Shown: positions 1 to 64,000 of the stretch, one piece after another
Layout: the number at the start of each line of letters is the position of its first letter
Numbering within the stretch: the first letter of the stretch is position 1
Origin: Azospirillaceae bacterium
GTDB lineage: Bacteria; Pseudomonadota; Alphaproteobacteria; Azospirillales; Azospirillaceae
Reading direction: 5' to 3'
Length of the DNA: 64,000 nt
Assembly: GCA_028283825.1 (NCBI GenBank)
Contig: JAPWJW010000003.1
Span: forward strand, 372,001 to 436,000
Notes under the pieces: generated by a model
The model's input: only the letters and a program-made list of their open reading frames with translations
What the model was told of the DNA's origin: nothing
Databases searched by the model: none
Translations under genes and position numbers: made by a program

Positions 1-672
1 CTGTGCACCCGTGTGCTGGCCAAGACCGGCGACACCGTGCTGGGGGAGGCGTTGCGCGACGCGCCGCTGCCCCTGGATGACTGGCGGCATTATCCGGCGG
101 GCGACGTCTACGACAGCGAATACCACGCCCAATACTATTTCCACGCCCATCCGGAGTCGGAGCGGGTGGGCGACGATGTCGGGCATTTCCATACCTTCAT
201 GCGGCCCCTGGGCATGCCCGATGGGGTGGCGCCCGCACCCTTGCCCGACCTGCGGCCCGATCCCGACGGCAATGACGCGCTGAGCCACCTGGTGGCCATC
301 GGGGTCGATGGCCTGGGACGTGTCACCCGCCTATTCACCACCAACCGCTGGGTGACGGGGGAAACGTGGTATCCGGCGGCCGACGTGGCCCGCATGCTGG
401 AGGGTTTCCAGATCGACCATGCCCGCCCGTCCTGGCCGCTGAACCGCTGGATCACGGCCATGGTCAGCCTGTACCGTGATGAGATCATTGAGCTTTTGCA
501 GGAACGGGATGAGGTGGTCGCCCGCTGGCGGGCGGACCACCCCGGCGCGTATGTCTATGACGACCGCGATCTTGAGGTGACGTCCGAACGGGCGGTGGAT
601 GTCGAGGGCCGCATCCAGGAATTGGAGCGTGCGCTGCGCCGTCGCCGCCGCCAACAGGCGCCATCCGCCTGA
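1..672 (+). CDS. Conserved hypothetical protein, 5' end cut by the window
   Basis: The reading frame is open from the first base, so the true start is probably upstream; an internal GTG at 13 is the first candidate start inside the window. The visible 223 or so residues contain a region rich in His, Tyr and Asp (YHAQYYFHAHPESE near the N-terminus, then GHFHTFMRPLGMP), followed by an aromatic-rich middle (TTNRWVTGETWYPA) and a strongly basic, Arg-rich C-terminus (ELERALRRRRRQQ). There is no signal peptide or membrane segment in the visible part. It resembles small conserved alphaproteobacterial proteins of the DUF6969 type, but that family name is from memory and not certain. No function is proposed. 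Confidence 0.75.
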   Translation: MCTRVLAKTGDTVLGEALRDAPLPLDDWRHYPAGDVYDSEYHAQYYFHAHPESERVGDDVGHFHTFMRPLGMPDGVAPAPLPDLRPDPDGNDALSHLVAIGVDGLGRVTRLFTTNRWVTGETWYPAADVARMLEGFQIDHARPSWPLNRWITAMVSLYRDEIIELLQERDEVVARWRADHPGAYVYDDRDLEVTSERAVDVEGRIQELERALRRRRRQQAPSA

Positions 673-822
673 CGGGTAAAGGGATATAGACCCAAGCGAA
701 GACGGCGATATCACCCAAATGGCGTTGGCCAAGACAGCCAAGGCTGTATTATTAATGGGCAATGGTGGCCTGGTAGTGTCCGGGCGCCGCAAATGGGACG
801 AAGGGAGCGGGTTGTCCTGCCG

Positions 823-1929
823 ATGGCCGAGACCTTGACGCATCAGGACGTGCAGCGCCTTCTGGCTGACCCGTCCGCCACGACCCGGGCCGAACTGGCC
901 ACCAAGCTTGCCACCCAGGTGGGCGCGGAACAGCTATCCGTATCCGAGCGCGCGCTGGCGGAGGACATCGTCCGCCTGATGGCGAAGGACGCGGCGGTCC
1001 GCGTGCGCTCCGCTCTGTCGGAAAGCTTGAAGACCAACCCTGCCATTCCCCGCGACATCGCCCTGGTGCTGGCGCGCGACGTGGAAGAGGTGTCGCTGCC
1101 CTTCATCGAGGTATCGTCGGTGCTGACCGATGGCGACCTGCTCGAACTGATCCAGAGCGGGTCGGAGGCCAAGCAGACCGCCGTCGCCAAGCGGCCCGAT
1201 GTGTCGGAAGGCGTCGCGCATGCGCTGGTCGATGGCGGGGCCGAGAAGGCCGTCGCCACCCTGATGGCCAACGACAAGGCCAAGGTGACCGAGGCGGCGC
1301 TGACCCGGGTGCTGAACCGCTTCCCCAAGAGCGACGCCGTGCACGCCCCGCTGATCGAGCGCGGCAGCCTGCCCATCACCATCGCCGAACGGCTGGTGAC
1401 CCTGGTGTCGGAGCAGTTGCGCGACCGGCTGGTGGAAAAGCATGAGCTGTCGGCCGACGTCGCCAGCGACATCGTGCTCCAGGGGCGGGAGAAGGCGACC
1501 TACGAACTGGTCGGTGTGGCCAGCGACGCCCAGCTGGAAACGCTGGTCGAACAGCTCTATCGCAACAACCGGCTGTCGCCGTCGCTGCTGCTGCGGTCGC
1601 TGTGCGTGGGTGATCTGGCCTTCTTCGAGGTGGCGCTGGCTCAATTGGCCCGCATCCCCACGCCCAACGCCCGCATGCTGATCCATGACGCCGGCAAGCT
1701 GGGCATGAAGTCGCTGTTCGACCGCACCGGCCTGCCCAAGACGCTGTATCCCGCCATCCAGGTGGCCCTGGACGTGGCCAACGAGACGGACTTCGACGGC
1801 GGCGACCACGATCTGGAACGCCATCGGCGCAAGATGCTGGAACGCATCCTGACCCAGTTCGAGGAAATGGGCAGCGACGACCTGGATTATCTCCTGAGCA
1901 AGTTGTCGGACCTGACCGCGACGGTGTGA
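823..1929 (+). CDS. DUF2336 domain-containing protein
   Basis: A 368-residue, mostly alpha-helical, soluble protein with repeated acidic and aliphatic helices of HEAT-like character (for example VRVRSALSESLKTNP and KAKVTEAALTRVLNRFP). This is the pattern of the DUF2336 family, which is common in Rhodospirillales and has no established activity. An upstream in-frame ATG at 793 is possible, but the family-like N-terminus (MAETLTHQDVQRLLADPS) begins at 823, about 15 nt after a GGGAG stretch. It stands alone, with a 150-bp gap upstream and a 90-bp gap before the beta-lactamase gene. A scaffold role is conceivable but nothing in the sequence shows it. Confidence 0.8.
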   Translation: MAETLTHQDVQRLLADPSATTRAELATKLATQVGAEQLSVSERALAEDIVRLMAKDAAVRVRSALSESLKTNPAIPRDIALVLARDVEEVSLPFIEVSSVLTDGDLLELIQSGSEAKQTAVAKRPDVSEGVAHALVDGGAEKAVATLMANDKAKVTEAALTRVLNRFPKSDAVHAPLIERGSLPITIAERLVTLVSEQLRDRLVEKHELSADVASDIVLQGREKATYELVGVASDAQLETLVEQLYRNNRLSPSLLLRSLCVGDLAFFEVALAQLARIPTPNARMLIHDAGKLGMKSLFDRTGLPKTLYPAIQVALDVANETDFDGGDHDLERHRRKMLERILTQFEEMGSDDLDYLLSKLSDLTATV

Positions 1930-2021
1930 TGGGCTGAGCGTGGCGGTTGCGCCGCCACGCTTCCACCACAATCACCGGGCTTATTCCCCTCATCACGTAA
2001 GGGATGGGGATCCTGCATATC

Positions 2022-3029
2022 ATGGCGACTTCTCACCGGCGCGCGGCTTGCGTGGCCGTTCTCGCTTGCGTCCTGGGCGCCCTGCCGGCCACGGCGGGTA
2101 CTTTGGACAAGGCGTCGCTTCAGGCGCGCCTGGACCGGTTGGCCCACGACTTCCCCGGCCGGATCGGCATCGCCGTGCGCGACTGCGCCACCGGTGATAC
2201 GCTGGGCGTGAAGGCGGATGAGCGGTTTCCGGAGCAGAGCGTCTTCAAGCTGCCGGTGGCCATCGCCGTGCTGGACCTGGTTGATCGGGGGCGTCTGTCG
2301 CTAGACCGGAAAATCACGCTTTATCCCCAGGATATGGCCATCTATTGGCAGCCGTTGGCGGCCAACGTGACCGCCGCCGGCTGGATCACCACACTGGATG
2401 ACCTGCTGACCCGCATGGTGGCGCAAAGCGACAACGCCGCCACCGAGAACATCCTGCGCCTGATCGGCGGTCCGGCGGCGGTGCAGGCTGTCCTGACGGC
2501 CAAGGGCCTGGATGGCATCCGCGTCGACCGGGACGAGCGGCATTTGCAGACGGAGATCATCGGCATCCAATGGGATGACCGCTTCGTGGACGAGGAAGTC
2601 TTTCACCGGGCCATCGCGGCGGTGCCGGCGGCGACCCGGGCCGCCAAGCGCGACGCCTACCTGGCCGATCCGCGCGACACCGCGCAGCCGGCGGCCATGG
2701 CACGCCTGCTGGACCGGCTGGCCAAGGGCGAGCTTCTGAGCCCCGCCAGCACGAAGCATCTGCTGGATATCCTGAACGGCACCACGACCAAGCCGGGTCG
2801 CCTGAAGGCCGGGCTGGCCCCCGGCTGGTCCCTGGGCCATAAGACCGGCGCCGGTTCAACCGTGCAGGGCATGGCCCTGGCCAACAACGATGTCGGCTTG
2901 CTGACCGCCCCCGGCGGCAGCCGCTACGCCGTGGCGGTGTACGTCGCCAGTACCAGGCGCCCGGAGGAGGAGGCCGACGCCTTCATCGCCGCCGTGTCGC
3001 GGGCGGTGGTGGCCGCCTGGAAACCTTAA
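2022..3029 (+). CDS. bla: Class A serine beta-lactamase, exported
   Basis: The product hydrolyses beta-lactam rings in the periplasm. An N-terminal signal peptide (basic HRR, hydrophobic AACVAVLACVLGALPATAG) precedes the domain. Counting from the alternative ATG at 2004, the active-site SVFK is at residues 79-82 (Ser70/Lys73 in standard numbering), SDN at 142-144 (Ser130 loop) and KTG at 280-282 (Lys234). The omega loop reads RDERHLQ, so the general base Glu166 is present (E178) but the usual ExxLN is ExxLQ. The ATG at 2004 directly abuts a possible AAGGGA ribosome site, so the ATG at 2022 was preferred; the choice is uncertain. No ampR-like regulator is adjacent. Its stop codon overlaps that of convergent hrpB. 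The substrate range cannot be read from the sequence. Confidence 0.9.
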   Translation: MATSHRRAACVAVLACVLGALPATAGTLDKASLQARLDRLAHDFPGRIGIAVRDCATGDTLGVKADERFPEQSVFKLPVAIAVLDLVDRGRLSLDRKITLYPQDMAIYWQPLAANVTAAGWITTLDDLLTRMVAQSDNAATENILRLIGGPAAVQAVLTAKGLDGIRVDRDERHLQTEIIGIQWDDRFVDEEVFHRAIAAVPAATRAAKRDAYLADPRDTAQPAAMARLLDRLAKGELLSPASTKHLLDILNGTTTKPGRLKAGLAPGWSLGHKTGAGSTVQGMALANNDVGLLTAPGGSRYAVAVYVASTRRPEEEADAFIAAVSRAVVAAWKP

Positions 3030-5530
3030 GTTCCGCGCCGTTTCGCCCGCGCTGTCGGCTCCGCCTCCAGCGGATTGTCGGGCCAGTAATGGCGGGGATA
3101 GCGCCCGGCCAAATCCTTCTTCACGTCGCGATAGGTGTTGGCCCAGAAGGAGGCCAGGTCGCGCGTGACCTGGATGGGGCGGTGGGCGGGTGACAGCAGG
3201 TGCAGCAGCACGGGCACGCCCGCCACCGTCGGCGTCTGGGCCAGGCCGAACAACTCCTGCAAGCGCACCGCCAGCGTGGGGATCTCCCCGGAATAGTCGA
3301 TGGGCAGGCGTGATCCGCTGGGTACGTCGATGTGGGTGGGGGCCTGCCGTTCCATCTCCTGGGCCCGGTTCCAGTCCAGCAGGCCGGTCAGCGCGTTATG
3401 CAGGTCCAGGCGCGGCAGGTGGCCGGCGCGGCTGATGCCCGGCAGATAGGGGGCCAGCCAGTCCTCCATGCCCGCCAGCAGGGCCTCATCCGACATGTCC
3501 GGCCAGGTGTCGGCATCGGCGCGGTGCAGGAACCGCACGCGCTCGCGCCAGGTGTCCAGCGCCTTGGTCCACGGCAGGCTGGCCAGGCCCATCTCGCGGA
3601 TGCCGGTCATCATGGCGGCGGCCACGGACTCAGGCTGCGGCTGGGTCAGGGCCTCATCCTTCAGCACCAGGCCGAACAGCCGGCGGCGGCGGCGGGCCAG
3701 CACGGCCTGCTCCCGACCATCCCAGGTGACCACCTCCTCCGTCACGATGCGGTCGGCGTAGACCTCCTCGATCTCATCGCGGCTGATGGGGGCGGCCAGG
3801 TAGATGCGGGCCTCGCGCGTGTTGCCGTCCAGGTCACCCACGGCCAGCCAGTCCTGGCGCGACAGCGCATCGGCCGTGTCCAGCACCGCCCCCTTGCCGC
3901 TGGCCAGGCGGTATTGTCCCTGGCCGCCCGGGCGCTTCTGCGCCAACCGGTCGGGATAGGCCAGGGCCAGCAGGCGGCCGGCATCCTCGCCGGTGAAGCG
4001 GCGGTCGGTGATGCGCAGCTGGCGCATCACCTGGCGAGCGCCCTCGCGAATCTGGCGCAAGGCGTTGCGGTCGGCGGCACCATTGTCGTCGCCCGACAGC
4101 AGATCCAGCCGGCGGCGCAGATCAGCATCGCGGCTGATGCCGCGCAGGGGATCGCGCTCCCCCAGCAGGCCGGCCAGGTGGGCCGCCGCCGCACCCAGGC
4201 CCATCTCCATGCCCACCAGCACCATGTGGGCCAGGCGCGGATGCATGCCAAGCGTGGCCATGCGGCGGCCGTGCGGCGTGATCTTGCCGGCGGCGTCCAG
4301 CGCGCCCAACTGCGCCAGCAGGTCGCGGGCTTGGGTCAGCGGGGCGGCCGGCGGCGCATCCAGCCAGGGCAGGGTGGCGGCGTCATCCACCCCCCAGGCC
4401 GCCAGTTCCAGCGCCAGGGGCGCCAGGTCGGCGCGCAGGATTTCCGGCGCGGCGAAGGGCACCAGGGCGCGGTCCGCCTGCTCGCTCCACAGCCGATAGC
4501 AGATGCCGGGTTCCAGCCGGCCGGCGCGGCCCCGGCGCTGGTCGGCCGACGCGCGGGAGGCGCGGGCCGTTTCCAGCCGGTTCATGCCGCTGCCGGGATC
4601 GAAACGGCCCAGGCGGGACTGGCCGCCATCCACCACGATGCGGATGCCGTCGATGGTCAGGCTGGTTTCGGCGATGGCGGTGGCCAGCACCACCTTGCGT
4701 TTGCCGGCCGGCGCCGGGCGGATGGCGGCTTCCTGCTGGTCCAGCGCCAGGTCGCCGTAGAGCGGCGCCACCACCACGTTGGACGGCAGGCCCAGATCGG
4801 CCAGGGCCTTTTCCGTGCGCCGGATTTCCCCCGTGCCGGGCAGGAAGACCAGGGCGCTGCCCGTTTCCTCCGCCAGGGCGCGTTTCACCACGCGGGCGAT
4901 GGAGGTTTCCAGCCGGTCGGTGGCGGACGGTTCCACCCAGCGGGTTTCCACCGGGAAGCTGCGGCCGTCGCTGCTGACCATGGGCGCGTCGCCCAGCAGG
5001 CCGGCCACCGCCGCCCCGTCCAGGGTGGCGGACATGACCAGCAGGCGCAGATCCTCACGCAGCAAGCCCTGCGCCTGAAGGCAGAAGGCCAGGGCCAAGT
5101 CGGCATCCAAGCTGCGTTCGTGGAATTCGTCGAACAACACAGCACCCACGCCGTCCAGCGACGGGTCGGCCTGAAGCTGGCGCAGGAACAGGCCTTCCGT
5201 CACCACTTCGATCCGGGTGGCGGGGCCGACGCGGGTATCCAGGCGCACGCGATAGCCCACGGTCTCGCCCACCGCTTCGCCCAATGTGTCGGCCATGCGC
5301 TTGGCGGCGGCGCGGGCGGCCAGGCGGCGCGGTTCCAGCATGACGATGCGCTGGCCAGCCAGCCAGGGCTGGTCCAGCAGGGCCAGGGGCACACGCGTCG
5401 TCTTGCCGGCGCCGGGGGCGGCCTGCAGCACGGCGTTGGGGCCGGTCGCCATCACCCGCAGCAGGTCGGGCAGGACGGCGTCGATGGGAAGCGCGGAAGG
5501 GGGAAGGACGGGCGGCATGATCGCCGTCAT
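3026..5530 (-). CDS. hrpB: ATP-dependent RNA helicase HrpB
   Basis: An 834-residue DEAH-family helicase. The N-terminal RecA-like domain has a Walker A motif GAGKTT at residues 40-45 and a DEFH box (VLFDEFHERSLDAD) near residue 135. Motif III SATLDG and motif VI (QRRGRAGR) follow. The C-terminus ends with the HrpB signature segment (YPRHYWPDNPLEAEP). The length is close to the usual size of about 820 residues. HrpB is widespread in proteobacteria; its exact RNA substrates are poorly defined. The start at 5530 (MTAIMPPV) could instead be the internal ATG at 5518. The gene is convergent with bla, the two stop codons overlapping within TTAA. Confidence 0.95.
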   Translation of the reverse strand: MTAIMPPVLPPSALPIDAVLPDLLRVMATGPNAVLQAAPGAGKTTRVPLALLDQPWLAGQRIVMLEPRRLAARAAAKRMADTLGEAVGETVGYRVRLDTRVGPATRIEVVTEGLFLRQLQADPSLDGVGAVLFDEFHERSLDADLALAFCLQAQGLLREDLRLLVMSATLDGAAVAGLLGDAPMVSSDGRSFPVETRWVEPSATDRLETSIARVVKRALAEETGSALVFLPGTGEIRRTEKALADLGLPSNVVVAPLYGDLALDQQEAAIRPAPAGKRKVVLATAIAETSLTIDGIRIVVDGGQSRLGRFDPGSGMNRLETARASRASADQRRGRAGRLEPGICYRLWSEQADRALVPFAAPEILRADLAPLALELAAWGVDDAATLPWLDAPPAAPLTQARDLLAQLGALDAAGKITPHGRRMATLGMHPRLAHMVLVGMEMGLGAAAAHLAGLLGERDPLRGISRDADLRRRLDLLSGDDNGAADRNALRQIREGARQVMRQLRITDRRFTGEDAGRLLALAYPDRLAQKRPGGQGQYRLASGKGAVLDTADALSRQDWLAVGDLDGNTREARIYLAAPISRDEIEEVYADRIVTEEVVTWDGREQAVLARRRRRLFGLVLKDEALTQPQPESVAAAMMTGIREMGLASLPWTKALDTWRERVRFLHRADADTWPDMSDEALLAGMEDWLAPYLPGISRAGHLPRLDLHNALTGLLDWNRAQEMERQAPTHIDVPSGSRLPIDYSGEIPTLAVRLQELFGLAQTPTVAGVPVLLHLLSPAHRPIQVTRDLASFWANTYRDVKKDLAGRYPRHYWPDNPLEAEPTARAKRRGT

Positions 5531-5565
5531 ACAGGCTGGCGGCGCGTGCCGCCAGCATCAGCAAA

Positions 5566-5988
5566 CTAAGCCAAGCTCAGCGTGCCCAGGCTGCGGCGGA
5601 AATCCTCCGGCCGGTAGGGCTTGGTGATGAAGCCCAGCGACACCGCCGGCGCCCGGGTGCGCAGTACGTCCGGATCCACGGCGCTGGTGAACAGGCTGCG
5701 CACGCCGAAACGCTTCCAGATGCGGTCGGCCGCCTCCACACCGTCATCACCGCCGCGCAGCATGACGTCCATCAGCACCAGGTCGGGACGATGATGATCC
5801 ACGGCCTGCACCGCCTCATCCACCGTGGCGGCGATGGCGCAGACCTCATGTCCCTGTTGCAGCAGGATGTGCTGGAGACCCAAGGCGATCAGCGCCTCAT
5901 CCTCAACCACCACGATGCGGTAATGGGGATTGCGGGCGGTGGAGGACCGCTGGTCGTAATCCCGATCAACTATCTGTTCGGCACGCAC
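5566..5988 (-). CDS. Single-domain response regulator (receiver only)
   Basis: A 140-residue CheY-like receiver domain with no output domain. Visible residues: acidic pocket E29-D30-E31 (VVVEDEALIALG), phosphoacceptor D74 (DLVLMDVML), T101/S102 after the fourth strand (LFTSAVD) and K123 (GFITKPYRPEDF). The GFxxKPY ending and the DGVEAA segment resemble orphan receivers that work with HWE/HisKA_2-type kinases in alphaproteobacteria; the partner is not in this window. The start is GTG. It is clearly paralogous to the receiver at 44106-44534. It probably serves in a phosphorelay or signal sink; that role is inference. Confidence 0.85.
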   Translation of the reverse strand: MRAEQIVDRDYDQRSSTARNPHYRIVVVEDEALIALGLQHILLQQGHEVCAIAATVDEAVQAVDHHRPDLVLMDVMLRGGDDGVEAADRIWKRFGVRSLFTSAVDPDVLRTRAPAVSLGFITKPYRPEDFRRSLGTLSLA

Positions 5989-6337
5989 GGCAACTACCTG
6001 TCAACGTCGCGAGGAAATCTGGCGTCCGGCCGTTGCCAAGGGCTGACCCAGACTGTCCCCATATTCTCGTAAAATCGTATCCAAGGATATCCGCCCTTGA
6101 GGAAGAGAACGGTAGGCAACCTGTCATAGTTCGAGCGGGTGGAGCACGGGCGTACAGTCACCGACCAGGGGGTAATGCTAAAAACGGCCTTGAACAGCGG
6201 CGGGTGCCATAGGGGGCAGGCGGACGTATTCCCAATGGTATGGAATGGCACTTAAAATCCGCACGCACCCTGTCTACTATGCGCCCCATCCACGGCCTGC
6301 CTTCGGCCCCTTCATCGCTTGCCTTCGGAAAGTGCAA
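5989..6337. other. Intergenic region between a response regulator and psd
   Basis: About 350 bp between divergent genes, presumably holding both promoters. Open frames crossing it are short and have no family features. No convincing consensus promoter, hairpin terminator or RNA gene was found by eye. The segment around 6040-6180 is less GC-rich than its surroundings (for example CATATTCTCGTAAAATCG), as expected for a promoter region. Confidence 0.4.
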
Positions 6338-7030
6338 ATGTCCGCTCTCAGCACCGTCATCGTGCCGATCAACCGCGCTGGTTGGCCTTTCATCCTGGCG
6401 TTCGCCGTGGTCACCGTCATCCTGTTCCTGCTGTCCACCTTCCTGGGGTGGATCGGCGTGGTCCTGACGGCCTGGTGCGTCTATTTCTTCCGCGATCCCG
6501 ACCGGGTGGTGCCGACCCGCCCCGGCCTGATGGTCAGCCCGGCCGACGGCCTGGTGCAGATGATCACCAAGGCCGTGCCCCCGCCCGAACTGGGCATGGG
6601 GCCGGAGCCGCTGACCCGCATCAGCATTTTCCTGAACGTCTTCAACGTCCACATCAACCGCAGCCCCATCGAGGGCACGGTGACCCGGGCGGAATACCAC
6701 CCCGGCAAGTTCCTGAACGCCTCCTTCGACAAGGCCAGCGAACTGAATGAGCGCATGAGCGTGCGCCTGGCCATGGCCGACGGGCGTGAAATCGCCTTCG
6801 TGCAGATCGCGGGCCTGGTGGCGCGCCGCATCATCTGCACCCTGAAGCCGGGGCAGTCGGTGTCGACGGGTGAGCGTTACGGCCTGATCCGTTTCGGCAG
6901 CCGTACCGACGTCTACCTGCCCGATGGCGTGCAGCCGCTGGTCATCGTCGGCCAGAAGGCGCTGGGCGGTGAAACCATCCTGGCCGACCTGGCCAGCGTC
7001 GAGCCGCAGCGCCAGGGTGTGGTGCGCTGA
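6338..7030 (+). CDS. psd: Phosphatidylserine decarboxylase proenzyme (short form)
   Basis: It converts phosphatidylserine to phosphatidylethanolamine at the inner membrane. The 230-residue product matches the short archaeal/alphaproteobacterial PSD type: N-terminal membrane segments ([20 protein letters not shown]), the VYFFRDPDR motif, the core [13 protein letters not shown], and the self-cleavage site FGS at residues 186-188, which would give a pyruvoyl-bearing alpha chain of about 43 residues. An in-frame ATG at 6245 would add 31 residues lacking family character. The ATG at 6338 follows a GGAAAG ribosome site and was chosen. The stop overlaps the pssA start by one base (TGATG), so the two consecutive pathway enzymes are translationally coupled. 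Confidence 0.93.
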
Positions 7031-7923
7031 TGCCGCGCCGCCCCCCGGGAAGCGGGCTGCAGGGGCGGCGGCGGCGGGCCATCCGGCCGCCCCGCCTGGG
7101 CGGCCTGACCATCAACAAGCTGCTGCCCAACATGCTGACCGTGCTGGCGCTGTCGGCCGGCATGACGGGCATCCGCTTCGCGACCGAGCAGCGTTGGGAA
7201 CAGGCCGTCATCGCCATCGTGGTGGCGGCGGTGCTGGACGCGCTGGACGGCCGCATCGCCCGGCTGCTGAACGCGCAAAGCAAGTTCGGCGCGGAACTGG
7301 ACAGCCTGTCGGACGTGGTCAGCTTCGGCGTGGCCCCGGCCATGATCCTGTACATGTGGGGCCTGAACGAGGCGCGCAGCTTCGGCTGGATCGCCTGCCT
7401 GCTGTTCGGCGCCTGTGCCGCCCTGCGGCTGGCCCGCTTCAACACCGCGTTGGGCTCCGCGGCACAGAAGCCGGTGTGGGCCTACAACTACTTCACCGGC
7501 GTGCCGGCCCCGGCCGGCGCCGGCATGGCCCTGCTGCCCATCGTCGCCAGTTTCGAGATGGGGCGGACGGTGGTGGGCCACCCGGCCTTCGTCGTCATCT
7601 GGACCGTGGGCATGGCGGCGCTGATGATCAGCGCCGTGCCGACCTTCTCCCTGAAGGGCCTGCGCATCCCGCAGGGGCTGGTGGTGTTCGTGCTGCTGGG
7701 CCTGGCCCTGCTGGCCGCCGCCGTGGTCAGCGCGCCCTGGACGACGCTGATGGTGCTGGGCGTGGGTTATCTCGCCACCATCCCCTTCAGCGTGCGGCAG
7801 TACCGCCGCCTGCTGACCCAGGCGGAAAGCCTGGTCGGCGCGGTGGATGAGCCGATGGCCGAGGAAACGGTGGTGGAAGAGCTGCCGCCCGAGGAGCCGC
7901 CCAAAGAGCCGCGATTCCTTTAA
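7030..7923 (+). CDS. pssA: CDP-diacylglycerol-serine O-phosphatidyltransferase
   Basis: It makes phosphatidylserine from CDP-diacylglycerol and serine, feeding the psd product encoded just upstream. The CDP-alcohol phosphotransferase signature is complete: D70-x2-D73-G74-x2-A77-R78, then G87-x3-D91-x3-D95. Several hydrophobic segments follow (for example LVVFVLLGLALLAAAVV near residues 215-235), making it an integral membrane enzyme of the bacterial type II family. The length (297 residues) is slightly above the usual 250-280 because of a basic N-terminus and an acidic, Pro-rich tail (EETVVEELPPEEPP). The last four bases overlap the 3' end of the convergent methyltransferase gene. Confidence 0.93.
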   Translation: MPRRPPGSGLQGRRRRAIRPPRLGGLTINKLLPNMLTVLALSAGMTGIRFATEQRWEQAVIAIVVAAVLDALDGRIARLLNAQSKFGAELDSLSDVVSFGVAPAMILYMWGLNEARSFGWIACLLFGACAALRLARFNTALGSAAQKPVWAYNYFTGVPAPAGAGMALLPIVASFEMGRTVVGHPAFVVIWTVGMAALMISAVPTFSLKGLRIPQGLVVFVLLGLALLAAAVVSAPWTTLMVLGVGYLATIPFSVRQYRRLLTQAESLVGAVDEPMAEETVVEELPPEEPPKEPRFL

Positions 7924-8756
7924 TCGACTTCCGCCACGGTCAGCCGGGCATGGACATGGACGGGCACCCGCCCGTCCGCATCCGCCAGGGGGGCGAAGGC
8001 TGTGGCGATGTCCGTTTCCAATCGCGCGCGCCCCACCGCCGTCAGGTGGGCCAGGGCCGGCGCGAACGCCATTTCCAGGGTGGGACGCCAGAACGGCCGG
8101 CGGATGTCGGCCTGGGTGGTGTGGCGCAGGGCGCTGTCCTCAACCGTGCTGAAACCCGCCACCCGGCACAGATCGGGCAATACGCCCGGCGTGGCGAAGC
8201 GGAACAGCGTCGCCAACGCTGGTTCGCCGCCGACATAGGCGTCGATCACCTGGAACAGGGTGTTGTCGGCCTGGGCGCCCCAGCACAGCAGGGCCGCGCG
8301 CCCGCCGGGACGCAGCACGCGGCGCATCTCCGCCAAGGCGAGTTGGGCGTCCGGCACGAACATCAGGCCGAAACGGCAGCTCACCCGGTCGACCGACGCG
8401 TCGGCCAGGGGCAGGGCCGTCATGTCGGCCGCCAGGAAGGAAAGGGGGGACAGGTCGGCGCCACGGCGCCGCGCGCCCGCCATCATCGCCGGCACCAGAT
8501 CGGTGGCCAGCACGCGGCCCGCCGGCCCGCGTTCGGTTGGTACAAACGTACGGGCGGCGGTCAGCGCCGGCTCACCGGCGCCGGTGGCCAGGTCCAGCAG
8601 GATATGATGGGGTTCAAGGGACAGGGCCGTCAGCAACGGGGCGTTCAGCCGTTCGGCCGGTTCGGCCATCGTGTCGGCCCAACGGTCCCAGGCGGCACCA
8701 CTGTCCCGCCAGCGGCGGACTTCCCCCGCCCGGTCGGGCAGGGCGGGTCCCGTCAA
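7920..8756 (-). CDS. Class I SAM-dependent methyltransferase
   Basis: A 278-residue Rossmann methyltransferase of the UbiE/Methyltransf_11 type. Motif I is DLATGAGEP (residues 55-63); the acidic ribose-binding loop is in VLATDLVPAMM, and motif II is in FLAADMTALPLADASVDRV, followed by the LRPGGRAALLCWG strand. The substrate cannot be inferred. The only in-frame start before the conserved AWDRWADTM region is TTG at 8756, which overlaps the TGA of the upstream small gene (TTGA), so translation is probably coupled. The 3' end overlaps pssA by four bases on the opposite strand. Confidence 0.85.
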   Translation of the reverse strand: MTGPALPDRAGEVRRWRDSGAAWDRWADTMAEPAERLNAPLLTALSLEPHHILLDLATGAGEPALTAARTFVPTERGPAGRVLATDLVPAMMAGARRRGADLSPLSFLAADMTALPLADASVDRVSCRFGLMFVPDAQLALAEMRRVLRPGGRAALLCWGAQADNTLFQVIDAYVGGEPALATLFRFATPGVLPDLCRVAGFSTVEDSALRHTTQADIRRPFWRPTLEMAFAPALAHLTAVGRARLETDIATAFAPLADADGRVPVHVHARLTVAEVD

Positions 8757-9070
8757 TGCAGGACCCGGGGATGGTTTTCCAGGGGTTCATAGCTGGCGTC
8801 GGCCAGGCGGTGGCGCAGGGTGTCCACCTCTTCCGTCAGGCGCTGGTTGAACTCGCCCAGCCGCTCGACCTGGCCGGCCAGGTCGGTCAGGTCGCGTTGC
8901 AGGCGGGTCAGATGGTCCGACGCCGTGCGCGCCAGGTTGGACTGGCGCACGGCCAGGCGGCCCAGGCGGCGCCAGATGTAGCCGACGCTGAGGCCGGCGG
9001 AGGCCAGCACCAGGGTGCTGGCGAAGACCAGGAACAGGGCGGGGTGGGCGTTATCCAGCTGCGAGAGCAT
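8753..9070 (-). CDS. Small membrane-anchored coiled-coil protein, unknown function
   Basis: The 105-residue product has one N-terminal membrane segment (ALFLVFASTLVLASAGLSVGYIW, residues about 11-33). A long heptad-rich helix follows (LARTASDHLTRLQRDLTDLAGQ...), ending in a short basic/acidic tail. No family was recognised; the architecture resembles bitopic proteins that present a coiled coil in the cytoplasm or periplasm. It is the first gene of a two-gene unit with the methyltransferase, with overlapping stop and start. Confidence 0.7.
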   Translation of the reverse strand: MLSQLDNAHPALFLVFASTLVLASAGLSVGYIWRRLGRLAVRQSNLARTASDHLTRLQRDLTDLAGQVERLGEFNQRLTEEVDTLRHRLADASYEPLENHPRVLH

Positions 9071-9199
9071 GTGTGTTCAACCATGAAGGCCGTGCCGGTC
9101 GAAAAAGGCCCCCGGGGCGGCGGACAAAGGATGTCGGTGACGATAGTACAGATAAGCACGGCACCGTCTTGTGCAAAGGCATGGGTGCCAGCGCGTCGC

Positions 9200-9538
9200 T
9201 TACGACAGGCTGGTGGTCGCCTCGGCGAAATGCTCCGGCGTCAATGCGGCCAGCTTGTCGCCGAAGGCGCGCAGAACCGGCAGGAAACGATCGATCTGGT
9301 CACGGGTGACATGCGCGTCGGTGCGCAGGATGATGTCCGGGGCGGCCTGCAACAGCTGCGTCATGCGGAAAGGTCCGATCTGCTCATCCAGGAACATGGA
9401 CAGTCCCATCAGCATGCCGAGGGTGACATCCTCGGGCGCGCTGGGGGTGTTCAGCACGTCGTGCAACTGTTCCATCAGCGTGTAGGTCAGGACGGAGGTC
9501 CGCTCGATGAGGTTGTTTTGCGGGATCGGCCGGGACAT
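9200..9538 (-). CDS. Hypothetical helical protein
   Basis: A 112-residue soluble, helix-rich protein without cysteines, membrane segments or recognised motifs. It has hydrophobic helices (SVLTYTLMEQLHDVL, TLGMLMGLSMFLDEQ) and a C-terminal LTPEHFAEATTSL. The ATG is preceded by a GAAAGGAG-type ribosome site on the minus strand, which supports it as a real gene. It is transcribed away from the response regulator gene at 9754, leaving a 215-bp divergent intergenic region. Confidence 0.65.
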   Translation of the reverse strand: MSRPIPQNNLIERTSVLTYTLMEQLHDVLNTPSAPEDVTLGMLMGLSMFLDEQIGPFRMTQLLQAAPDIILRTDAHVTRDQIDRFLPVLRAFGDKLAALTPEHFAEATTSLS

Positions 9539-9753
9539 TGACTAGCGCTCCTTTCAACACCTCCCCGACTGGGGATGAGCGAACGATAAGGGGCCGCTCG
9601 TCACTAAACCGTTAACTACGCACGAACGGGAATCCACTGCTAAAGGAGGGGGTGGGGCCTGACCCCGGGGGAGCCTTTCACCTTCTTTGACCGCGCGTCC
9701 CGGGCCGGAAGCGGCTACACTGCCGCCCGAACCAGAACCGGTTGACGCGTGCG

Positions 9754-10401
9754 ATGGCCTCAGGAAAATCCGGGAAATACTATCGTCTGGACGGCTTGAG
9801 CGTCCTGGTGGCGGACGACAACCGCTTCGTGCGCACCATCCTGGTGACGGTGCTGCGCGGCCTGGGCATCGGCCGGGTGCTGCAGGCCGAAAGCGGGGAA
9901 GAGGCGACCGCCATCCTGGACGTCGCCACCCAGATGCAGGGCGCCAGCGACATCGACCTGGTCTTCGCCGACCATCTGATGGCACCGGTGGACGGGCTGG
10001 AACTGCTGAAGTGGGTGCGCGGCCATGAGCATGAAAAGCTTAAGTTCCTGCCCTTCGTGATGATGAGCGGCGAGGCGGACGCGGCCGCCGTGCGGCTGGC
10101 CCGCGACGGCGGTGTCACCGAATATCTGGCCAAGCCCATGTCGGTGGTGAACGTGGCCTCGCGCATCCTGGCCATCGTGGACAAGCCGCGCCCCTTCGTG
10201 CGGGCGCCCGGCTATGTCGGCCCCGACCGCCGCCGCCAGATCCTGCCCTATCCGGGGGAGGAGCGGCGCGGTGCTGCGGTTGAGCCTGTATCCCTTGAGG
10301 AGGCGTCGGAGAACCTGCCACCGGTGGGGCAGGCCGTGCCGGAGGCGCCCCCCGACGCCGAGGGTGCGGGGGTGGAGACGGCGCCAGAAACTGTGGATTA
10401 A
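9754..10401 (+). CDS. Response regulator with a proline/acid-rich tail
   Basis: A CheY-like receiver (residues about 14-135) with the acidic pair D21-D22, phosphoacceptor D73 (DLVFADHLM), S105 (FVMMSGEAD) and K127 (EYLAKPMS). It is followed by a characteristic linker RAPGYVGPDRRR and a roughly 60-residue low-complexity acidic/Pro tail. No DNA-binding or catalytic output domain is present. Proteins with this receiver and GYVGPDRRR segment recur in Rhodospirillales. A TTG at 9742 is an alternative start. The next gene starts 22 bp after the stop, suggesting a two-gene operon and a functional partner. Confidence 0.88.
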   Translation: MASGKSGKYYRLDGLSVLVADDNRFVRTILVTVLRGLGIGRVLQAESGEEATAILDVATQMQGASDIDLVFADHLMAPVDGLELLKWVRGHEHEKLKFLPFVMMSGEADAAAVRLARDGGVTEYLAKPMSVVNVASRILAIVDKPRPFVRAPGYVGPDRRRQILPYPGEERRGAAVEPVSLEEASENLPPVGQAVPEAPPDAEGAGVETAPETVD

Positions 10402-10423
10402 CCCTGTTGGGGTATATGACGAG

Positions 10424-10966
10424 ATGACGGACAAGAATGGCCCCGCGGGGAAAGGGATTCCCGGCAAGGGCACGCGGGTGGTGGAAATCATCGAGCTACC
10501 CAACAAGCTGCGTGCCAAGGTGGGCGGCAGCAGCGACGGCAAGCCCGGGCAGATCGACCCCGCCGCCATCGAGCGGGCCACCCGCCACGTGGCGCGGATG
10601 AGCGACGCGCACCAGGCGCAGACCCGCATCGACCTCACCACCCTGCAGGCGGCGTTCGAGCAGGCGAAACGGGATGAGCCGAACCGGGCCCAGCACCTGC
10701 GCAAGGTCTACAAGATCGCCGACGGCATCATGACCCTGGGCCGGACCTTCGGCTATAACCTGCTGTCCGACTTCGCCAATTCCATGAACCATTTCCTGGT
10801 GGGAATCGAGGCGCCGACCGATGCGCAGATGACCGTGCTGGCCCTGCACATCGATGCCATGCACGTGGTCATCCGCGACGACGTGAAGGGCGATGGCGGG
10901 GAACTGGGCCAGGCCCTGACCAAGTCCCTGGCCTTGGCCCGCGCCAAGCTGATTCATAAGAGGTAA
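10424..10966 (+). CDS. Conserved helical protein paired with the response regulator
   Basis: 180 residues, soluble and mostly alpha-helical. After a flexible N-terminus (TDKNGPAGKGIPGKGTRVVEI) come amphipathic helices: IERATRHVARMSDAHQAQ, LQAAFEQAKRD, and a central YKIADGIMTLGRTFGYNLLSDFANSMNHF, then LALHIDAMHVVIRDD. The size and four-helix character would fit a docking or histidine-phosphotransfer-like partner of the upstream receiver, but no clear HPt His motif was identified, so this is only a guess. The ATG at 10424 was chosen because the frame upstream of it lies inside the response regulator gene. Confidence 0.75.
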   Translation: MTDKNGPAGKGIPGKGTRVVEIIELPNKLRAKVGGSSDGKPGQIDPAAIERATRHVARMSDAHQAQTRIDLTTLQAAFEQAKRDEPNRAQHLRKVYKIADGIMTLGRTFGYNLLSDFANSMNHFLVGIEAPTDAQMTVLALHIDAMHVVIRDDVKGDGGELGQALTKSLALARAKLIHKR

Positions 10967-10971
10967 GTTCG

Positions 10972-11100
10972 CCCTCGGGCGGCGGGCGGCCGCATCCGCG
11001 GCCTTGCCTTCCTCGATTTCCAGTCCGCTGCCGCTCCCCAGAAATCTCCGGCGCCCGCGGTTGCGGGCTACCGGGGCATGAGTTGAAGCTCGTGCCCCGG
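10972..11100 (-). repeat. Structured intergenic repeat, copy B (minus orientation)
   Basis: Read on the minus strand it has the four-hairpin order shared by the four copies in this window. Hairpin 1 is CCGGGGCA...TGCCCCGG (11100-11071). Stem 2 is GCCCGC/GCGGGC (11068-11053), then GCCGGA (11052-11047). Hairpin 3 is GATTTC...GAAATC (11046-11015), then GAGGA (11014-11010). Stem 4 is GGCCGC-GGAT-GCGGCC (11003-10988), then GCCCGCCG and CCCGAGGG. It fills the whole gap between the convergent genes ending at 10966 and 11115. Possible roles are a bidirectional terminator or mRNA 3'-end element. Confidence 0.8.
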
Positions 11101-11114
11101 GGTTTGGCGTGTGC

Positions 11115-13574
11115 CTACTTGTCCTTCTTGGCGCGGGCGAAGGCGTCGGCCAGGGCGCCGCCGAAGGCATCGCCGAAGGAGCCGCCGCGCGACTCCTGCG
11201 ACTTGCCGCCCCGATCACCGCCCTGTGGCCGGTTGCCCGACGGCTTGCGATCGCCCTGGGGACGATCCCCCTGGGGCCGGTTTCCCGGCGGACGATTGCC
11301 TTGGGGGCGGGGGCCGTTGCGGTTGTCGCCGCGCGCCTCATTGGGGCGGCTGTCGCGCCCACCCTCTTGACGCCCATTGGCCGGCCGCTCGGCCTGTTCC
11401 TCCAGGCGCATGGTCAGGGCGACGCGGCGGCGCTTCAGGTCCACCTCCAGCACCTTGACCTTGACGATGTCGCCGGCCGTGACGACGGCGTGCGGGTCCT
11501 TCACGAACTTGCCGGCCAGCTGCGAAATATGGACCAGGCCGTCCTGGTGGACGCCCACGTCGACGAAGGCGCCGAAGGCGGTGACATTGGTGACCACGCC
11601 CTCCAGCACCATGTCGGGCTGCAGGTCCTTCAGTTCCACCACCCCGTCCTTGAAGGCGGCGGTCTTGAACTCGGGGCGCGGGTCGCGGCCCGGCTTCTCC
11701 AGTTCCTTAAGGATATCTTCGACCGTTGGGATACCGAAACGGTCGTCGGCATAGTCGGCCGGGTCCAGGCCGCGCAGGAAGGGCACGTCGCCGATCAGCG
11801 TGGCCAGCGTCCGGCCGCTCTTGGCCAGGATGCGTTCCACCACGGTGTAGGATTCCGGGTGGACGGCCGATCCGTCCAGGGCGTTCTCACCATCGCGGAT
11901 GCGCAGGAAGCCCGCCGCTTGTTCGAACGCCTTGGGCCCCAGGCGCGACACGTCCAGCAGCTGGCGCCGGTTGCGGAAGGCGCCGTTGCTGTCGCGGTGC
12001 TCGACGATGTTGCGCGCGATGCTGTCGCTCAGGCCCGACACCCGGGCCAGCAGGGGTACCGACGCGGTGTTCAAATCCACGCCGACGCCGTTCACGCAAT
12101 CCTCCACCACCGCGTCCAGGGTGCGGGCCAGCTTGGTGGGGCTGACGTCATGCTGGTACTGGCCGACGCCGATGGACTTGGGGTCGATCTTCACCAGCTC
12201 GGCCAGCGGATCCTGCAGGCGCCGGGCGATGGAGACGGCGCCGCGCAGGCTGACGTCCAGGTTGGGGAATTCCTTGGCCGCCACTTCCGACGCGGAATAG
12301 ACCGAGGCGCCGGCCTCCGACACCATGATCTTGGTCAGCTTCAGCTGCGGGAACTGGCTCATCAGGTCGGCGGCCAGCTTGTCCGTTTCCCGCGACGCGG
12401 TGCCGTTGCCGATGGCGATCAGGCCGACATCGTACCGGGCGGCCAGGGCCGCCAGCGCGGCGATGGACCCGGCCCAGTCGCGGCGCGGCTCATGCGGGTA
12501 GATGACGGCCGTGTCCAGCATCTTGCCGGTGGCGTCCACCACCGCCACCTTCACGCCGGTGCGGATGCCGGGGTCCAGGCCCAGGGTGGCGCGCTGGCCA
12601 GCGGGCGGGGCCAGCAGCAGGCCCTTCAGGTTACGGCCGAAGACGGCGATGGCCTCATCCTCCGCCCGGTCGCGCACCTCACCCATCAGGTCCAGTTCCA
12701 GGTGCAGCGCGATCTTGGTGCGCCAGGCCCAGCGGCAGGTGTCCAGCAGCCAGCGGTCGGCCGGCCGGCCCTGGTCCCGGATGTCGAATCGGTTGGCGAT
12801 GGCCACCTCGCAGGGGTGGGCTTGGCCGGGTGCGGGGTCTTCGCCCACCTTGACCGCCAGGTCCAGGATGCCGCCGGCCCGGCCGCGGAACAGCGCCAGC
12901 GCCCGGTGCGAGGGCAATGCTGCCAGCGCCTCCGCCTTGTCGAAATAGTCGGAGAACTTGGCGCCCTCCTCGGCCTTGCCCTCCACCACGGTGGAGACGA
13001 CGCGGCCGTGTTCCTTGCAGTAACCGCGCAGGAAACCCAGCAGTTCGGCGTTCTCGCCCATGCGTTCCACCAGGATCGCGCGGGCGCCGTCCAGGGCGGC
13101 CTTGACGTCGGCGACGCCCTTTTCGGCATCGACGTAGCCGGCGGCGGCGGAGTCGGGGTCATGGCTGGGCTGGCCCAGCAGCAGGTCGGCCAAGGGCTCC
13201 AGTCCCGCCTCGCGGGCGATCATGGCCTTGGTGCGGCGCTTGGGCTTGTAGGGCAGGTACAGATCTTCCAGCCGCGTCTTGGTATCGGCGGCGGCGATCT
13301 GCGTCAGCAGTTCCGGCGTCAGCTTGCCCTGTTCCTCAATGGACTTGAGGATGGTGGCGCGCCGCTCTTCCATCTCACGCAGATAGCGTAGGCGCTCATC
13401 CAGGGTGCGCAGCTGGGTGTCGTCCAGGCCGCCCGTCGCCTCTTTGCGATAGCGGGCGATGAAGGGCACGGTCGAGCCTTCGTCCAGCAGGGCGACTGCC
13501 GCGGCCACTTGCTCGGGGCGGGCGGACAGTTCGGTGGCGATCAGGCCGACGATGCGGCGCGCGGTATCGGTCAT
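11115..13574 (-). CDS. tex: Tex-family RNA-binding transcription accessory protein
   Basis: An approximately 819-residue protein with the Tex order of domains: N-terminal helical region ([23 protein letters not shown]), an YqgF/RNase H-like fold in the middle ([20 protein letters not shown]), helix-hairpin-helix segments ([27 protein letters not shown]), and a C-terminal S1 domain ([20 protein letters not shown]). The tail beyond the S1 domain is unusually long, about 90 residues, and made of Gly/Arg/Asn/Pro/Gln repeats ([17 protein letters not shown]), resembling RGG-type RNA-binding tails. The frame could start at 13688, but the conserved N-terminus begins at 13574. Tex is a conserved nucleic-acid-binding factor in transcription and fitness; its mechanism is not fully known. 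Confidence 0.93.
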
Positions 13575-14135
13575 GGCGGCTTCGGGACCAGGCAAGGTGA
13601 TTGGGACATTGGCTGCCCCGGCCGGGGCGCCCAGGCTCATTACCCCGATGCGGCGGCAACCGCCAGCCTTTGCGTCGTCTATCTCCAAGAGACAGGTTTT
13701 CCACCATCCGGACAGGAGAATCGGTTAACGGTGCCAACACAACCCCGTGGCCCACCCAATGGTTGTCGCGCTATCCCTGGGGTCCACCCGGCGAATTATT
13801 TGCACTTTTGGACAGGTGGGGCCGCCGCCGTCCCCAGCCATTCCACAGACTTATCCACAGATAAGGAATAATTCGCGCCCGGGATCGATGCGACCGATAG
13901 GAAAAGGCCTCTCCGCCCGTGCCAAGGGCTGCTGATTTAATTTATGCTGCCCGCCCCGGCTGGCAAGCGCCGTTCGGGGACCGCGTTCAATGGGGCGGGG
14001 ACCGCGTCCAGCGGGGGGGAGGGCAGGCAGGGGATTGGGGGATTCGACCCGGACTTTCCTTGACCGTCACGCGCCCCTCTGGTATCGGCGCGGATTGCTG
14101 TTATGGTGCCGGCCTCGGTGTCGAAGAGTGAGCTG
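13575..14135. other. Divergent tex / yfgM-like intergenic region
   Basis: About 560 bp without a supported gene, although short frames run through it. It holds a dyad-rich patch with a perfect DnaA box (separate entry). It also has two copies of GGGGACCGCGT (13977-13987 and 13997-14007) spaced exactly 20 bp apart, and the promoters expected for tex and for the yfgM-bamB-der unit. No tRNA or clear small RNA was recognised. Confidence 0.5.
13791..13876. promoter_or_regulatory. Nested inverted repeats with a perfect DnaA box
   Basis: The outer arms GCGAATTATT (13791-13800) and AATAATTCGC (13867-13876) are perfect inverted repeats flanking a 66-bp core. Inside, CTTATC-CACA-GATAAG (13850-13865) is a smaller dyad containing TTATCCACA (13851-13859), an exact match to the DnaA-box consensus. 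The surroundings are locally AT-rich. Only one perfect box is present, so it is more plausibly a regulatory or DnaA-titrating site than an origin; that is inference. Confidence 0.5.
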
Positions 14136-14795
14136 ATGAGCGATATTTTTCGCGAGGTCGATGACGACCTTCGCCGTGAACGACTTGAAAAAGTGTGGCG
14201 CCACGTGGGGCCCTACCTGTTGGCTGGCGCTATCGCCATCCTGGCGGGGACGGCCGGCTATGTGGCGTGGGACAAGTACCGCACCCGCCAGGCGATCGAG
14301 CGCACCAGCGCCCTGATCTCCGCGACGGAGAAGGTGACGCCGGCCATCGAGGGCGGTGACGTCCAGGCGGCGCTTGCGGCCCTGGCGGCCGTGCAGCCCC
14401 AGCTGGGCGGCGCGCCCGCCACGCTGGCCCGCCTGCAGGAGGCGGGGCTGAAGGCGGCGGCCGGTGACAAGGCCGGCGCCATCGCCCTGTATGACCAGAT
14501 CGCGGGCAGCGCCGACAACGATCCCCTGTTCCGCGACCTGGCCCAGATCATGGCGGTGATGCAGCAGGTGGACACCGGCAACCCGGCCCAGCTGCAGTCG
14601 CGCATCGCCGGCCTGGCCGCCAAGGGCCCCTGGCGCTACACCGCGCTGGAACTGTCGGGCCTGCTGTACATCCGCGCCAACGACCTGGCCAAGGCCAAGG
14701 AAATCTTCCAGTCCCTGTCCGTCGATCCGGCGGCACCCATGGGTGTCCGCAACCGCGCCGCCGATCTCGCCGCCCTCTACGCCGAGCAGAAATGA
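14136..14795 (+). CDS. YfgM-like membrane-anchored TPR protein
   Basis: 219 residues: a cytoplasmic N-terminus (MSDIFREVDDDLRRERLEKVW), one membrane segment (YLLAGAIAILAGTAGYVAW) and a periplasmic helical-repeat domain typical of the TPR_21/YfgM family. In gammaproteobacteria YfgM associates with the SecYEG translocon and periplasmic chaperones. The context is the classical one, immediately before bamB and der. Its stop overlaps the bamB ATG (ATGA), so the genes are translationally coupled. The frame extends upstream to 14103, but the family N-terminus is at 14136, preceded by GAGTGAGC. Confidence 0.85.
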   Translation: MSDIFREVDDDLRRERLEKVWRHVGPYLLAGAIAILAGTAGYVAWDKYRTRQAIERTSALISATEKVTPAIEGGDVQAALAALAAVQPQLGGAPATLARLQEAGLKAAAGDKAGAIALYDQIAGSADNDPLFRDLAQIMAVMQQVDTGNPAQLQSRIAGLAAKGPWRYTALELSGLLYIRANDLAKAKEIFQSLSVDPAAPMGVRNRAADLAALYAEQK

Positions 14796-16216
14796 CCAAC
14801 AACAACGCCGTCACTGGCCTGCCCTCCACCGGGGCCCCCCTTCGTTCCCCCGTTTCCCCCGCGACCGGGCGCCCCTGGCGTGTCCGGCGGGCGGTCGGCC
14901 TGGGAACCGCCCTGGCGGCCTGCCTGGTCCTGACCGGCTGCGGCATGTTCGATTGGCTGGGCCTGGACGACGACAAGCCCAAGGAAAAGCTGGCCGGCAA
15001 CCGCATCTCGGTGCTGCAGCTTGACCAGCAGATCGAGCCGGACGCCCAGGCCCAGGCCAAGCAGGTCAGCCTGCCGGACCCCGTGCTCAACACCGATTGG
15101 GCCCAGCCCGGTGGCAACCCGGCGCACAACCCCGGCCATCTGGCCCTGCCGTCCAAGCTGAAGGAAGCCTGGAAGGTCAGCATCGAGGGGTCCTCGGACG
15201 ACAACCGTCTGCTGGATGGCCCGGTCGTGGCCCAGGGCAAGGTCTATCTGCTGGACACCGAGTTCGTGCTGCACGCCTTTGACGAGGCGACCGGCAAGAA
15301 GCTCTGGGAAAGCGAGATGAAGCGGCCGGACCAGGAAGGCCAGGCCATGGGCGGCGGTGTCGCCTTCGGTGACGACGCCGTGTTCGTCACCACCGGCTAT
15401 GGCGAGGCCATCAAGGTCGATCCCAAGGACGGCAAGATCGCCTGGCGCCAGCGCATCGCGGCCCCCATCCGGTCTGCACCCACCGTGGCCGGTGGCCGCG
15501 TCTTCGTCGTGACCATCGACAACCAGTGCATCGTGCTGGCCTCCAACAACCGCGTGCTGCAGTGGACCCATGCGGGCTTCCCCGAGGCCGCGGCCCTGCT
15601 GGGCGGCGCCAGTGCGGCGGTGGAAAACGACATCACCATCGTTCCCTATTCCTCGGGCGAGCTGTACGCGCTGCGCGTGGACAACGGCCATCCGGCGTGG
15701 AGCGACAACCTGGCGTCCTCGCGCCGCGGCGCCAACCTGGCCAACCTGGCCGACATCCACGGCCTGCCGGTGGTGGACAAGGGCCAGGTGTTCGCGGTCA
15801 GCTATTCCGGCCGCATGGTCGCCATCGACCAGCGCACCGGCCAGCACATCTGGGAACAGGATGTGGGCGGCCAGAACCAGCCGGCGGTGGTCGGCGACTG
15901 GGTGTTCGTCGTCAATAACGAGGCGCAGCTGGTGGCGCTGACCCGCGATACGGGCCGTGTCCGCTGGATCAAGCAGCTGGACCGGTGGGAGAATCCGGAG
16001 AAGCGCAAGGATCCGATTAGCTGGGTTGGTCCTATCGCGGCCGGTGGACGCTTGATTATCGCCAACAGCCTGGGGCAGGTTGTGGAAGCGTCGCCCACCA
16101 ACGGCGACATCATCAACAAGATGGAATTCGACGATCCCATCAGCGTGGCGCCCATCGTGGTCAACAACACGTTGTACGTTCTGACGGATGACGGCGATCT
16201 CATCGCGTACCGATAA
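14792..16216 (+). CDS. bamB: Outer membrane assembly lipoprotein BamB
   Basis: A 474-residue lipoprotein of the BAM complex that inserts outer-membrane beta-barrels. It has an extended N-terminus, then a signal segment with lipobox LTGC (residues 47-50, Cys50 lipidated). The rest is a PQQ-like eight-bladed beta-propeller with repeated blade motifs such as GKVYLLDTE, GKKLWESEM, GKIAWRQRI and GQHIWEQDV. It sits between the yfgM-like gene and der, its usual neighbours. A start at 14792 gives an unusually long pre-lipobox region; a later start is possible but none is as well placed. Confidence 0.93.
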   Translation: MTNNNAVTGLPSTGAPLRSPVSPATGRPWRVRRAVGLGTALAACLVLTGCGMFDWLGLDDDKPKEKLAGNRISVLQLDQQIEPDAQAQAKQVSLPDPVLNTDWAQPGGNPAHNPGHLALPSKLKEAWKVSIEGSSDDNRLLDGPVVAQGKVYLLDTEFVLHAFDEATGKKLWESEMKRPDQEGQAMGGGVAFGDDAVFVTTGYGEAIKVDPKDGKIAWRQRIAAPIRSAPTVAGGRVFVVTIDNQCIVLASNNRVLQWTHAGFPEAAALLGGASAAVENDITIVPYSSGELYALRVDNGHPAWSDNLASSRRGANLANLADIHGLPVVDKGQVFAVSYSGRMVAIDQRTGQHIWEQDVGGQNQPAVVGDWVFVVNNEAQLVALTRDTGRVRWIKQLDRWENPEKRKDPISWVGPIAAGGRLIIANSLGQVVEASPTNGDIINKMEFDDPISVAPIVVNNTLYVLTDDGDLIAYR

Positions 16217-16228
16217 GGTTTTTTAGTT

Positions 16229-17617
16229 ATGGCGAGTCCCCGCCGATTGACGGTCGCGATCATCGGCCGGCCCAATGTCGGCAAGTCGACTCTGTTCAAT
16301 CGACTTGCCGGTAAGAAGCTGGCCATCGTCGACGACACCCCGGGCGTGACCCGGGACTGGCGTTCCGCCGACGGCTACCTCGCTGGTATCGAGCTGACGG
16401 TGGTCGACACCGCCGGCCTGGAAGAAGCGTTCGACGACAGTCTGGAGGCGCGCATGCGCCGCCAGACCGAACGCGCCATCGAACGGGCCGATGTCGGCCT
16501 GTTCCTGGTGGATGCCCGCGCCGGCATCACGCCGCTGGACCGCCATTTCGCCGCCTGGCTGCGCAAGGGCAAGACGCCCGTGATCCTGGTGGCCAACAAG
16601 TGCGAAGGCAACGCCGGCAGGCCCGGCCTCATGGAATGCTATGAGCTGGGGCTGGGCGATCCGGTCCCACTGTCGGCCGAGCATGGCGAAGGCATGGCCG
16701 ACCTGGTGGAGGCGCTGACCCCCTATCTTCCGGAACCCGAACCGGAGGAAGAGGAGGTCGAGGAAGAGGGCCCCCTGGATGAAGAGGCGGCCGAGGCCCG
16801 CGATAACGCCAAGCCGATGCAGTTGGCCATCGTCGGCCGGCCCAACGTCGGCAAGTCCACCCTGCTGAACAGCCTGCTGGGTGAGGAACGGGTACTGACC
16901 GGGCCTGAGGCCGGCATGACCCGCGACGCCATCGCGGCGGAGTGGAGCTGGCGTGACCGCGCGGTGAAGCTGGTGGACACCGCCGGCCTGCGCCGCCGCG
17001 CCCGCATCGACGACAAGTTGGAGAAACTGGCGGTCGCCGATACCCTGCGCGTGGTCCGCATGGCCCACGTGGTGATCCTGGTGCTGGACGCCGACGCCAT
17101 CCTGGACAAGCAGGACCTGACCATCGCCCGCCAGGTGATCGAGGAAGGCCGCGGCCTGATCATCGCCGTCAACAAGTGGGACGCGGTGGACAACCGGGCC
17201 GAGGCCTTGCAGCAGTTGAGCGACCGGCTGCAAACCTCGCTGCCGCAGGCCCGCGGCATTCCCACCGTCACCATTTCGGCGCTGAAACAGCACAAGCTGG
17301 ACGTTCTGCTGGACGCGGCGTTCGAAGTCTATCGCCTGTGGAACCGCCGCATCTCCACCTCCCAGCTGAACCGCTGGCTGGCGGGCATGCTGGAGGCGCA
17401 TCCGACGCCCCTGGTGAACGGTCGCCGCCTGAAAATCCGCTACATGACCCAGGTGAAGGCGCGTCCGCCGACCTTCGCCCTGTTCAGCAGCCGGCCGGTG
17501 GAAATACCGGAACACTACACGCGCTACCTGATCAATGGGCTGCGCGAAAGCTTCAAGCTGCCGGGTGTGCCGTTGCGGTTCCTGCTGCGCAAGGGCAGTG
17601 ATAATCCGTTCGATTAA
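16229..17617 (+). CDS. der: Ribosome biogenesis GTPase Der (EngA)
   Basis: A 462-residue essential GTPase acting in 50S subunit maturation. It has two tandem G domains, each with a P-loop GRPNVGKST (residues 13-21 and again near 205), DTAGL G3 motifs, and NKCE/NKWD G4 motifs. A C-terminal KH-like domain follows ([20 protein letters not shown]). The linker between the G domains is strongly acidic ([14 protein letters not shown]), as is common in the family. It lies 12 bp downstream of bamB and is followed by a strong terminator. Confidence 0.96.
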
Positions 17618-17640
17618 TTCCGGATGTTTCGGATTGGATG

Positions 17641-17676
17641 AAAAAAGGGGAAGCGGGCAGCCGCTTCCCCTTTTTC
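17641..17676 (+). terminator. Rho-independent terminator after der
   Basis: A perfect 10-bp stem GGGGAAGCGG/CCGCTTCCCC with a GCAG loop, flanked by A6 and followed by T5. It starts 24 bp after the der stop codon and could work in both directions. Confidence 0.9.
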
Positions 17677-17785
17677 TATGCGCGGTCCCCTCCCGTGCGC
17701 TGTTATCTGCATTTTTCTATTTTCTTCTTGTGGGCGAACGGATCACCTATAGTCCATTTAGAGGTTGGGGCACAGGTCGGGCGCA

Positions 17786-19018
17786 ATGGGTTTGAGATTC
17801 CGTGGCTGCAAGTTTGAGTTGCTGGGCCTGGATGACGGGCGCTGGACCATCCTGTTCATCGGCGATACGGAAAAGATCGCGGTGAGCGAGGGCAACCGCG
17901 TGCTGGCGCAAGGCAAGTTCAAGGCCGTGCGCGTCATGGCGGTGCGCACCCTGCTGAACACCTTCCCCATCGGCACGCTGGTGTTTGAGAAGACGGCGCC
18001 GGAGGTGGTGAAGCCGGTCCGGCTGCGCGAGGCGCCGGACGGCACGCCGCTATGCGCGGCGCCGGAGGATTTGTACCGGCCCCAGGCGCGGCGCGCCATT
18101 GCCCACATCCTGCGCGACTACCTGGCCCGCCAGCAGATCACCCCGACGGAATTGCTGCACAGCGCCAGCCATTTGCGGCGGTTGCAGGATACCGGCGCCA
18201 TGGTGCAGGCCGCCTTGCACAAGGTCGCCACCGCCCAGTCGCCGCTGACCAGCCAGACCACCCGGGCCCGCATCGCCGAACTGGACGGTTATGCCGACGC
18301 CGTCGCCCTGAAGGCGCGGGACTTCCAGGCCGCCAGCCGCAAATGGTCGGTGCCGCTGAACGGCGACGCCGCGTCCCTGGGGGCCGCGGTGGAGAAGCTG
18401 GCATGGGTGGAGGGCCACGACCATGCCTTCCTCGGCCTGATGGCGGTGCGCCTGGCCGGCATCCGCACCCTGGGCGGTAAGCTGGAGGAGGTGCTGCGCC
18501 TGATGACGCCGGAGACGCCGTGGCGCCTGCAGGAACTGCTGGGGGGCATCGCCGCCGACCTTTTGCGTTTTCCCGACGTCATCCAGGACGTGTTCGGCGC
18601 CCAGCGCTGCCTGGCGGATTTCCTGGTGGCCCTGGCCGATCTGCTGCGCGACCCGGCGGCGATGGCGGCCAAGGTGGAGGGGGAGATCAAGGATGAGGTG
18701 CCGCGGATCCTGCTGGCGCGCCTGTTGTCCGAGGGGCGCTTGCCCGAAGGGCGTGAGGCGCTGGTCGAATGGCTGGCGGGGGAGTTGGCCAGCGAGCGGC
18801 CCTTGAACCGGCATGACGCCGCCGGCGAGGCGGCGGAACTGACCCGCGTCACGGCGGCGTTGGCATTAAGGGAAGCCGGTACCCAGGCCAGCGGCATCAT
18901 CGGCGGGGCGCTGGTTGAACAGGCGCTGGCCATCCGCCGCCTGACCCTGCGCCGTCATACGCTGCGGGGTGAGGGGCTGCACGTCATCGCCGATTCCTTG
19001 AAACCGGAAGCACCGTAA
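17786..19018 (+). CDS. Conserved hypothetical protein beside sciP
   Basis: 410 residues. The N-terminal 65 or so residues look like a small beta-domain (FRGCKFELLGLDDGRWTILFIGDTEKIAV). The rest is entirely alpha-helical, with repeated Arg/Leu-rich helices, and lacks membrane segments, cysteine motifs or nucleotide-binding motifs. No family was recognised. The nearest frame start is TTG at 17765; the ATG at 17786 is more plausible. It stops 2 bp from the convergent sciP stop. Its place next to the flagellar block may hint at a cell-cycle or motility connection, but that is speculation. Confidence 0.75.
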   Translation: MGLRFRGCKFELLGLDDGRWTILFIGDTEKIAVSEGNRVLAQGKFKAVRVMAVRTLLNTFPIGTLVFEKTAPEVVKPVRLREAPDGTPLCAAPEDLYRPQARRAIAHILRDYLARQQITPTELLHSASHLRRLQDTGAMVQAALHKVATAQSPLTSQTTRARIAELDGYADAVALKARDFQAASRKWSVPLNGDAASLGAAVEKLAWVEGHDHAFLGLMAVRLAGIRTLGGKLEEVLRLMTPETPWRLQELLGGIAADLLRFPDVIQDVFGAQRCLADFLVALADLLRDPAAMAAKVEGEIKDEVPRILLARLLSEGRLPEGREALVEWLAGELASERPLNRHDAAGEAAELTRVTAALALREAGTQASGIIGGALVEQALAIRRLTLRRHTLRGEGLHVIADSLKPEAP

Positions 19019-19020
19019 AC

Positions 19021-19374
19021 TCAGCCGATGGCGGACAGGGGATCCTGATCGCCGGACGGGCCGACGTCGCCGCCGCGGCGATAGTCCTGCAGGCGGGTGG
19101 TGCGCAGGGCGCGGGGGCCATGCGTTTCAATCAGACGCTGCCAGGACAGGAATTCCTCTTCCGACAGGGTGTAGCGCGCACAGGCGTCCTGCATGGTCAG
19201 CAGTCCGGCGCGCACCCCATCGACCACCTGGGCCTTGCGCCGCATGACCCAGCGCTTGGTGTCGGGCGGCGGCAGGTCGTCCAGGGAACGGGGTGCGTCG
19301 TTGCCGACGGCGCCGTGGCTGTTTACCCCATTCGTAAGCGCGTGGGGCCCGCGTCCGGCGTCCGGTGCCGACAT
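19021..19374 (-). CDS. sciP: CtrA antagonist SciP (DUF1153 helix-turn-helix)
   Basis: The core (LPPPDTKRWVMRRKAQVVDGVRAGLL..., then YTLSEEEFLSWQRLIETHGPRALRTTRLQDYR) is the DUF1153/SciP signature. SciP binds DNA and the response regulator CtrA and represses CtrA-activated genes in Caulobacter, including flagellar and chemotaxis genes. At 117 residues it carries a longer Gly/Asn-rich N-terminus and a short Asp/Gly-rich tail. It lies just downstream of flgD on the same strand, with a 115-bp gap containing TTAA half-sites at odd spacing. Its location beside flagellar genes fits the known role. Confidence 0.9.
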   Translation of the reverse strand: MSAPDAGRGPHALTNGVNSHGAVGNDAPRSLDDLPPPDTKRWVMRRKAQVVDGVRAGLLTMQDACARYTLSEEEFLSWQRLIETHGPRALRTTRLQDYRRGGDVGPSGDQDPLSAIG

Positions 19375-19489
19375 GCCATACCTCTTGCCGATGCCTTCGA
19401 ACCCGGCACACGGGCGCCGGATCTGGGATCACCTTAAGGGGCGGGCCGTTAACAAGGACTGAATGCTACTTATCGCTTTTGGATAGGTC

Positions 19490-20167
19490 TTAAGCAGCGG
19501 ACAGCACGGTGGTGACGTCGCTCATGTTCACGGTCATGTCGCCCAGCTGCAAGGTGGGTGTGTCGCCGGACATATCGACGCCGGTGACCTTGCCGGCCAC
19601 CTTGACCGTGGTGGTCACGGCCTTGCCATCGCTGCCGGTGGCGTTGATCTTCACGCTGTAGATGCCGTCGGCCAAGGTGTTGCCCGAACTGTCCTTGCCG
19701 TCCCAGGAATAGTTGTGGGTGCCGGCACTGCCGGAGACGTCGGTGGTGCTGACCAGGGCGCCGGTGCTGTCGTAGACCGACATGGTCGCGTTGGTCGCAT
19801 CGGTGGCGTAGTTCACCGAGACGTTGGCGGTGCTGCTCTGCAACGGGAACTGGTCGCCCTCGACCTCCACGTAATTGCCCAGATAGCCCAAGGCCTGTGA
19901 GGCCGTGCCGGAACTGAGCGTCGATTGGATGCTCTTCAGCGTGTCGTTGGTTTCGATCTGCTGTTCCACCGAACTCATCTGCACCAGCTGCTGGGTCATC
20001 TGGTTGGTGTCCATCGGCGACGTCGGATCCTGGTTCTGAAGCTGCGTGGTCAGCAGCGTCAGAAAGGTCGTGTAGTCGTTGGTCAGATCGCCCAGCGGAT
20101 TGCTGGTGCTGGACGAACTGCTGGAGGTGTTGGAGGTGCTGCTGGAACCACTAACCGCGGCAGTCAT
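19490..20167 (-). CDS. flgD: Flagellar hook assembly (scaffolding) protein FlgD
   Basis: The hook cap that allows FlgE polymerisation. The Ser/Thr-rich N-terminus is followed by the FlgD core (DYTTFLTLLTTQLQNQDPTSPMDTNQMTQQLVQMSSVEQQI). C-terminal FlgD Ig-like/Tudor beta domains follow (YSWDGKDSSGNTLADGIYSVKI). The 225 residues are the usual length. It is 26 bp downstream of fliK, presumably in the same transcript under the sigma-54 promoter at 22441. Hook gene flgE, often next, is not in the window: sciP follows instead. Confidence 0.95.
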   Translation of the reverse strand: MTAAVSGSSSTSNTSSSSSSTSNPLGDLTNDYTTFLTLLTTQLQNQDPTSPMDTNQMTQQLVQMSSVEQQIETNDTLKSIQSTLSSGTASQALGYLGNYVEVEGDQFPLQSSTANVSVNYATDATNATMSVYDSTGALVSTTDVSGSAGTHNYSWDGKDSSGNTLADGIYSVKINATGSDGKAVTTTVKVAGKVTGVDMSGDTPTLQLGDMTVNMSDVTTVLSAA

Positions 20168-20193
20168 GATGGGTACTCCGTTGAAAGTCGTCG

Positions 20194-22371
20194 TCAGATC
20201 CGCACATCGACGCGGCCGAGTGAGGGAATGATGGTCGATTCCGGCACCACGTCATCCGTGGTGCCGGCGTCGTCCATGGAGAAACGGCCGTTGCCCTGGC
20301 CGCTGCTCCGGCGTTCCTGCTGCTGCTGGGCGGCCTGGCCGTCGTCCTTCAGGCTGAAGGACAGGCTGTCGCCGTCGGTTTGCAGGCCGGCGTCCTGCAG
20401 CGACTTCTGCAGGTCGGACGAATTGCGCTGCAACAGGTCCAGGGTCTTGGCGTTGTCGGTGGTCACGCTGGCGCGCACCTTGCCGTCCTTGTGGAAGTCC
20501 AGCTTCACGTCGATGGTGCCCATGTCCTCCGGCGTCAGCTGGATGGTCACGCTGTCCAGGCCGTTGCTGGCCGCCTTCTGGAAACCCATGGTCACCTGCT
20601 GCAGCACCGGCGGGTACTGCGTCTGGCGCACCTGGCGGTTGGCGGCGGCCGCCTGGGTGGCGAAGTCGTTGCCCAGCAGATGCTGGCCGTCCGTCAGGCC
20701 CAGGAGACCGCTGGCGGCCAGCGTCGCATCGCTGCTGCTGCTGGCGGTGCTGGACTTGGTCGATTCCGTGCTTTCCGCCGCCAGCATGCCGCTGCCGCTG
20801 GCCGTGGACAGCAGGCCGTTGGAGGCGGTCGCGGTGTCGCGTCCCGTCTGCTGTTGCAGCATGGCCTGCAGCACCGCCTGGGGGTTGGTGGCGGGTGTGG
20901 CGCCGGTGCCGCCGCTGCCGATGGTGGGCATGGCCAGGGCGGCCGGCTGGGCGGCATCGGTACCCACCTTGGCTGCGGTGGCGATGGGCGCACTGGCCGT
21001 GGCTGTGGCGGCGGTCTGGTAGTCGGCATAAGCGAGGCTGTCGCCCGCTGGTGTCGTCAGGCCGTTGCTGGCGTCGTCATCCGTGGCGCTGCCCACCTGC
21101 GGGCGCCCCTGGTCGGCCGCGGCGGCGCCCTGGCTGGCGGTGGCCGATGTCACGCTGGTGTTGGCGGCCTGAAGCTTCACCGTGTCGCCGCGGGCCGTAT
21201 CGCCCTTAACCTGTGTGCCGCTCTTCCCCGTACCGGTCTTGATACCCGAACCCGAGGTGTTGCCGCCGGCTTTGGCGGCACTGTCCGTCGTAGTGGTGCC
21301 GGCGGTCAGGGCCGCGGCATCGGCTGCCGTCATGGCTTGGCCACTGCCGGTGGCGGTCGTTTTCGCTTGGGCCTGGGCTTGTGTCTGGTTCTGGGCGGCC
21401 TTCGACTGCACGGCGGCGTCGGTTCCCACCGCCAAGGCGGCGGCCTTCTGGTCGGCGACGCTCAGGCTGTTGGCGGCCGTGGTCGCGGCGGCGCCCGTTC
21501 CCTTGCTGCTGTTCACGCCGCTGCTGCTGGCGCCCTTGGTGGCGCCGGCTTGTGTCAGCGCGGCATCGACGGCGGCCTTTTCATCGGCGGTCAGGTCGCC
21601 GGCCGCCCCATCACCCGTCGGCAGTGCGTCGGGGGGAAGGGTGAAGCCCTTGTCCGGGGCGGTGGCCGCCTTGGCATCGGCCTGGGTGCCCGCCTGGGTA
21701 CCACCGGCCTGGGCACCAACCGCAGCCTGGGCGCCGGCTGTGGCGTCCGTCGCCTGCGCGGCCGCGCCTGCTGCCGTCAGGCTATTGGTGGTGGTGATCG
21801 GCATGCTGGTCTGGGGCAGGGGCATGATGGCGGCCATGGCCGCCATGGTGGTGTCCGTGCCGTTGTCGTCCTTGCTGCCCGTGGCCTTGGTGTCCGTGGC
21901 AGCGTCGCCATCGCTATCGCTATCCTGCGTTCCGGTGGACTTGGCCGTCCAGTGGGTTTCGCTCCAGGGACTGGTCGATTGCGCGGTCGTGCTGTCGTTG
22001 GCGGTCGCCTGGTTCGTCATCAGGCTGGTCAGGGCGGTGGTGCCGCCCTGGGCGCCTGTCGTGGCTGCGGTGCCTTTGCCCGTGGCCGCGAACGCGCCCT
22101 TGGTCGTGACGAAGGGAAGGTTGGAGGACGCCGTGAACTGTCCGGCCGTGGCCCCCATGCCCGTGCTTGCGCCCGTGGCCGTGGCGCTGCTGCCGGATGC
22201 CGTGCTGAAGAAGGCGTCCGACTGGCTTTTCGAGGTGTTGGCGTCCACCATGCCGCTCAGCATTTGCGTGAACAGATCGGCGGCACCCGTGTTCGAGCCG
22301 CCGCCGGCGGTGCCGGACGCGGTGGTTCCCTGGGTGGGGAACAGGCTCAGAACGGGCTGGAAACCGGTCAT
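20194..22371 (-). CDS. fliK: Flagellar hook-length control protein FliK
   Basis: 725 residues. It is secreted during hook assembly and switches export specificity. The long N-terminal and central part is low-complexity, rich in Ala, Thr, Gly, Ser and Gln, as expected for the molecular ruler. The C-terminal Flg_hook domain is clear (VTIQLTPEDMGTIDVKLDF, SDLQKSLQDAGLQTDGDSLSFSL). The open frame runs upstream to 22602, but the ATG at 22371 (MTGFQPVLSLFP) lies just after the sigma-54 promoter and has the typical start. The Ala/Thr bias generates long spurious frames on the opposite strand. Confidence 0.92.
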   Translation of the reverse strand: MTGFQPVLSLFPTQGTTASGTAGGGSNTGAADLFTQMLSGMVDANTSKSQSDAFFSTASGSSATATGASTGMGATAGQFTASSNLPFVTTKGAFAATGKGTAATTGAQGGTTALTSLMTNQATANDSTTAQSTSPWSETHWTAKSTGTQDSDSDGDAATDTKATGSKDDNGTDTTMAAMAAIMPLPQTSMPITTTNSLTAAGAAAQATDATAGAQAAVGAQAGGTQAGTQADAKAATAPDKGFTLPPDALPTGDGAAGDLTADEKAAVDAALTQAGATKGASSSGVNSSKGTGAAATTAANSLSVADQKAAALAVGTDAAVQSKAAQNQTQAQAQAKTTATGSGQAMTAADAAALTAGTTTTDSAAKAGGNTSGSGIKTGTGKSGTQVKGDTARGDTVKLQAANTSVTSATASQGAAAADQGRPQVGSATDDDASNGLTTPAGDSLAYADYQTAATATASAPIATAAKVGTDAAQPAALAMPTIGSGGTGATPATNPQAVLQAMLQQQTGRDTATASNGLLSTASGSGMLAAESTESTKSSTASSSSDATLAASGLLGLTDGQHLLGNDFATQAAAANRQVRQTQYPPVLQQVTMGFQKAASNGLDSVTIQLTPEDMGTIDVKLDFHKDGKVRASVTTDNAKTLDLLQRNSSDLQKSLQDAGLQTDGDSLSFSLKDDGQAAQQQQERRSSGQGNGRFSMDDAGTTDDVVPESTIIPSLGRVDVRI

Positions 22372-22440
22372 GTAACGCTTCCTCGGCCAAAGGCAGGTCC
22401 CGGGGGACCAATGGCGGGCACACGGGCCCAGGCCGGGTAA

Positions 22441-22456
22441 AGCAAGTGACGTGCCA
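22441..22456 (-). promoter_or_regulatory. Sigma-54 promoter for fliK-flgD
   Basis: On the minus strand the sequence is TGGCACG-TCAC-TTGCT, an exact match to the core sigma-54 consensus TGGCACG-N4-TTGCW, with GG and GC 12 bp apart. It ends about 70 bp upstream of the fliK ATG. Middle and late flagellar genes in many alphaproteobacteria use sigma-54 with FlbD-type activators; the activator is not in this window. Confidence 0.88.
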
Positions 22457-22669
22457 CGATTGAAGCGCGAATAATCGCGATATTCCAACGATGTGTCGAA
22501 AGTTGCCGGCGGCATTCCCTGCCACCCGCCGGGTGGGTGGGCTGTTCTTGCCCCCTGGGGGGAAGATTTTGCCGTACGGCCGGTTACCCCCGGGTTCCCC
22601 ACACGCCAACGCCGCCCACGGCGATGGCCGGGGCGGGGGGCGTTTTCAAACCGGCTAGCGTTTAGCCCG

Positions 22670-23164
22670 CTACAGGCACTGGTTCAGTGCCATGGGCGGG
22701 ATGCCGCCGCGGCGATAACCGGCGGGCCGGGGGGTTCCCCGCTTGGCGGTATAGCCGGTTTCCTGGTTACGCTGCTTGTTGATGGCGTTGACCATGATGT
22801 TGACCACCGACTGGGCCACCGCCGCCGCCGCGCGCAGGGTGTTCGCATTCTCGGTCGATTCCTGGTGGAAGACCTCCGCCACGCTTTTCAGGCGGGCCTT
22901 CAGGTCCGGGTCCAGGTTGCGCAGGCCGGGCAAGTCCAGGCTGATGATGCGCACGGCGTCATCATAGCCCTTGGTCAGCAGGTGCTTGCGTTCCACCAGG
23001 GTCAGCATGGTCTTGATATCCCGCTTTTTCAGCAGGGCGGTCTCTTCCTGGTACAGCGCCATCAGCCGTTCCATGGCGCTGATCAGGGCCAGGGCGCGGG
23101 CTTCGGCGGCGGTGGGGGCGGGCTTGACCGCCGGCGGGGGAAGCTGGGGGCTGTCTGGGGTCAT
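22670..23164 (-). CDS. FlgN-like flagellar export chaperone
   Basis: A 164-residue helical protein beginning with a Pro-rich stretch, then long amphipathic helices (ALALISAMERLMALYQEETALLKKRDIKTMLTL) and a C-terminal helix ending YRRGGIPPMALNQCL. The size, the all-helical make-up and the position at the end of the flgI-flgJ unit fit FlgN-type chaperones for hook-associated proteins. Its start overlaps the stop of the flgJ-like gene by four bases (ATGA). The assignment is by character and context rather than by a signature motif. Confidence 0.72.
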   Translation of the reverse strand: MTPDSPQLPPPAVKPAPTAAEARALALISAMERLMALYQEETALLKKRDIKTMLTLVERKHLLTKGYDDAVRIISLDLPGLRNLDPDLKARLKSVAEVFHQESTENANTLRAAAAVAQSVVNIMVNAINKQRNQETGYTAKRGTPRPAGYRRGGIPPMALNQCL

Positions 23165-23625
23165 TGCGTCTCGTCCGATGTGTCGTCGGTAGCGTCCGGC
23201 CCACCCTTGTCCAGGGGCATGTGCTGGGCCAGGGCGGCCTGCGCCTGGGCGTAGGCGTTGCCCTTGGGGCGGTGCAGCGGGTCGTTGCCGGCCTTTTCCT
23301 GCATCCGCACCATCTCTTCCTTGATTTCCTTGGCGATGCCGATGCCACCGCCCTTGGTGATGGCCTTGGCCTGCTCTTCGATCATCATGCCGCGGAACAT
23401 CTCTTCGGCGTGGCCGCCGCCGAAGTTGGGGTCGACCTCCACGCCTTCCCACATATGCTGCAGCATCTGGCTGATGAAGACGGATTCGAAATCCTTGGCG
23501 GCCTTGTCGACGGCGGCGTCATCCTTGCCGGTCAGCCCTTCCTTGGACAGCTTGGGCGCGCCCTGATTATCCGTCAGTGCCTTCGGATCGTAACCCGGGG
23601 GCGACAGCTTCATCTCGTCGCTCAT
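23161..23625 (-). CDS. flgJ: FlgJ-like rod-binding protein
   Basis: 154 residues containing the rod-binding domain of FlgJ (KAAKDFESVFISQMLQHMWEGV, then GGGHAEEMFRGMMIEEQAKAITKGGGIGIAKEI). The C-terminal muramidase domain of the enteric protein is absent, as is usual in alphaproteobacteria, where such proteins have also been called CheL. It should assist rod assembly in the periplasm. It overlaps flgI upstream and the flgN-like gene downstream by ATGA-type junctions, so the three genes form a tightly coupled operon. The frame runs on through flgI, but the ATG at 23625 is the family start. Confidence 0.88.
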   Translation of the reverse strand: MSDEMKLSPPGYDPKALTDNQGAPKLSKEGLTGKDDAAVDKAAKDFESVFISQMLQHMWEGVEVDPNFGGGHAEEMFRGMMIEEQAKAITKGGGIGIAKEIKEEMVRMQEKAGNDPLHRPKGNAYAQAQAALAQHMPLDKGGPDATDDTSDETQ

Positions 23626-24800
23626 CACATCACCTTCAGTTCGGCCTGCAGGGCGCCGGCGGCCTTGATCGACTGCAGGATGGAGATCATGTCGCGCGGG
23701 CTGACGCCCAGGGCGTTCAGGCTCTGCACCAGATCCTGCAGCGACACGCCGGAGGGCAGGATGGCCAGCTTCTTGCCCGACCCGTCGTCCACCTGGATAT
23801 TGGTGCGCGGAACCGTGGTTGTCGTGCCGCCGCTGAGGGGGCCGGGCTGCGAGACCTGCGGCGTCTCGGTGATCTTGATGGTCAGGTTGCCCTGGGCGAT
23901 GGCCACCGTGTTGATGCGCACGTTCTCGCCCATCACGATGACGCCCGATGCCTCGTCGATCACCACCGTGGCCGGGTTGTCGGGGGCGACGCGCAGCTGT
24001 TCGATGTCGCGCATGAAGCCCACCATGTCGGCCTTGCGGTTGGCCGGCACGTTGACCACCACGTTGGACGGGTCCACGGCCAGGGCCGTGCCGGCGCCCA
24101 CGGCGGTGTTGATGGCGTCGGAGATGCGCTTGGCGGTGGTGAAGTCGGGGTTGTGCAGGGCCAGGTGCAGGGCCTGCATGTCGGCCATCTGGAAGTCCAC
24201 CGTCCGTTCCACCAGCGCGCCGGAGGAGATGCGGCCGGACGTCGGCACGCCGCGCGTGATGCTGGCGGAGGCGCCTTGCGCGGTGAAGCCGGCGATGGCA
24301 ACGGAGCCCTGGGCCACGGCATAGACATCGCCGTCGGGCGCCAGCATGGGTGTACCCACCAGGATGCCGCCCTGCAGGCTCTTGGCGTCGCCCAGCGTGC
24401 CCACCGACACGTCGATGCGGGTACCCTGGGCGGCGAAGGGGGGCAGGGTGGCGGTGACCATCACCGCCGCCACGTTCTTGGTGGTCAGGGTGGTGCCGCG
24501 GATGTTGACGCCCAGTCGTTCCAGCATGCCGTACAGGCTCTGCTCGGTGAAGGGGGAGTTGTTGATGGTGTCGCCGGTGCCGTTCAGGCCCACGACCAGG
24601 CCGTAGCCGACCAGCACGTTGTCGCGCACGCCCTCCACATCCACGATGTCCTTCAGGCGCGACTGGGCGCCCGCCGGCTGGGCGGCGCCCAGGGCCACCA
24701 CCAGCGTCAGCGCCAGGGCGGCTGCGGCGCGGGCCAGCAGGCGGGCCATGCCGCGCGGGGCGCGGGAAAGCGGGTGGTCGGTGGGCACGGTGGTGAACAC
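23625..24800 (-). CDS. flgI: Flagellar P-ring protein FlgI
   Basis: 391 residues, exported to form the periplasmic P ring around the rod. A twin-Arg-containing N-terminus and hydrophobic segment (AAAALALTLVVALGAAQPAGAQ) form the signal peptide. The family core follows: RLKDIVDVEGVRDNVLVGYG, LVVGLNGTGDTINNSPFTEQSL, RIDVSVGTLGDAKSLQGG. The start is GTG at 24800, preceded by GGGAG at good spacing. A sigma-54 promoter lies about 36 bp upstream, so this heads the flgI-flgJ-flgN operon. Confidence 0.95.
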   Translation of the reverse strand: MFTTVPTDHPLSRAPRGMARLLARAAAALALTLVVALGAAQPAGAQSRLKDIVDVEGVRDNVLVGYGLVVGLNGTGDTINNSPFTEQSLYGMLERLGVNIRGTTLTTKNVAAVMVTATLPPFAAQGTRIDVSVGTLGDAKSLQGGILVGTPMLAPDGDVYAVAQGSVAIAGFTAQGASASITRGVPTSGRISSGALVERTVDFQMADMQALHLALHNPDFTTAKRISDAINTAVGAGTALAVDPSNVVVNVPANRKADMVGFMRDIEQLRVAPDNPATVVIDEASGVIVMGENVRINTVAIAQGNLTIKITETPQVSQPGPLSGGTTTTVPRTNIQVDDGSGKKLAILPSGVSLQDLVQSLNALGVSPRDMISILQSIKAAGALQAELKVM

Positions 24801-25130
24801 GGGGTGACACTCCCTAAAACAACTGACGCTCCCCTAGCGAACTTCATGCCAACCCGCAGCATGCGCCCGATCGTGGCGGATTCCCAGGGTTTGCGCCAGT
24901 TCGACGCGGAACGGTCTAGGCCGGGCCGGGCTGATCGGCCGAATGTCCCCGGCAAAAATTGCCCTATGCGCTTCTTCCCCGCGGATGGTAACAATAAGGC
25001 AGGCCGCAGGCCGCCAAACCGGCGGAAACACGCCCATTTCGGCGCGTTTCGGTGCCGGCGGGCGGCCCTGACGGCCCTTTGGAAGGCCCGCTTCGGGCGC
25101 GCCTTGCCCATATTGCGGTGGCGGCACGAC
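24801..25130. other. Divergent flgI / fliX intergenic region
   Basis: 330 bp. It contains the minus-strand sigma-54 promoter of flgI at 24836-24851 and, presumably, the fliX promoter. No sigma-54 site with correct spacing was found on the plus strand. Short frames here have no family features. Confidence 0.5.
24836..24851 (-). promoter_or_regulatory. Sigma-54 promoter for flgI-flgJ-flgN
   Basis: The minus strand reads TGGCATG-AAGT-TCGCT. The invariant GG and GC are 12 bp apart, and the only departure from TGGCAYG-N4-TTGCW is TCGCT for TTGCT. It ends about 36 bp upstream of the GTG start of flgI. Confidence 0.75.
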
Positions 25131-25553
25131 ATGAAGATCGAAGGTCCTGGTTCATCGCTGCGGTCCGGCCAGACGCGCAAGACGCAGAAGAGCGGGGGCG
25201 ACAGCTTCCGCACCCACGTCGCGGATGGCGACGGGGATGAGACCGCGAAGTCCGTCACCGGCGCCCAGACCGCCATGGCCATCAGCCCCCTGCTGGCCTT
25301 GCAGGAGGTCGATGACGCCCTGAACAGCAAGCGCAAGGCGCGGCAGCGGGCGGAAACGCTGCTGGATAAGCTTGAGGAACTGCGCCTGGGCATCCTGTCC
25401 GGCACCTACCCGCGTGAGCGCCTGCAGGATCTGGTGCGCATGGTGCAGTCGCGCCGCGACACCGTGAACGATCCCAAGCTGCAGGAGCTGCTGGATGAGA
25501 TCGACCTGCGGGCGCAGGTGGAACTGGCCAAGCTGGAATCCCCGAACCGCTGA
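25131..25553 (+). CDS. fliX: Flagellar assembly regulator FliX
   Basis: A 140-residue protein of the alphaproteobacterial FliX family. In Caulobacter FliX couples flagellar basal body assembly to the sigma-54 activator FlbD. The N-terminus is MKIEGPGSS, followed by a polar linker, and a helical C-terminal domain (LLALQEVDDALNSKRKARQRAETLLDKLEELRLGILSG). It is divergent from flgI, the usual arrangement. The open frame runs far upstream, but the family start is the ATG at 25131. Its presence suggests the window's sigma-54 promoters respond to FlbD/FliX control (inference). Confidence 0.93.
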   Translation: MKIEGPGSSLRSGQTRKTQKSGGDSFRTHVADGDGDETAKSVTGAQTAMAISPLLALQEVDDALNSKRKARQRAETLLDKLEELRLGILSGTYPRERLQDLVRMVQSRRDTVNDPKLQELLDEIDLRAQVELAKLESPNR

Positions 25554-25738
25554 GGCGTCGGCGCGGTAACGGCGGCCGGTCCGTGATCCGTTTCGGCCAA
25601 GCGTATAAACCACCTCATCTCATAGGCTTAGGGTGCATCGGCCGTTGGGCGGGGCGCATTCGCGCTTTCGGCGATGTTAACCGCAATTGTCATCTGTTTC
25701 AGTGACTTAAACGCCGCATTGGGGGCGTGCGGACAGTA

Positions 25739-25767
25739 TTGCGGGTTGCGTGCGCTCTCCCTATACT
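25739..25767 (+). promoter_or_regulatory. Candidate sigma-70 promoter for dksA
   Basis: TTGCGG (25739-25744), a 17-bp spacer and TATACT (25762-25767), about 40 bp before the dksA ATG. The -10 box is strong and the -35 box moderate. Confidence 0.45.
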
Positions 25768-25807
25768 CCGCGCCGTCTCGACCTCCACTGGATTCGGACC
25801 AAAACAT

Positions 25808-26227
25808 ATGTCGTCTCCGATTCTTCCCCCGGATTACCGCCCGTCCGAGGATGAGCCTTTCATGAGCCCCGTGATGACGGAGTTTTTCCGTCAGAAGCTG
25901 CTGCAATGGCGCGCGGAACTTCTCAAGGAATCCAACGAAACCCTGGTCAACCTGCAAGATGGCGGCATCCAGGAGCCGGACATCGCCGATCGTGCCTCCG
26001 CCGAAACCGATCGCTCGCTGGAACTGCGCACCCGGGATCGGGAACGCAAGTTGATCAGCAAGATCGATGAGGCGCTGGAGCGAATCGAACTGGGTGAATA
26101 CGGCTACTGCGAAGAGACGGGGGAGCCCATCGGCGTCCGCCGGCTGGAGGCCCGTCCCATCGCCACGCTGTCCGTCGAAGCCCAGGAACGGCATGAGCGG
26201 ATGGAGCGCACGCAGCGCGACGACTGA
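25808..26227 (+). CDS. dksA: RNA polymerase-binding transcription factor DksA
   Basis: 139 residues. DksA binds the RNA polymerase secondary channel and, with ppGpp, adjusts rRNA and amino-acid promoters. The coiled-coil domain (FFRQKLLQWRAELLKESNETL) ends in the acidic tip region (EPDIADRASAETD). The globular domain (YGYCEETGEPIGVRRL, then RPIATLSVEAQERHE) retains just one cysteine of the usual four-Cys zinc finger. This is common in alphaproteobacterial DksA, which folds without canonical zinc coordination. The ATG at 25808 fits the family start; the frame extends upstream to 25727 without support. Confidence 0.93.
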   Translation: MSSPILPPDYRPSEDEPFMSPVMTEFFRQKLLQWRAELLKESNETLVNLQDGGIQEPDIADRASAETDRSLELRTRDRERKLISKIDEALERIELGEYGYCEETGEPIGVRRLEARPIATLSVEAQERHERMERTQRDD

Positions 26228-26254
26228 CGCGGATCACGTTTCTGGCGTGTCCAT

Positions 26255-26293
26255 AAAAGAAGGGCCGGTTGCGGATCGCAGCCGGCCCTTTTC
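26255..26293 (+). terminator. Terminator after dksA
   Basis: Stem AGGGCCGG (26261-26268) / CCGGCCCT (26282-26289) with an inner TGCG-GAT-CGCA helix, preceded by AAAAG and followed by TTTTC. It begins 28 bp after the dksA stop. Confidence 0.85.
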
Positions 26294-26353
26294 AGTTTTC
26301 GAGGTAAACAAAACGTCCACACCAAGCCCCGTGGACAAGGGGCGATTTCCGAT

Positions 26354-26398
26354 CGGTTGACTAGACCGAGGGGAAGGTTCCGGCGGTTGACTAGACCG
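26354..26398. repeat. Pair of 15-bp direct repeats
   Basis: CGGTTGACTAGACCG occurs at 26354-26368 and 26384-26398, start to start 30 bp. Each copy is itself a near-palindrome (CGGT...ACCG). They lie between the dksA terminator and the flgH hairpin, in a gap with no gene. This could be a binding-site pair for a dimeric protein; no role is shown. Confidence 0.6.
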
Positions 26399-26411
26399 CG
26401 CGGAGTAGAAG

Positions 26412-26440
26412 CCCGCGGCCGGAGGCGAAACGGCCGCGGG
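26412..26440 (-). terminator. Hairpin downstream of flgH
   Basis: A perfect 10-bp stem CCCGCGGCCG/CGGCCGCGGG with a 9-nt loop, 20 bp past the flgH stop on the minus strand. There is no clear T tract after it, so termination is likely but not certain. Confidence 0.5.
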
Positions 26441-26459
26441 GTACCAGGATGGTGATGGC

Positions 26460-27215
26460 TTAGAAGGGCAGGAGGACGTCCAGCAGCTGCTGGCCATAAC
26501 GTTCCTGCTGCACATCGGTGATCTGGCCGCGGCCACCGTAGGAGATGCGCGCTTCCGCGATCTTCTCGTAGGAGATCGAGTTGGTGTTGTCGATGTCCTC
26601 GGGCCGGATGATGCCCTGGATGGTCAGTTCGCGCAGTTCGTAGTTCACCCGCACTTCCTGCTTGCCCTGGATCACCAGGTTGCCGTTGGGCAGTACCTGG
26701 GTGATGAGGGCGGCGACCTTCAGCGCGATCTTTTCCGACCGCGCGATGGCACCCTTGCCGTCGGACGAGCTGGTGCCGCTGGTGCTGACCAGGCTGCTGG
26801 CCGACGTGGCGGAGTTCAGGACCTTGGGGATCTGGCTTTCCAGGCCGAAGAAGTTGGGCACGCCCATGGCCGTCGTGTTGTTGCGCGACCGCGTGGTCTC
26901 ATTGGAGACGGCGGCGCTGTCGTCGATCGAGATGGCGATGGTCAGGATGTCGCCCGTCTGGCTGGCGCGCTGGTCCTTGAAGAAGGCGCGGGCGCCCGGA
27001 CGCCAGAGGGAGTTGGCCTGGCGTTCCAGCGCCGGCGGCGTCGGCATGGGCATGCGTACCGGCTGATAGCCCTTCTCCGCCGTCGGGTTCTGGATGTTGC
27101 TCATGTCCGGCGCCTTGCCGATGTTGGCGATGCGGTCGGCAGCACCGCACCCGCCCAGGGCCAGGGTGGCGGCGGTGGCGATGAGGAGAGCGCGGATGTT
27201 GGAAGGCACAGGCAT
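26460..27215 (-). CDS. flgH: Flagellar L-ring lipoprotein FlgH
   Basis: An outer-membrane lipoprotein forming the L ring. The lipobox LGGC ends at Cys23. The FlgH core follows (GARAFFKDQRASQTGDILTIAISIDDSA; ITQVLPNGNLVIQGKQEVRVNYELRELTIQGIIRPEDID; SYEKIAEARISYGGRGQI). An upstream TTG is in frame, but AGGAGA sits just before the ATG at 27215, deciding the start. Last gene of the flgF-flgG-flgA-flgH unit, 11 bp after flgA. Confidence 0.95.
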   Translation of the reverse strand: MPVPSNIRALLIATAATLALGGCGAADRIANIGKAPDMSNIQNPTAEKGYQPVRMPMPTPPALERQANSLWRPGARAFFKDQRASQTGDILTIAISIDDSAAVSNETTRSRNNTTAMGVPNFFGLESQIPKVLNSATSASSLVSTSGTSSSDGKGAIARSEKIALKVAALITQVLPNGNLVIQGKQEVRVNYELRELTIQGIIRPEDIDNTNSISYEKIAEARISYGGRGQITDVQQERYGQQLLDVLLPF

Positions 27216-27226
27216 GATGTCTCTCC

Positions 27227-28216
27227 TCAATTCAAGGCGGTACGGGTGGCATGCGCGGCGGTCAGGTTCGGTGCCTGCGCCGCGGGCTGCACGATGACAA
27301 GGTCCGGACCGGCCACGCGGGCGTCGATGGTCCGGTTGCTGGCGGTGTTGGTGACGCGGATGACTTCGTTCATGCCGCCTTCGGCCTGAGCCCGGCCCTG
27401 GACCGTCAGGGTCATGTTGCCGGACTGCAGCATCATGGTGACCAGGGCGCCGCGGGTGACCACCACGGGGGCGCGCACCTCATCGGTACGCACCGGCTGA
27501 TAGGGGCTGGCGCCGTGGCGCACGGTCAGGCCGATCAGGTCGCGGGCCTCGGTCACCACGTCGCCGCTGATGCGGTTGCGCGGGATCTTGGTCCATTCCA
27601 CGTCGCTCGCGGCGATGGTGTCGCCCGGGGCCACGCGGCGGTTCAGCACGGGCAGGGTCACCATGGCGACGACGCGGGCGCCGAAGCTCTGGCGGATGAC
27701 CGGCTCACCCGTGGCGGGGACCACCAGGTCGGCGGTGGCGCGGCCGCGGGCGGCGTCATAATTCACGTTGGTGAAGGCGATGCTGCTGTCGCTGTTGGCC
27801 GGCAGGCGCAGCACGGTGCCGGGATTGTCCAGCACCACGTCCATGCCGCGCGGCGCGCCGGCATCGACCAGGGCCTTGGCCAGCGCCTCCTGGATCTGGT
27901 CGGCGGTGATGTCCACCGAGGGACGGCTGACCACCACCCGCTCATTGCCCTTGGCCTGCCAATCGACACCGTTGTTGCTGGCCAGACGCTGGAGGATGGA
28001 GGCGTCATAGGTGATGCGATGGCCGGGAGACGGCGCCTGGCCGACGACGATGTTGGCTTGTTCCGGGCCCAGCGCGTCGAACAGGTCGCCCAGGCGGATG
28101 TTCTCCGCGTTCACGTTCACGTCGCCGTGCAGGTCCGCGGCGGCGGCCAGGCCGGGGACCAGTCCGGTTCCCAGCAGGATGCTGCCGCTCAGCAGGAAGG
28201 TGGCCAACGCTTTCAT
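27227..28216 (-). CDS. flgA: P-ring assembly chaperone FlgA
   Basis: A 329-residue periplasmic chaperone needed for P-ring (FlgI) assembly. It has a signal peptide (ATFLLSGSILLGTGLVPGLAAA), an N-terminal FlgA region and the C-terminal SAF domain (VTLPVLNRRVAPGDTIAASDVEW, GLTVRHGASPYQPVRTDEVRAPVVV, VTVQGRAQAEGGMNE-like strand). It lies between flgG and flgH on the same strand, with short spacing. Confidence 0.93.
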   Translation of the reverse strand: MKALATFLLSGSILLGTGLVPGLAAAADLHGDVNVNAENIRLGDLFDALGPEQANIVVGQAPSPGHRITYDASILQRLASNNGVDWQAKGNERVVVSRPSVDITADQIQEALAKALVDAGAPRGMDVVLDNPGTVLRLPANSDSSIAFTNVNYDAARGRATADLVVPATGEPVIRQSFGARVVAMVTLPVLNRRVAPGDTIAASDVEWTKIPRNRISGDVVTEARDLIGLTVRHGASPYQPVRTDEVRAPVVVTRGALVTMMLQSGNMTLTVQGRAQAEGGMNEVIRVTNTASNRTIDARVAGPDLVIVQPAAQAPNLTAAHATRTALN

Positions 28217-28241
28217 CGCAATTCTCCTAAGCCCGCACTCA

Positions 28242-29027
28242 TCACTTCATGTTCGTGATGGACTGCAGCATCTGGTCGGTCGTGGTGACGACGCGCGAGT
28301 TCATTTCGTAAGCGCGCTGCGCCTGGATCAGGTTGGTGATCTCGGTCACGACGTTGACGTTGGAGGTTTCCAGCGCGTTCTGGGTGATGCGGCCGAAACC
28401 GGTGGAGCCGGGGACGGCGGTGACCGGCTGGCCCGACGCCGGGGTTTCCAGCAGCAGGTTGTCGCCCACGGCTTCCAGGCCGGCGGGGTTGGGGAAGTTC
28501 GCCAGGTTCAGCTGGCCGACGATGGCGGGGGTCACCTGGCCATCGATCTTGGCCTGCACCTGGCCCGAGGCGTCGACCGTGATGTCCACGGCGTTCTGCG
28601 GCACGGTCAGGCCGGGGTTCAGCAGGTAACCGTCGGAGGTGACGATCTGGCTGTTGGCGTTCAGCTGGAAGGAACCGTCGCGGGTATAGGCGATCTGGCC
28701 GCTGGGCAGGGTGATCTGGAAGTAGCCGTTGCCGTTAACCGCCAGGTCCAGGCTGTTGCCGGTGACGTTGATGTTGCCCTGCTCGTTGATGCGGTACACG
28801 GCCGCCGTCTTCACGCCGCCGCCCAGCTGGATGCCGGTGGGGACGATGGTGCCGGCGTCGGAGGAGTTGGAGCCGACGCGGCGCATGTTCTGGTACAGCA
28901 GGTCCTGGAATTCCGCGTTCTGGCGCTTGTAACCGGTCGTGGTCATGTTCGCGATGTTCTGCGAGATGACTTCGACGTTGGTCTGTTGGGCCTGCATGCC
29001 CGTGGCGGCGATGGAGAGGCTGCGCAT
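28242..29027 (-). CDS. flgG: Flagellar distal rod protein FlgG
   Basis: 261 residues, the standard FlgG length. The N-terminal rod motif is MRSLSIAATGMQAQQTNVEV with ISQNIANMTTTGYKRQNAEF, and the C-terminal coiled region is SNVNVVTEITNLIQAQRAYEMNS. It forms the distal rod crossing the P and L rings whose genes surround it. It follows flgF by 26 bp. Confidence 0.96.
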   Translation of the reverse strand: MRSLSIAATGMQAQQTNVEVISQNIANMTTTGYKRQNAEFQDLLYQNMRRVGSNSSDAGTIVPTGIQLGGGVKTAAVYRINEQGNINVTGNSLDLAVNGNGYFQITLPSGQIAYTRDGSFQLNANSQIVTSDGYLLNPGLTVPQNAVDITVDASGQVQAKIDGQVTPAIVGQLNLANFPNPAGLEAVGDNLLLETPASGQPVTAVPGSTGFGRITQNALETSNVNVVTEITNLIQAQRAYEMNSRVVTTTDQMLQSITNMK

Positions 29028-29053
29028 GATCTGTTGCTCCTACTTCTTCGGCG

Positions 29054-29773
29054 TCACGAGGCTTTGGTCAGGTGGGTGATCGCGTTGCGGATGCGATCGT
29101 GTTCTTCCTCGATCATCTTCTGGTTCAGCTGGTACTGGCGCAGGACCTCGATCATGTTCGTGGACTCCACGATCGCCTGGACGTTGGAGCCTTCCAGCGC
29201 GCCCTGGATCACCTGCGGGTTGGTGACCGCCTGGGGCGTCTGGGTGGTGGTCAGCAGGCCGCCGCCCAGGGTCTGCATCTTCTGCTGGTCGTCGAAGTTG
29301 ACGACCTTCAACTGCGCCAGCTGGGCGCGATCGGCCATGACGGTGCCGTCGCCCTGGATCTTCAGGTCGCTGATGTTGTCGGGGATGGTGATGCGGTTGT
29401 CGTTGCGGTCCAGCACCGGCAGGCCGTTCTGGTCCACCAGTTCACGGCGGTCGTTGATCTGGAAGTTGCCGGCCCGGGTGTAGCGGGGGCCCGACAGCGT
29501 CTCTACCGTGAAGTAGCCGTCGCCCTTCAGCGCCACGTCCAGCGTGTTGTTGGTGGATTGCATGACGCCGGCGCGGGTGTCGCGCATCAGGCCGTAATCC
29601 TGCGTGAAGGAGACACGCTCACCGCGGCCGGGCTTCTCCATGTATTCCTGGAACAACACGCGCTGCTGCTTGTACCCCGTGGTGTTCATGTTGGCGATGT
29701 TGTTCGCCACCACGTCCATCTGCCGGGACAGCGCTTCCTGTCGGGACAGCGCGATGTAAATCGGGTTTTCCAT
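29054..29773 (-). CDS. flgF: Flagellar proximal rod protein FlgF
   Basis: 239 residues with the N-terminal rod motif (MENPIYIALSRQEALSRQMD, VVANNIANMNTTGYKQQRVL) and a C-terminal helix (VQAIVESTNMIEVLRQYQLNQ). The frame extends upstream to 29848, but that would place coding sequence over the sigma-54 promoter; the ATG at 29773 is the family start. First gene of the flgF-G-A-H operon. Confidence 0.95.
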   Translation of the reverse strand: MENPIYIALSRQEALSRQMDVVANNIANMNTTGYKQQRVLFQEYMEKPGRGERVSFTQDYGLMRDTRAGVMQSTNNTLDVALKGDGYFTVETLSGPRYTRAGNFQINDRRELVDQNGLPVLDRNDNRITIPDNISDLKIQGDGTVMADRAQLAQLKVVNFDDQQKMQTLGGGLLTTTQTPQAVTNPQVIQGALEGSNVQAIVESTNMIEVLRQYQLNQKMIEEEHDRIRNAITHLTKAS

Positions 29774-29831
29774 GTTCGCCTCGAACGGTGCTGCCGATCT
29801 TTGCCGGCTGCGTGTTAGTCGTGTCCCTATA

Positions 29832-29847
29832 TGCAGGGGGCGTGCCA
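29832..29847 (-). promoter_or_regulatory. Sigma-54 promoter for flgF-flgG-flgA-flgH
   Basis: The minus strand reads TGGCACG-CCCC-CTGCA. GG and GC are 12 bp apart, and the only deviation from consensus is CTGCA for TTGCA. It ends about 60 bp upstream of the flgF ATG. Confidence 0.8.
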
Positions 29848-29982
29848 ACTGTTGAGTCTATGGAAAATCAATAACTTAGGTGATTGGGGGGTGGGTAGGG
29901 CCGGGCAGAGGCTTCCCTTGCGGCAGTTTCTGCCGAAGCAGGCATTCCCAACCCGGCAAACAGGACCCGGCGGAAATGGAAA

Positions 29983-30009
29983 CCGCCGCGCCCCAGGGGG
30001 ACGCGGCGG
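29983..30009 (-). terminator. Hairpin downstream of the cyclophilin gene
   Basis: Stem CCGCCGCG (29983-29990) / CGCGGCGG (30002-30009), with a possible CCCC/GGGG extension in the loop, about 50 bp beyond the cyclophilin stop on the minus strand. The downstream T content is modest. Confidence 0.5.
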
Positions 30010-30058
30010 CTATCCTTTGTGGGTGGATGCATAGGCACCCACCTAACGCTTGTAAGGG

Positions 30059-30535
30059 TCAGGTGGCGTCGGCCGCGACCTGCATCTTCACGATGCGGTC
30101 GGGATCGGTGACGCTGCCGTTGTCGCGGCGGTTGCCCTTCTTGATGGCGTCCACATGCTCCATGCCTTCGCTCACCACGCCCCAGACGGTGTACTGCCGG
30201 TCCAGGAAGGTGGCGTCGTCGAAGCAGATGAAGAACTGGCTGTCGGCGCTGTCCGGGTTCATGGCGCGGGCCATGGAGCAGACGCCGCGCACGTGCGGCT
30301 CCGCCGAGAATTCCGCCTTCAGCTTCTTGCCCGAACCGCTGGTGCCGTCGCCGACGGGGCAGCCGCCCTGGGCCATGAAGCCTTCGATCACGCGATGGAA
30401 GGCCAGGCCGTCGTAGAAGCCGTCGCGGGCCAGTTCCTTGATCCGGGCCACGTGGTTCGGGGCCAGGTCGGGACGCAGGGTGATGACGACGCGGCCGGCC
30501 GGCAGGTCGAGATACAGGGTGTTCTCAAGATCCAT
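30059..30535 (-). CDS. Cyclophilin-type peptidyl-prolyl cis-trans isomerase
   Basis: A 158-residue PpiB-like foldase without a signal peptide, so probably cytoplasmic. Cyclophilin landmarks are FYDGLAFHRVIEGFMAQGG (with the catalytic Arg in FHR), the SMARAMNPDSADSQFFICF core and the TVWGVVSEGMEHVD strand. The frame extends upstream to 30661; the start at 30535 (MDLENTLYLDLP) matches the family N-terminus. It is divergent from the YdbH-like gene. Confidence 0.92.
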   Translation of the reverse strand: MDLENTLYLDLPAGRVVITLRPDLAPNHVARIKELARDGFYDGLAFHRVIEGFMAQGGCPVGDGTSGSGKKLKAEFSAEPHVRGVCSMARAMNPDSADSQFFICFDDATFLDRQYTVWGVVSEGMEHVDAIKKGNRRDNGSVTDPDRIVKMQVAADAT

Positions 30536-30796
30536 TTTAGGGAACTCGTTCTTTGATGGAAGGGCGCATCCGTATCCGGCTTTGCCGGTCGGCGGACCAT
30601 AGCGCCCCCGCCGGCCGATTTGAACCGCCCTTGTGGCGGGGCGGCCCTTACTTTCCGGCAAAACGGCCGGCCATTTGCATGAGGGAGGCGTTAAGGTCCG
30701 TAAAAGGGGGCATTCTTGCCGCCCGCGCCGGGCCGCGCCACTTTACTGCCACGGGCCCGGCCGCGCCGCCGGACCGGGAAGGGACCGTTTCGCCCC

Positions 30797-33286
30797 ATGA
30801 CCACGCCGCCGATACCGCCGCTACGGCCCCCGCCTGGCATGCGCCCGCCATCCCGGCCGCCGCGGCGGCGCTGGACCTTGCCGAAGGCGTTTCCGGTCCT
30901 GCATTCGGACTATCGCCGCTGGTTGCCGGCGGCGGTGCTGGTGGTCGCCGGCCTGGGTGGTGTCGCCCTTGCCGGCCGGCTGTTCTTGCCGGGCATGGCG
31001 GAGCGGCGGCTGGTGGCGGCACTGGCGGATGCCGGCTACACGCAAGCGCAGGTGACGGTGCGCCGTGCCGGCTGGGGCTGGGCGGAGGCGGGTATTCGCC
31101 TGGCGCCCGGGCTGGAGGTGGAGACGGCACGGCTGGACTTCGCCGGCTGGCTGCCCTGGGGCGATGAGTTGGCCAGCCTGGCGCTGTCCAACGTCAACCT
31201 GGATGCGGCGCGCCAGGGAAGTACCGCGCTGGCGCGGCTGTCGGCTCTGCCGGCGCGGCGGCTGGAGCTTACCGGCTTGCAGATGGCGGTGGGGGATTGG
31301 TCGCTGCCCCTGGACTTGCATGCAGTGTTGGATCATGGGGATGGGGCGGGCTGGCGCGGGCACGCCACGCTGACCCCGCCTTCGGGATTGATACCGGCGG
31401 CGCTGTCTCATGGCACGCTGCCGCCGCTGGATGTCGATGTCACGGTGACGGATACCGGTGTGCGGCTGGACGGGGCGGCATTGAGCGGTACGCTGACCCT
31501 GGCCGGCGACGGCGCCAAGGCGGATGTGACGGCCAAGGGCTGGCACGTCGCCGATGCCCTGGGTCCGCTGTCGGGCAGCCTGGCCTGGCAGGGCGCGCCC
31601 GGTCGCTGGTCCGTCACCCTCACGGCCGACACCCCGTCATCGCACCTGTCGCTGGACAGCGGAGGCCCCTGGATGGATGCCGGTGTGACGGCGGCCGTCT
31701 GGGGCTTGCGTGCCAAGGTGGTGGGTGCTGGCGATTGGGCCGGGCAGGGAACGCTGGCCCTGAACCGGCCGGCACCGGGGGCGCCGCTGGCCTTCACCCT
31801 GTCGGCCAATGACGCGACTGCGGCGGAACTGCCGCTGATGGCCGCCTTCCTGAGCCTGTCCGGCCGGCTGGATGGCGATGCCGACCGGGGGTGGCGCGTG
31901 GATCTGGCGGGACCGGCCCAGATCGGCGGGCGCCTGCGTGACGGCCAGGGCACGCCGATCAGCCTGGGCTGGGATCCGGGCGCCGATGGTCATCTGGGCA
32001 TCAACTGGCGCGACGGTCGGGGCCACGCCGACCTGCAAGGGGCGGTGGTGGGGCGCTGGGGTCCGGCCTCGGCCCCGCTGGTCGCCGGCGGTAGCACCGA
32101 TTTGCGCGCCACCGCCGATTGGGATGGCGCCGGCATGGTGGCGCTGGATGCGACCGCCACAGCGCTTGAGGCGCCGTCGCTGCTGGGTGCCCGGCTGGAG
32201 GGGGCACGCCTGTCCGCCGACGTGGACCGCGCCAACCGGGCCGCACCCTGGCGCGTGACCCTGGACCAGGGGCGGCTGCAAATCCCCGGTCTGGCGCCCC
32301 TGGCGCTGGCACTCAGCGTCACCGGCGATCCGGTGGCGGCCATGACCCTGTCGGGCCAGGCCAAGGGGGTGGGGACGCCCCTGTCCCTCGGCCTGTCGGG
32401 GCAATGGGACGGCGCCAAGGTGAAGGGCGACGCCACCGTGGCGCTGTCGCCCCTGTCGCTGGCGGACGTGCCGGATCTGGGCACCCTGTTGCCGGGCATC
32501 CCGGGACCCGTCCGGGGGGATGGCACGGTGACGGGCAGCCTGCGCCTGACCCTGGTCCATCGCGATCTGGAGGGTAGCGGCGACCTGCGCCTGGACGATG
32601 TCAGCCTGGCGGCCCCGAACCTGACGGTGCAGGGCTTGAACGGGCAACTGGCGCTGGACAGCCTGTTTCCCCTGCACAGCCCGCCCGGGCAACACCTGTC
32701 GGCCAAGACCGTGCGGGCCGGCTTCACCGTCGGCGATGTCGGTTTGGACCTGCAGGTGGCGGGCGGGCAACTGGTGCTGCAGGGCGGCGACCTGGCCTGG
32801 GCCGGCGGCCATGCCCACCTGACACCGGAAGGCAACGGCGGTTTCGGCGCCGACGTTTCGGGGGTGGATTTGGCCCAGGCGTTGCCGCGCTGGACGGCGG
32901 CGGGGTATGGGCTGACGGGAACCTTGGCGGGGCGTCTGCTGGGGCGTTTCGATGGCCTGACGCCGGTGATCACCTTCGGCGCGCTGGCGGCGGACAAGCC
33001 GGGCCGCATCGCTTACGCCGCCGGCGACGCGGGCGAGGCCGGTCTACCGGTGGTGCTGAACCCCGCGCACAACGGCAATGTGGCGCTGATCACCCGCGCG
33101 CTCGCGGATTTCGATTATCAGGCCCTGTCCCTGCTGCCGACGGGCCCGGTGGGACCGGATTTGCGGGCGCGCCTGCTGGTGCGGGGTGTCAACGCCGGAT
33201 TCTACGGCGGCTATCCGGTGGATTTGGACCTGGAATTGGACGGGGGGGATCTGCTGCCACCCACCGCCGCGACGGGAACGCGTTAA
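30797..33286 (+). CDS. YdbH-like AsmA-family envelope protein
   Basis: 829 residues. A Pro/Arg-rich cytoplasmic N-terminus and one membrane segment (LPAAVLVVAGLGGVALAGRLFL, residues about 43-64) precede a very long periplasmic region of beta-strands. This is the architecture of YdbH and related bridge-like proteins, which carry phospholipids between inner and outer membranes together with YhdP and TamB in E. coli. The C-terminal segment (ALITRALADFDYQALSLLP) fits the YdbH domain. YnbE and YdbL, usual partners in enterobacteria, are not adjacent. The frame starts at 30716; ATG 30797 (MTTPPIPPL) was chosen. It ends 6 bp from the next convergent gene. Confidence 0.78.
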   Translation: MTTPPIPPLRPPPGMRPPSRPPRRRWTLPKAFPVLHSDYRRWLPAAVLVVAGLGGVALAGRLFLPGMAERRLVAALADAGYTQAQVTVRRAGWGWAEAGIRLAPGLEVETARLDFAGWLPWGDELASLALSNVNLDAARQGSTALARLSALPARRLELTGLQMAVGDWSLPLDLHAVLDHGDGAGWRGHATLTPPSGLIPAALSHGTLPPLDVDVTVTDTGVRLDGAALSGTLTLAGDGAKADVTAKGWHVADALGPLSGSLAWQGAPGRWSVTLTADTPSSHLSLDSGGPWMDAGVTAAVWGLRAKVVGAGDWAGQGTLALNRPAPGAPLAFTLSANDATAAELPLMAAFLSLSGRLDGDADRGWRVDLAGPAQIGGRLRDGQGTPISLGWDPGADGHLGINWRDGRGHADLQGAVVGRWGPASAPLVAGGSTDLRATADWDGAGMVALDATATALEAPSLLGARLEGARLSADVDRANRAAPWRVTLDQGRLQIPGLAPLALALSVTGDPVAAMTLSGQAKGVGTPLSLGLSGQWDGAKVKGDATVALSPLSLADVPDLGTLLPGIPGPVRGDGTVTGSLRLTLVHRDLEGSGDLRLDDVSLAAPNLTVQGLNGQLALDSLFPLHSPPGQHLSAKTVRAGFTVGDVGLDLQVAGGQLVLQGGDLAWAGGHAHLTPEGNGGFGADVSGVDLAQALPRWTAAGYGLTGTLAGRLLGRFDGLTPVITFGALAADKPGRIAYAAGDAGEAGLPVVLNPAHNGNVALITRALADFDYQALSLLPTGPVGPDLRARLLVRGVNAGFYGGYPVDLDLELDGGDLLPPTAATGTR

Positions 33287-33292
33287 GGACGG

Positions 33293-34018
33293 TTACGGAA
33301 AGGGGCAGTGATCGCCCACCACATCGACGAAGGAACGGGAACCGGGGCTGATCTTGAACCGGTATTCCGTGTCGTCGATGATGACGGAATGCTGCAGTGG
33401 CAGCATGCCGGTGGTTTGGGTTTCCTTGCCGCTCTTGTCGGTGAACTTCAGGGTCACCGGCTTGGCGGGGTCGAACCAGGCCTGCGGCGCCCCGTCCGGG
33501 CTGCGCGTGGTGGCGCCTTCGCCCGACACGGTGATGGCGCCATCGGAGAATCCGGCGGAGGTGTTGGGCCCCTTGTACAGCGGGGTGGACAGCACGAAAC
33601 GCTTGGTTTCCGCCTTGCCGCAGGAACGCGGGGTGCCCGTCTGCTCGATGATCAGCGCCAGGCGGCCGGCGTCCACGCCCTCCACCATCTTCTTGGCCAG
33701 CAGGTCCTTCAGGCGGCCCAGGTCGCCGTTGGGCACATCGCGGTCATAGCGCACCTGCAACTCGCTGACCCGGACCTCGGCCGTCTGCAGGGCGGCCTGC
33801 AGTTGCGCCACCTTGCGTTCCACCTCTTCCTTGCCCGTCTGGGCCTGGCTCAACTGCGTCTGCAGGTTCTGTTCCCGGCGGATCAGCTGTTCCTGTCCCA
33901 CCTCATAGCTGAAGGCGCAGGCCACGCCCACGACGGCGAGGAACAGCGCGAACTGGACCAGGCGTGTCCAGAAGCGGCGGCGGGCGCGGCGGCTGTAATC
34001 GTAAAGGCCATAACTCAT
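33293..34018 (-). CDS. Membrane-anchored coiled-coil protein, unknown function
   Basis: 241 residues: a basic N-terminus (SYGLYDYSRRARRRFW), one membrane segment (RLVQFALFLAVVGVACAFSYEV), a coiled coil (residues about 45-95, EQNLQTQLSQAQTGKEEVERKVAQL) and a C-terminal beta-rich domain with two cysteines (TPRSCGKAE and GDHCPFP) that could pair in the periplasm. I do not recognise a named family. An ATG six codons upstream (34036) is an alternative start. It has no close operon partner. Confidence 0.75.
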   Translation of the reverse strand: MSYGLYDYSRRARRRFWTRLVQFALFLAVVGVACAFSYEVGQEQLIRREQNLQTQLSQAQTGKEEVERKVAQLQAALQTAEVRVSELQVRYDRDVPNGDLGRLKDLLAKKMVEGVDAGRLALIIEQTGTPRSCGKAETKRFVLSTPLYKGPNTSAGFSDGAITVSGEGATTRSPDGAPQAWFDPAKPVTLKFTDKSGKETQTTGMLPLQHSVIIDDTEYRFKISPGSRSFVDVVGDHCPFP

Positions 34019-34065
34019 CGCGGCGCCAACACCCATGCGGAGGTTGAAAGGGGAACCAAGTAATT

Positions 34066-34095
34066 AAAAAGCCCGGGAGATTGCCTCTCCCGGGC
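34066..34095 (-). terminator. Terminator after the glutathione peroxidase gene
   Basis: A perfect 10-bp stem GCCCGGGAGA/TCTCCCGGGC with a 5-nt loop, followed on the minus strand by TTTTT. It lies about 58 bp past the peroxidase stop. Confidence 0.85.
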
Positions 34096-34152
34096 TGACC
34101 CTAGCGGGGCCGTTCCCCAAACTCAAGCGGGCCCTAAACCTAAACGAGCCCT

Positions 34153-34761
34153 TTACCCGTTATGGGGCAGGGCCGCGTCGATCGCCGCCTTCAGTTCGGG
34201 CGATTCCGGTTCCACCTTGCTGGGGAAGGCGGCGATCAGGGCGCCGTCGGGGCTGATCAGGTACTTGTGGAAGTTCCACTTGGGCGCGCCCTTGGCCGCA
34301 CTCACCCACTTGTAGAAGGGGTGGGCCTGGTCGCCGGTGACGACCGCCTTTTCCGTCATGGGGAAATCGACGGCGAAGTTGGCGTCGCAGAAGTGCTTGA
34401 TCTCCTGGTTGCTGCCCGGTTCCTGGTCGTGGAAGTCGTTGGCGGGCACGCCCAGCACCACCAGGCCCTTGTCCTTGTAGGCGGTGTAGAGCGCCTCCAG
34501 CCCCTTGTACTGCGGGGTGAAGCCGCAGAGCGAGGCGGTGTTCACCACCAGGATGGCCTTGCCCTTGAAGGCGCTGAGCGGCAGCGGGGCGCCGTCGATG
34601 GAGGTGAAGGTATAGTCGTAGGCCGATCCGGCGGCGGAACTGGGCAAGGCAGCGCCGGCACGGCGGGCGGCAAGGGCGCCGCCGGCAAAGGCAAGCATCG
34701 CCATAGTCTGAAGCAGGGTCCGGCGGCTGGTCGGGAATTGAGGGGGCAGGGAAGCGGGCAT
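34153..34761 (-). CDS. Exported glutathione peroxidase-family protein
   Basis: 202 residues, thioredoxin fold. Catalytic Cys79 lies in NTASLCGFTPQYKGLE; EPGSNQEI and WNFHKYLI carry the Gln and Trp/Asn region of the active site. The usual FPCNQF segment reads VPANDF, so its Cys is missing and the asparagine environment is altered, which may change the resolving mechanism. The N-terminus SRRTLLQTMAMLAFAGGALA looks like a twin-arginine signal peptide, unusual for this normally cytoplasmic family, suggesting defence against peroxides in the periplasm. It stands alone, with a terminator downstream. Confidence 0.88.
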   Translation of the reverse strand: MPASLPPQFPTSRRTLLQTMAMLAFAGGALAARRAGAALPSSAAGSAYDYTFTSIDGAPLPLSAFKGKAILVVNTASLCGFTPQYKGLEALYTAYKDKGLVVLGVPANDFHDQEPGSNQEIKHFCDANFAVDFPMTEKAVVTGDQAHPFYKWVSAAKGAPKWNFHKYLISPDGALIAAFPSKVEPESPELKAAIDAALPHNG

Positions 34762-34818
34762 GGAATTCCTCCCTTGGGGGATGCTGGCCGGGCCCCGGTT
34801 GGGAACCCGGCCAGATTC

Positions 34819-37185
34819 TTAGTGCGACGTACCGGAGAAAGCCGGGCTGACGAACATGCCAAGCTTGTTAAAGATCATGCGGAAGAAGATGCGGTTACCG
34901 GACGGGATGCCGATGCGCTGCGTGTAGTCGCGCTCCAGGATCAGCTGGAAGGTGTAGCAGTCGTCCTGGTAGGTGCCGGTGATGCTGGTGGTCACCGGGC
35001 CGCCGCCATCCGCCAGGTCGTAGCGGGTGTTGAGCGCCAGCGTGTAGTACTGCGCGAACGACGAACTGATGCCGCCGGTCAGTTCCTGCAGGTTGGTGGT
35101 GGTGTCGGCCGAGGTGCCGGTCGGCAATTCCTCTTTGCTGATGTACAGGTAGCTGCCCGACAGGCGGAAGACGGATGGGCCGAACGATCCGGTGAAGTCG
35201 TGCATGCGCTGGGCGCCGGTATCGGGATCCAGGCGGAAGCCGTAGCTGATGTCCATCCACTGGCTGGGGGTCAGTTCCAGGCGGCCGACGATATCGGACT
35301 GGCGGCTATACAGGCCCGAATTCACGGCGAAATCGGTGTCGTGCTGCAGGCGGTAGCTTTGGCCGACGAACAGCGTGCTGCTGCCGCCGCCGCTGCCGTA
35401 GACGCCGGCGCGCACGCCGTAGGTCACGCGTTGCCCACCATCCAGCAGGTCGACGCCGGGATAACGGCTCATCCGGAACAGGTTGGTGGAATCGAACTCG
35501 ATATCCTCGCTGTCCTCGTTCGGGATGTCGTTGCTGTTATGGATGTTGGGCGCGGCGGTGAACGCCACGACGGGTTCGATCATCTCCGACACGGTCCCGT
35601 CCTGGCGCACGAAGGGCAGCCGGGTCATGATCTGGCCCTGGGGGAAGATACGGACGCGGTTGTAGGATTCGCGCTGGTCCGTCGTCGTGTTCTCAAAGTT
35701 GGCGATGGAATAGGCGTCGGTGCGCAGCAGGGCGTTCACGGTGGTGACCATGCCCAGGCCGTTGATGTAGTCGCCCTGCCACCCGCCAACCTGCGAGGCG
35801 CGGCGGGAACGGGTACCCTGTTCGCGATACAGGTCCAGCATCTGGGCATCGTAGGACCAGCGGCCCCCGAAGGTCTCGCCCGGTTCGCCCATCGCGCTGT
35901 AGGTCAGCAGCGGCAGGGCGATCGGCTCTTCCAGGGTGTTGGAGGGCCGCAAATCCTGGAAGGCGTAGATGCCGGCGTTGAAATAGTCGCGCCCGTCGAA
36001 CCGTTCGGCATAAACCCGGCTGGTCAGCAACTGCTCCGAGCTATAGCTGTAGCGCAGCAGGAAATTGTCGTCGGTGGTGCGGTTGACGTCAAAACCCCAC
36101 CGCCAGGCGTCGCTGATGTCGAACTGGGCCCGGCCCTGCACATAGCCCTGCAGCTTGTACGGATCGCCTGCTTGCGCCGTGTAGGGGGCGTAGGTGGCCG
36201 CACCCTGGATGTCCAGGAAGCCGTTGGTAAAGCGTTCGCGGTACTTGCCGCCGGCCAGCAATCCATCGGACGTGCTGGGCGTCAGGTCGATCAACAGGTC
36301 CTTGTCCGGCGAGATGTCGTAATAATACCGGATGCGGGCGAAGGTGCCGAGGTTGCTGTTGTAGCCGATGCTGGGCGTCAGGAAGCCGCTGCGCCGGTCC
36401 ACGGTGGGATCGGGCATGGAGAAGGTCGGCATGTAGAACATCGGCACGCCGCCGATTTCCATGGTCGCGTCGCGGAAATAGATGTCGTGCGACGTGGCGT
36501 CGTGCGTCACCTGCTTGGCCCGGATCTGCCAGGTGGGCGACCGCGTGGGGTCGTCCTCGCACAATTTGCAGGGGCTGTAGGTGCCGCGGGTGATGCGGGT
36601 ATAGCGGCCGTCGATGCGCTCGGCCTGATAGCCCGCCATGCGGCTGTTATCCTGCAGCAGCATGCGCGCCTGATCGACGAAGGCCTGCTTCTGGTCCTCC
36701 GTCAGTTCAGCGTAGTCGCCGAACATGACCTCGCCGTCCGGCTGGACCATGACGACATGACCGCTGGCGGTGATGACGTTGGACCGTTCGCTGTAACTGA
36801 TGGTGTCGGCCAGCACCACGTGGCCGCCCTGGGACAGCTGCACGTTGCCGGTGGCGGTGGTGATGCCCAGGTCGTTATCGGTATCGACCTGATCGGCCTC
36901 AAGCAGCACCGGCGGTTGTTCCTTGCCCGCCGGCGCCGGCGCCGGCGCGGGGGCCGCAACCGGCTTTGCCTGGGACGTCGGGGCCACGGGGGACGGGGCC
37001 TGCTGGGCCAGGGCCCTGGACGCCAAGGCTGTGGTCGACAAAAGGCCGACCATCAGCGCCGCGCCGATCACGCGCCGACGCGCGCTCAACGAGCGACACT
37101 CCCCAGCCAAACGCCTGGGATTTCGCTTTGGGCCAACTTCAGGCCGATGTCCTTGCTCCGCTTCATGGATCACCTTCTTGCCCAT
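34819..37185 (-). CDS. lptD: LPS-assembly outer membrane protein LptD
   Basis: About 788 residues. It inserts lipopolysaccharide into the outer leaflet with LptE. It has a signal region (RRRVIGAALMVGLLSTTALASRALAQ), a Pro/Ala-rich linker, the OstA/LptA-like beta-jellyroll (VLLEADQVDTDNDLGITTATGNVQLSQGGHV), then a long beta-barrel ending in a C-terminal aromatic strand. A CKLC pair near residue 208 may take part in disulfide formation. The start is uncertain: ATGs at 37224 and 37185 both give a long N-terminus ahead of the signal. surA and pdxA, often neighbours, are absent. Confidence 0.92.
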   Translation of the reverse strand: MGKKVIHEAEQGHRPEVGPKRNPRRLAGECRSLSARRRVIGAALMVGLLSTTALASRALAQQAPSPVAPTSQAKPVAAPAPAPAPAGKEQPPVLLEADQVDTDNDLGITTATGNVQLSQGGHVVLADTISYSERSNVITASGHVVMVQPDGEVMFGDYAELTEDQKQAFVDQARMLLQDNSRMAGYQAERIDGRYTRITRGTYSPCKLCEDDPTRSPTWQIRAKQVTHDATSHDIYFRDATMEIGGVPMFYMPTFSMPDPTVDRRSGFLTPSIGYNSNLGTFARIRYYYDISPDKDLLIDLTPSTSDGLLAGGKYRERFTNGFLDIQGAATYAPYTAQAGDPYKLQGYVQGRAQFDISDAWRWGFDVNRTTDDNFLLRYSYSSEQLLTSRVYAERFDGRDYFNAGIYAFQDLRPSNTLEEPIALPLLTYSAMGEPGETFGGRWSYDAQMLDLYREQGTRSRRASQVGGWQGDYINGLGMVTTVNALLRTDAYSIANFENTTTDQRESYNRVRIFPQGQIMTRLPFVRQDGTVSEMIEPVVAFTAAPNIHNSNDIPNEDSEDIEFDSTNLFRMSRYPGVDLLDGGQRVTYGVRAGVYGSGGGSSTLFVGQSYRLQHDTDFAVNSGLYSRQSDIVGRLELTPSQWMDISYGFRLDPDTGAQRMHDFTGSFGPSVFRLSGSYLYISKEELPTGTSADTTTNLQELTGGISSSFAQYYTLALNTRYDLADGGGPVTTSITGTYQDDCYTFQLILERDYTQRIGIPSGNRIFFRMIFNKLGMFVSPAFSGTSH

Positions 37186-37288
37186 GCCGTGTGCCAAGTC
37201 AACACGGGGGTTGGGCCGTTCCACGACGACGTACCCCGATATCGTCGGGGGATGGTGGTCGCAGGACCGGGGCGGGGTAAAAAAAGCC

Positions 37289-37531
37289 TCAGGTGAAGGC
37301 TTTGAAGGTGATGATGGTGAAGGTGTCCTTGACGCCCGGCAGGGTTTGCAGGCGCTGGGTCACGAAGTGGCCGATGTCGGCCCCATCGCTGAGGTAGCAC
37401 TTCATCATCAGGTCATATTGACCGGAGATGGAGTGCACCTCGGACACCTCTTCCAGGGATTGGACGGCCGAATCGGCCACGTCGTACGCCTTGCCCAGTT
37501 CGCACTTGATCTGCACGAAGATGGTTTGCAT
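37289..37531 (-). CDS. Stand-alone Lrp/AsnC ligand-binding (RAM) domain protein
   Basis: 80 residues with only the effector-binding half of Lrp/AsnC regulators (MQTIFVQIKCELGKAYDVADS, then SISGQYDLMMKCYLSDGADIGHFV). There is no helix-turn-helix, so it should not bind DNA itself. Such proteins form dimers or octamers and may sense small molecules or join full-length Lrp proteins. It sits 6 bp downstream of the DEAD-box helicase gene on the same strand, so it is probably cotranscribed. A functional link is unproven. Confidence 0.88.
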   Translation of the reverse strand: MQTIFVQIKCELGKAYDVADSAVQSLEEVSEVHSISGQYDLMMKCYLSDGADIGHFVTQRLQTLPGVKDTFTIITFKAFT

Positions 37532-37537
37532 GGGCGG

Positions 37538-39187
37538 TCAGGCCTCCGACGTGTCGGTTCCCGTGGGCTCGGGCGTCCGGTTGGCCGGGCGCGCGATGCG
37601 CAGCATGAAGGCCGGCACGTCCTCGCCGAAGCCGACGACGGTGGGGCCGTCATCATCGTCACGCCAACGGCGGCGCGGCTCGCCCCGGTCGTCGTTGCGC
37701 GGCGGGCGGGTGTCGCGCGCCTCGCGGGCTTCCCGGGGGGTGTCGTTGCGGCTCCGCTCATCGCGGCGGCCGCCACGCTCGTTGCCGCCACGATCGCTGC
37801 GATCGCGGCTGCGTTCGCTCCGCTCGGGCCGGCGGCCTTCCGCACGTTCCTGGGGGGCAGCCCGTTCCTGCGGGGTGGCTTGCTCCTGCGGCGCGGCGGC
37901 CTCGGGCTGGGCCTCGGGGGCGGCCTGAGCCTCGCGCGGCGCTTCGGCGGTGGCACCGCCACGGCTGCGGCTGCTCCGGCTGCGATCGCTGCGGCCGCCG
38001 GTGTCACGGCTGCCCCGGCGGCGGCGGCCAGTGCCCTCGCCTTCGGTTTCCGACGGAACGGGCGTTTCCAGGCCATCAATCATGATGCGCGGGATTTCCT
38101 TGCCGATCAGCTTCTCGATGGCGGCCAGCGTACGGCTATCGTCCGGCGTGGACAGCATGAAGGCGCGGCCGGTCTTGCCGGCACGGCCGGTACGGCCGAT
38201 GCGGTGGACGTAGTCGTCGGCGTGGTGGGGCACGTCGAAATTGAACACGTGGCTGACGCCGGCGATGTCGATGCCGCGCGCGGCCACGTCGCTGCAGCAC
38301 AGCAGGTCGATCTGGCCCTGGCGGAACGCTTCCAGCGTCTCGGTGCGCTTGGACTGAACCAGGTCGCCATGCAGGGCGCCGGCGTTGAAGCCGTGCTTGG
38401 TCAGCGACTGGTGCAGCACGGCGACGTCGCGCTTGCGGTTGCAGAAGATGAAGGCGTTCTTCACGTCCTCCGTCCGCAGCAGGTGGCGCAGCGCCTCGCG
38501 CTTGTCGTCCTGGCGGACCAGGGCCACGGCCTGGGTCACGGTGGCGGCGGGCGACGCCGGCGGGGCCACGGTGATCTCACGCGGGTTCATCAGGAAGGCG
38601 TCGGCCAGGCGCTTGATCTCCGGCGGCATGGTGGCGGAGAAGAACAGCGTCTGCCGCATCTTGGGCAGCAGGCCGACGATGCGCTCGATATCCGGGATGA
38701 AGCCCATGTCCAGCATGCGGTCGGCTTCATCGATCACCAGGATCTTGATGTCCGACAGCAGGATGTTGCCACGGTCGAACAGATCCATCATGCGGCCGGG
38801 CGTGGCGATCAGGACGTCGACGCCGCGTTCCAGCTTCTTGATCTGGTCGCCGAACGATTCGCCGCCGATCAGCAGCGCCATGTTCAGCTTATGGTACTTG
38901 CCGTAGACCTCGAAATTCTCGGCCACCTGTGCCGCCAGCTCACGCGTCGGCTCCAGGATCAGCGAACGCGGCATGCGGGCGCGGGCGCGGCCCGATGCCA
39001 GGATGTCGATCATCGGCAGCGTGAACGAGGCGGTCTTGCCCGTGCCCGTCTGGGCGCAGCCCAGCACGTCGCGACCCTGCAACACCCAGGGAATCGCCTT
39101 TTCCTGAATCGGGGTCGGCTGGCTATAGCCCGCGTCTTCAACCGCGCGAAGGACTTCCGGGCCTAGCCCAATTTCCGAGAAAAGCAT
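37538..39187 (-). CDS. DEAD-box ATP-dependent RNA helicase (RhlE-like)
   Basis: 549 residues. Helicase motifs in order: Q motif (YSQPTPIQEKAIP), Walker A AQTGTGKT (residues 45-52), PTRELAAQV, TPGR, the DEAD box (VIDEADRMLDMGF), SAT, and motif VI HRIGRTGRAG. A tail of about 170 residues rich in Arg, Ser, Glu and Gly (RSDRSRSSRSRGG) is likely to bind RNA. RhlE-type helicases act in ribosome maturation and RNA turnover, often in the cold. The long upstream gap (340 bp) leaves room for a regulatory 5' leader. Confidence 0.93.
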   Translation of the reverse strand: MLFSEIGLGPEVLRAVEDAGYSQPTPIQEKAIPWVLQGRDVLGCAQTGTGKTASFTLPMIDILASGRARARMPRSLILEPTRELAAQVAENFEVYGKYHKLNMALLIGGESFGDQIKKLERGVDVLIATPGRMMDLFDRGNILLSDIKILVIDEADRMLDMGFIPDIERIVGLLPKMRQTLFFSATMPPEIKRLADAFLMNPREITVAPPASPAATVTQAVALVRQDDKREALRHLLRTEDVKNAFIFCNRKRDVAVLHQSLTKHGFNAGALHGDLVQSKRTETLEAFRQGQIDLLCCSDVAARGIDIAGVSHVFNFDVPHHADDYVHRIGRTGRAGKTGRAFMLSTPDDSRTLAAIEKLIGKEIPRIMIDGLETPVPSETEGEGTGRRRRGSRDTGGRSDRSRSSRSRGGATAEAPREAQAAPEAQPEAAAPQEQATPQERAAPQERAEGRRPERSERSRDRSDRGGNERGGRRDERSRNDTPREAREARDTRPPRNDDRGEPRRRWRDDDDGPTVVGFGEDVPAFMLRIARPANRTPEPTGTDTSEA

Positions 39188-39527
39188 GCGACCTTATATT
39201 CTGTGAGGTGTTCGTCGTTGGCGCCGGGAAGATCGGCCAAGGGCCTGCCACCCTTGGGCCATGTCTTCCGAATGGCGTCAGGCATAGTCGGGTCCGCAGG
39301 GCCGCCATCCCATACATGACCTTACGCAACCTAGTTCCCGAGGTATCGGTCCCGGAAGCTTCGCTCCCGGGGGGCCATCGCTCAAGAAACAGAGACGGTT
39401 GCGGGCCGATCAGCGGCTTTGCGCGTCCCGTCGAACAGCCATGCGTCGGCTTGGCGGAAACCGCCGCATGATCTAGGGTCGCGCGTTCGATATCAATTCC
39501 AGCCCGTAAGGGCAAGGATTTCCTTTA
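39188..39527. other. Intergenic region between the DEAD-box helicase and hydrolase genes
   Basis: 340 bp between divergent genes. Short frames have no family features. No clear terminator, RNA gene or repeat was found. Part of it may be the helicase 5' untranslated leader. Confidence 0.4.
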
Positions 39528-40286
39528 ATGTCAACTATTGTGTCAGCGGTGCGCGCCGCAAAAAAGCCGACTTTGATCCTGTTGCCGGGCCTGCTGTGCG
39601 ATGCCGCCCTGTGGCGGCACCAAATCACGCATCTGGCGGACGTCGCCGACATCCGGGTGGCGGAAATCACCGCCGCCGAGTCGATGGCGGCCCTGGCGGC
39701 GGCCGTGCTGGCCGACGCGCCCGACGGGTTCAGCCTGGCGGCCCTGTCCATGGGCGGCTACGTGGCGCTGGAGGTGATGCGCCAGGCGGGGCACCGGGTG
39801 GATCGGCTGGCCTTGCTGGACACCTCCGCCCGGCCGGACAGCGCGGAGCAACAGCGGCGGCGGCGCGGCCTGCTGGCGCTGGCCAAGACCGGCAAGTTCC
39901 GGGGCGTGACGCCGCGCCTGCTGCCGTCGCTGCTGCATCCGGACCACCAGGATGATCCCGCCATCGCCGATGAAGTGATGGCCATGGCCGAGCGGGTGGG
40001 GCGCGACGCGTTCATCCGCCAGCAGACCGCCATCCTGGGGCGGCCCGACGGCCGCCCGGACCTGGCCGCCATCCGCTGCCCCACGCTGGTCGTTGTCGGG
40101 CGGGAGGACGCGGTGACGCCGCTGGCATGGGCGGAGGAGATGGCGTCCCTGCTGCCCCACGCCCGGCTGGCGGTGGTGGAACGCTGCGGCCACCTGGCGC
40201 CGCTGGAACAGCCGGAGGTCACCACCGCCCTGATGCGTGACTGGCTGACGGGAAACCCCGCAGGGGACGCCTTGTCGCAGTCCTGA
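39528..40286 (+). CDS. Alpha/beta-fold hydrolase
   Basis: 252 residues with the alpha/beta-hydrolase order: LILLPGLLCDAALWRHQI (oxyanion region), nucleophile elbow LSMGGYVAL (G-x-S-x-G type), acid in VVGREDAVTPL, and His in ERCGHLAPLEQPE. No signal peptide. The substrate is unknown; the closest general type is the small esterase/BioH-like group. It is monocistronic as far as can be seen. Confidence 0.85.
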   Translation: MSTIVSAVRAAKKPTLILLPGLLCDAALWRHQITHLADVADIRVAEITAAESMAALAAAVLADAPDGFSLAALSMGGYVALEVMRQAGHRVDRLALLDTSARPDSAEQQRRRRGLLALAKTGKFRGVTPRLLPSLLHPDHQDDPAIADEVMAMAERVGRDAFIRQQTAILGRPDGRPDLAAIRCPTLVVVGREDAVTPLAWAEEMASLLPHARLAVVERCGHLAPLEQPEVTTALMRDWLTGNPAGDALSQS

Positions 40287-40450
40287 GAACGGCGGGAACT
40301 TGGGGTGCGGCACCCTTGTTTTGGTCCAGTCAGTGCCCATCATCAGTATAGATGACACGACAATGTCACCAGCCGGTTGCGCTCCCCGCGAAAACTGGTC
40401 TAGGCTTCCCTTGTTGGCGCAACCGCCTCTTGATTTGAAGGATGACACCC

Positions 40451-40591
40451 ATGGTCACCATCGGCATCGCTGCTTTCCTCGGCCTCAGCCTGCTCGCCGC
40501 GCTGTCCATCGCCGCCGTGAAGCCGGCCGAGGCCAACAGTCATCACGGCCATGGTCATGACGACCATGGTCACGGTGGCCACGGCCACTGA
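40451..40591 (+). CDS. Small exported histidine-rich peptide
   Basis: A 46-residue protein not longer than many spurious frames but well supported. A GAAGGA ribosome site (40437-40442) lies 8 nt before the ATG. The N-terminus is a good signal peptide or membrane anchor (IGIAAFLGLSLLAALSIAAV), and the remaining 16 or so residues are almost pure His/Gly/Asp (HHGHGHDDHGHGGHGH). Such tails bind Ni, Zn or Co. An ATG at 40442 abuts the ribosome site and is less likely. There is no metal transporter next to it. Role unknown; metal buffering in the periplasm is a guess. Confidence 0.65.
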   Translation: MVTIGIAAFLGLSLLAALSIAAVKPAEANSHHGHGHDDHGHGGHGH

Positions 40592-40623
40592 GCCGGATCG
40601 GGCTTCACCCAATTCCTGAAGCA

Positions 40624-40656
40624 AGCGGCTTGGGACGGTGCCGTCCCAAGTTGCCG
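40624..40656. terminator. Hairpin after the His-rich gene
   Basis: Stem CTTGGGACGG/CCGTCCCAAG with a 2-nt centre, extended by GCGG/CCGC outside. It begins 33 bp after the His-rich stop codon. No T tract follows. Confidence 0.45.
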
Positions 40657-40728
40657 CCTGTCAGGAGCGGGGCGGGGGGTGAAAGTTAAGCGTTGTCCGT
40701 TGGGCAGGTGTCCAGGACGCCGCACATG

Positions 40729-40763
40729 AAAAAAGCCGCCAGGTGCTGCCCGGCGGCTTTTTT
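40729..40763 (-). terminator. Terminator after parE
   Basis: GCCGCC/GGCGGC stem with additional pairing near the loop, flanked by A6 and T6, so it can act on both strands. It lies 28 bp from the parE stop. Confidence 0.85.
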
Positions 40764-40790
40764 CATGGGATCGGGGAACCTGAACGTTTG

Positions 40791-42779
40791 TCAGACGTCC
40801 AGGTCCTGCGCGAAGCGAGCGTTTTCCTGGATGAACTTGAAGCGCAGTTCCGGCTTGCGGCCCATCAGGCTTTCCACCAATGAGGCGGTGTTCTCCGCAT
40901 CGTCCTTCTGCTCCGGGTCGCGCAGGTCCGGCACCGTCACGCGCAGCAGGGTGCGGCGCGTCGGATCCATGGTGGTTTCCTTCAACTGTGAAGGCTGCAT
41001 TTCGCCCAGGCCTTTGAAGCGGCTGATCTCAAGCTTCTGGTTGGCCTTGAACACGGTGGCCATCAACTCGTCCTTATGGGCGTCGTCGCGGGCGTAGCGG
41101 ACGTTGTTGCCCTGGGACAGGCGGTAGAGCGGGGGCAGGGCCAGGAACAAATGGCCCTTCTCGATCAGCGCCGGCATCTCCCGATAGAAGAAGGTCATGA
41201 GCAATGAGGCGATGTGGGCGCCGTCCACGTCGGCGTCCGTCATGATGACGATGCGCTCATAGCGCAGGCGCTCCGCGGAGAAGTCCTTGCCGGCGCCGCA
41301 GCCCATGGCCTGCACCAGGTCGCTCAGTTCCTGGTTGCCGCGCAGCTTGTCGATGCTGGCCGAGGCCACGTTCAGGATCTTGCCGCGCAACGGCAGGATG
41401 GCCTGGGTCTCGCGGTTGCGTGCCTGCTTGGCGCTGCCGCCGGCGCTGTCGCCCTCAACGATGAAGATCTCCGTGCCCTCGGCACTCTGGCGCGAGCAGT
41501 CGGCCAGCTTGCCGGGCAGGCGCAGGCGGCGGGTGGGCGTCTTGCGCGCCATGTCCTTGGCCGCACGGCGGCGCGCCCGCTCATCCGCCTTCTCGATCAG
41601 GCGGTCCAGCAGGCCCTTGGCGGCGTCGGGGGCGGCCGACAGCCAATGGTCGAAATGGTCCTTGATGGCGGCTTCAGTCAGGCGCACGGCCTCGGCACTC
41701 ACCAGCTTTTCCTTGGTCTGGCCCTGGAACTGAGGTTCGCGGATGAAGAGGGACAGCAGGATGGTGGCGCCGTCCACCACGTCCTCGGCCGTCAGGGACG
41801 GGCCGCGGCGGTTGCCCACCAGCTCACTGTAGCCCTTCAAGGCACGGGTCAGCGCCTGGCGCAGGCCCTGCTCATGCGTGCCGCCCTGGGGGGTGGGCAC
41901 GGTGTTGCAGTAGGTATGGCTGAAACCCTCGTCATCCTCGGGCCAGGCGACGGCCCATTCCACGCGGCCGGCCCGGTTGGGGAATTCGGCCTGGCCGGCG
42001 AAGGGGGTGGGGGTGACGGTGCGCCGATCCTTGAGGGAGGAGACCAGATAGTCCAGCAGTCCGTTGGGGAAGTGCAGCGTCTCCGTCGCCGGGATGGCGC
42101 TGTCGGCCGTCAGCATGGACGGGTCGCAACTCCAGCGGATCTCCACGCCCCGGAACAGATAGGCCTTGGACCGCGCCATGCGGTACAGGCGCTCCGGTTT
42201 GAAATGCGCGCCTTCGCCGAAGATCTGGGCGTCGGGGTGGAAACGCACCAGCGTGCCGCGCCGGTTGTTCACCGGGCCGGCGTTGACCAACGGGCCCAGG
42301 GGGGCGCCGCGGCTGTAGCTCTGGGTGTAGAGCGTGCGGTCGCGCGCCACCTCCACCGTCAGCTGGTCGGTCAGGGCGGTCACCACCGACAGGCCGACGC
42401 CGTGCAGGCCGCCGGACGTCTCATAGGCCTTGCCGCTGAACTTGCCGCCGGAGTGCAGGGTCGTGAGGATGACCTCCAGCGCCGACTTGCCCGGGTATTT
42501 CGGGTGATCGTCCACCGGGATGCCGCGACCGTTGTCGCGGATGGTCACTACCCCGTCGGCGCTCAGGTCCAGGTCGATGCGGGAGGCATGGCCCGCCACC
42601 GCCTCGTCCATGGCATTGTCCAGCACCTCGGCCACCAGATGGTGCAGGGCACGTTCGTCCGTGCCGCCGATGTACATGCCGGGGCGGCGGCGGACAGGTT
42701 CCAGCCCCTCCAGGACCTCGATGTCCTGGGCGGAATAGCTGTCCTGCTTGCGGGCGGTATTTTGGAAAAGGTCGCTCAT
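40791..42779 (-). CDS. parE: DNA topoisomerase IV subunit B
   Basis: 662 residues. The GHKL ATPase domain shows VLEGLEPVRRRPGMYIGGTD, EVLDNAMDEAVAGHA and GGLHGVGLSVVTAL. The transducer domain follows, then the TOPRIM domain (EGDSAGGSAKQARNRETQAILPL; DADVDGAHIASLLMTFF) and the short C-terminal region. It lacks the extra insert of GyrB, and with 662 residues fits ParE. It partners ParC (not in window) to decatenate chromosomes. Monocistronic. Confidence 0.95.
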   Translation of the reverse strand: MSDLFQNTARKQDSYSAQDIEVLEGLEPVRRRPGMYIGGTDERALHHLVAEVLDNAMDEAVAGHASRIDLDLSADGVVTIRDNGRGIPVDDHPKYPGKSALEVILTTLHSGGKFSGKAYETSGGLHGVGLSVVTALTDQLTVEVARDRTLYTQSYSRGAPLGPLVNAGPVNNRRGTLVRFHPDAQIFGEGAHFKPERLYRMARSKAYLFRGVEIRWSCDPSMLTADSAIPATETLHFPNGLLDYLVSSLKDRRTVTPTPFAGQAEFPNRAGRVEWAVAWPEDDEGFSHTYCNTVPTPQGGTHEQGLRQALTRALKGYSELVGNRRGPSLTAEDVVDGATILLSLFIREPQFQGQTKEKLVSAEAVRLTEAAIKDHFDHWLSAAPDAAKGLLDRLIEKADERARRRAAKDMARKTPTRRLRLPGKLADCSRQSAEGTEIFIVEGDSAGGSAKQARNRETQAILPLRGKILNVASASIDKLRGNQELSDLVQAMGCGAGKDFSAERLRYERIVIMTDADVDGAHIASLLMTFFYREMPALIEKGHLFLALPPLYRLSQGNNVRYARDDAHKDELMATVFKANQKLEISRFKGLGEMQPSQLKETTMDPTRRTLLRVTVPDLRDPEQKDDAENTASLVESLMGRKPELRFKFIQENARFAQDLDV

Positions 42780-42914
42780 GCCCCATTATAGGTTTGGCCG
42801 CCGCCGCAGTTCAAGGAACATGGGCGGGTGACGCGGTCCCATAACCACCACATTTTGTAAGGATGGACGCGGCGCCCCGCCACATGGAGGGGAAGGCCCG
42901 CCCAGGAGCATGAC

Positions 42915-43313
42915 ATGAGCGACCAGAGGCCCATTCCCGACTTTTCCGCCGCCCCGGCGCTGCGCACCTTCGCGATGCCGGCCGACACCAACGCCAACGG
43001 CGATATTTTCGGCGGCTGGGTCCTGTCGCAGATGGATTTGGCCGGGGCCGCCAAGGCCATCCGCCGGGCGCGCGGCAAGGTCGCCACCGTGGGCGTGGAG
43101 GCGATGAAGTTCTATCGCCCCGTGGCCGTGGGCGACGAGTTGAACTGCTACACCGAGATCATCGCCGTCGGCCGCACCTCCATCCGGGTGCGCATCGACA
43201 CCTGGGTGCGCCGCGGCGCCACGGGCGAGGCGGTGCAGGTGACCGAGGGCGTGTTCACCTACGTCGCCATTGGCGAGGATGGCCGGCCACGGCCGGTGTC
43301 GGTCGAGGATTGA
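42915..43313 (+). CDS. Acyl-CoA thioesterase, YciA-like hotdog protein
   Basis: 132 residues, hotdog fold. Landmarks: RTFAMPADTNANGDIFGGWVLSQMDLAG (with the catalytic Asp in the NGDIFGGW region), KVATVGVEAMKFYRPVAVGDEL and RTSIRVRIDTWVRR. It hydrolyses acyl-CoA thioesters in the cytoplasm; chain-length preference cannot be read. It is divergent from parE, with a 135-bp promoter gap, and followed by structured repeat copy A. Confidence 0.9.
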   Translation: MSDQRPIPDFSAAPALRTFAMPADTNANGDIFGGWVLSQMDLAGAAKAIRRARGKVATVGVEAMKFYRPVAVGDELNCYTEIIAVGRTSIRVRIDTWVRRGATGEAVQVTEGVFTYVAIGEDGRPRPVSVED

Positions 43314-43317
43314 TGCC

Positions 43318-43443
43318 AGCGGCACGAGATTCTGACTCGTGCCGCTTAGGCCCCGACTGGGGCCGCCGGAAGTTCAAGGGCGCCGACAGCGCCCTTGAAC
43401 TGAGGAAGCCAGCCCGCGGATGCGGGCGCCCGGCGCTTGAGGG
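43318..43443 (+). repeat. Structured intergenic repeat, copy A (plus orientation)
   Basis: The clearest copy. Hairpin 1 is an 11-bp perfect stem AGCGGCACGAG/CTCGTGCCGCT (43318-43346). Stem 2 is GGCCCC-GACT-GGGGCC (43349-43364), then GCCGGA (43365-43370). Hairpin 3 is a 13-bp perfect stem (43371-43401), then GAGGA (43402-43406) and AGCCA. Stem 4 is GCCCGC-GGAT-GCGGGC (43412-43427), then GCCCGGCG and CTTGAGGG. It begins 5 bp after the thioesterase stop, between convergent genes. Confidence 0.85.
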
Positions 43444-43455
43444 GGACATTTAAGC

Positions 43456-43494
43456 AAAAGAAACGGGCCCGTTCCGGCGAAGGAACGGGCCCGT
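43456..43494 (-). terminator. Terminator after the Ala/Pro-rich lipoprotein gene
   Basis: A perfect 13-bp stem ACGGGCCCGTTCC/GGAACGGGCCCGT with a 6-nt loop (43463-43494), followed on the minus strand by a T-rich run. It lies about 63 bp past the lipoprotein stop. Confidence 0.85.
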
Positions 43495-43556
43495 AACCTT
43501 GTAACCGATCACCAGGCGGACCGATGGCCCGTCAGGCGAAAGCCCCGACGCTGACG

Positions 43557-43817
43557 TCAGTTGCCCTTGGGCGTGTCAGACGAAGAGGGCTCCGGCGTGG
43601 TCGGGGCCGGCGGGGTGGCGTTGTCCGCCGGGGCCGGCGCGGTGGCATCCGGGGCGGGGGTGGCGCTGTTGTCAGCGGGAACGGCGGGCGCTTCGGCCGG
43701 CGCGGCGGGCGCGGCCGCCGGAGCTTCGGTCTTCGGCGGGGGCGGGGCGTCGTGCTTGTCGCAGGCGGCGAGGCCAACCAGCAGGACCGGGGCGAGCATC
43801 AGGGCTTTAAAGCGCAT
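43557..43817 (-). CDS. Small Ala/Pro-rich lipoprotein
   Basis: 86 residues. The signal peptide ends in lipobox LAAC (Cys19). After DKHDAPPPPK the mature part is nearly all Ala, Pro, Thr, Ser and Glu, presumably unstructured. No domain was recognised. Asp at +2 (C-D) would favour inner-membrane retention in enterobacteria, though the rule is less certain here. The ATG follows a GGAGAGG-like ribosome site. Confidence 0.75.
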   Translation of the reverse strand: MRFKALMLAPVLLVGLAACDKHDAPPPPKTEAPAAAPAAPAEAPAVPADNSATPAPDATAPAPADNATPPAPTTPEPSSSDTPKGN

Positions 43818-44105
43818 ATTCCTCTCCTTCTATGCGTCTTTACGCACGGTGTGGCCCGTACGTCTTGACGTCGTGGTTCTGGGCGACCCGTGGGGGAACC
43901 CCGAACCACGACAATGGTTTTGCAGCATCTTCCGGCGGAATTAAGGCAAAATGACCGGCCGACACGTAACGACCGGCCTCGCGCATTAACCAAAGCGGAA
44001 ATGCCACCGCCTTGATAACACGCCAGACCGGAACGCATTCCAACAAACAATTTGTCCTAGACCTTTTTGGGCCCGGGATGGATGCCGCTCAACGGGGATT
44101 CGGCC

Positions 44106-44534
44106 TTATTCCTTGGGTGCGGCAAGCCGCCGCAACGCCAAGTCCAGCGCCGACTTCAACTGGCCGGCGGAATAGGGCTTTTGCACGAAGCCTAAAGGAT
44201 AGGTCAGGCTGGCCCGGGCCATCGTCTGTTCGTCGGTGTAGGCCGACAGGAACACGGAGCGCAGGTTGAATTCGTTCCGGAGTCGCCGCGCGGTGTCGAT
44301 TCCGTCCACCGTGCCCTTCAGGCGAATGTCCATCAGGGCAAGGTTGGGCTGTGATGCGTTGGCCAGCGCGATGGCCTCCGGTTCCGACGCCGCGATGCCG
44401 CAAACGTGATAGCCCAAATCCTCCACCGTCAGGCGGATGCCCAGGGCAACCAGCGCATCATCCTCCACTATCATCAGACGGACCGCAGACTCATCGGAAC
44501 CCTCTGATTCGCGCGAGATTTCTACCTGACTCAT
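44106..44534 (-). CDS. Single-domain response regulator (receiver only)
   Basis: 142 residues, receiver domain only. Acidic pocket E24-D25-D26 (IVEDDALVALG), phosphoacceptor D69 (LALMDIRLKG), S97 (VFLSAYTD) and K119 (GFVQKPYSAGQL). Strongly similar in design to the receiver at 5566-5988, including the DGID/DGVE segment and GFxxKPY. It probably receives phosphate from an HWE/HisKA_2-type kinase encoded elsewhere. The upstream gap to the aminopeptidase gene is 190 bp. Confidence 0.85.
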   Translation of the reverse strand: MSQVEISRESEGSDESAVRLMIVEDDALVALGIRLTVEDLGYHVCGIAASEPEAIALANASQPNLALMDIRLKGTVDGIDTARRLRNEFNLRSVFLSAYTDEQTMARASLTYPLGFVQKPYSAGQLKSALDLALRRLAAPKE

Positions 44535-44724
44535 GGCTCCCCTGATTCCGGTGACATCCCCGCATGCCTCCTGGAGCCGGCCCCAAGGCCGATCTTTTTG
44601 GAAGTTTAGGGGGCGCGGGACCGGCCTTTTCCTACGCCCTGATGCATATCGTACCTACAACATGCGGGCGGTGCCAACAATTCGTCCAGATGACCGATCG
44701 ACCAAATGGCCGATACTTTCAGGA

Positions 44725-47466
44725 TTACTGCATTGGTGCAGGTAGGGGGCCGGCCGGGGTCCGGGCGGGGGATGGCGGGCCGGCGTTTTGGGCGGCGCAG
44801 AGCCGGATGCGCTCCACCGTCTGGTCCACCGCGCGCTCGCCACCCTCCAGGTCGCCGGCCAGCGGACGGAACAGGTGATCCACCTGATCGGCCGCCGCCA
44901 TGGTGCACAGCCCGCCCAGCGGCACCATCAGCGCGCCCAGGGTGGTGGGGGATTCGGCCGCCCGCAGGTGGGCGATATTGTCCTGCACCCAGGACCAGTA
45001 GGCCGGCAGATGGGTGGGTTCGCGGCCCTGTCCCCGCACCAACATGTTGACCTCGTTCAGGTTCAGGACATGCGCGAACACCAGGTTGCGGATCTCGCCC
45101 GCCAGGTCCGGATCGGTGACGCGGTTCAGGGCGTCCACCGCCATTTCCCGCCGTTCCGCATCCGTCGAGGTTTTCAGCAAGGCCAACAGGCCGTCCACAT
45201 AGGGGCGGCCCCGTTCCTGCGCCATGACCGCCATGGCGGTGGCCTCCACCTCCGTCGGCGATGCCTCGCCCGCCGGATTGGGCGCGCCCTCCGACCGCAG
45301 CGCCGTCGCCATCAACTGCGACCGCACATTCGGGTCGCGCAGGTCCAGCGCCATGAAGGCGACCAGCCGGTCGCGTAGCAGGGCGGTGTTTTCTGGCGCC
45401 ACGCGGTCCAGGCGCCCGGGTAGTACGCCGACGCGGTCCATCACCGGCGTCCACGCCCTGAGCAGGGTTTGGCGCAGGGCCGCGCGATCACCGTCCGACG
45501 CGCTGCGGTCCAGCAATTGCTTCAGGTGGGGGAAGGGGCTGCTGGCCACGTCCCAGGCCGGCACCCCGGCGACGCCGATGGCGGCGGCGACGTACAGCGA
45601 CGCGGGCTGGTGGCCGGCCATGACCTCGCCCCACAGGCTTTCCAGCAGGGCCAGCTGTTCCGCCGCCGGTAGCCGGGGCAATTGCCCCAGCAGACGGCGC
45701 CAATGCTCCGCCGTCAGCGCCAGGCGGTAATAACCGCTGCCGCCGGCATTGGGCACCAGCACGGCGGGGCAGGCGGATTGGTGCAGGGGGAAGGTCTGGC
45801 GCGGCCCCGCCACCATCAGGCAGGACGGGGTGCTGCTGCTGCCCGGCCGCACGCAGGCGGGGATGGTCCAGCGCTGCGCTGTTTCGGCTTCCGAGCCCAA
45901 GGGGCGGTAGCGCTGCTGCGTCGCCATGACCTGCAGCCCGGTGCGGGGGCAACTCCACCCCACGGCCAGGCGGGGCACGCCCGGCAGGTTGATGAAGGAT
46001 CGCAGGGCATCGACGATGGCGGCGTCGTGCACCGTGTCGGCCAGCGCGCCAAAAAAGTCGTCCGTCGTGGCGGTGCCATCCAGGTGCCGGCGCAGGTGCG
46101 TGGTCACCGCCTTGCGGAAGGCGGCGGGGCTCACATAAGCCTCCACCATGGCCAGCACGCCCGCCCCCTTGCGGTAGGTGATGTTGTCGAAGGCGGTTTC
46201 GACGTCGCCGGTGGTGACGATGGGCTGGCGGATGGCGCGGGTGCTGGCCAGGGCGTCCAGGTCCATGGCCTCCAGCGCCTCCTGCTCCACCACCCGGGCG
46301 GTCAGCATGCGCGGCTGCCAGCTGTCCACCGCCTTGGGCGCCATCCAGCTGGCGAAGGCCTCGTTCAGCCAGATGTCGTCCCAGCCGGCGGGCGTCACCA
46401 GGTCGCCGAACCATTGGTGGGCCAGTTCATGGGCGTGCAGCACCAGGAAGCGGCGGCGCGCGTCCACCGTGTCGTCCGGCGCCACCAGCAGGCGCTGCTC
46501 GCTGTACAGGATGGCGCCGGCGTTCTCCATGCCCACGGCGTCGAAGTCGGGGGCGGCGATCAGGTCCAGCTTGCCGTAGGCGTAGGGGATGCCGAAATAG
46601 CGTTCCAGCGTCAGGAACAGGCCCGGCGTCACCGACAGGGCGTAGGCCAGTTGCGGCCCCTTGCCGTGGGTGGCCACGCCGCGCACAGGCACCGGCTTGC
46701 GCCGCGCGCCGGACGCCGGGATGGTGGGGCCCTGCACGATGTCCAGCGGGCCCACGGCGAAGGCCAGCAGATATGTCGGCAGCGGCCGGGTCGGGCCGAA
46801 GGTCAGGCGCCGCCGGCCGTCGGCCAGCGTCTGGTCCGCGATGGGCAGGGTATTGGTCACGGCCTCGTCGCCGTGCTTCACCGTCAGCGTAATGTCGTAG
46901 GGCGTCTTGAACCGCGGCTCGTCGAAGCAGGGCCAGGCCTGGCGGGCGCTGATGGCCTCGAACTGGCTGAAGGCATAGTTCAGGCCGGCCTCGCTGACCC
47001 GGTACAGGCCGTCCAGCGACGGGTCGAAGGGGGCGGTGTAGTCGAAGCGCAGGGTCAGGATCTGCGGCGGCAAGGGCCGGTCGAAGCTGAGCCGCGCGAC
47101 GCCCTCGGGTGTCACCTGCTCCCAATTCGCCGGCAGATGCTCGCCCGTGGCCGTCACCACCTCGGACGAGCGCATGTCCAGGCCCTTGCCGTTCAGCCAG
47201 ACATGGTCGGCCGCCTTGGCCAGGTAGATGCGGATTTCCACCTGGCCGGCGAAATCCTCCTGGTCCGGATCGATGCTGAGGTTCAGGCGATAGCGCAGCG
47301 GCCGCGCGGTGTCCGGCAGGCGCAGGCCGGGCACGGTCTCCGCCGCGGTTTCCGCTGGTTTCACAGGCGCGCTTTTGGCGGGTGCCGCCAGCGCCGGGGC
47401 GCACCAACCGGACAGGACGGTCAGCAACGCCAGGATCAGGACGTAAAGGCGGATGGGGCGCGGCAC
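44725..47466 (-). CDS. M1-family zinc aminopeptidase, exported
   Basis: 913 residues. A signal peptide (LYVLILALLTVLSGWCAPALA) precedes an M1 fold. The exopeptidase motif is GMENAG (residues 312-317), and the zinc ligands are H346 and H350 in HELAH, with E369 in WLNEAF. The C-terminal half is the helical ERAP1-like domain. A periplasmic or outer-membrane role in peptide processing is likely from the signal. The gene ends close to the response regulator start and is divergent from the YdcF-like gene. Confidence 0.92.
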   Translation of the reverse strand: MPRPIRLYVLILALLTVLSGWCAPALAAPAKSAPVKPAETAAETVPGLRLPDTARPLRYRLNLSIDPDQEDFAGQVEIRIYLAKAADHVWLNGKGLDMRSSEVVTATGEHLPANWEQVTPEGVARLSFDRPLPPQILTLRFDYTAPFDPSLDGLYRVSEAGLNYAFSQFEAISARQAWPCFDEPRFKTPYDITLTVKHGDEAVTNTLPIADQTLADGRRRLTFGPTRPLPTYLLAFAVGPLDIVQGPTIPASGARRKPVPVRGVATHGKGPQLAYALSVTPGLFLTLERYFGIPYAYGKLDLIAAPDFDAVGMENAGAILYSEQRLLVAPDDTVDARRRFLVLHAHELAHQWFGDLVTPAGWDDIWLNEAFASWMAPKAVDSWQPRMLTARVVEQEALEAMDLDALASTRAIRQPIVTTGDVETAFDNITYRKGAGVLAMVEAYVSPAAFRKAVTTHLRRHLDGTATTDDFFGALADTVHDAAIVDALRSFINLPGVPRLAVGWSCPRTGLQVMATQQRYRPLGSEAETAQRWTIPACVRPGSSSTPSCLMVAGPRQTFPLHQSACPAVLVPNAGGSGYYRLALTAEHWRRLLGQLPRLPAAEQLALLESLWGEVMAGHQPASLYVAAAIGVAGVPAWDVASSPFPHLKQLLDRSASDGDRAALRQTLLRAWTPVMDRVGVLPGRLDRVAPENTALLRDRLVAFMALDLRDPNVRSQLMATALRSEGAPNPAGEASPTEVEATAMAVMAQERGRPYVDGLLALLKTSTDAERREMAVDALNRVTDPDLAGEIRNLVFAHVLNLNEVNMLVRGQGREPTHLPAYWSWVQDNIAHLRAAESPTTLGALMVPLGGLCTMAAADQVDHLFRPLAGDLEGGERAVDQTVERIRLCAAQNAGPPSPARTPAGPLPAPMQ

Positions 47467-47651
47467 GGTGGTTGGCGTTCCTGAGGCGGCCCCGGAAATG
47501 AGGACCCTGATCCGAAATGGCGATGGGCACTATGACCGTGTCCATCCATCGCGCGCAATATCACCTGAGGATGGCGCGAGACACTGGGCGGGCGGGCCCG
47601 GTTTGGGCTACTTCTCTGCTGACACGCGATTGATGGGGAAAGGTTTTCGGC

Positions 47652-48908
47652 ATGCGGTCTTGGATGCGGGCGGCGGTGGTCGCGGTCGGGTTTCTGGGGG
47701 CGGCGCCGATGGCGCTGGCGGCGGGGCCGGTGGCCAAGCCCCTGGTCTACCAGCAGCCGCTGCGCGACAAGCTGTTCTACGGTCTCAGCCTGCTGTCGCG
47801 CGATGCCGAGGCCATGGCCGCCGTGGCCACATCACCGGACCTGCGCCGCCTGGCGGCCGAACGCCAGGCGGCGGCCCGGGCGGCGGTTGCGACCTGCGCC
47901 GAAGACACCGCCTGCTACGTCCGCACCTTCGATTGGTCGGATGAGCAGGTGGCCCAGGCCGCCCAGGCCTTGGGCTTGGCGCTGAAGGCCCATCCGGCGG
48001 CGGCCGCGCGCCTGGCCGCGGCCCTGGACGCCAGCGGGTTGTACCCGGCCGAGCCAGGGACAAGCGACGACGTGCTGGTGCGCGCCTGGACCCGGTCGGC
48101 GGCGGTGGCCCACCACATCCTGGCGGTCTACGGCTCAGGGGAGAAGCCGCGTGGCCCCGCCATCGACGGCCCGGCCTATGACGTGGCTACCCCCGCCTAC
48201 GGCACGCTGGTGAAATCCACGGCGTCCGTGCTGGCGGATGGCCTGCAGGACGGCGGGCCGTTCTTCGAACCCACCGAGGTCTTCGCCCTGTTGCTGCTGC
48301 AGATCAACCGCCGGGACGAGGCCGGGCGGCTGGAACCGCTAGAGGCGGGGGAGAACAAGGCCGCCGTGGCGCGCATCAAGTCCATCGCCTGGGCCAAATA
48401 TCCCTACACCGCCTTGGTCGTGCCCGGCTATGGGCCGGAGACGGCGGGCGTGCCGCTGTCGGCCCCGGGGCTGTTGCGGGTGCAACTGGCGGCCAAGCGG
48501 TTCCATGAGGGCAAGGCGCCGGTCATCATCGTCAGCGGCGGCTATGTCCATCCCAACCAGACGCCGTATAACGAGGCGCTGGAGATGAAGAAGGCCCTGG
48601 TCCAGGACTATGGCGTGCCGGCCGACGCCATCCTGGTGGAACCGCACGCCCGCCACACCACCACCAACGTGCGCAACGCCGACCGGTTGATCTATCGTTA
48701 TGGCATGCCCATGGACCGTAAGGCCCTGATCGTCACCGACATGAGCCAGAGCGGCTATATCACCGAGGACCGCTTCGCCACCCGCAACCAGGAGGATCAG
48801 GGCGCCATCCCCTTCACCGCGCTGGAACGGGTGTCGCCCTTCGACGTGGCCTACCTGCCCACCCTGTCGGCTCTGAAGCTGGACGCGGGTGACCCGCTGG
48901 ATCCCTGA
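47652..48908 (+). CDS. YdcF/ElyC-like DUF218 protein, exported
   Basis: 418 residues. The N-terminus is a signal peptide (MRAAVVAVGFLGAAPMALA). A helical region of about 220 residues is followed by a DUF218 core (ALVVPGYGPE, KRFHEGKAPVIIVSGGYVHP, AILVEPHARHTTTNVRNADRL). DUF218 proteins such as SanA and ElyC act in envelope integrity, but here the domain appears to be fully periplasmic with an N-terminal extension, so function may differ. ATG 47652 begins the signal peptide; MRSWMR offers a second ATG. Confidence 0.8.
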   Translation: MRSWMRAAVVAVGFLGAAPMALAAGPVAKPLVYQQPLRDKLFYGLSLLSRDAEAMAAVATSPDLRRLAAERQAAARAAVATCAEDTACYVRTFDWSDEQVAQAAQALGLALKAHPAAAARLAAALDASGLYPAEPGTSDDVLVRAWTRSAAVAHHILAVYGSGEKPRGPAIDGPAYDVATPAYGTLVKSTASVLADGLQDGGPFFEPTEVFALLLLQINRRDEAGRLEPLEAGENKAAVARIKSIAWAKYPYTALVVPGYGPETAGVPLSAPGLLRVQLAAKRFHEGKAPVIIVSGGYVHPNQTPYNEALEMKKALVQDYGVPADAILVEPHARHTTTNVRNADRLIYRYGMPMDRKALIVTDMSQSGYITEDRFATRNQEDQGAIPFTALERVSPFDVAYLPTLSALKLDAGDPLDP

Positions 48909-49031
48909 ACGCCGTTCCGCGCGCGGCTGCCTTGCTGTCCATGCGCTGGCTGGTTTTGTTTCGCCGGCTATGCTGCGTCGCGCAATTAAACTGCGCCGGC
49001 GCGTCTGCCTGCGATCGAAAAGGAACAGAGA

Positions 49032-49424
49032 ATGGGACGGCAAAAGGTTGAAGTGGCCTCCGCCTGGGGTGAGGCCATCGGCTATTCACGCGCGGTGAAG
49101 GCCGGCGACCTGATCTTCGTGTCGGGCACCACCGCCAGCGGCGGTCCGGATGGCAAGGCCTTCGCCCAGGGTGATGCCGGCGGCCAGGCCAAGGTGATCC
49201 TGGAGCGCATCGTGGCCGCCCTGGCCGAACTGGGTGCCGGGCCGGAACATGTGGTCGAGACCCGCATCTATCTGACGGACATGGCCACCTGGCAGGATGT
49301 GGGCCGCGCCCACGGCGCCGTCTTCGGCACCGCCCGGCCTGCCACCACCATCGTGCAGGTGGGCCCGCTGATCTCCCCCGACCTGCTGGTCGAAATCTCC
49401 GCCACCGCATCGTTGGCGGAGTGA
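49032..49424 (+). CDS. RidA-family protein
   Basis: 130 residues, YjgF/YER057c/UK114 fold. Landmarks: SRAVKAGDLIFVSGTTA, GGQAKVILERIVAALAELGAG, ETRIYLTDMATWQDVG, ARPATTIVQV (the Arg involved in substrate binding) and LVEISATASL. RidA proteins hydrolyse reactive enamine/imine intermediates from PLP enzymes; the PATT variant suggests a Rid subgroup other than classical RidA. AAAGGAAC lies ahead of the ATG. Confidence 0.9.
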   Translation: MGRQKVEVASAWGEAIGYSRAVKAGDLIFVSGTTASGGPDGKAFAQGDAGGQAKVILERIVAALAELGAGPEHVVETRIYLTDMATWQDVGRAHGAVFGTARPATTIVQVGPLISPDLLVEISATASLAE

Positions 49425-49430
49425 GCTGAG

Positions 49431-49463
49431 AACGCCCGGTTCTGACGGACCGGGCGTTTCGCC
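49431..49463 (+). terminator. Terminator after the RidA-family gene
   Basis: A perfect 10-bp stem AACGCCCGGT/ACCGGGCGTT with an 8-nt loop, followed by TTCGCC. It starts 7 bp after the stop codon. Confidence 0.8.
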
Positions 49464-49542
49464 TTGTACGCCGGTCTGGACAACCGTCCCCGTCACCACC
49501 GATAGTTGGGCCATAAGAAAGAAAATCTGGGAGGCCCGCCCC

Positions 49543-51771
49543 GTGACTGGTACCGAAACCGTCGCCCACCGCATCTGCCCCCTGTGCGAGGCGTGCTGCG
49601 GCTTGGAGATCACGCTGGTGGACGGCGCCGTCACCCGCATCCGGGGGCATGACGCCGATGTGTTCAGCCATGGCTATATCTGCCCCAAAGGGGTGGCGCT
49701 CAAGGATTTGCACGAGGATCCGGACCGGCTGCGCACGCCGCTGATCAAGCGTGACGGCCGCTTCGTCGAAGCGACGTACGGGGAAGCGTTCGCCGAGATC
49801 GAGCGGCGGCTGAGGCGCCTACTGGAAATCCACGGCCGCGACGCGGCGGCGACCTACATCGGCAACCCCGCCGCCCACAAGATGGGCCTGCTGCTCTACA
49901 CGCCCCTGCTGAGCCGGGCGCTGGGCACGCGCAACATCTACTCCGCCTCCACCCTGGACCAGATGCCCAAGCAGTTGTCCAGTGGCCTGATGTTCGGCCA
50001 TTGGCTGAGCATTCCCGTGCCGGATATCGAGCGCACCAAGCTCATGGTCATCCTTGGCGGCAACCCCATGGCGTCCAACGGCAGCCTGTGGACGGTGCCG
50101 GACTTCCGCGGCAAGGTCCAGGATTTGAAGGCGCGTGGCGGCCGGCTGGTGGTGATCGACCCCCGGCGGACGGAAACGGCCATGCTGGCCGACGCGCATC
50201 ACTTCATCCGTCCGGGCAGCGATGTCTTCCTGCTGGCGGCCCTGGTGCACACGCTGTTCGGTGAGCAACTGGTGCGGCTGGGCCGCCTGGCCGACCACGT
50301 GGCGGGGTTGGAGGAACTGCGCGCGGCCGTGGCACCCTTCACGCCCGAGCGGGCCGCCGCCCATACCGCCATCCCGGCCGAGACCATCCGGAGGCTGGCG
50401 CGCGACCTGGCGGGCACGGCCCCGGCGGTGCTGTACGGCCGCATCGGCACCTGCACCCAGGCCTTCGGCACGCTGGCCAGTTGGCTGGTGGACGCCGTCA
50501 ACATCCTGACCGGCAATCTGGACGCGCCCGGCGGCGCCCTGTTCCCCAAGGCCGCCGCCTTCGCCGCCAACACGGTGGGGGCGGGGGGCAAAGGCCGGGG
50601 CGTACCCTTGGGCCGCCGCCACTCTCGCGTGTCGAACGCGCCCGAGGTGTATGGCGAGCTGCCCGTGGGCTGCCTGGCGGAGGAGATCGAGACGCCGGGC
50701 CAGGGTCAGGTGCGGGCCCTGTTCACCGTGGCCGGCAATCCCGTGCTCTCCTCCCCCAACGGGGATCGCCTGGCCCGGGCGCTGGATCAGTTGGACCTGA
50801 TGGTCAGTGTCGATATCTATCTGAATGAGACGACGCGCCACGCCGACGTCATCCTGCCCGGCGTGTCGCCCTTCCAGGACAGCCACTACGACGTGGCCTT
50901 TCCCCAGCTGTCCTATCGCAACCATGCCCGCTACAGCGGGCCGCTGCTGCCCCGGCCGGACGGCATCATGGCGGAATGGCAGGTGCTGCTGAAGCTGGCG
51001 GCCATCGCCGAGGGCAAGGGGGCGCATGCCGATCCGGCCGCCCTGGATGATGCCATGGTGACGGCGGAGGTGGGGCGCTGGGCGGGGGAGAACACTGCCG
51101 CCGTCCTGGCCGCCGTGTCGCGCTGGACCGGACCGGAACGCCTGTTGGACTTGGCCCTGCGCGGCGGACCCTACGGCGACGGCTTCGGCCGTAGGCCGGA
51201 GGGACTGACCCTCGCCAAGGTGAAGGACAGCGTGGGTGGCATCGACCTGGGTGCCCTGCAACCCCGCATACCGGAGGTGCTGCGCACCCCCAGCGGCTGT
51301 ATCGAGCTGGCGCCCGGGATCCTGGTGGCGGACCTGGCCCGCGCCGTGGTGCAGTTGGAACAGCCGGCGCCGGAACTGGTGATCATCGGCCGGCGCGACC
51401 TGCGTTCCAACAACAGCTGGATGCACAACCTGCCCGTCCTGGCCAAGGGACCGTTCCGCTGCACCCTGCTGGTGCACCCGGATGACGCCCGTCGCCACGG
51501 CGTCGTTCATGGCGGCTGTGCCCGCCTGTCCCGCGCCGACCGGGCCATCGAGGTGCAGGTGGCCGTCAGCGCCGACATGATGCCCGGTGTCGTCAGCCTG
51601 CCCCACGGCTGGGGGCACGACACCGACGGTGCCCGTCTTGGTCTGGCCAGCCAGCGCCCCGGCGCCAACCTGAACGCCCTGCTGGACGAAAACCTGCGCG
51701 ATCCGCTGTCCGGCAATGCCGTGCTGAGCGGCGTGCCGGTGACGCTGGCAGCCACAGTGGCCTATCAGTAA
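49543..51771 (+). CDS. Molybdopterin (bis-MGD) oxidoreductase, FdhA/NarB-like
   Basis: 742 residues. The N-terminal [4Fe-4S] site is ICPLCEACCG (C12, C15, C18 or C19) plus C47 in HGYICPKG. The molybdopterin domains follow (VILGGNPMASNG, VIDPRRTETAMLADAHHFIRPG, and a C-terminal dinucleotide-binding domain NNSWMHNLPVL...HGWGHD). Where many relatives have a Cys/Sec metal ligand, SASTLDQMPKQLSSG shows Ser146-Ser147, so a serine ligand is possible; alignment would be needed. No signal peptide, so cytoplasmic. The start is GTG after a strong GGAGG. No redox partner subunit is adjacent; substrate unknown. Confidence 0.85.
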   Translation: MTGTETVAHRICPLCEACCGLEITLVDGAVTRIRGHDADVFSHGYICPKGVALKDLHEDPDRLRTPLIKRDGRFVEATYGEAFAEIERRLRRLLEIHGRDAAATYIGNPAAHKMGLLLYTPLLSRALGTRNIYSASTLDQMPKQLSSGLMFGHWLSIPVPDIERTKLMVILGGNPMASNGSLWTVPDFRGKVQDLKARGGRLVVIDPRRTETAMLADAHHFIRPGSDVFLLAALVHTLFGEQLVRLGRLADHVAGLEELRAAVAPFTPERAAAHTAIPAETIRRLARDLAGTAPAVLYGRIGTCTQAFGTLASWLVDAVNILTGNLDAPGGALFPKAAAFAANTVGAGGKGRGVPLGRRHSRVSNAPEVYGELPVGCLAEEIETPGQGQVRALFTVAGNPVLSSPNGDRLARALDQLDLMVSVDIYLNETTRHADVILPGVSPFQDSHYDVAFPQLSYRNHARYSGPLLPRPDGIMAEWQVLLKLAAIAEGKGAHADPAALDDAMVTAEVGRWAGENTAAVLAAVSRWTGPERLLDLALRGGPYGDGFGRRPEGLTLAKVKDSVGGIDLGALQPRIPEVLRTPSGCIELAPGILVADLARAVVQLEQPAPELVIIGRRDLRSNNSWMHNLPVLAKGPFRCTLLVHPDDARRHGVVHGGCARLSRADRAIEVQVAVSADMMPGVVSLPHGWGHDTDGARLGLASQRPGANLNALLDENLRDPLSGNAVLSGVPVTLAATVAYQ

Positions 51772-51805
51772 TTCGCCCCGGCAACGCAATTACATTGCCA
51801 TTTCA

Positions 51806-52204
51806 TCACCAGTGCCCCTTCCGCCGGTTCCAGGCGTACAGCACGTCGGCGAAGCGGTCGTAGGCCAGGCGGGTCAGCGGGCGCAGGGCCCACGAGCCCA
51901 GCAGGGCGGCCAGCCAGGCATCGCCCGGCGTGCGGCGCCAGATGGCGATGGCGCAATCGGCACCGGTGTAAAGGTGGCCGTCCGCGTCCAGGCCGTGCAG
52001 GCGGCGGCGGATGTCTTCCAGGCTGGCGCCGTAGCGGCTGAGCGCGTCCGGCTCCAGGTTGATGTCGCGGAACTCGATCAGGCCGGCGCGGGCCGCCCGC
52101 ACCAGCCGGTTGTTCTGCCAGTCGATGCCGGCGTTACAGACGGGGCACTTGGTGTTGTACCAGACGGTCAGTCGCGGCAAGGGCGGGTGGGGTTCGGGCG
52201 CCAA
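51806..52204 (-). CDS. DCC-family thiol-disulfide oxidoreductase-like protein (DUF393)
   Basis: 132 residues with the family hallmark CPVC (C20, C23) in VWYNTKCPVCNAG and the downstream RDINLEPDALSRYGAS segment. A hydrophobic stretch (AWLAALLGSWALRPL) lies near the C-terminus. Members are predicted thioredoxin-like proteins without firm biochemical roles. It is convergent with the molybdopterin enzyme (34-bp gap) and divergent from the LysE exporter. Confidence 0.88.
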   Translation of the reverse strand: MAPEPHPPLPRLTVWYNTKCPVCNAGIDWQNNRLVRAARAGLIEFRDINLEPDALSRYGASLEDIRRRLHGLDADGHLYTGADCAIAIWRRTPGDAWLAALLGSWALRPLTRLAYDRFADVLYAWNRRKGHW

Positions 52205-52316
52205 GGGCTGGCCTCGTCATCTGCGTGTTTGATGACACTATAGCGGGCGGTGGCCATGCCCGTGAAAGTCTGGAAAGATTGGGCCGCCATCTTATTCCCG
52301 CCGGGACGATCGCCCC

Positions 52317-52943
52317 ATGATCCCTTATGAGACCCTGCTGACCTTCATCACCGCGTCGGCCGTGCTGGCCTTCGTGCCGGGGCCGGACAATCTGTTCGTG
52401 CTGACCCTATCGGCGGCGCGCGGCTGGCGCACGGGTGTCGCCGTGACCCTGGGCCTGTGCAGCGGCCTGGTGGTGCACACCACCGCCGTGGCGCTGGGCG
52501 TGGCGGTGATCTTCCAGCAATCGCAGATGGCTTTCACCGTGCTGAAGGCGGTGGGGGCGGCCTATCTGCTGTACCTGGCCTACAAATCCTTCCGCGCGGC
52601 GCCGGAAAGCCTGGGGGCGGCCAAGGCGGGGGCGGACCGGTATTCCAGGCTGTACGCCCGCGGCATCGTCATGAACGTGACCAACCCCAAGGTGGCCATC
52701 TTCTTCCTGGCCTTCCTGCCACAGTTCACCGCACCAGAGCGTGGCGGCTTCGTGGCCCAGATCTTCCTGTTGGGGGCGGTGTTCGTGGCCATCGCCTTCG
52801 TCTGTTTTTCCAGCATCGCCGTACTGGCCGGTGGCCTCAACCGCTGGCTGGCGCGGTCCAGCGGCGCGCAGACCGTCCTCAACCGCGTGGCCGCATTGGT
52901 GTTCGTCGGCCTGGCCGTCAAGCTGGCGACGGCCCAGCGCTAG
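52317..52943 (+). CDS. LysE/RhtB-family amino-acid exporter
   Basis: 208 residues with about six membrane segments. LysE signature region: FVPGPDNLFVLTLSAARGWRTGV with the following LGLCSGLVVHTT, and NPKVAIFFLAFLPQF in the second half. It exports amino acids or derivatives across the inner membrane; the substrate is unknown. A small gene follows 23 bp later on the same strand. Confidence 0.92.
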   Translation: MIPYETLLTFITASAVLAFVPGPDNLFVLTLSAARGWRTGVAVTLGLCSGLVVHTTAVALGVAVIFQQSQMAFTVLKAVGAAYLLYLAYKSFRAAPESLGAAKAGADRYSRLYARGIVMNVTNPKVAIFFLAFLPQFTAPERGGFVAQIFLLGAVFVAIAFVCFSSIAVLAGGLNRWLARSSGAQTVLNRVAALVFVGLAVKLATAQR

Positions 52944-52966
52944 GTATCGTCAAGAATGGGGGGATC

Positions 52967-53569
52967 ATGGGCCTGGAAGCGATCTGCTCATGTGTTTCCC
53001 CCGAGGGCGGCGGGGAGGTGAAGGCCCTGCTGGAAAGCCGCGAATTGATCTTGCGGGGTGCCGTCCGGCGGACCATTCCGCTGGCCACCGTCGAGGCGGT
53101 CAGGGTTGAGGGCGACGATCTGGCATTCGCCACGCCGCACGGTCCGGTCACGCTGACCCTGGGGGCGGAACAGGCGGCGCGCTGGGCGCGCAAGATGACC
53201 ATGCCGCCGCCCAGCCTGGCGCAGAAGCTGGGCGTGGGGCCGGCGACGCCAGCGCTGGTCTTGGGGCCGCTCGACGATCCGGCTTTGACGGAAGCGGTGG
53301 CCGGCGCCATGGCAACCACGCCGGCGGTGGCGCGGATGCTGGTGGCTGTGGTGGCGGGCGAGGGGGACCTTGAGCGCGCGGTCGCCGCCCACCGCGACTT
53401 GGTCGCCGGCGCACCCCTGTGGGTGGTGCACGGCAAGGGGCCGAAGGCGGCCTTCGGCGAAGGGCCGGTGCGGGTCTGGATGCGGGCGGCCGGGTTCAAG
53501 GACACCAAGGTGTCCGCCGTGTCCAACACCCTGTCGGCGACGCGCTACGGTCGGGTGGCGGACAGATAG
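52967..53569 (+). CDS. Conserved hypothetical protein with a DUF3052-like C-terminus
   Basis: 200 residues, soluble. The first 75 or so residues form a small beta-rich part (RELILRGAVRRTIPLATVEAV). The rest resembles DUF3052-type proteins (SLAQKLGVGPATPALVLGP, APLWVVHGKGPKA, RAAGFKDTKVSAVSNTLSATRYG). Function unknown. The frame runs upstream through lysE, but the ATG at 52967 with GGGGG ahead is the plausible start. The last 25 bp overlap the convergent AraC gene. Confidence 0.72.
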   Translation: MGLEAICSCVSPEGGGEVKALLESRELILRGAVRRTIPLATVEAVRVEGDDLAFATPHGPVTLTLGAEQAARWARKMTMPPPSLAQKLGVGPATPALVLGPLDDPALTEAVAGAMATTPAVARMLVAVVAGEGDLERAVAAHRDLVAGAPLWVVHGKGPKAAFGEGPVRVWMRAAGFKDTKVSAVSNTLSATRYGRVADR

Positions 53570-54465
53570 GCGCCGACCCGCCCGGCGGCCAGCAGCGCCT
53601 GCCAGCGGCCGGGCGTCATGCCGAAGGCCTTCTTGAAATGGCGGTTCAGATGGCTCTGGTCGGCGAAGCCGGCGGCGGCCGCGATCTCCGCCAGCGGCTC
53701 CCCTTGCGCGATCATCGATTTGGCGTGCTGTAGCCGACGCATCAGTAGGAAGCGGTGCGGGCTGGTGGCGAACAGGGCGCGGAAATGCCGGGCCAGGGCA
53801 AAGCGGTCCAGCCCGGTCACCGCCTCCAGATCCTCCGACCGCACCGGGCCCAGGGCGTTGGCCTCCAGGTAGTCCCGCGCCTGGTGCGCCTGCCGCCAGG
53901 CGATCAGGCCGGGGGTGTTCAGGCCGCCACCGTCGTGCCGGGCCAGGCCCTGGGCGATGCGGTCCAGCAAGTCGTCCACCGCCAATTCATCCAGCCCGTC
54001 GTCCAGGGAACCCAGCGCGCCCGCCAGCACCTGGCGCAGATCCGGATCGTCCAGCACCGGCTGGCCGACAAAAGGCAATGCCGCGCCCGGCCGGCCTTGT
54101 CCATCCAGGCAGCGGCGCAGCAGCGACGGTTCCAGGTACAGCATGCGGTAGCGCAAGGCCTCATCGGTGCCGGCGCCGCCGTCATGTTCCTCGTCCGGGT
54201 GCAGGATGATGACGTTGCCGGGCAGGCTGTGCCGCTGCTGGCCGCGATAGCGGAAGGTCTGCACGCCATGTGTCGTGACACCCAGCGCGTAGGTGTCGTG
54301 GCGATGGGGGCTGAAGACGTCCCCGTGAAAGCGCGCCGCGATGCGCTCGATGCCTGGGAAGGCCGGGGCGGCGGTGACGCCGTCCGCCAGTTCTGAACTC
54401 GGGGTCGGCGCGCACGAACGTCCAAGACCGGCGCCGGTCGCACCGCCTAGATCCGGGAAATCCAT
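53545..54465 (-). CDS. AraC-family transcriptional regulator
   Basis: 306 residues. The N-terminal cupin-type AraC ligand domain (FSPHRHDTYALGVTTHGVQTFRYRG) carries typical His residues. The C-terminal double helix-turn-helix shows ALARHFRALFATSPHRFLLMRRL and IAAAAGFADQSHLNRHFKKAFG. The frame extends to 54576; ATG 54465 was chosen. The DUF2000 gene diverges 22 bp away, and such AraC/exporter/DUF2000 neighbourhoods suggest it controls that gene or the LysE exporter (inference). Confidence 0.9.
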   Translation of the reverse strand: MDFPDLGGATGAGLGRSCAPTPSSELADGVTAAPAFPGIERIAARFHGDVFSPHRHDTYALGVTTHGVQTFRYRGQQRHSLPGNVIILHPDEEHDGGAGTDEALRYRMLYLEPSLLRRCLDGQGRPGAALPFVGQPVLDDPDLRQVLAGALGSLDDGLDELAVDDLLDRIAQGLARHDGGGLNTPGLIAWRQAHQARDYLEANALGPVRSEDLEAVTGLDRFALARHFRALFATSPHRFLLMRRLQHAKSMIAQGEPLAEIAAAAGFADQSHLNRHFKKAFGMTPGRWQALLAAGRVGAYLSATRP

Positions 54466-54487
54466 GATGCCTGAGGAACCTTTCCCG

Positions 54488-54895
54488 ATGTTCGACACCA
54501 AAATCGCCCTCGTCCTGCGCGATGACCTGGCCGCCTGGCAGGCGCTGAACGTCACCGCCTTTTTGACCAGCGGCATCGTTGCCCAATTCCCGGAAATCGT
54601 CGGCGAAGCCTACCGCGACCGTTCCGGCACGGTCTACAACCCGCTGTCGGTGCAGCCCGTCATCGTGCTGGCGGCCGACGCCGCCACGCTGGCCGCCATT
54701 CACCGCCGTACGCTGGAGCGGGGCTTGCGCGCCTCGCTTTATATCGAGGAGATGTTCCGCACCGGCCACGACGCCGCCAACCGCGCCGTCTTCGCCGACT
54801 TCGGACCGGAGGACGCGCGCGTCGTGGGCCTGGGCCTGCGCGCCGACAAGAAGCTGGTGGACAAGGTCACCAAGGGCGCCCGCATGCACCCGTGA
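54488..54895 (+). CDS. DUF2000 family protein
   Basis: 135 residues: MFDTKIALVLRDDLAAWQALNVTAF, then VQPVIVLAADAATLAAIHRRTLERGLRASLYIEEMF, which is the DUF2000 (peptidyl-tRNA hydrolase II-like fold) pattern. No enzymatic role is established. GAGGAA lies 10 nt before the ATG at 54488. Upstream in-frame ATGs at 54464/54467 overlap the AraC start and are less likely. Confidence 0.85.
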   Translation: MFDTKIALVLRDDLAAWQALNVTAFLTSGIVAQFPEIVGEAYRDRSGTVYNPLSVQPVIVLAADAATLAAIHRRTLERGLRASLYIEEMFRTGHDAANRAVFADFGPEDARVVGLGLRADKKLVDKVTKGARMHP

Positions 54896-54910
54896 GGGGG
54901 GCATACGCGC

Positions 54911-54938
54911 GGCCTTTGATCGTGACCGATCAAAGGCC
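54911..54938 (+). terminator. Perfect hairpin after the DUF2000 gene
   Basis: A 12-bp perfect stem GGCCTTTGATCG/CGATCAAAGGCC with a TGAC loop, 15 bp after the stop codon. It is directly next to structured repeat copy C; no T tract follows. Confidence 0.6.
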
Positions 54939-55060
54939 CCCTCAGGCGCCGGGCGCCAGCATCCGCTGGCTTGGCTATCCTCGGTGAAGCCCTGCGGTGC
55001 TCACTCCGGGGCCGGCCGTCGCCGGCCTCCAGGGGCACAAGTCAAAATTTGTGCCCCTGG
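54939..55060 (-). repeat. Structured intergenic repeat, copy C (minus orientation)
   Basis: Read on the minus strand: hairpin 1 is a 12-bp stem CCAGGGGCACAA/TTGTGCCCCTGG (55060-55029). Stem 2 is GGCCGGC/GCCGGCC (55027-55010), then CCGGA. Hairpin 3 is a shorter GTGAGC...GCTTCAC (55004-54984), then GAGGA (54982-54978) and AGCCAA. Stem 4 is GCCAGC-GGAT-GCTGGC (54970-54955), then GCCCGGCG and CCTGAGGG. It lies between convergent DUF2000 and HxlR genes. Confidence 0.8.
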
Positions 55061-55062
55061 TA

Positions 55063-55512
55063 TCAATCCTTGGCCGGGTGCCGGACCAGGGCATCCGTGC
55101 ACGCCAGTGCCTTTCCGTCGGCGCGCCGCACCTCCAGCCGGCCGACCGGCTGGCCGGTATGGCTGTCCACCAGCCGGGAATACGCCTCATCCGGGGCGTA
55201 GCAATGATCCTCCCCCCACTGGCGCAAACCCACGATCACCGGGAACAGGGCGCGGCCCTTGGCCGTCAGGGCGTAGTCCTGGTGGGTGCCGCCGTCGGCG
55301 GGGGGCCGGCTTTCCAGAATGCCGAGGGTCACCAGGTCGCGCAGGCGGGCGGCCAGGATGCCCTTGGAAATGCCCAGGTTCCTTTGGAAATCCCCAAAAC
55401 GGCGGGGCCCCTCCAGGGCATCGCGCACGATCAGCAGCGACCACCAGTCGCCGATGACGTCCAGGGCGCGCGCCACCGGGCAGGGATCTTCGGTCAGGCT
55501 GCGTCGTTTCAT
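55063..55512 (-). CDS. HxlR-family transcriptional regulator
   Basis: 149 residues, winged helix-turn-helix: CPVARALDVIGDWWSLLIVRDAL, the RRFGDFQRNLGISKGILAARL recognition region, and the wing DYALTAKGRALFPVI. The Cys near the N-terminus (DPCPVARAL) is the position used by some HxlR members for redox sensing. It is divergent from the frameshifted MFS transporter, the likely target. The intervening 93 bp contain GGTTCTAAAATAGAAC (dyad) and a second GGTTCCATTATAGAACC, good operator candidates. Confidence 0.9.
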   Translation of the reverse strand: MKRRSLTEDPCPVARALDVIGDWWSLLIVRDALEGPRRFGDFQRNLGISKGILAARLRDLVTLGILESRPPADGGTHQDYALTAKGRALFPVIVGLRQWGEDHCYAPDEAYSRLVDSHTGQPVGRLEVRRADGKALACTDALVRHPAKD

Positions 55513-55524
55513 GAGGTCTCCAGC

Positions 55525-55583
55525 GATTAGGTTCTAAAATAGAACTGGACGACCCACCACGCAATAGGTTCCATTATAGAACC
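55525..55583. promoter_or_regulatory. Two dyad-symmetric operator-like sites between hxlR and the MFS gene
   Basis: GGTTCTAAAATAGAACT (near 55530) and GGTTCCATTATAGAACC (near 55567) share the pattern GGTTCYA-N3-TAGAACY, an AT-centred inverted repeat. They lie about 37 bp apart between the divergent hxlR-type gene and the MFS gene. HxlR proteins commonly bind such repeats to control a divergent target; binding here is inferred. Confidence 0.6.
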
Positions 55584-55605
55584 ATATACGGGATGGGAGG
55601 GGACG

Positions 55606-56809
55606 ATGGCGGTGCTGGAACGGACGGTGGAGACGGAAGGACTGCCGGCGCGGGTTGTCTTGGCCATCGCCGCCGCCTGTGGGCTGAGCGTCGCGCACAT
55701 CTACGTCGCCCATCCCCTGCTGGATGCCATGGCGCGTGATCTGGCGCTGTTGCCGGCCCATATCGGCGCGGTCGTCACCTGGACTCAGGTGGGCTATGCC
55801 CTGGGCCTGGTCTTCATCGTGCCCTTGGGTGACCTGGTGGACCGGCGGCGGCTGGTGGTGGGGCAGGGACTGGTATCGGCGATCGCGCTGGTGGTGGTCG
55901 CCTGCGCGCCATCCGGCGCGGTGCTGTTCGCGGGCCTGGTGGCGGTGGGCCTGCTGGCCGTGGTCATCCAGGTATTGGTGGCGTTCGCCGCCGCCCTGGC
56001 GGCGCCGGGGCAGCAGGGGCGGGGTGGTGGGCATCGTCACCGGTGGGGTGGTCACGGGCATCCTGTCGGCGCGCATCTTCGCCGGTGTGCTGGCCGATCT
56101 CGGCGGCTGGCGCCTGGTTTATCTGACCCTGTCCGGCCTCACCCTGGGCATGGCGCTGGTGCTGGCCCGCGTCCTGCCCCCGCGTGCGCCGGCGGGGCCT
56201 GGGGGCCTGTCCTATCCCGCCCTGTTGCGATCCATGGTCCTGCTGTTCCGGGAAGAGCGGGTGCTGCGTCTGCGGGCCGCCTTCGCCTTCCTGATCTTCG
56301 CCACCTTCAATGTGCTGTGGGCGCCGCTGGTGCTGCCACTCAGCGGCCCGCCCTGGTCGCTGCCGCACAGCGTCACCGGCCTGTTCGGCCTGGCCGGCCT
56401 GGCGGGGGCGCTGTCGGCGGGACGGGCCGGCCAACTGGCGGACCGGGGGTTGGCCCGGCGCACCACCGGGGTCGCCCTGGTCCTGATGCTGCTGGCCTGG
56501 GGCCCCATCGCGGTGCTGGGCTGGTTCTCAGGTGCCTGGGTGCTGGCGGCGCTGGTACTGGGCATCCTGTTGCTGGACCTGGCCATTCAGGCGGTGCACG
56601 TCACCAACCAAAGCCTGATCTTCCCCCTTCGGCCCGAGGCGCGTAGCCGCCTGGTGGGGGGCTATATGGTTTTCTACTCTCTGGGCAGTGCCGCCGGCGC
56701 GCTTTCCGCCACCATGGCCTACGCCGCCGCCGGCTGGCCGGGCGTCTGTCTGCTGGGCGCCGGCCTCAGCGCCGCCGCCTTGGTGCTGTGGGCGGTGGCC
56801 TGGGAATAA
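55606..56809 (+). pseudogene. MFS transporter interrupted by a single-base frameshift
   Basis: Two frames together give one complete 12-helix MFS exporter of about 400 residues. The N-terminal part starts at 55606 (MAVLERTVETEGLPARVV) and runs to about 56022; the rest (VVGIVTGGVVTGILSARIFAG to the end) continues in the next frame from about 56024. Removing one G from the run GGGG at 56021-56024 restores the reading RVVGIVTGG. The downstream half has no start signal of its own. Without correction the protein is truncated after about five helices. Either a real inactivating mutation or a homopolymer sequencing error. It is divergent from the HxlR regulator. Confidence 0.85.
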
Positions 56810-56964
56810 GAACGTGGAATATCAACGGGGAACGATGAAGGGCACGTCGGGGCTGATCGCGTGGCGTTGCTGAAGGTGACGGAGCAGGGCGTCTTCCTGG
56901 ATGGTATGACGACGCCGGCGCGCGCGAACATGGCACCAACATCCTGATGGACCGGCTGGGGGCG

Positions 56965-58683
56965 TCACTGGCGCCGTGACGGGCGCCGGGTCATGAGACG
57001 GCTGGCGGTGGCGCAGATGCCGGCGACCAGCGCCAGGCCACCGAACAAATGTATGCTCTGCGCCTCACTGATGCCGTCGATCAGAGGGCCGGTCAGTTGC
57101 AGCACGATGCCGATGCCGTACAGGCCGTAATAGCGGGCCTTGATGAAACGCACGGGCAGGAAGACGGACGGGATCCGATCCAGCGCGTAAAGGCAGGCAA
57201 GCAGGGTCATGCCCCAGGGCGCCAGCCCGGGCAGGTGGAGTGCGGCGCCCAGCAGGCCGGCGGTGGCGAGCGCGCCCAGGCCCAGGGCACCCAGGGCCGT
57301 CTGCTTGGCCTTGGCGGACAATCCTGCGGACCAGAAGTCGGCCAGGGGGGCGGCCCCCACCACCGTGGCCACCCCTGTCAGCATCATGGCCGTCAGTTGC
57401 AGGGGCGCGTTGGGGGACAGCGGCGCGGTCCAGGCCAGCCAAAGCGCCAGCGGGGCATAATTGACCAGGACCGCCAGGAAAAGGCGGACCAGGGTGCGAC
57501 GGTCGCGCACAGGCCGGATGAAGTTGCTGAGGGTCGCCCACCAGATCAGGACCAGGCCGGTGGCTCCGGTCCCGATGACGAACGGCGGCGTGAGGGGCAG
57601 GGCGGTGGCCAGCAGGGTCAGCAGTGCCGCGGCCGGCAGCCATCCCAGCCGCAGGCCCAGGGGGGTGCGGGCTTGTCGCTTCGCGATCCAGCGGCCGGGG
57701 GCCAGGATGGCGAAATGGTAGAACAGGCCGGCGATCGCGGTCGCGGGGACCAGCAACAACAGTTCCGGCGGGATCGCCTGCCGTTCCGAGGGGCGCATGA
57801 TGGCGACGGCCCAAAAGTATACGGCCAACGCCGGCGGCGCGGCCAATAACACCCACCACAGGCCGGCACTGATGGGGTCGCGCTTCAGGAAAGCATCCCA
57901 CTGGGCCAGCACCTGCGGGTCGAAGTTGGCCAGCAACGAGGGATAGGTGCCACGGATCAGCGCCAACAGGGCGCGCACGTCCTTCAGCAGGTCGGGGATG
58001 GCCAGGCGCAGCAAGGGGTCGCGCACGGCCGGCGAGGCCTGCAGCAGGCGGTAGGCCTTGGCATGGATGTGCTGCTTGTCCTGCAGCTTGGCCAGGAACG
58101 CCAAGTCGCGATTGCGTCCGGCAACGTTGGCCAACAGGGCCGATTCCCGCCCGCCGGCGCGCTTGTCCCACTGGAAATGCGCCACCGCGACGGGCACCAG
58201 CGTGTCGGACCGCGGCATGGCGGACAGCAGCAGCCGGGCCAGCCATTCCTCCGTCCGGTTCTGGATGTCGATATAGGCCAGGGCCGGGGAGTCCAGCACC
58301 GCCCGCAAGGCCGTGCGCAGTGTGTCGGGGGATGGCGCGTCCTGCGCGGTGATCAGGGCGCCCAGGGCGTTGCACAGGGGGGCATGGTCGGCGAACGCCG
58401 CCTGGGCTTCGGTGTAAGCTTTCTGCGCGGCGGACGGTTCGGGCGCGGAGTTATCCTCATCCGGGGAAGGCGCAGGGGAGGTTTCCGGCGGCACCGCGCC
58501 GTTGCGGGCATGGGCCAGCGCGTGGTCATAGGCCTGGCGCAGGGCCTGGAAGCCATCGGGGTCGTCCTCGGGATTGGTGGTCTTCAACATCTGCGCATAG
58601 GCGCGCCGGATGGCGCGCACATCGCCGGTGGGCCCCGCCAGGCCCAGAACATGCCAGGGAGTGGGCATGCCGGTTCCGTCCAT
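56965..58683 (-). CDS. J-like domain fused to a multi-pass membrane protein
   Basis: 572 residues. The N-terminus (PWHVLGLAGPTGDVRAIRRAYAQMLKT, then NPEDDPDGFQALRQAYDHAL) is a J-like domain whose HPD tripeptide is missing, as in the DjlB/DjlC type found with HscC in E. coli. A Pro/Glu linker and a soluble helical region follow. From about residue 275 there are around ten hydrophobic segments (for example LLLLVPATAIAGLFYHFAIL, LVLIWWATL, LFLAVLVNYAPLALWLAW). The ATG at 58683 overlaps the hscC stop (TGATG), so it is cotranslated with the Hsp70. It is probably its membrane partner. A GTG at 58686 is also in frame. Confidence 0.82.
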   Translation of the reverse strand: MDGTGMPTPWHVLGLAGPTGDVRAIRRAYAQMLKTTNPEDDPDGFQALRQAYDHALAHARNGAVPPETSPAPSPDEDNSAPEPSAAQKAYTEAQAAFADHAPLCNALGALITAQDAPSPDTLRTALRAVLDSPALAYIDIQNRTEEWLARLLLSAMPRSDTLVPVAVAHFQWDKRAGGRESALLANVAGRNRDLAFLAKLQDKQHIHAKAYRLLQASPAVRDPLLRLAIPDLLKDVRALLALIRGTYPSLLANFDPQVLAQWDAFLKRDPISAGLWWVLLAAPPALAVYFWAVAIMRPSERQAIPPELLLLVPATAIAGLFYHFAILAPGRWIAKRQARTPLGLRLGWLPAAALLTLLATALPLTPPFVIGTGATGLVLIWWATLSNFIRPVRDRRTLVRLFLAVLVNYAPLALWLAWTAPLSPNAPLQLTAMMLTGVATVVGAAPLADFWSAGLSAKAKQTALGALGLGALATAGLLGAALHLPGLAPWGMTLLACLYALDRIPSVFLPVRFIKARYYGLYGIGIVLQLTGPLIDGISEAQSIHLFGGLALVAGICATASRLMTRRPSRRQ

Positions 58684-60398
58684 CACAGGAACGTCTCGCC
58701 TTCCAGCTGGTCCAACGCTTCGGTCAGCGTCTGGCGGGCGGCCTCGACGGTGCGTGGGTCCTGCCTTAGCAGGACGCTCTCGAACTCCGACATCAACCGG
58801 GCCACGTAATCGCGCCTGTCGCCCAGGAAATCCTCGTAGCAGCGGGCCGCCCGGGCCAGGGCCGCGCGGTTGGCCTCCGCATCGCGCGGATGGACCTTCA
58901 GGGCGGCCAGCGCCTGGCGGCGCGTCTCCAGGTCGGCGGGTTTGGCCGCTTCCTCATCCATGATCACCAGATTGCGGCGCTCACCGGTCTCGGCGACCTC
59001 CACATCCACTTCCAGCAAGCCGTTGATGTCGTAGGTGAACCGGCAATCCACCGTCACCGTGCCCGCCGGTCGCGGCGGCACGGGAATGCTGATCTGGCCC
59101 AGCAGGATGTTGTCGGACACCTCGCGCGATTCCCCCTGGTAGATGGAGAAGGCCACCGCCTTCTGGTCGTTCTGCAGGGTGTGGAAGCTTTTGATGCGGC
59201 TGGCGGGGATGACGGTGTTGCGCTCCAGGACGGGGGAGAAGATGCCCGTGCGCAGGCTGCCGTCGCTGTTGCGCTGCGCCACGTCCACGCCCAGGGAATA
59301 GGGGCAGACATCGGTGACGACCACCTCGTTCAGGGCGGCGTCGCGGGCCTTCAGGCCGGCCTGGATCGCCGCGCCCAGGGCCACCGCCTCGTCCGGATGG
59401 ACGGAATGCTGGGGGAAGCGGCCGAACATGCGGGTGACGGCGCGCCGCACCACCGGCATGCGCGTGGCCCCGCCCACCAGCACGATCTCCCCCAGCGACC
59501 GGGTTTCCAGCTGTCCGTCGCGCAGGGCACGCAGCACCGGGTCGCGCAGCCGGTCCAGCAGGCCCTTGGCCTGCGCCTCGAAGCCCTCGGCCGTGATCTC
59601 GTGCTCGTAGGTCTTGTCCTTCCAGACGATGCGGACGGGGGCGGTGGCCTGTTCGCTGAGGGCGCGGCGCGCCCGTTCGGCGGCGGCGCGCAGGCGCTGA
59701 TACAGCCCGTCGTCGCCGCGCGCGTCGCGGCCCCAGTCGGCGGCGAAGCGCTGGCGCAGTTCATCCACGATCAGCTCGTTGAAATCCTCGCCGCCCAGGC
59801 GGTTGTCGCCGGAGGTGGCGCGCACCTCGATCACGCCTTCGAAGATCTCCAGGATGGAAACGTCGAAGGTGCCGCCGCCCAGGTCGAACACCAGGAACTG
59901 CGTCTCATTGCCCAGCTGGTGGATGCCGTAGGCCAGCGCCGCCGCCGTCGGTTCGTTCAGCAGCCGCTCCACCTTCAGGCCGGCCAGTTCGCCGGCGCGG
60001 CGGGTGGCCTTGCGCTGGCGGTCGTTGAAATAGGCGGGGACGGTGATGACGGCCTCCGTTACCGGTTCGCCTAGATAGGCCTCCGCGTCCGCCTTCAGCG
60101 CCTTCAGCACCAGGGCCGACAGTTCCTCCGGCAGGAAATCGCGCTTGCCCAGCCGGGTTATGCGCTTGGAACCCATGAAGCGCTTGAAGGCGGTGGCCGT
60201 CTGGGCGGGGTGCGTGGCCTGGCGTTCGCGCGCCGGCAGGCCCACCAGCATGCGGCCATCCTCATCCACACTGATGGCCGAGGGGGTCAGCCGGTGCCCC
60301 AGGCTGTTGGGGATCAGGTCCGCCTTGCCGTCCCGCCAAACCGCCACCGCCGAATTGGTGGTGCCCAAATCAATGCCGACGATCAACCCAACCCCCAT
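58683..60398 (-). CDS. hscC: Hsp70-family chaperone HscC
   Basis: 571 residues. ATPase domain: IVGIDLGTTNSAVAVWRDG, NDRQRKATRRAGELAGL, NEPTAAALAYG, VFDLGGGTFDVSILE and VLVGGATRMP. The substrate-binding domain follows, with a short lid. The length is well below DnaK (about 640) and close to HscC (about 560). HscC is a specialised Hsp70 that works with DjlB/DjlC-type J-like proteins; here such a partner is encoded directly downstream with overlapping codons. Four tandem 15-bp repeats lie just upstream of the start. Confidence 0.92.
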   Translation of the reverse strand: MGVGLIVGIDLGTTNSAVAVWRDGKADLIPNSLGHRLTPSAISVDEDGRMLVGLPARERQATHPAQTATAFKRFMGSKRITRLGKRDFLPEELSALVLKALKADAEAYLGEPVTEAVITVPAYFNDRQRKATRRAGELAGLKVERLLNEPTAAALAYGIHQLGNETQFLVFDLGGGTFDVSILEIFEGVIEVRATSGDNRLGGEDFNELIVDELRQRFAADWGRDARGDDGLYQRLRAAAERARRALSEQATAPVRIVWKDKTYEHEITAEGFEAQAKGLLDRLRDPVLRALRDGQLETRSLGEIVLVGGATRMPVVRRAVTRMFGRFPQHSVHPDEAVALGAAIQAGLKARDAALNEVVVTDVCPYSLGVDVAQRNSDGSLRTGIFSPVLERNTVIPASRIKSFHTLQNDQKAVAFSIYQGESREVSDNILLGQISIPVPPRPAGTVTVDCRFTYDINGLLEVDVEVAETGERRNLVIMDEEAAKPADLETRRQALAALKVHPRDAEANRAALARAARCYEDFLGDRRDYVARLMSEFESVLLRQDPRTVEAARQTLTEALDQLEGETFL

Positions 60399-60417
60399 GC
60401 CACCGCTGCACGGCCAT

Positions 60418-60477
60418 GTTCCGTACCGACAGGTTCCGTACCGACAGGTTCCGTACCGACAGGTTCCGTACCGACAG
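60418..60477. repeat. Four tandem 15-bp repeats upstream of hscC
   Basis: GTTCCGTACCGACAG repeated four times without interruption or mismatch (60 bp), starting 20 bp upstream of the hscC start codon. On the hscC strand the unit is CTGTCGGTACGGAAC. It lies in the promoter/leader of hscC-J and in the divergent gap to glsA. It may be iterated operators or a slippage-prone array. Confidence 0.9.
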
Positions 60478-60584
60478 TTCTACTGATGAGGTGTCGCCCT
60501 GGGAAGACATACGCGGTCGACAATAACCGTGGCGTCCTGTGGTGGGGTCACTAGATTGGGGTGATACCGATGAAAGGGACGGGG

Positions 60585-61634
60585 ATGATGGGGATGGGAT
60601 TGTCACGTTGGGCCGGCGCGGCGCTGGTACTGCTGAGCTTGCATGGTGTCGCCGCCGCGCGCGACAATGCGCCGCTGCCCGGCGATCAGGCGATCCAGCA
60701 GGCGGTAGACCAGGCCTATGCCAAGTTCAAGGGCGTGACCGACGGCCAGAACGCCAGCTACATCCCCTATCTGGCCAAGGCCGATCCCAAGCTGTACGGC
60801 ATCGCCGTGGTCACGGCCGATGGCCGGGTGTTCAAGGCGGGTGACGCCGGCCATGCCTTCCCGGTGGAATCCATCGCCAAGGTCTTCACCCTGGCCCGCG
60901 TGCTGAAGGACCAGGGGGCGGAAGCCATCGAGGCCAAGATCGGCGTCAACGCCACCGGCCAGCCCTTCAATTCCGTGCTGGCGGTGGAACTGAACAACGA
61001 CAAGCTGACCGGCAGCCCGCCGCCCGGTAACCCGTTGGTCAACGCCGGCGCCATCGCCACCGCCAGCCTGGTGCCGGGGGCGACGCTGGACGCGAAGTGG
61101 AAGACGGTGCTGGACACGGCGTCGGCCTTCGCCGGCCATCCGCTGGCCCTGAACCAGGATGTCTACCGGTCGGAAATGTCCGGCAACCAGCACAACCAGG
61201 CCATCGCCCTGCTGCTGCAGAGTTACGACCATTTGTACGCCGACCCGATGGCGACGGTGGACCTCTACACCCGTGAATGTTCCTACGACGTCAGTGCGGT
61301 GGACCTGGCCACCATGGGCGCCACCCTGGCCAACGGCGGCACCAACCCCGTCAGCCACCAGGCGGTGGTCGATGCCGCCACCGGCGCCCGGGTGCTGGCC
61401 GTCATGGCCACCGCCGGCCTCTACAACACCACCGGTGAATGGCTGTTCAAGGTGGGCCTGCCGGGCAAGAGCGGTGTCGGCGGCGGCATTCTGGCGGTGG
61501 CGCCGGGCAAGCTGGCCATCGGCGTCTACTCATCCCCCCTGGATGCCGCCGGCAACAGCGTGCGCGGCCAACTGGCGGTGCAGTCCATCGCCGAGGCGCT
61601 GGGCCTGAACCTGTTCGCCTCCACGGCGCGCTAA
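60585..61634 (+). CDS. glsA: Glutaminase A with an N-terminal signal sequence
   Basis: About 349 residues; converts glutamine to glutamate and ammonia. Serine-dependent glutaminase motifs: VESIAKVFTLARVL (S-x-x-K nucleophile), FNSVLAVELN, PGNPLVNAGAIATASL, MSGNQHNQAIALLL, RECSYDVSAVDLATMGATLANGG and GKSGVGGGILAV. A hydrophobic N-terminus (RWAGAALVLLSLHGVAAA) appears to be a signal peptide, while the common GlsA is cytosolic and about 305 residues. The start is ambiguous among GTG 60561 and ATGs at 60570, 60585, 60588; AAAGGG sits 8 nt before 60585. Confidence 0.92.
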   Translation: MMGMGLSRWAGAALVLLSLHGVAAARDNAPLPGDQAIQQAVDQAYAKFKGVTDGQNASYIPYLAKADPKLYGIAVVTADGRVFKAGDAGHAFPVESIAKVFTLARVLKDQGAEAIEAKIGVNATGQPFNSVLAVELNNDKLTGSPPPGNPLVNAGAIATASLVPGATLDAKWKTVLDTASAFAGHPLALNQDVYRSEMSGNQHNQAIALLLQSYDHLYADPMATVDLYTRECSYDVSAVDLATMGATLANGGTNPVSHQAVVDAATGARVLAVMATAGLYNTTGEWLFKVGLPGKSGVGGGILAVAPGKLAIGVYSSPLDAAGNSVRGQLAVQSIAEALGLNLFASTAR

Positions 61635-61637
61635 GAT

Positions 61638-61769
61638 CAACCATGGGAGGCATAGCCTCACGTGGTTGTAGGCCGCGACTGCGGCCGCCGGAGATTTTCG
61701 GGGAGCGTCAGCGGACTGAAAATCGAGGATGAGCCAAGTCGCCGGATGGCGACGCCCGGCGTTTGAGGG
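61638..61769 (+). repeat. Structured intergenic repeat, copy D (plus orientation)
   Basis: Hairpin 1 is CAACCATG...GTGGTTG with inner GAGGC/GCCTC (61638-61668). Stem 2 is GGCCGC-GACT-GCGGCC (61671-61686), then GCCGGA (61687-61692). Hairpin 3 is GATTTTC...GAAAATC (61693-61724), then GAGGA (61725-61729) and GAGCCAA. Stem 4 is GTCGCC-GGAT-GGCGAC (61738-61753), then GCCCGGCG and TTTGAGGG. It begins 4 bp after the glsA stop and ends 5 bp before the convergent AraC gene. Confidence 0.85.
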
Positions 61770-61773
61770 AATT

Positions 61774-62731
61774 CTAGCTAGCGATCGCCAGGGAGGGCAT
61801 GTCCTTCCCAGCCGTCTGGCCGTACTGCCGGGGGGACGTGCCCATCACCCGCTTGAACGCGGTGCTGAAGGCGCTTTCCGATTCATAGCCCAGCGACAGG
61901 GCGATGACGGAAATGGGGTCCGTCGTGCTGGCCAGCCGGTTGGCGGCCAGGGTCATGCGCCAGCGGGTCAGGTAATCCATGGGCGACAGGCCCACCATGT
62001 CCTTGAACCGCTGGGCGAAGGTGGAGCGCGACATGCCGGCCTTCCCCGCCAGTTCCTGCAAGGTCCAGCGGCGGGCCGGATCGCCGTGCAGGGCGGTGAT
62101 GGCGGCGCACATCTGGCGGTCCGCCAGGGCGAACAGCCAGCCGACGCCGCCCTGCCGCCCGTCCGCCACATGCAGGCGCAGGGCCTGCACCAGCATCATG
62201 TAGGCCAGCTGCTGGGCGATCAGCAGGGCGCCGGGCCGGGGTTCGCGCAGTTCGCGCATCATGCTGTCCATGGCCCAGCGCAGGGTGGCCCTGGCCGCCT
62301 CATCCCGAATGTGGACGATGGGGGGCAGCATGCCCAGCAGGATGTCGGCGTGGACGCCGTCCAGGACGAAATGCCCGCCCACGCCCACCGACTTGCCGCC
62401 GCCATTGTGGACGACGATGCTGCCGTTGGGGTTGCCGCCGAACACCGTCATGGCGTCGGTCGGCGGCAGGCTGAGGTCGCTGGCCAGGACGAAGGGCAGG
62501 CCGCGCGGCAACAGGAAACAATCTCCCAGCGCTCAGCAGCACCGGTTCGCTCCCGCCCTCCACCGCCAGCCAGGCCTCGCCCGAGGCGATGGCGTAGCAT
62601 TTGATCCCCCGCACGCCGCCGTGCCCCATCGGCATGTCGTAGCGCATGGACCAATCGCCGCCCATGTCGAAGCCGCCACAGCGGTAGCTGCGCGGGCGCA
62701 GCAGGGCCAGCACATCGGACAAGGGATCCAT
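61774..62731 (-). pseudogene. AraC-family regulator interrupted by a single-base frameshift
   Basis: The N-terminal cupin part starts at 62731 (MDPLSDVLALLRPRSYRCGGFD) after a strong AAGGAGG, and runs in one frame to about 62527. The remainder, including the C-terminal helix-turn-helix (MSRSTFAQRFKDMVGLSPMDYL, ISVIALSLGYESESAFSTAFKRVMG), continues in another. Removing one base from the CCC at 62525-62527 restores LLSAGDCFLLPRGLP. Intact, it would be an approximately 318-residue AraC protein with a cupin_6-like sensor. Either an authentic mutation or a base-calling error. It is divergent from the SDR gene, its probable target. Confidence 0.85.
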
Positions 62732-62882
62732 GGGGCCTCCTTGAGGGCAATTCCGGACGATCGCGAAGATAATGCGGACGCTATCGCATAGATCGTATGG
62801 CGGCAATCGCCTAGCGTTTGGGGGCGGGGTGCCTGTGAAGCCACCCCCACGCATTTTCCCTTAAGCGATCAAGGACTTCATC

Positions 62883-63779
62883 ATGCGCGTTTTCGTTACC
62901 GGGGCATCGGGCTTCGTCGGTTCCGCCGTGGTGCCGGAATTGCTGGCCGCTGGGCATCAGGTGCTGGGCCTCGCCCGGTCCGACGCCTCGGCCGCGGCGG
63001 TGGCGGCCAGCGGTGCGGCGGTGCACCGCGGCAGCCTGGAGGATCTGGACAGCCTGCGCCAGGGGGCGGCGGCGGCCGACGCCGTCATCCACACCGCCTT
63101 CATCCATGACTTCACCAAGTTCGCGGAGAACTGCGCCACCGACCGCAAGGTCATCGCTGCACTGGGCGCGGGGCTGGCCGGGACCGGCCGGCCGCTGCTG
63201 ATCACCTCCGGCACCGCGCTGCTGAACCCCGGCGCGGTGTCGACCGAGGACATCGTCCCCACCCTGAAGACCCACCCCATCCCGCGCGTGGCGACGGAGG
63301 AGGCGGCGGCCGACCTGATGGCCCAGGGACTGAACGTGCGCATCGTGCGCCTGCCGCCGTCGGTGCACGGCGACGGCGACCATGGCTTCATGCACATCCT
63401 GATCAACCTGGCGCGGGAGAAGGGTGTCGCCGCCTATATCGGTGATGGCGACAATCGCTGGCCGGGCGTGCACCGGCTGGATGCCGCCCGCCTGTACCGC
63501 CTGGCGCTGGAGAAGGGGGCGGCCGGTGCCCGCTATCATGCGACGGAGGGCGAGGGTGTGCCCTTCCGTGAGATCGCCGGCATCATCGGTCGCCGTCTGG
63601 GCCTGCCGGTCGTCAGCCTGTCGCGGGAGGAAGCGGGTGCCCACTTCGGCTGGTTCAGCCACTTCGCCGCCATCGACGCACCGGTTTCCAGTGAGTGGAC
63701 GCGGGCGCAACTGGGTTGGCAGCCGACGCAGATCGGCCTGCTGGCCGATCTGGACCGCCCGGCCTATTTCGGCGGCTAA
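62883..63779 (+). CDS. NAD(P)-binding SDR family protein
   Basis: 298 residues, extended/atypical SDR. N-terminal dinucleotide-binding motif VTGASGFVGSA (TGxxGFxG at residues 6-13), VIHTAFIHDFTKFAENC, and a final substrate-binding part ending RPAYFGG. The usual YxxxK catalytic pair is not evident, so it could be an epimerase-like protein or a non-catalytic NAD(P)-binding protein. It diverges from the frameshifted AraC gene, a frequent pairing. Its stop overlaps that of the convergent MFS gene. Confidence 0.87.
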   Translation: MRVFVTGASGFVGSAVVPELLAAGHQVLGLARSDASAAAVAASGAAVHRGSLEDLDSLRQGAAAADAVIHTAFIHDFTKFAENCATDRKVIAALGAGLAGTGRPLLITSGTALLNPGAVSTEDIVPTLKTHPIPRVATEEAAADLMAQGLNVRIVRLPPSVHGDGDHGFMHILINLAREKGVAAYIGDGDNRWPGVHRLDAARLYRLALEKGAAGARYHATEGEGVPFREIAGIIGRRLGLPVVSLSREEAGAHFGWFSHFAAIDAPVSSEWTRAQLGWQPTQIGLLADLDRPAYFGG

Positions 63780-64000
63780 GGTGAGGGGGCCCGCGGCGCT
63801 TCGGCGCCGTGGGACACCCGCCGCGCCAGCAGCGGGATGGCCACCAGGGCGGCGGCCAGGCCGGACAGGGCGCCGATGCCCAGGGCCCAGCGCGGGCCCA
63901 GGTTGTCCGCCACCCAGCCGACGATGGGCGCGCCGATGGGGGTGCCGCCCAGGGCCACGCCGACACGCAGCGCCAGCACCCGGCCGCGCATGTGCGGCTC
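63776..64000 (-). CDS. MFS transporter, C-terminal part only (runs out of the window)
   Basis: About 74 residues of the C-terminus are visible and the frame stays open to the window edge. It has the MRGRVLALRVGVALGGTPIGAPIVGW loop and helix seen in MFS exporters, then a second helix (LGIGALSGLAAALVAIPLLA) and a short tail. The start lies outside the window. Substrate cannot be judged. Confidence 0.8.
   Translation of the reverse strand, partial: EPHMRGRVLALRVGVALGGTPIGAPIVGWVADNLGPRWALGIGALSGLAAALVAIPLLARRVSHGAEAPRAPSP

Follow-up and report, generated by a model that had tools for sequence, protein, structure and literature searches.

The four structured repeats of the window, which is the whole 64,000-nucleotide stretch of Azospirillaceae DNA analysed here, probably belong to a family of non-autonomous, MITE-like mobile elements of Rhodospirillales and a few other Alphaproteobacteria, whose base pairing is selected during mobilisation. 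The element is short, carries no transposase gene and makes no protein. The simplest joint reading of the data is that the pairing results from selection while the element is being mobilised, and that the copies then drift with no job at each locus. The family provides a clear case in which strong covariation points to a mobile element and not to a local function, and because of this covariation the elements could pass for terminators, small RNAs or riboswitch-like RNAs.

Using a covariance model, R1, built from a structure-blind MAFFT alignment of 30 copies including those of the window, we recovered all four copies at the positions given in an earlier note on this DNA. Their scores ranged from 97.6 to 143.6 bits (the four being part of the model), and the next-best match in the window reached 12.8 bits. 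Copy 1 (10972 to 11105, minus strand; 124.5 bits) consists of HP1-HP2-HP3-HP4 with the 3′ end CCCGAGGG and is without HP5; according to our own gene caller, it lies between a plus-strand gene ending at 10966 and a minus-strand gene ending at 11115. Copy 2 (43312 to 43443, plus strand; 118.1 bits) also comprises HP1 to HP4 without HP5, and the TGA at 43311 to 43313, the stop codon of the predicted gene 42915 to 43313, stands immediately 5′ of TGCCAGCGG. Copy 4 (61633 to 61769, plus strand; 143.6 bits) has the same four hairpins, again without HP5, and is flanked by a plus-strand gene ending at 61634 and a minus-strand gene ending at 61774, both from our gene caller. Copy 3, delimited by reading to 54904 to 55062 on the minus strand (R1 match at 54939 to 55064, minus strand, 97.6 bits), is near full-length, with the order TACC-HP1-HP2-HP3-HP4-GCCCGGCGCCTGAGGG-HP5-GCGCGTA. 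Its HP5, GGCCTTTGATC-GGTCAC-GATCAAAGGCC (54911 to 54938, minus strand), is the only one in the window. The predicted gene that ends here has its stop codon, TGA, at 55065 to 55063 (minus strand), and the triplet after GTA is TGC, so the target duplication of this copy is not intact.

The stem-4 sequences that had been quoted for the four copies were all correct: GGCCGC-GGAT-GCGGCC in copy 1 (10988 to 11003, minus strand), GCCCGC-GGAT-GCGGGC in copy 2 (43412 to 43427, plus strand), GCCAGC-GGAT-GCTGGC in copy 3 (54955 to 54970, minus strand) and GTCGCC-GGAT-GGCGAC in copy 4 (61738 to 61753, plus strand). Folded singly as RNA, copies 1 to 4 gave z scores of -2.8, -7.1, -5.1 and -4.1, respectively, against dinucleotide shuffles. 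The single architecture that the earlier note had assigned to all four held overall but needed correction in several parts: the minus strand carries copies 1 and 3; in copy 1, GCCCGCCG-CCCGAGGG stands where the supposedly shared 3′ linkers GCCCGGCG-YYTGAGGG were expected; and copy 3 is without GCCGGA, has a different hairpin 3 and possesses a fifth hairpin and a fuller 3′ end. HP5, the ends of the element and its mobility had escaped that note.

Across genera the order of parts was HP1, AG, HP2, HP3, AGCCAAG, HP4, GCCCGGCG and YYTGAGGG, with a long and variable HP1, an HP2 loop of GACC, GACT or GAAT, and an HP4 loop of GGAT. HP3 was variable, and in the genus of the window it mostly contained a GGA/GGA internal loop and a covarying inner pair. 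The full-length form measures ~145 to 165 bp (144 to 172 bp in a set of 49 copies) and reads TACC(A/G)-HP1-AG-HP2-HP3-AGCCAAG-HP4 (loop GGAT)-GCCCGGCGYYTGAGGG-HP5-GGTA, with TNA on either side. HP5 was present in at least 22 of 69 sampled places of the window's own genome (two counted twice) and in intact copies of other genera. Intact copies start with TACC and end with GGTA, and the terminal inverted repeats TACC(A/G)...(Y)GGTA were found in copies of genomes G010, G030 and G081; in most copies of the window's own genus the ends are worn. Across a mixed collection of 198 copies, TACC (62) and GGTA (50) occurred no more often in the expected stretch than some control 4-mers. We left an outer helix, GCCGG/CCGGC, enclosing HP3 and HP4, out of the model, as both of its sides are near-invariant and several copies break it, e.g., with GCCCGCCG in window copy 1.

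Shuffle controls were used to judge the significance of covariation. In the 30-copy alignment, 93.6% of the cells paired and 26 of 35 pairs showed two-sided changes; of 500 shuffles, none matched any of five covariation measures. In a model-fitted alignment of 96 distinct rows, chiefly but not solely from the window's genus, 97.7% of the cells were paired and two-sided changes occurred in 32 of the 35 pairs. An alignment-free comparison of HP4, in which the expectation came from random re-pairing of the arms, was made on cleanly sorted sets (the genus versus named other genera), which were also used for the strand and orientation tests below. HP4 was perfectly complementary in 80 of 84 genus copies versus 10.5 expected (maximum 21 in 1000 shuffles), with 16 different perfect stems, and in 63 of 76 copies from other genera versus 8.8 expected (maximum 18 in 1000 shuffles), with 19 different perfect stems. 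The shuffle controls on the alignments and the re-pairing of HP4 bore out the claim of conserved linkers joined to truly covarying stems. The further step from covariation to selection on structure stood in part, in that the pairing is more likely selected while the element is moving than at the sites where the copies sit.

If G-T is tolerated above A-C, this can only be because a given strand itself folds, as RNA or single-stranded DNA. In the genus, 60 G-T and 10 A-C cells were counted once HP1 and a fixed G-U pair in HP3 were set aside, and HP1 contained 44 versus 39. For the named other genera the corresponding counts were 26 versus 20 outside HP1 and the fixed pair, and 57 versus 29 within HP1. 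There is thus fair evidence in the genus that one strand folds singly, and the strand signal in the other genera is not clear. We also determined the linkage of stem types within the element, which bears on whether the copies are clonal, and found it weak or absent (HP2 versus HP4, P = 0.53; HP3 base versus HP4, P = 0.13). The exceptions involved the base of HP3, which was linked to the linker that follows it (P < 0.0005) and to the inner pair of HP3 (P = 0.04).

The ends of the element carry the signature of insertion. Among 40 copies of G010, G030 and G081, the triplets flanking TACC and GGTA were equal in 26, versus 10.4 expected from re-pairing and a largest value of 19 in 5000 shuffles. 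The signal was seen at three bases only, with none for 1, 2 or 4 to 6, and the flanking triplet was TNA in 37 of 40 copies on one side and in 38 of 40 on the other. From this set 26 elements were omitted because the stretch searched did not contain TACC or GGTA, and it retained at least two rows (the first of L333 and of L384) that look mis-assigned. In an overlapping set of 49 copies, in which TNA was demanded on both sides so that TNA itself was not under test, and from which seven copies with short flanks were dropped, the middle base agreed in 38 copies versus 13.3 expected from the triplet counts. A stricter end search yielded 13 copies, in which the target duplication was not significant (P = 0.2). 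Equal flanking triplets together with TACC and GGTA indicated that the element has short inverted ends and generates a 3-bp TNA duplication.

Comparison of related genomes showed that insertion slots differ in their content. Of 18 R1 matches in G002 whose slot was located in G006 (two of them being overlapping matches at one place with worn remnants), 9 had the same occupant, defined as at least 85% identical, 8 had another and 1 slot was empty; in the reverse direction, 22 G006 matches traced in G002 gave 9, 7 and 6, respectively. The boundaries of the empty sites inspected were blurred in most cases. Orientation varied as well. At the same gene end, the elements at G002 37566 and G006 707676 (coordinates of joined stretches) point in opposite directions between flanks that are 96% identical, and at another locus the orientation in G004 differs from that in G000, G002, G003 and G006. 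Two slots were scored as flipped between G002 and G006, one of which is a weak overlapping match with worn remnants.

Copies shared between close species revealed how the stems change once they are in place. In 11 comparisons at nine loci with flanks at least 94% identical, 289 of 302 stem pairs were unchanged, 10 were broken, 3 had become wobble pairs and none was double-changed. Changes affected 13 of the 302 pairs versus 37 of 698 unpaired positions, and some mild in situ constraint on the shared copies is possible. A single locus, set against the more distant G000 (flanks 93 to 94% identical), accounted for all five double changes among same-copy pairs, with 2 and 3 in its comparisons. Between different occupants of one slot (six pairs, 70 to 85% identical, with flanks at least 94% identical), 13 stem pairs were double-changed and 6 broken, a pattern expected if one family member replaces another. 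In the shared copies of close species, then, changes accumulate uncompensated, and selection during mobilisation is the best explanation of the pairing. The selection on structure proposed in the earlier note, if taken to act on the copies in place, is not supported in view of the lack of double changes in the 302 shared pairs, of empty and re-occupied slots, and of the inverted ends and duplication.

With respect to genes, the copies, which number in the hundreds per genome in Nitrospirillum-type bacteria, sit mostly behind them, above all between convergent genes. Of 79 R1 matches in five genus genomes (2.44 Mb, with genes called by our own codon-usage caller), 49 lay in convergent, 28 in co-directional and 2 in divergent gaps; the background comprised 323 convergent, 1149 co-directional and 361 divergent gaps. 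Two stop codons, TGA and TAA (read as TCA and TTA on the opposite strand), fit the TNA target. Among the full-length copies, 13 of 49 lay exactly in a predicted stop codon, versus 5.0% of intergenic-or-stop TNA sites; 1 lay within a predicted gene, and 35 were in neither a stop codon nor a gene. In the contiguous stretches, the upstream stop codon was at the exact expected place in 8 of 68 copies, which was the commonest single distance. Elements in co-directional gaps pointed with the genes in 19 of 28 cases in the contiguous stretches, in 19 of 31 loci of the own genome (two sets that may overlap in some loci) and in 19 of 34 cases in other genera. The orientation bias is thus at most mild.

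The covariance model search that the earlier note had proposed retrieved many further copies in the window's own genome and in relatives. Over 464 kb of uninterrupted sequence, window included, R1 found 25 copies, which extrapolates to about 390 copies in the own genome (7.16 Mb, five contigs). The pattern GGATN6GCCCGGCG occurred there at 289 places versus 1 for the reversed control, and 27 of the first 30 places inspected were element-like (all except L001, L003 and L020). Among 88 copies sampled from this genome there was no near-identical pair, the nearest being at most 93% identical. Of the 59 genomes searched, 26 (the own genome included) had R1 matches, among them all seven of the genus. 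A core pattern sought class-wide was found in 8 of 190 genomes with a patchy distribution; it occurred at 244 places in the own genome, and its control at none. Among the matches listed, the bearers were Nitrospirillum, Niveispirillum, Azospirillum, Roseomonas and kin, Magnetospirillum and Terasakiella, as well as Telmatospirillum, Oleisolibacter, Aerophototrophica and two Sphingomonadales, with genus names that rest on 80 of the 120 listed stretches of the genome scan. Plasmid records of Niveispirillum and Azospirillum also contained matches. In the four records inspected no annotated feature lay beneath the match, three matches being intergenic and one in a record that lists no genes there. 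No copy turned up in the phage collection searched. In G010 the full 3′ end occurred at 264 places, many of them identical or nearly so, which probably reflects recent spread in that genome. In several G010 contigs (e.g., C1, C5, C12, C45 and C50) a copy lies within about 150 bases of the contig end, which would follow if the assembly had broken at near-identical copies.

The strong covariation would also be accounted for if the repeats were functional RNAs of 3′ untranslated regions, such as terminators, mRNA stabilisers or insulators between convergent genes, with the pairing kept locus by locus. This reading draws on the 49 of 79 copies between convergent genes, on slots that often stay filled across species though the occupant differs, on paired bases that changed less than unpaired ones in shared copies, and on the mild with-gene bias in co-directional gaps of the genus (19/28 and 19/31). 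Yet that bias is small and is weaker in other genera (19/34), an element at one gene end can face either way, as at the G002/G006 slot and in G004 at another locus, and the changes in copies shared by close species are uncompensated; empty slots, target duplications and inverted ends also speak against a local role, which we regard as unlikely. Alternatively, imperfect palindromes could be corrected at the DNA level by template switching, which would maintain the pairing with no selection involved. The weak linkage between stems (HP2 with HP4, P = 0.53; HP3 base with HP4, P = 0.13) looks as if stems change independently, and outside the genus G-T is about as frequent as A-C, both as such a process would have it. 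Linkers and loops, however, are conserved while the stems vary, broken stems in shared copies stay uncorrected, and the genus tolerates G-T above A-C outside HP1 (60 versus 10), which makes template switching very improbable as the source of the pairing. A CsrA sponge, proposed on account of five GGA motifs, was rejected because CsrA (PF02599) had no match in the own genome; as a control, matches were obtained in 3 of 14 genomes. An intrinsic terminator was rejected because the core has, by eye, no T run, and an integron attC site and group II intron fragments were set aside on anatomy alone.

Mobility itself could be of the REP/REPIN type, with HP2 as the REP, its foot being GTAG or GGAG, and a RAYT (Y1 transposase) as the mover. 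TAG or GAG frequently stands immediately 5′ of HP2, the repeats are palindromic, intergenic and numerous, and Y1_Tnp (PF01797), which matched in 18 of the 59 searched genomes in all, was found in some copy-bearing ones (G010, G011, G022, G033, G035 and G041). It was found, however, in none of the seven genomes of the genus and none of the five g12 genomes, the majority of which have many copies; moreover, a target duplication is seen here and, to our knowledge, Y1 elements leave none. We therefore consider movement by a RAYT extremely unlikely. A search for an autonomous element with the same ends, non-exhaustive and covering 2.9 Mb of sequence, found none, its one candidate being two element copies around another gene. 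In G030, inspection by eye of 24 left-end and 19 right-end places showed no pair 1 to 3 kb apart. At L304 (160 to 1560), an open reading frame of 381 amino acids lies between two like-oriented copies, of which the second is incomplete, resembling a composite unit.

For the MITE-like element with pairing selected during mobilisation, the data suggest the following course. An enzyme acting in trans may move the element, and one strand would have to fold, as single-stranded DNA or RNA, in the process. Lineages with broken hairpins would then fail to spread, so that stems would covary between lineages and inserted copies would drift. Insertion at a stop codon with duplication would leave the gene whole, and such insertion, together with the removal of promoter insertions, would account for the position behind genes. 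A more specific version, which we put forward tentatively and consider unlikely, likens the family, in bacteria, to SINEs or to single-stranded transposons: the enzyme would act on a multi-hairpin RNA or single-stranded DNA and place it at TNA, in many cases a stop codon, with a 3-bp duplication, and the strict structure, beyond the ends alone, would be copied and selected. We know of no described bacterial MITE that combines such a target duplication with structural selection. If the folded strand is needed for movement, this points to a new mobilising enzyme, which should be findable, since genomes with recent bursts exist.

Among known mobile elements, the IS1031 group of the IS5 family likewise duplicates a 3-bp TNA target, but its ends are not known to begin with TACC, unlike those of the element here. 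The target of ERIC and Correia elements is TA. According to the sections of PMC2229807 that treat them, ERIC/IRU, RUP and Correia/NEMIS are bacterial MITEs of ~100 to 200 bp, mostly A+T-rich, with a stem formed from the two ends. The present element resembles them, as described there, in its size, in its short terminal inverted repeats without a transposase gene, in target duplication and TA at the ends, and in stable folded transcripts and a chiefly intergenic location (PMC2229807). It differs in being GC-rich, in having five separate hairpins in a row whose stems covary while linkers and loops stay conserved, and in its clade; unlike RUP, for which those sections give a TA target (PMC2229807), it makes a 3-bp TNA duplication. 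CIR repeats of Caulobacter and Brucella, ~110 bp long with a conserved GANTC in a loop, share with it the alphaproteobacterial hosts, intergenic location, linker-joined hairpin arms and TA at the ends (PMC2229807, in the part on these repeats). A comparison with them by description shows that only 21 of 88 copies (reversed-motif control, 4) and 15 of 49 copies of our element carry GANTC within the first 45 nt, and with the motif thus not conserved, a CcrM/GANTC repeat of the CIR type was rejected. From what PMC2229807 says of these groups, CIR repeats are nearest by clade and the bacterial MITEs nearest by kind. REP, BIME and REPIN sequences, as far as PMC3733652 and PMC3116915 characterise them, are similar in their palindromic, extragenic nature, high copy number, and tandem and inverted arrangements; relative to those served by a RAYT, the element here is a bigger composite unit, with no Y1_Tnp in the genus and with a target duplication.

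The earlier note could not match the repeat to a known family by eye, and Rfam 15 agreed: nothing in the window reached a gathering score. A search of two further copies with their loci gave eight matches up to an E value of 10, all below gathering (best E value, 0.27). Nothing was found for the repeat's sequence strings in the open-access literature. Searches by title and abstract, in mostly open-access literature (subscription papers may hold a description), showed no description of it among the works listed on Azospirillum intergenic repeats, REP sequences or MITEs, on structured RNA repeats of Alphaproteobacteria or Rhodospirillales, or on MITEs at stop codons, repeats at convergent genes or Caulobacter-type repeats. 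Azospirillum, Alphaproteobacteria and stop codons are absent from the main-text terms of a 2024 review of prokaryotic MITEs (PMC10969869), and Azospirillum from those of a survey of REP families (PMC3733652). The element appears to be a new, strongly structured variant among bacterial MITE-like elements, set apart from CIR repeats by description.

Several arrangements of copies were observed. Tandem copies with units of ~100 to 150 bp occurred at L102 (1 to 330), L091 (6880 to 7090), L160 (1 to 180), G000 C3 (182240 to 182500) and L284 (16500 to 16738), and for some G010 copies (L339 and L350) the TACC of the next element directly abuts the preceding TNA. At G030 C203 (473 to 564), a left and a right end lie ~75 bp apart, apparently in an internally deleted derivative. 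L104 (2960 to 3300) and L129 (2680 to 3050), apparently the same intergenic slot in two related genomes, each hold two inverted copies around a terminator-like hairpin. Finally, the same 16-mer, GCCCGGCGTTTGAGGG, was found in a different hairpin-rich context at L120 of Streptomyces lasiicapitis (4600 to 4900, minus strand).
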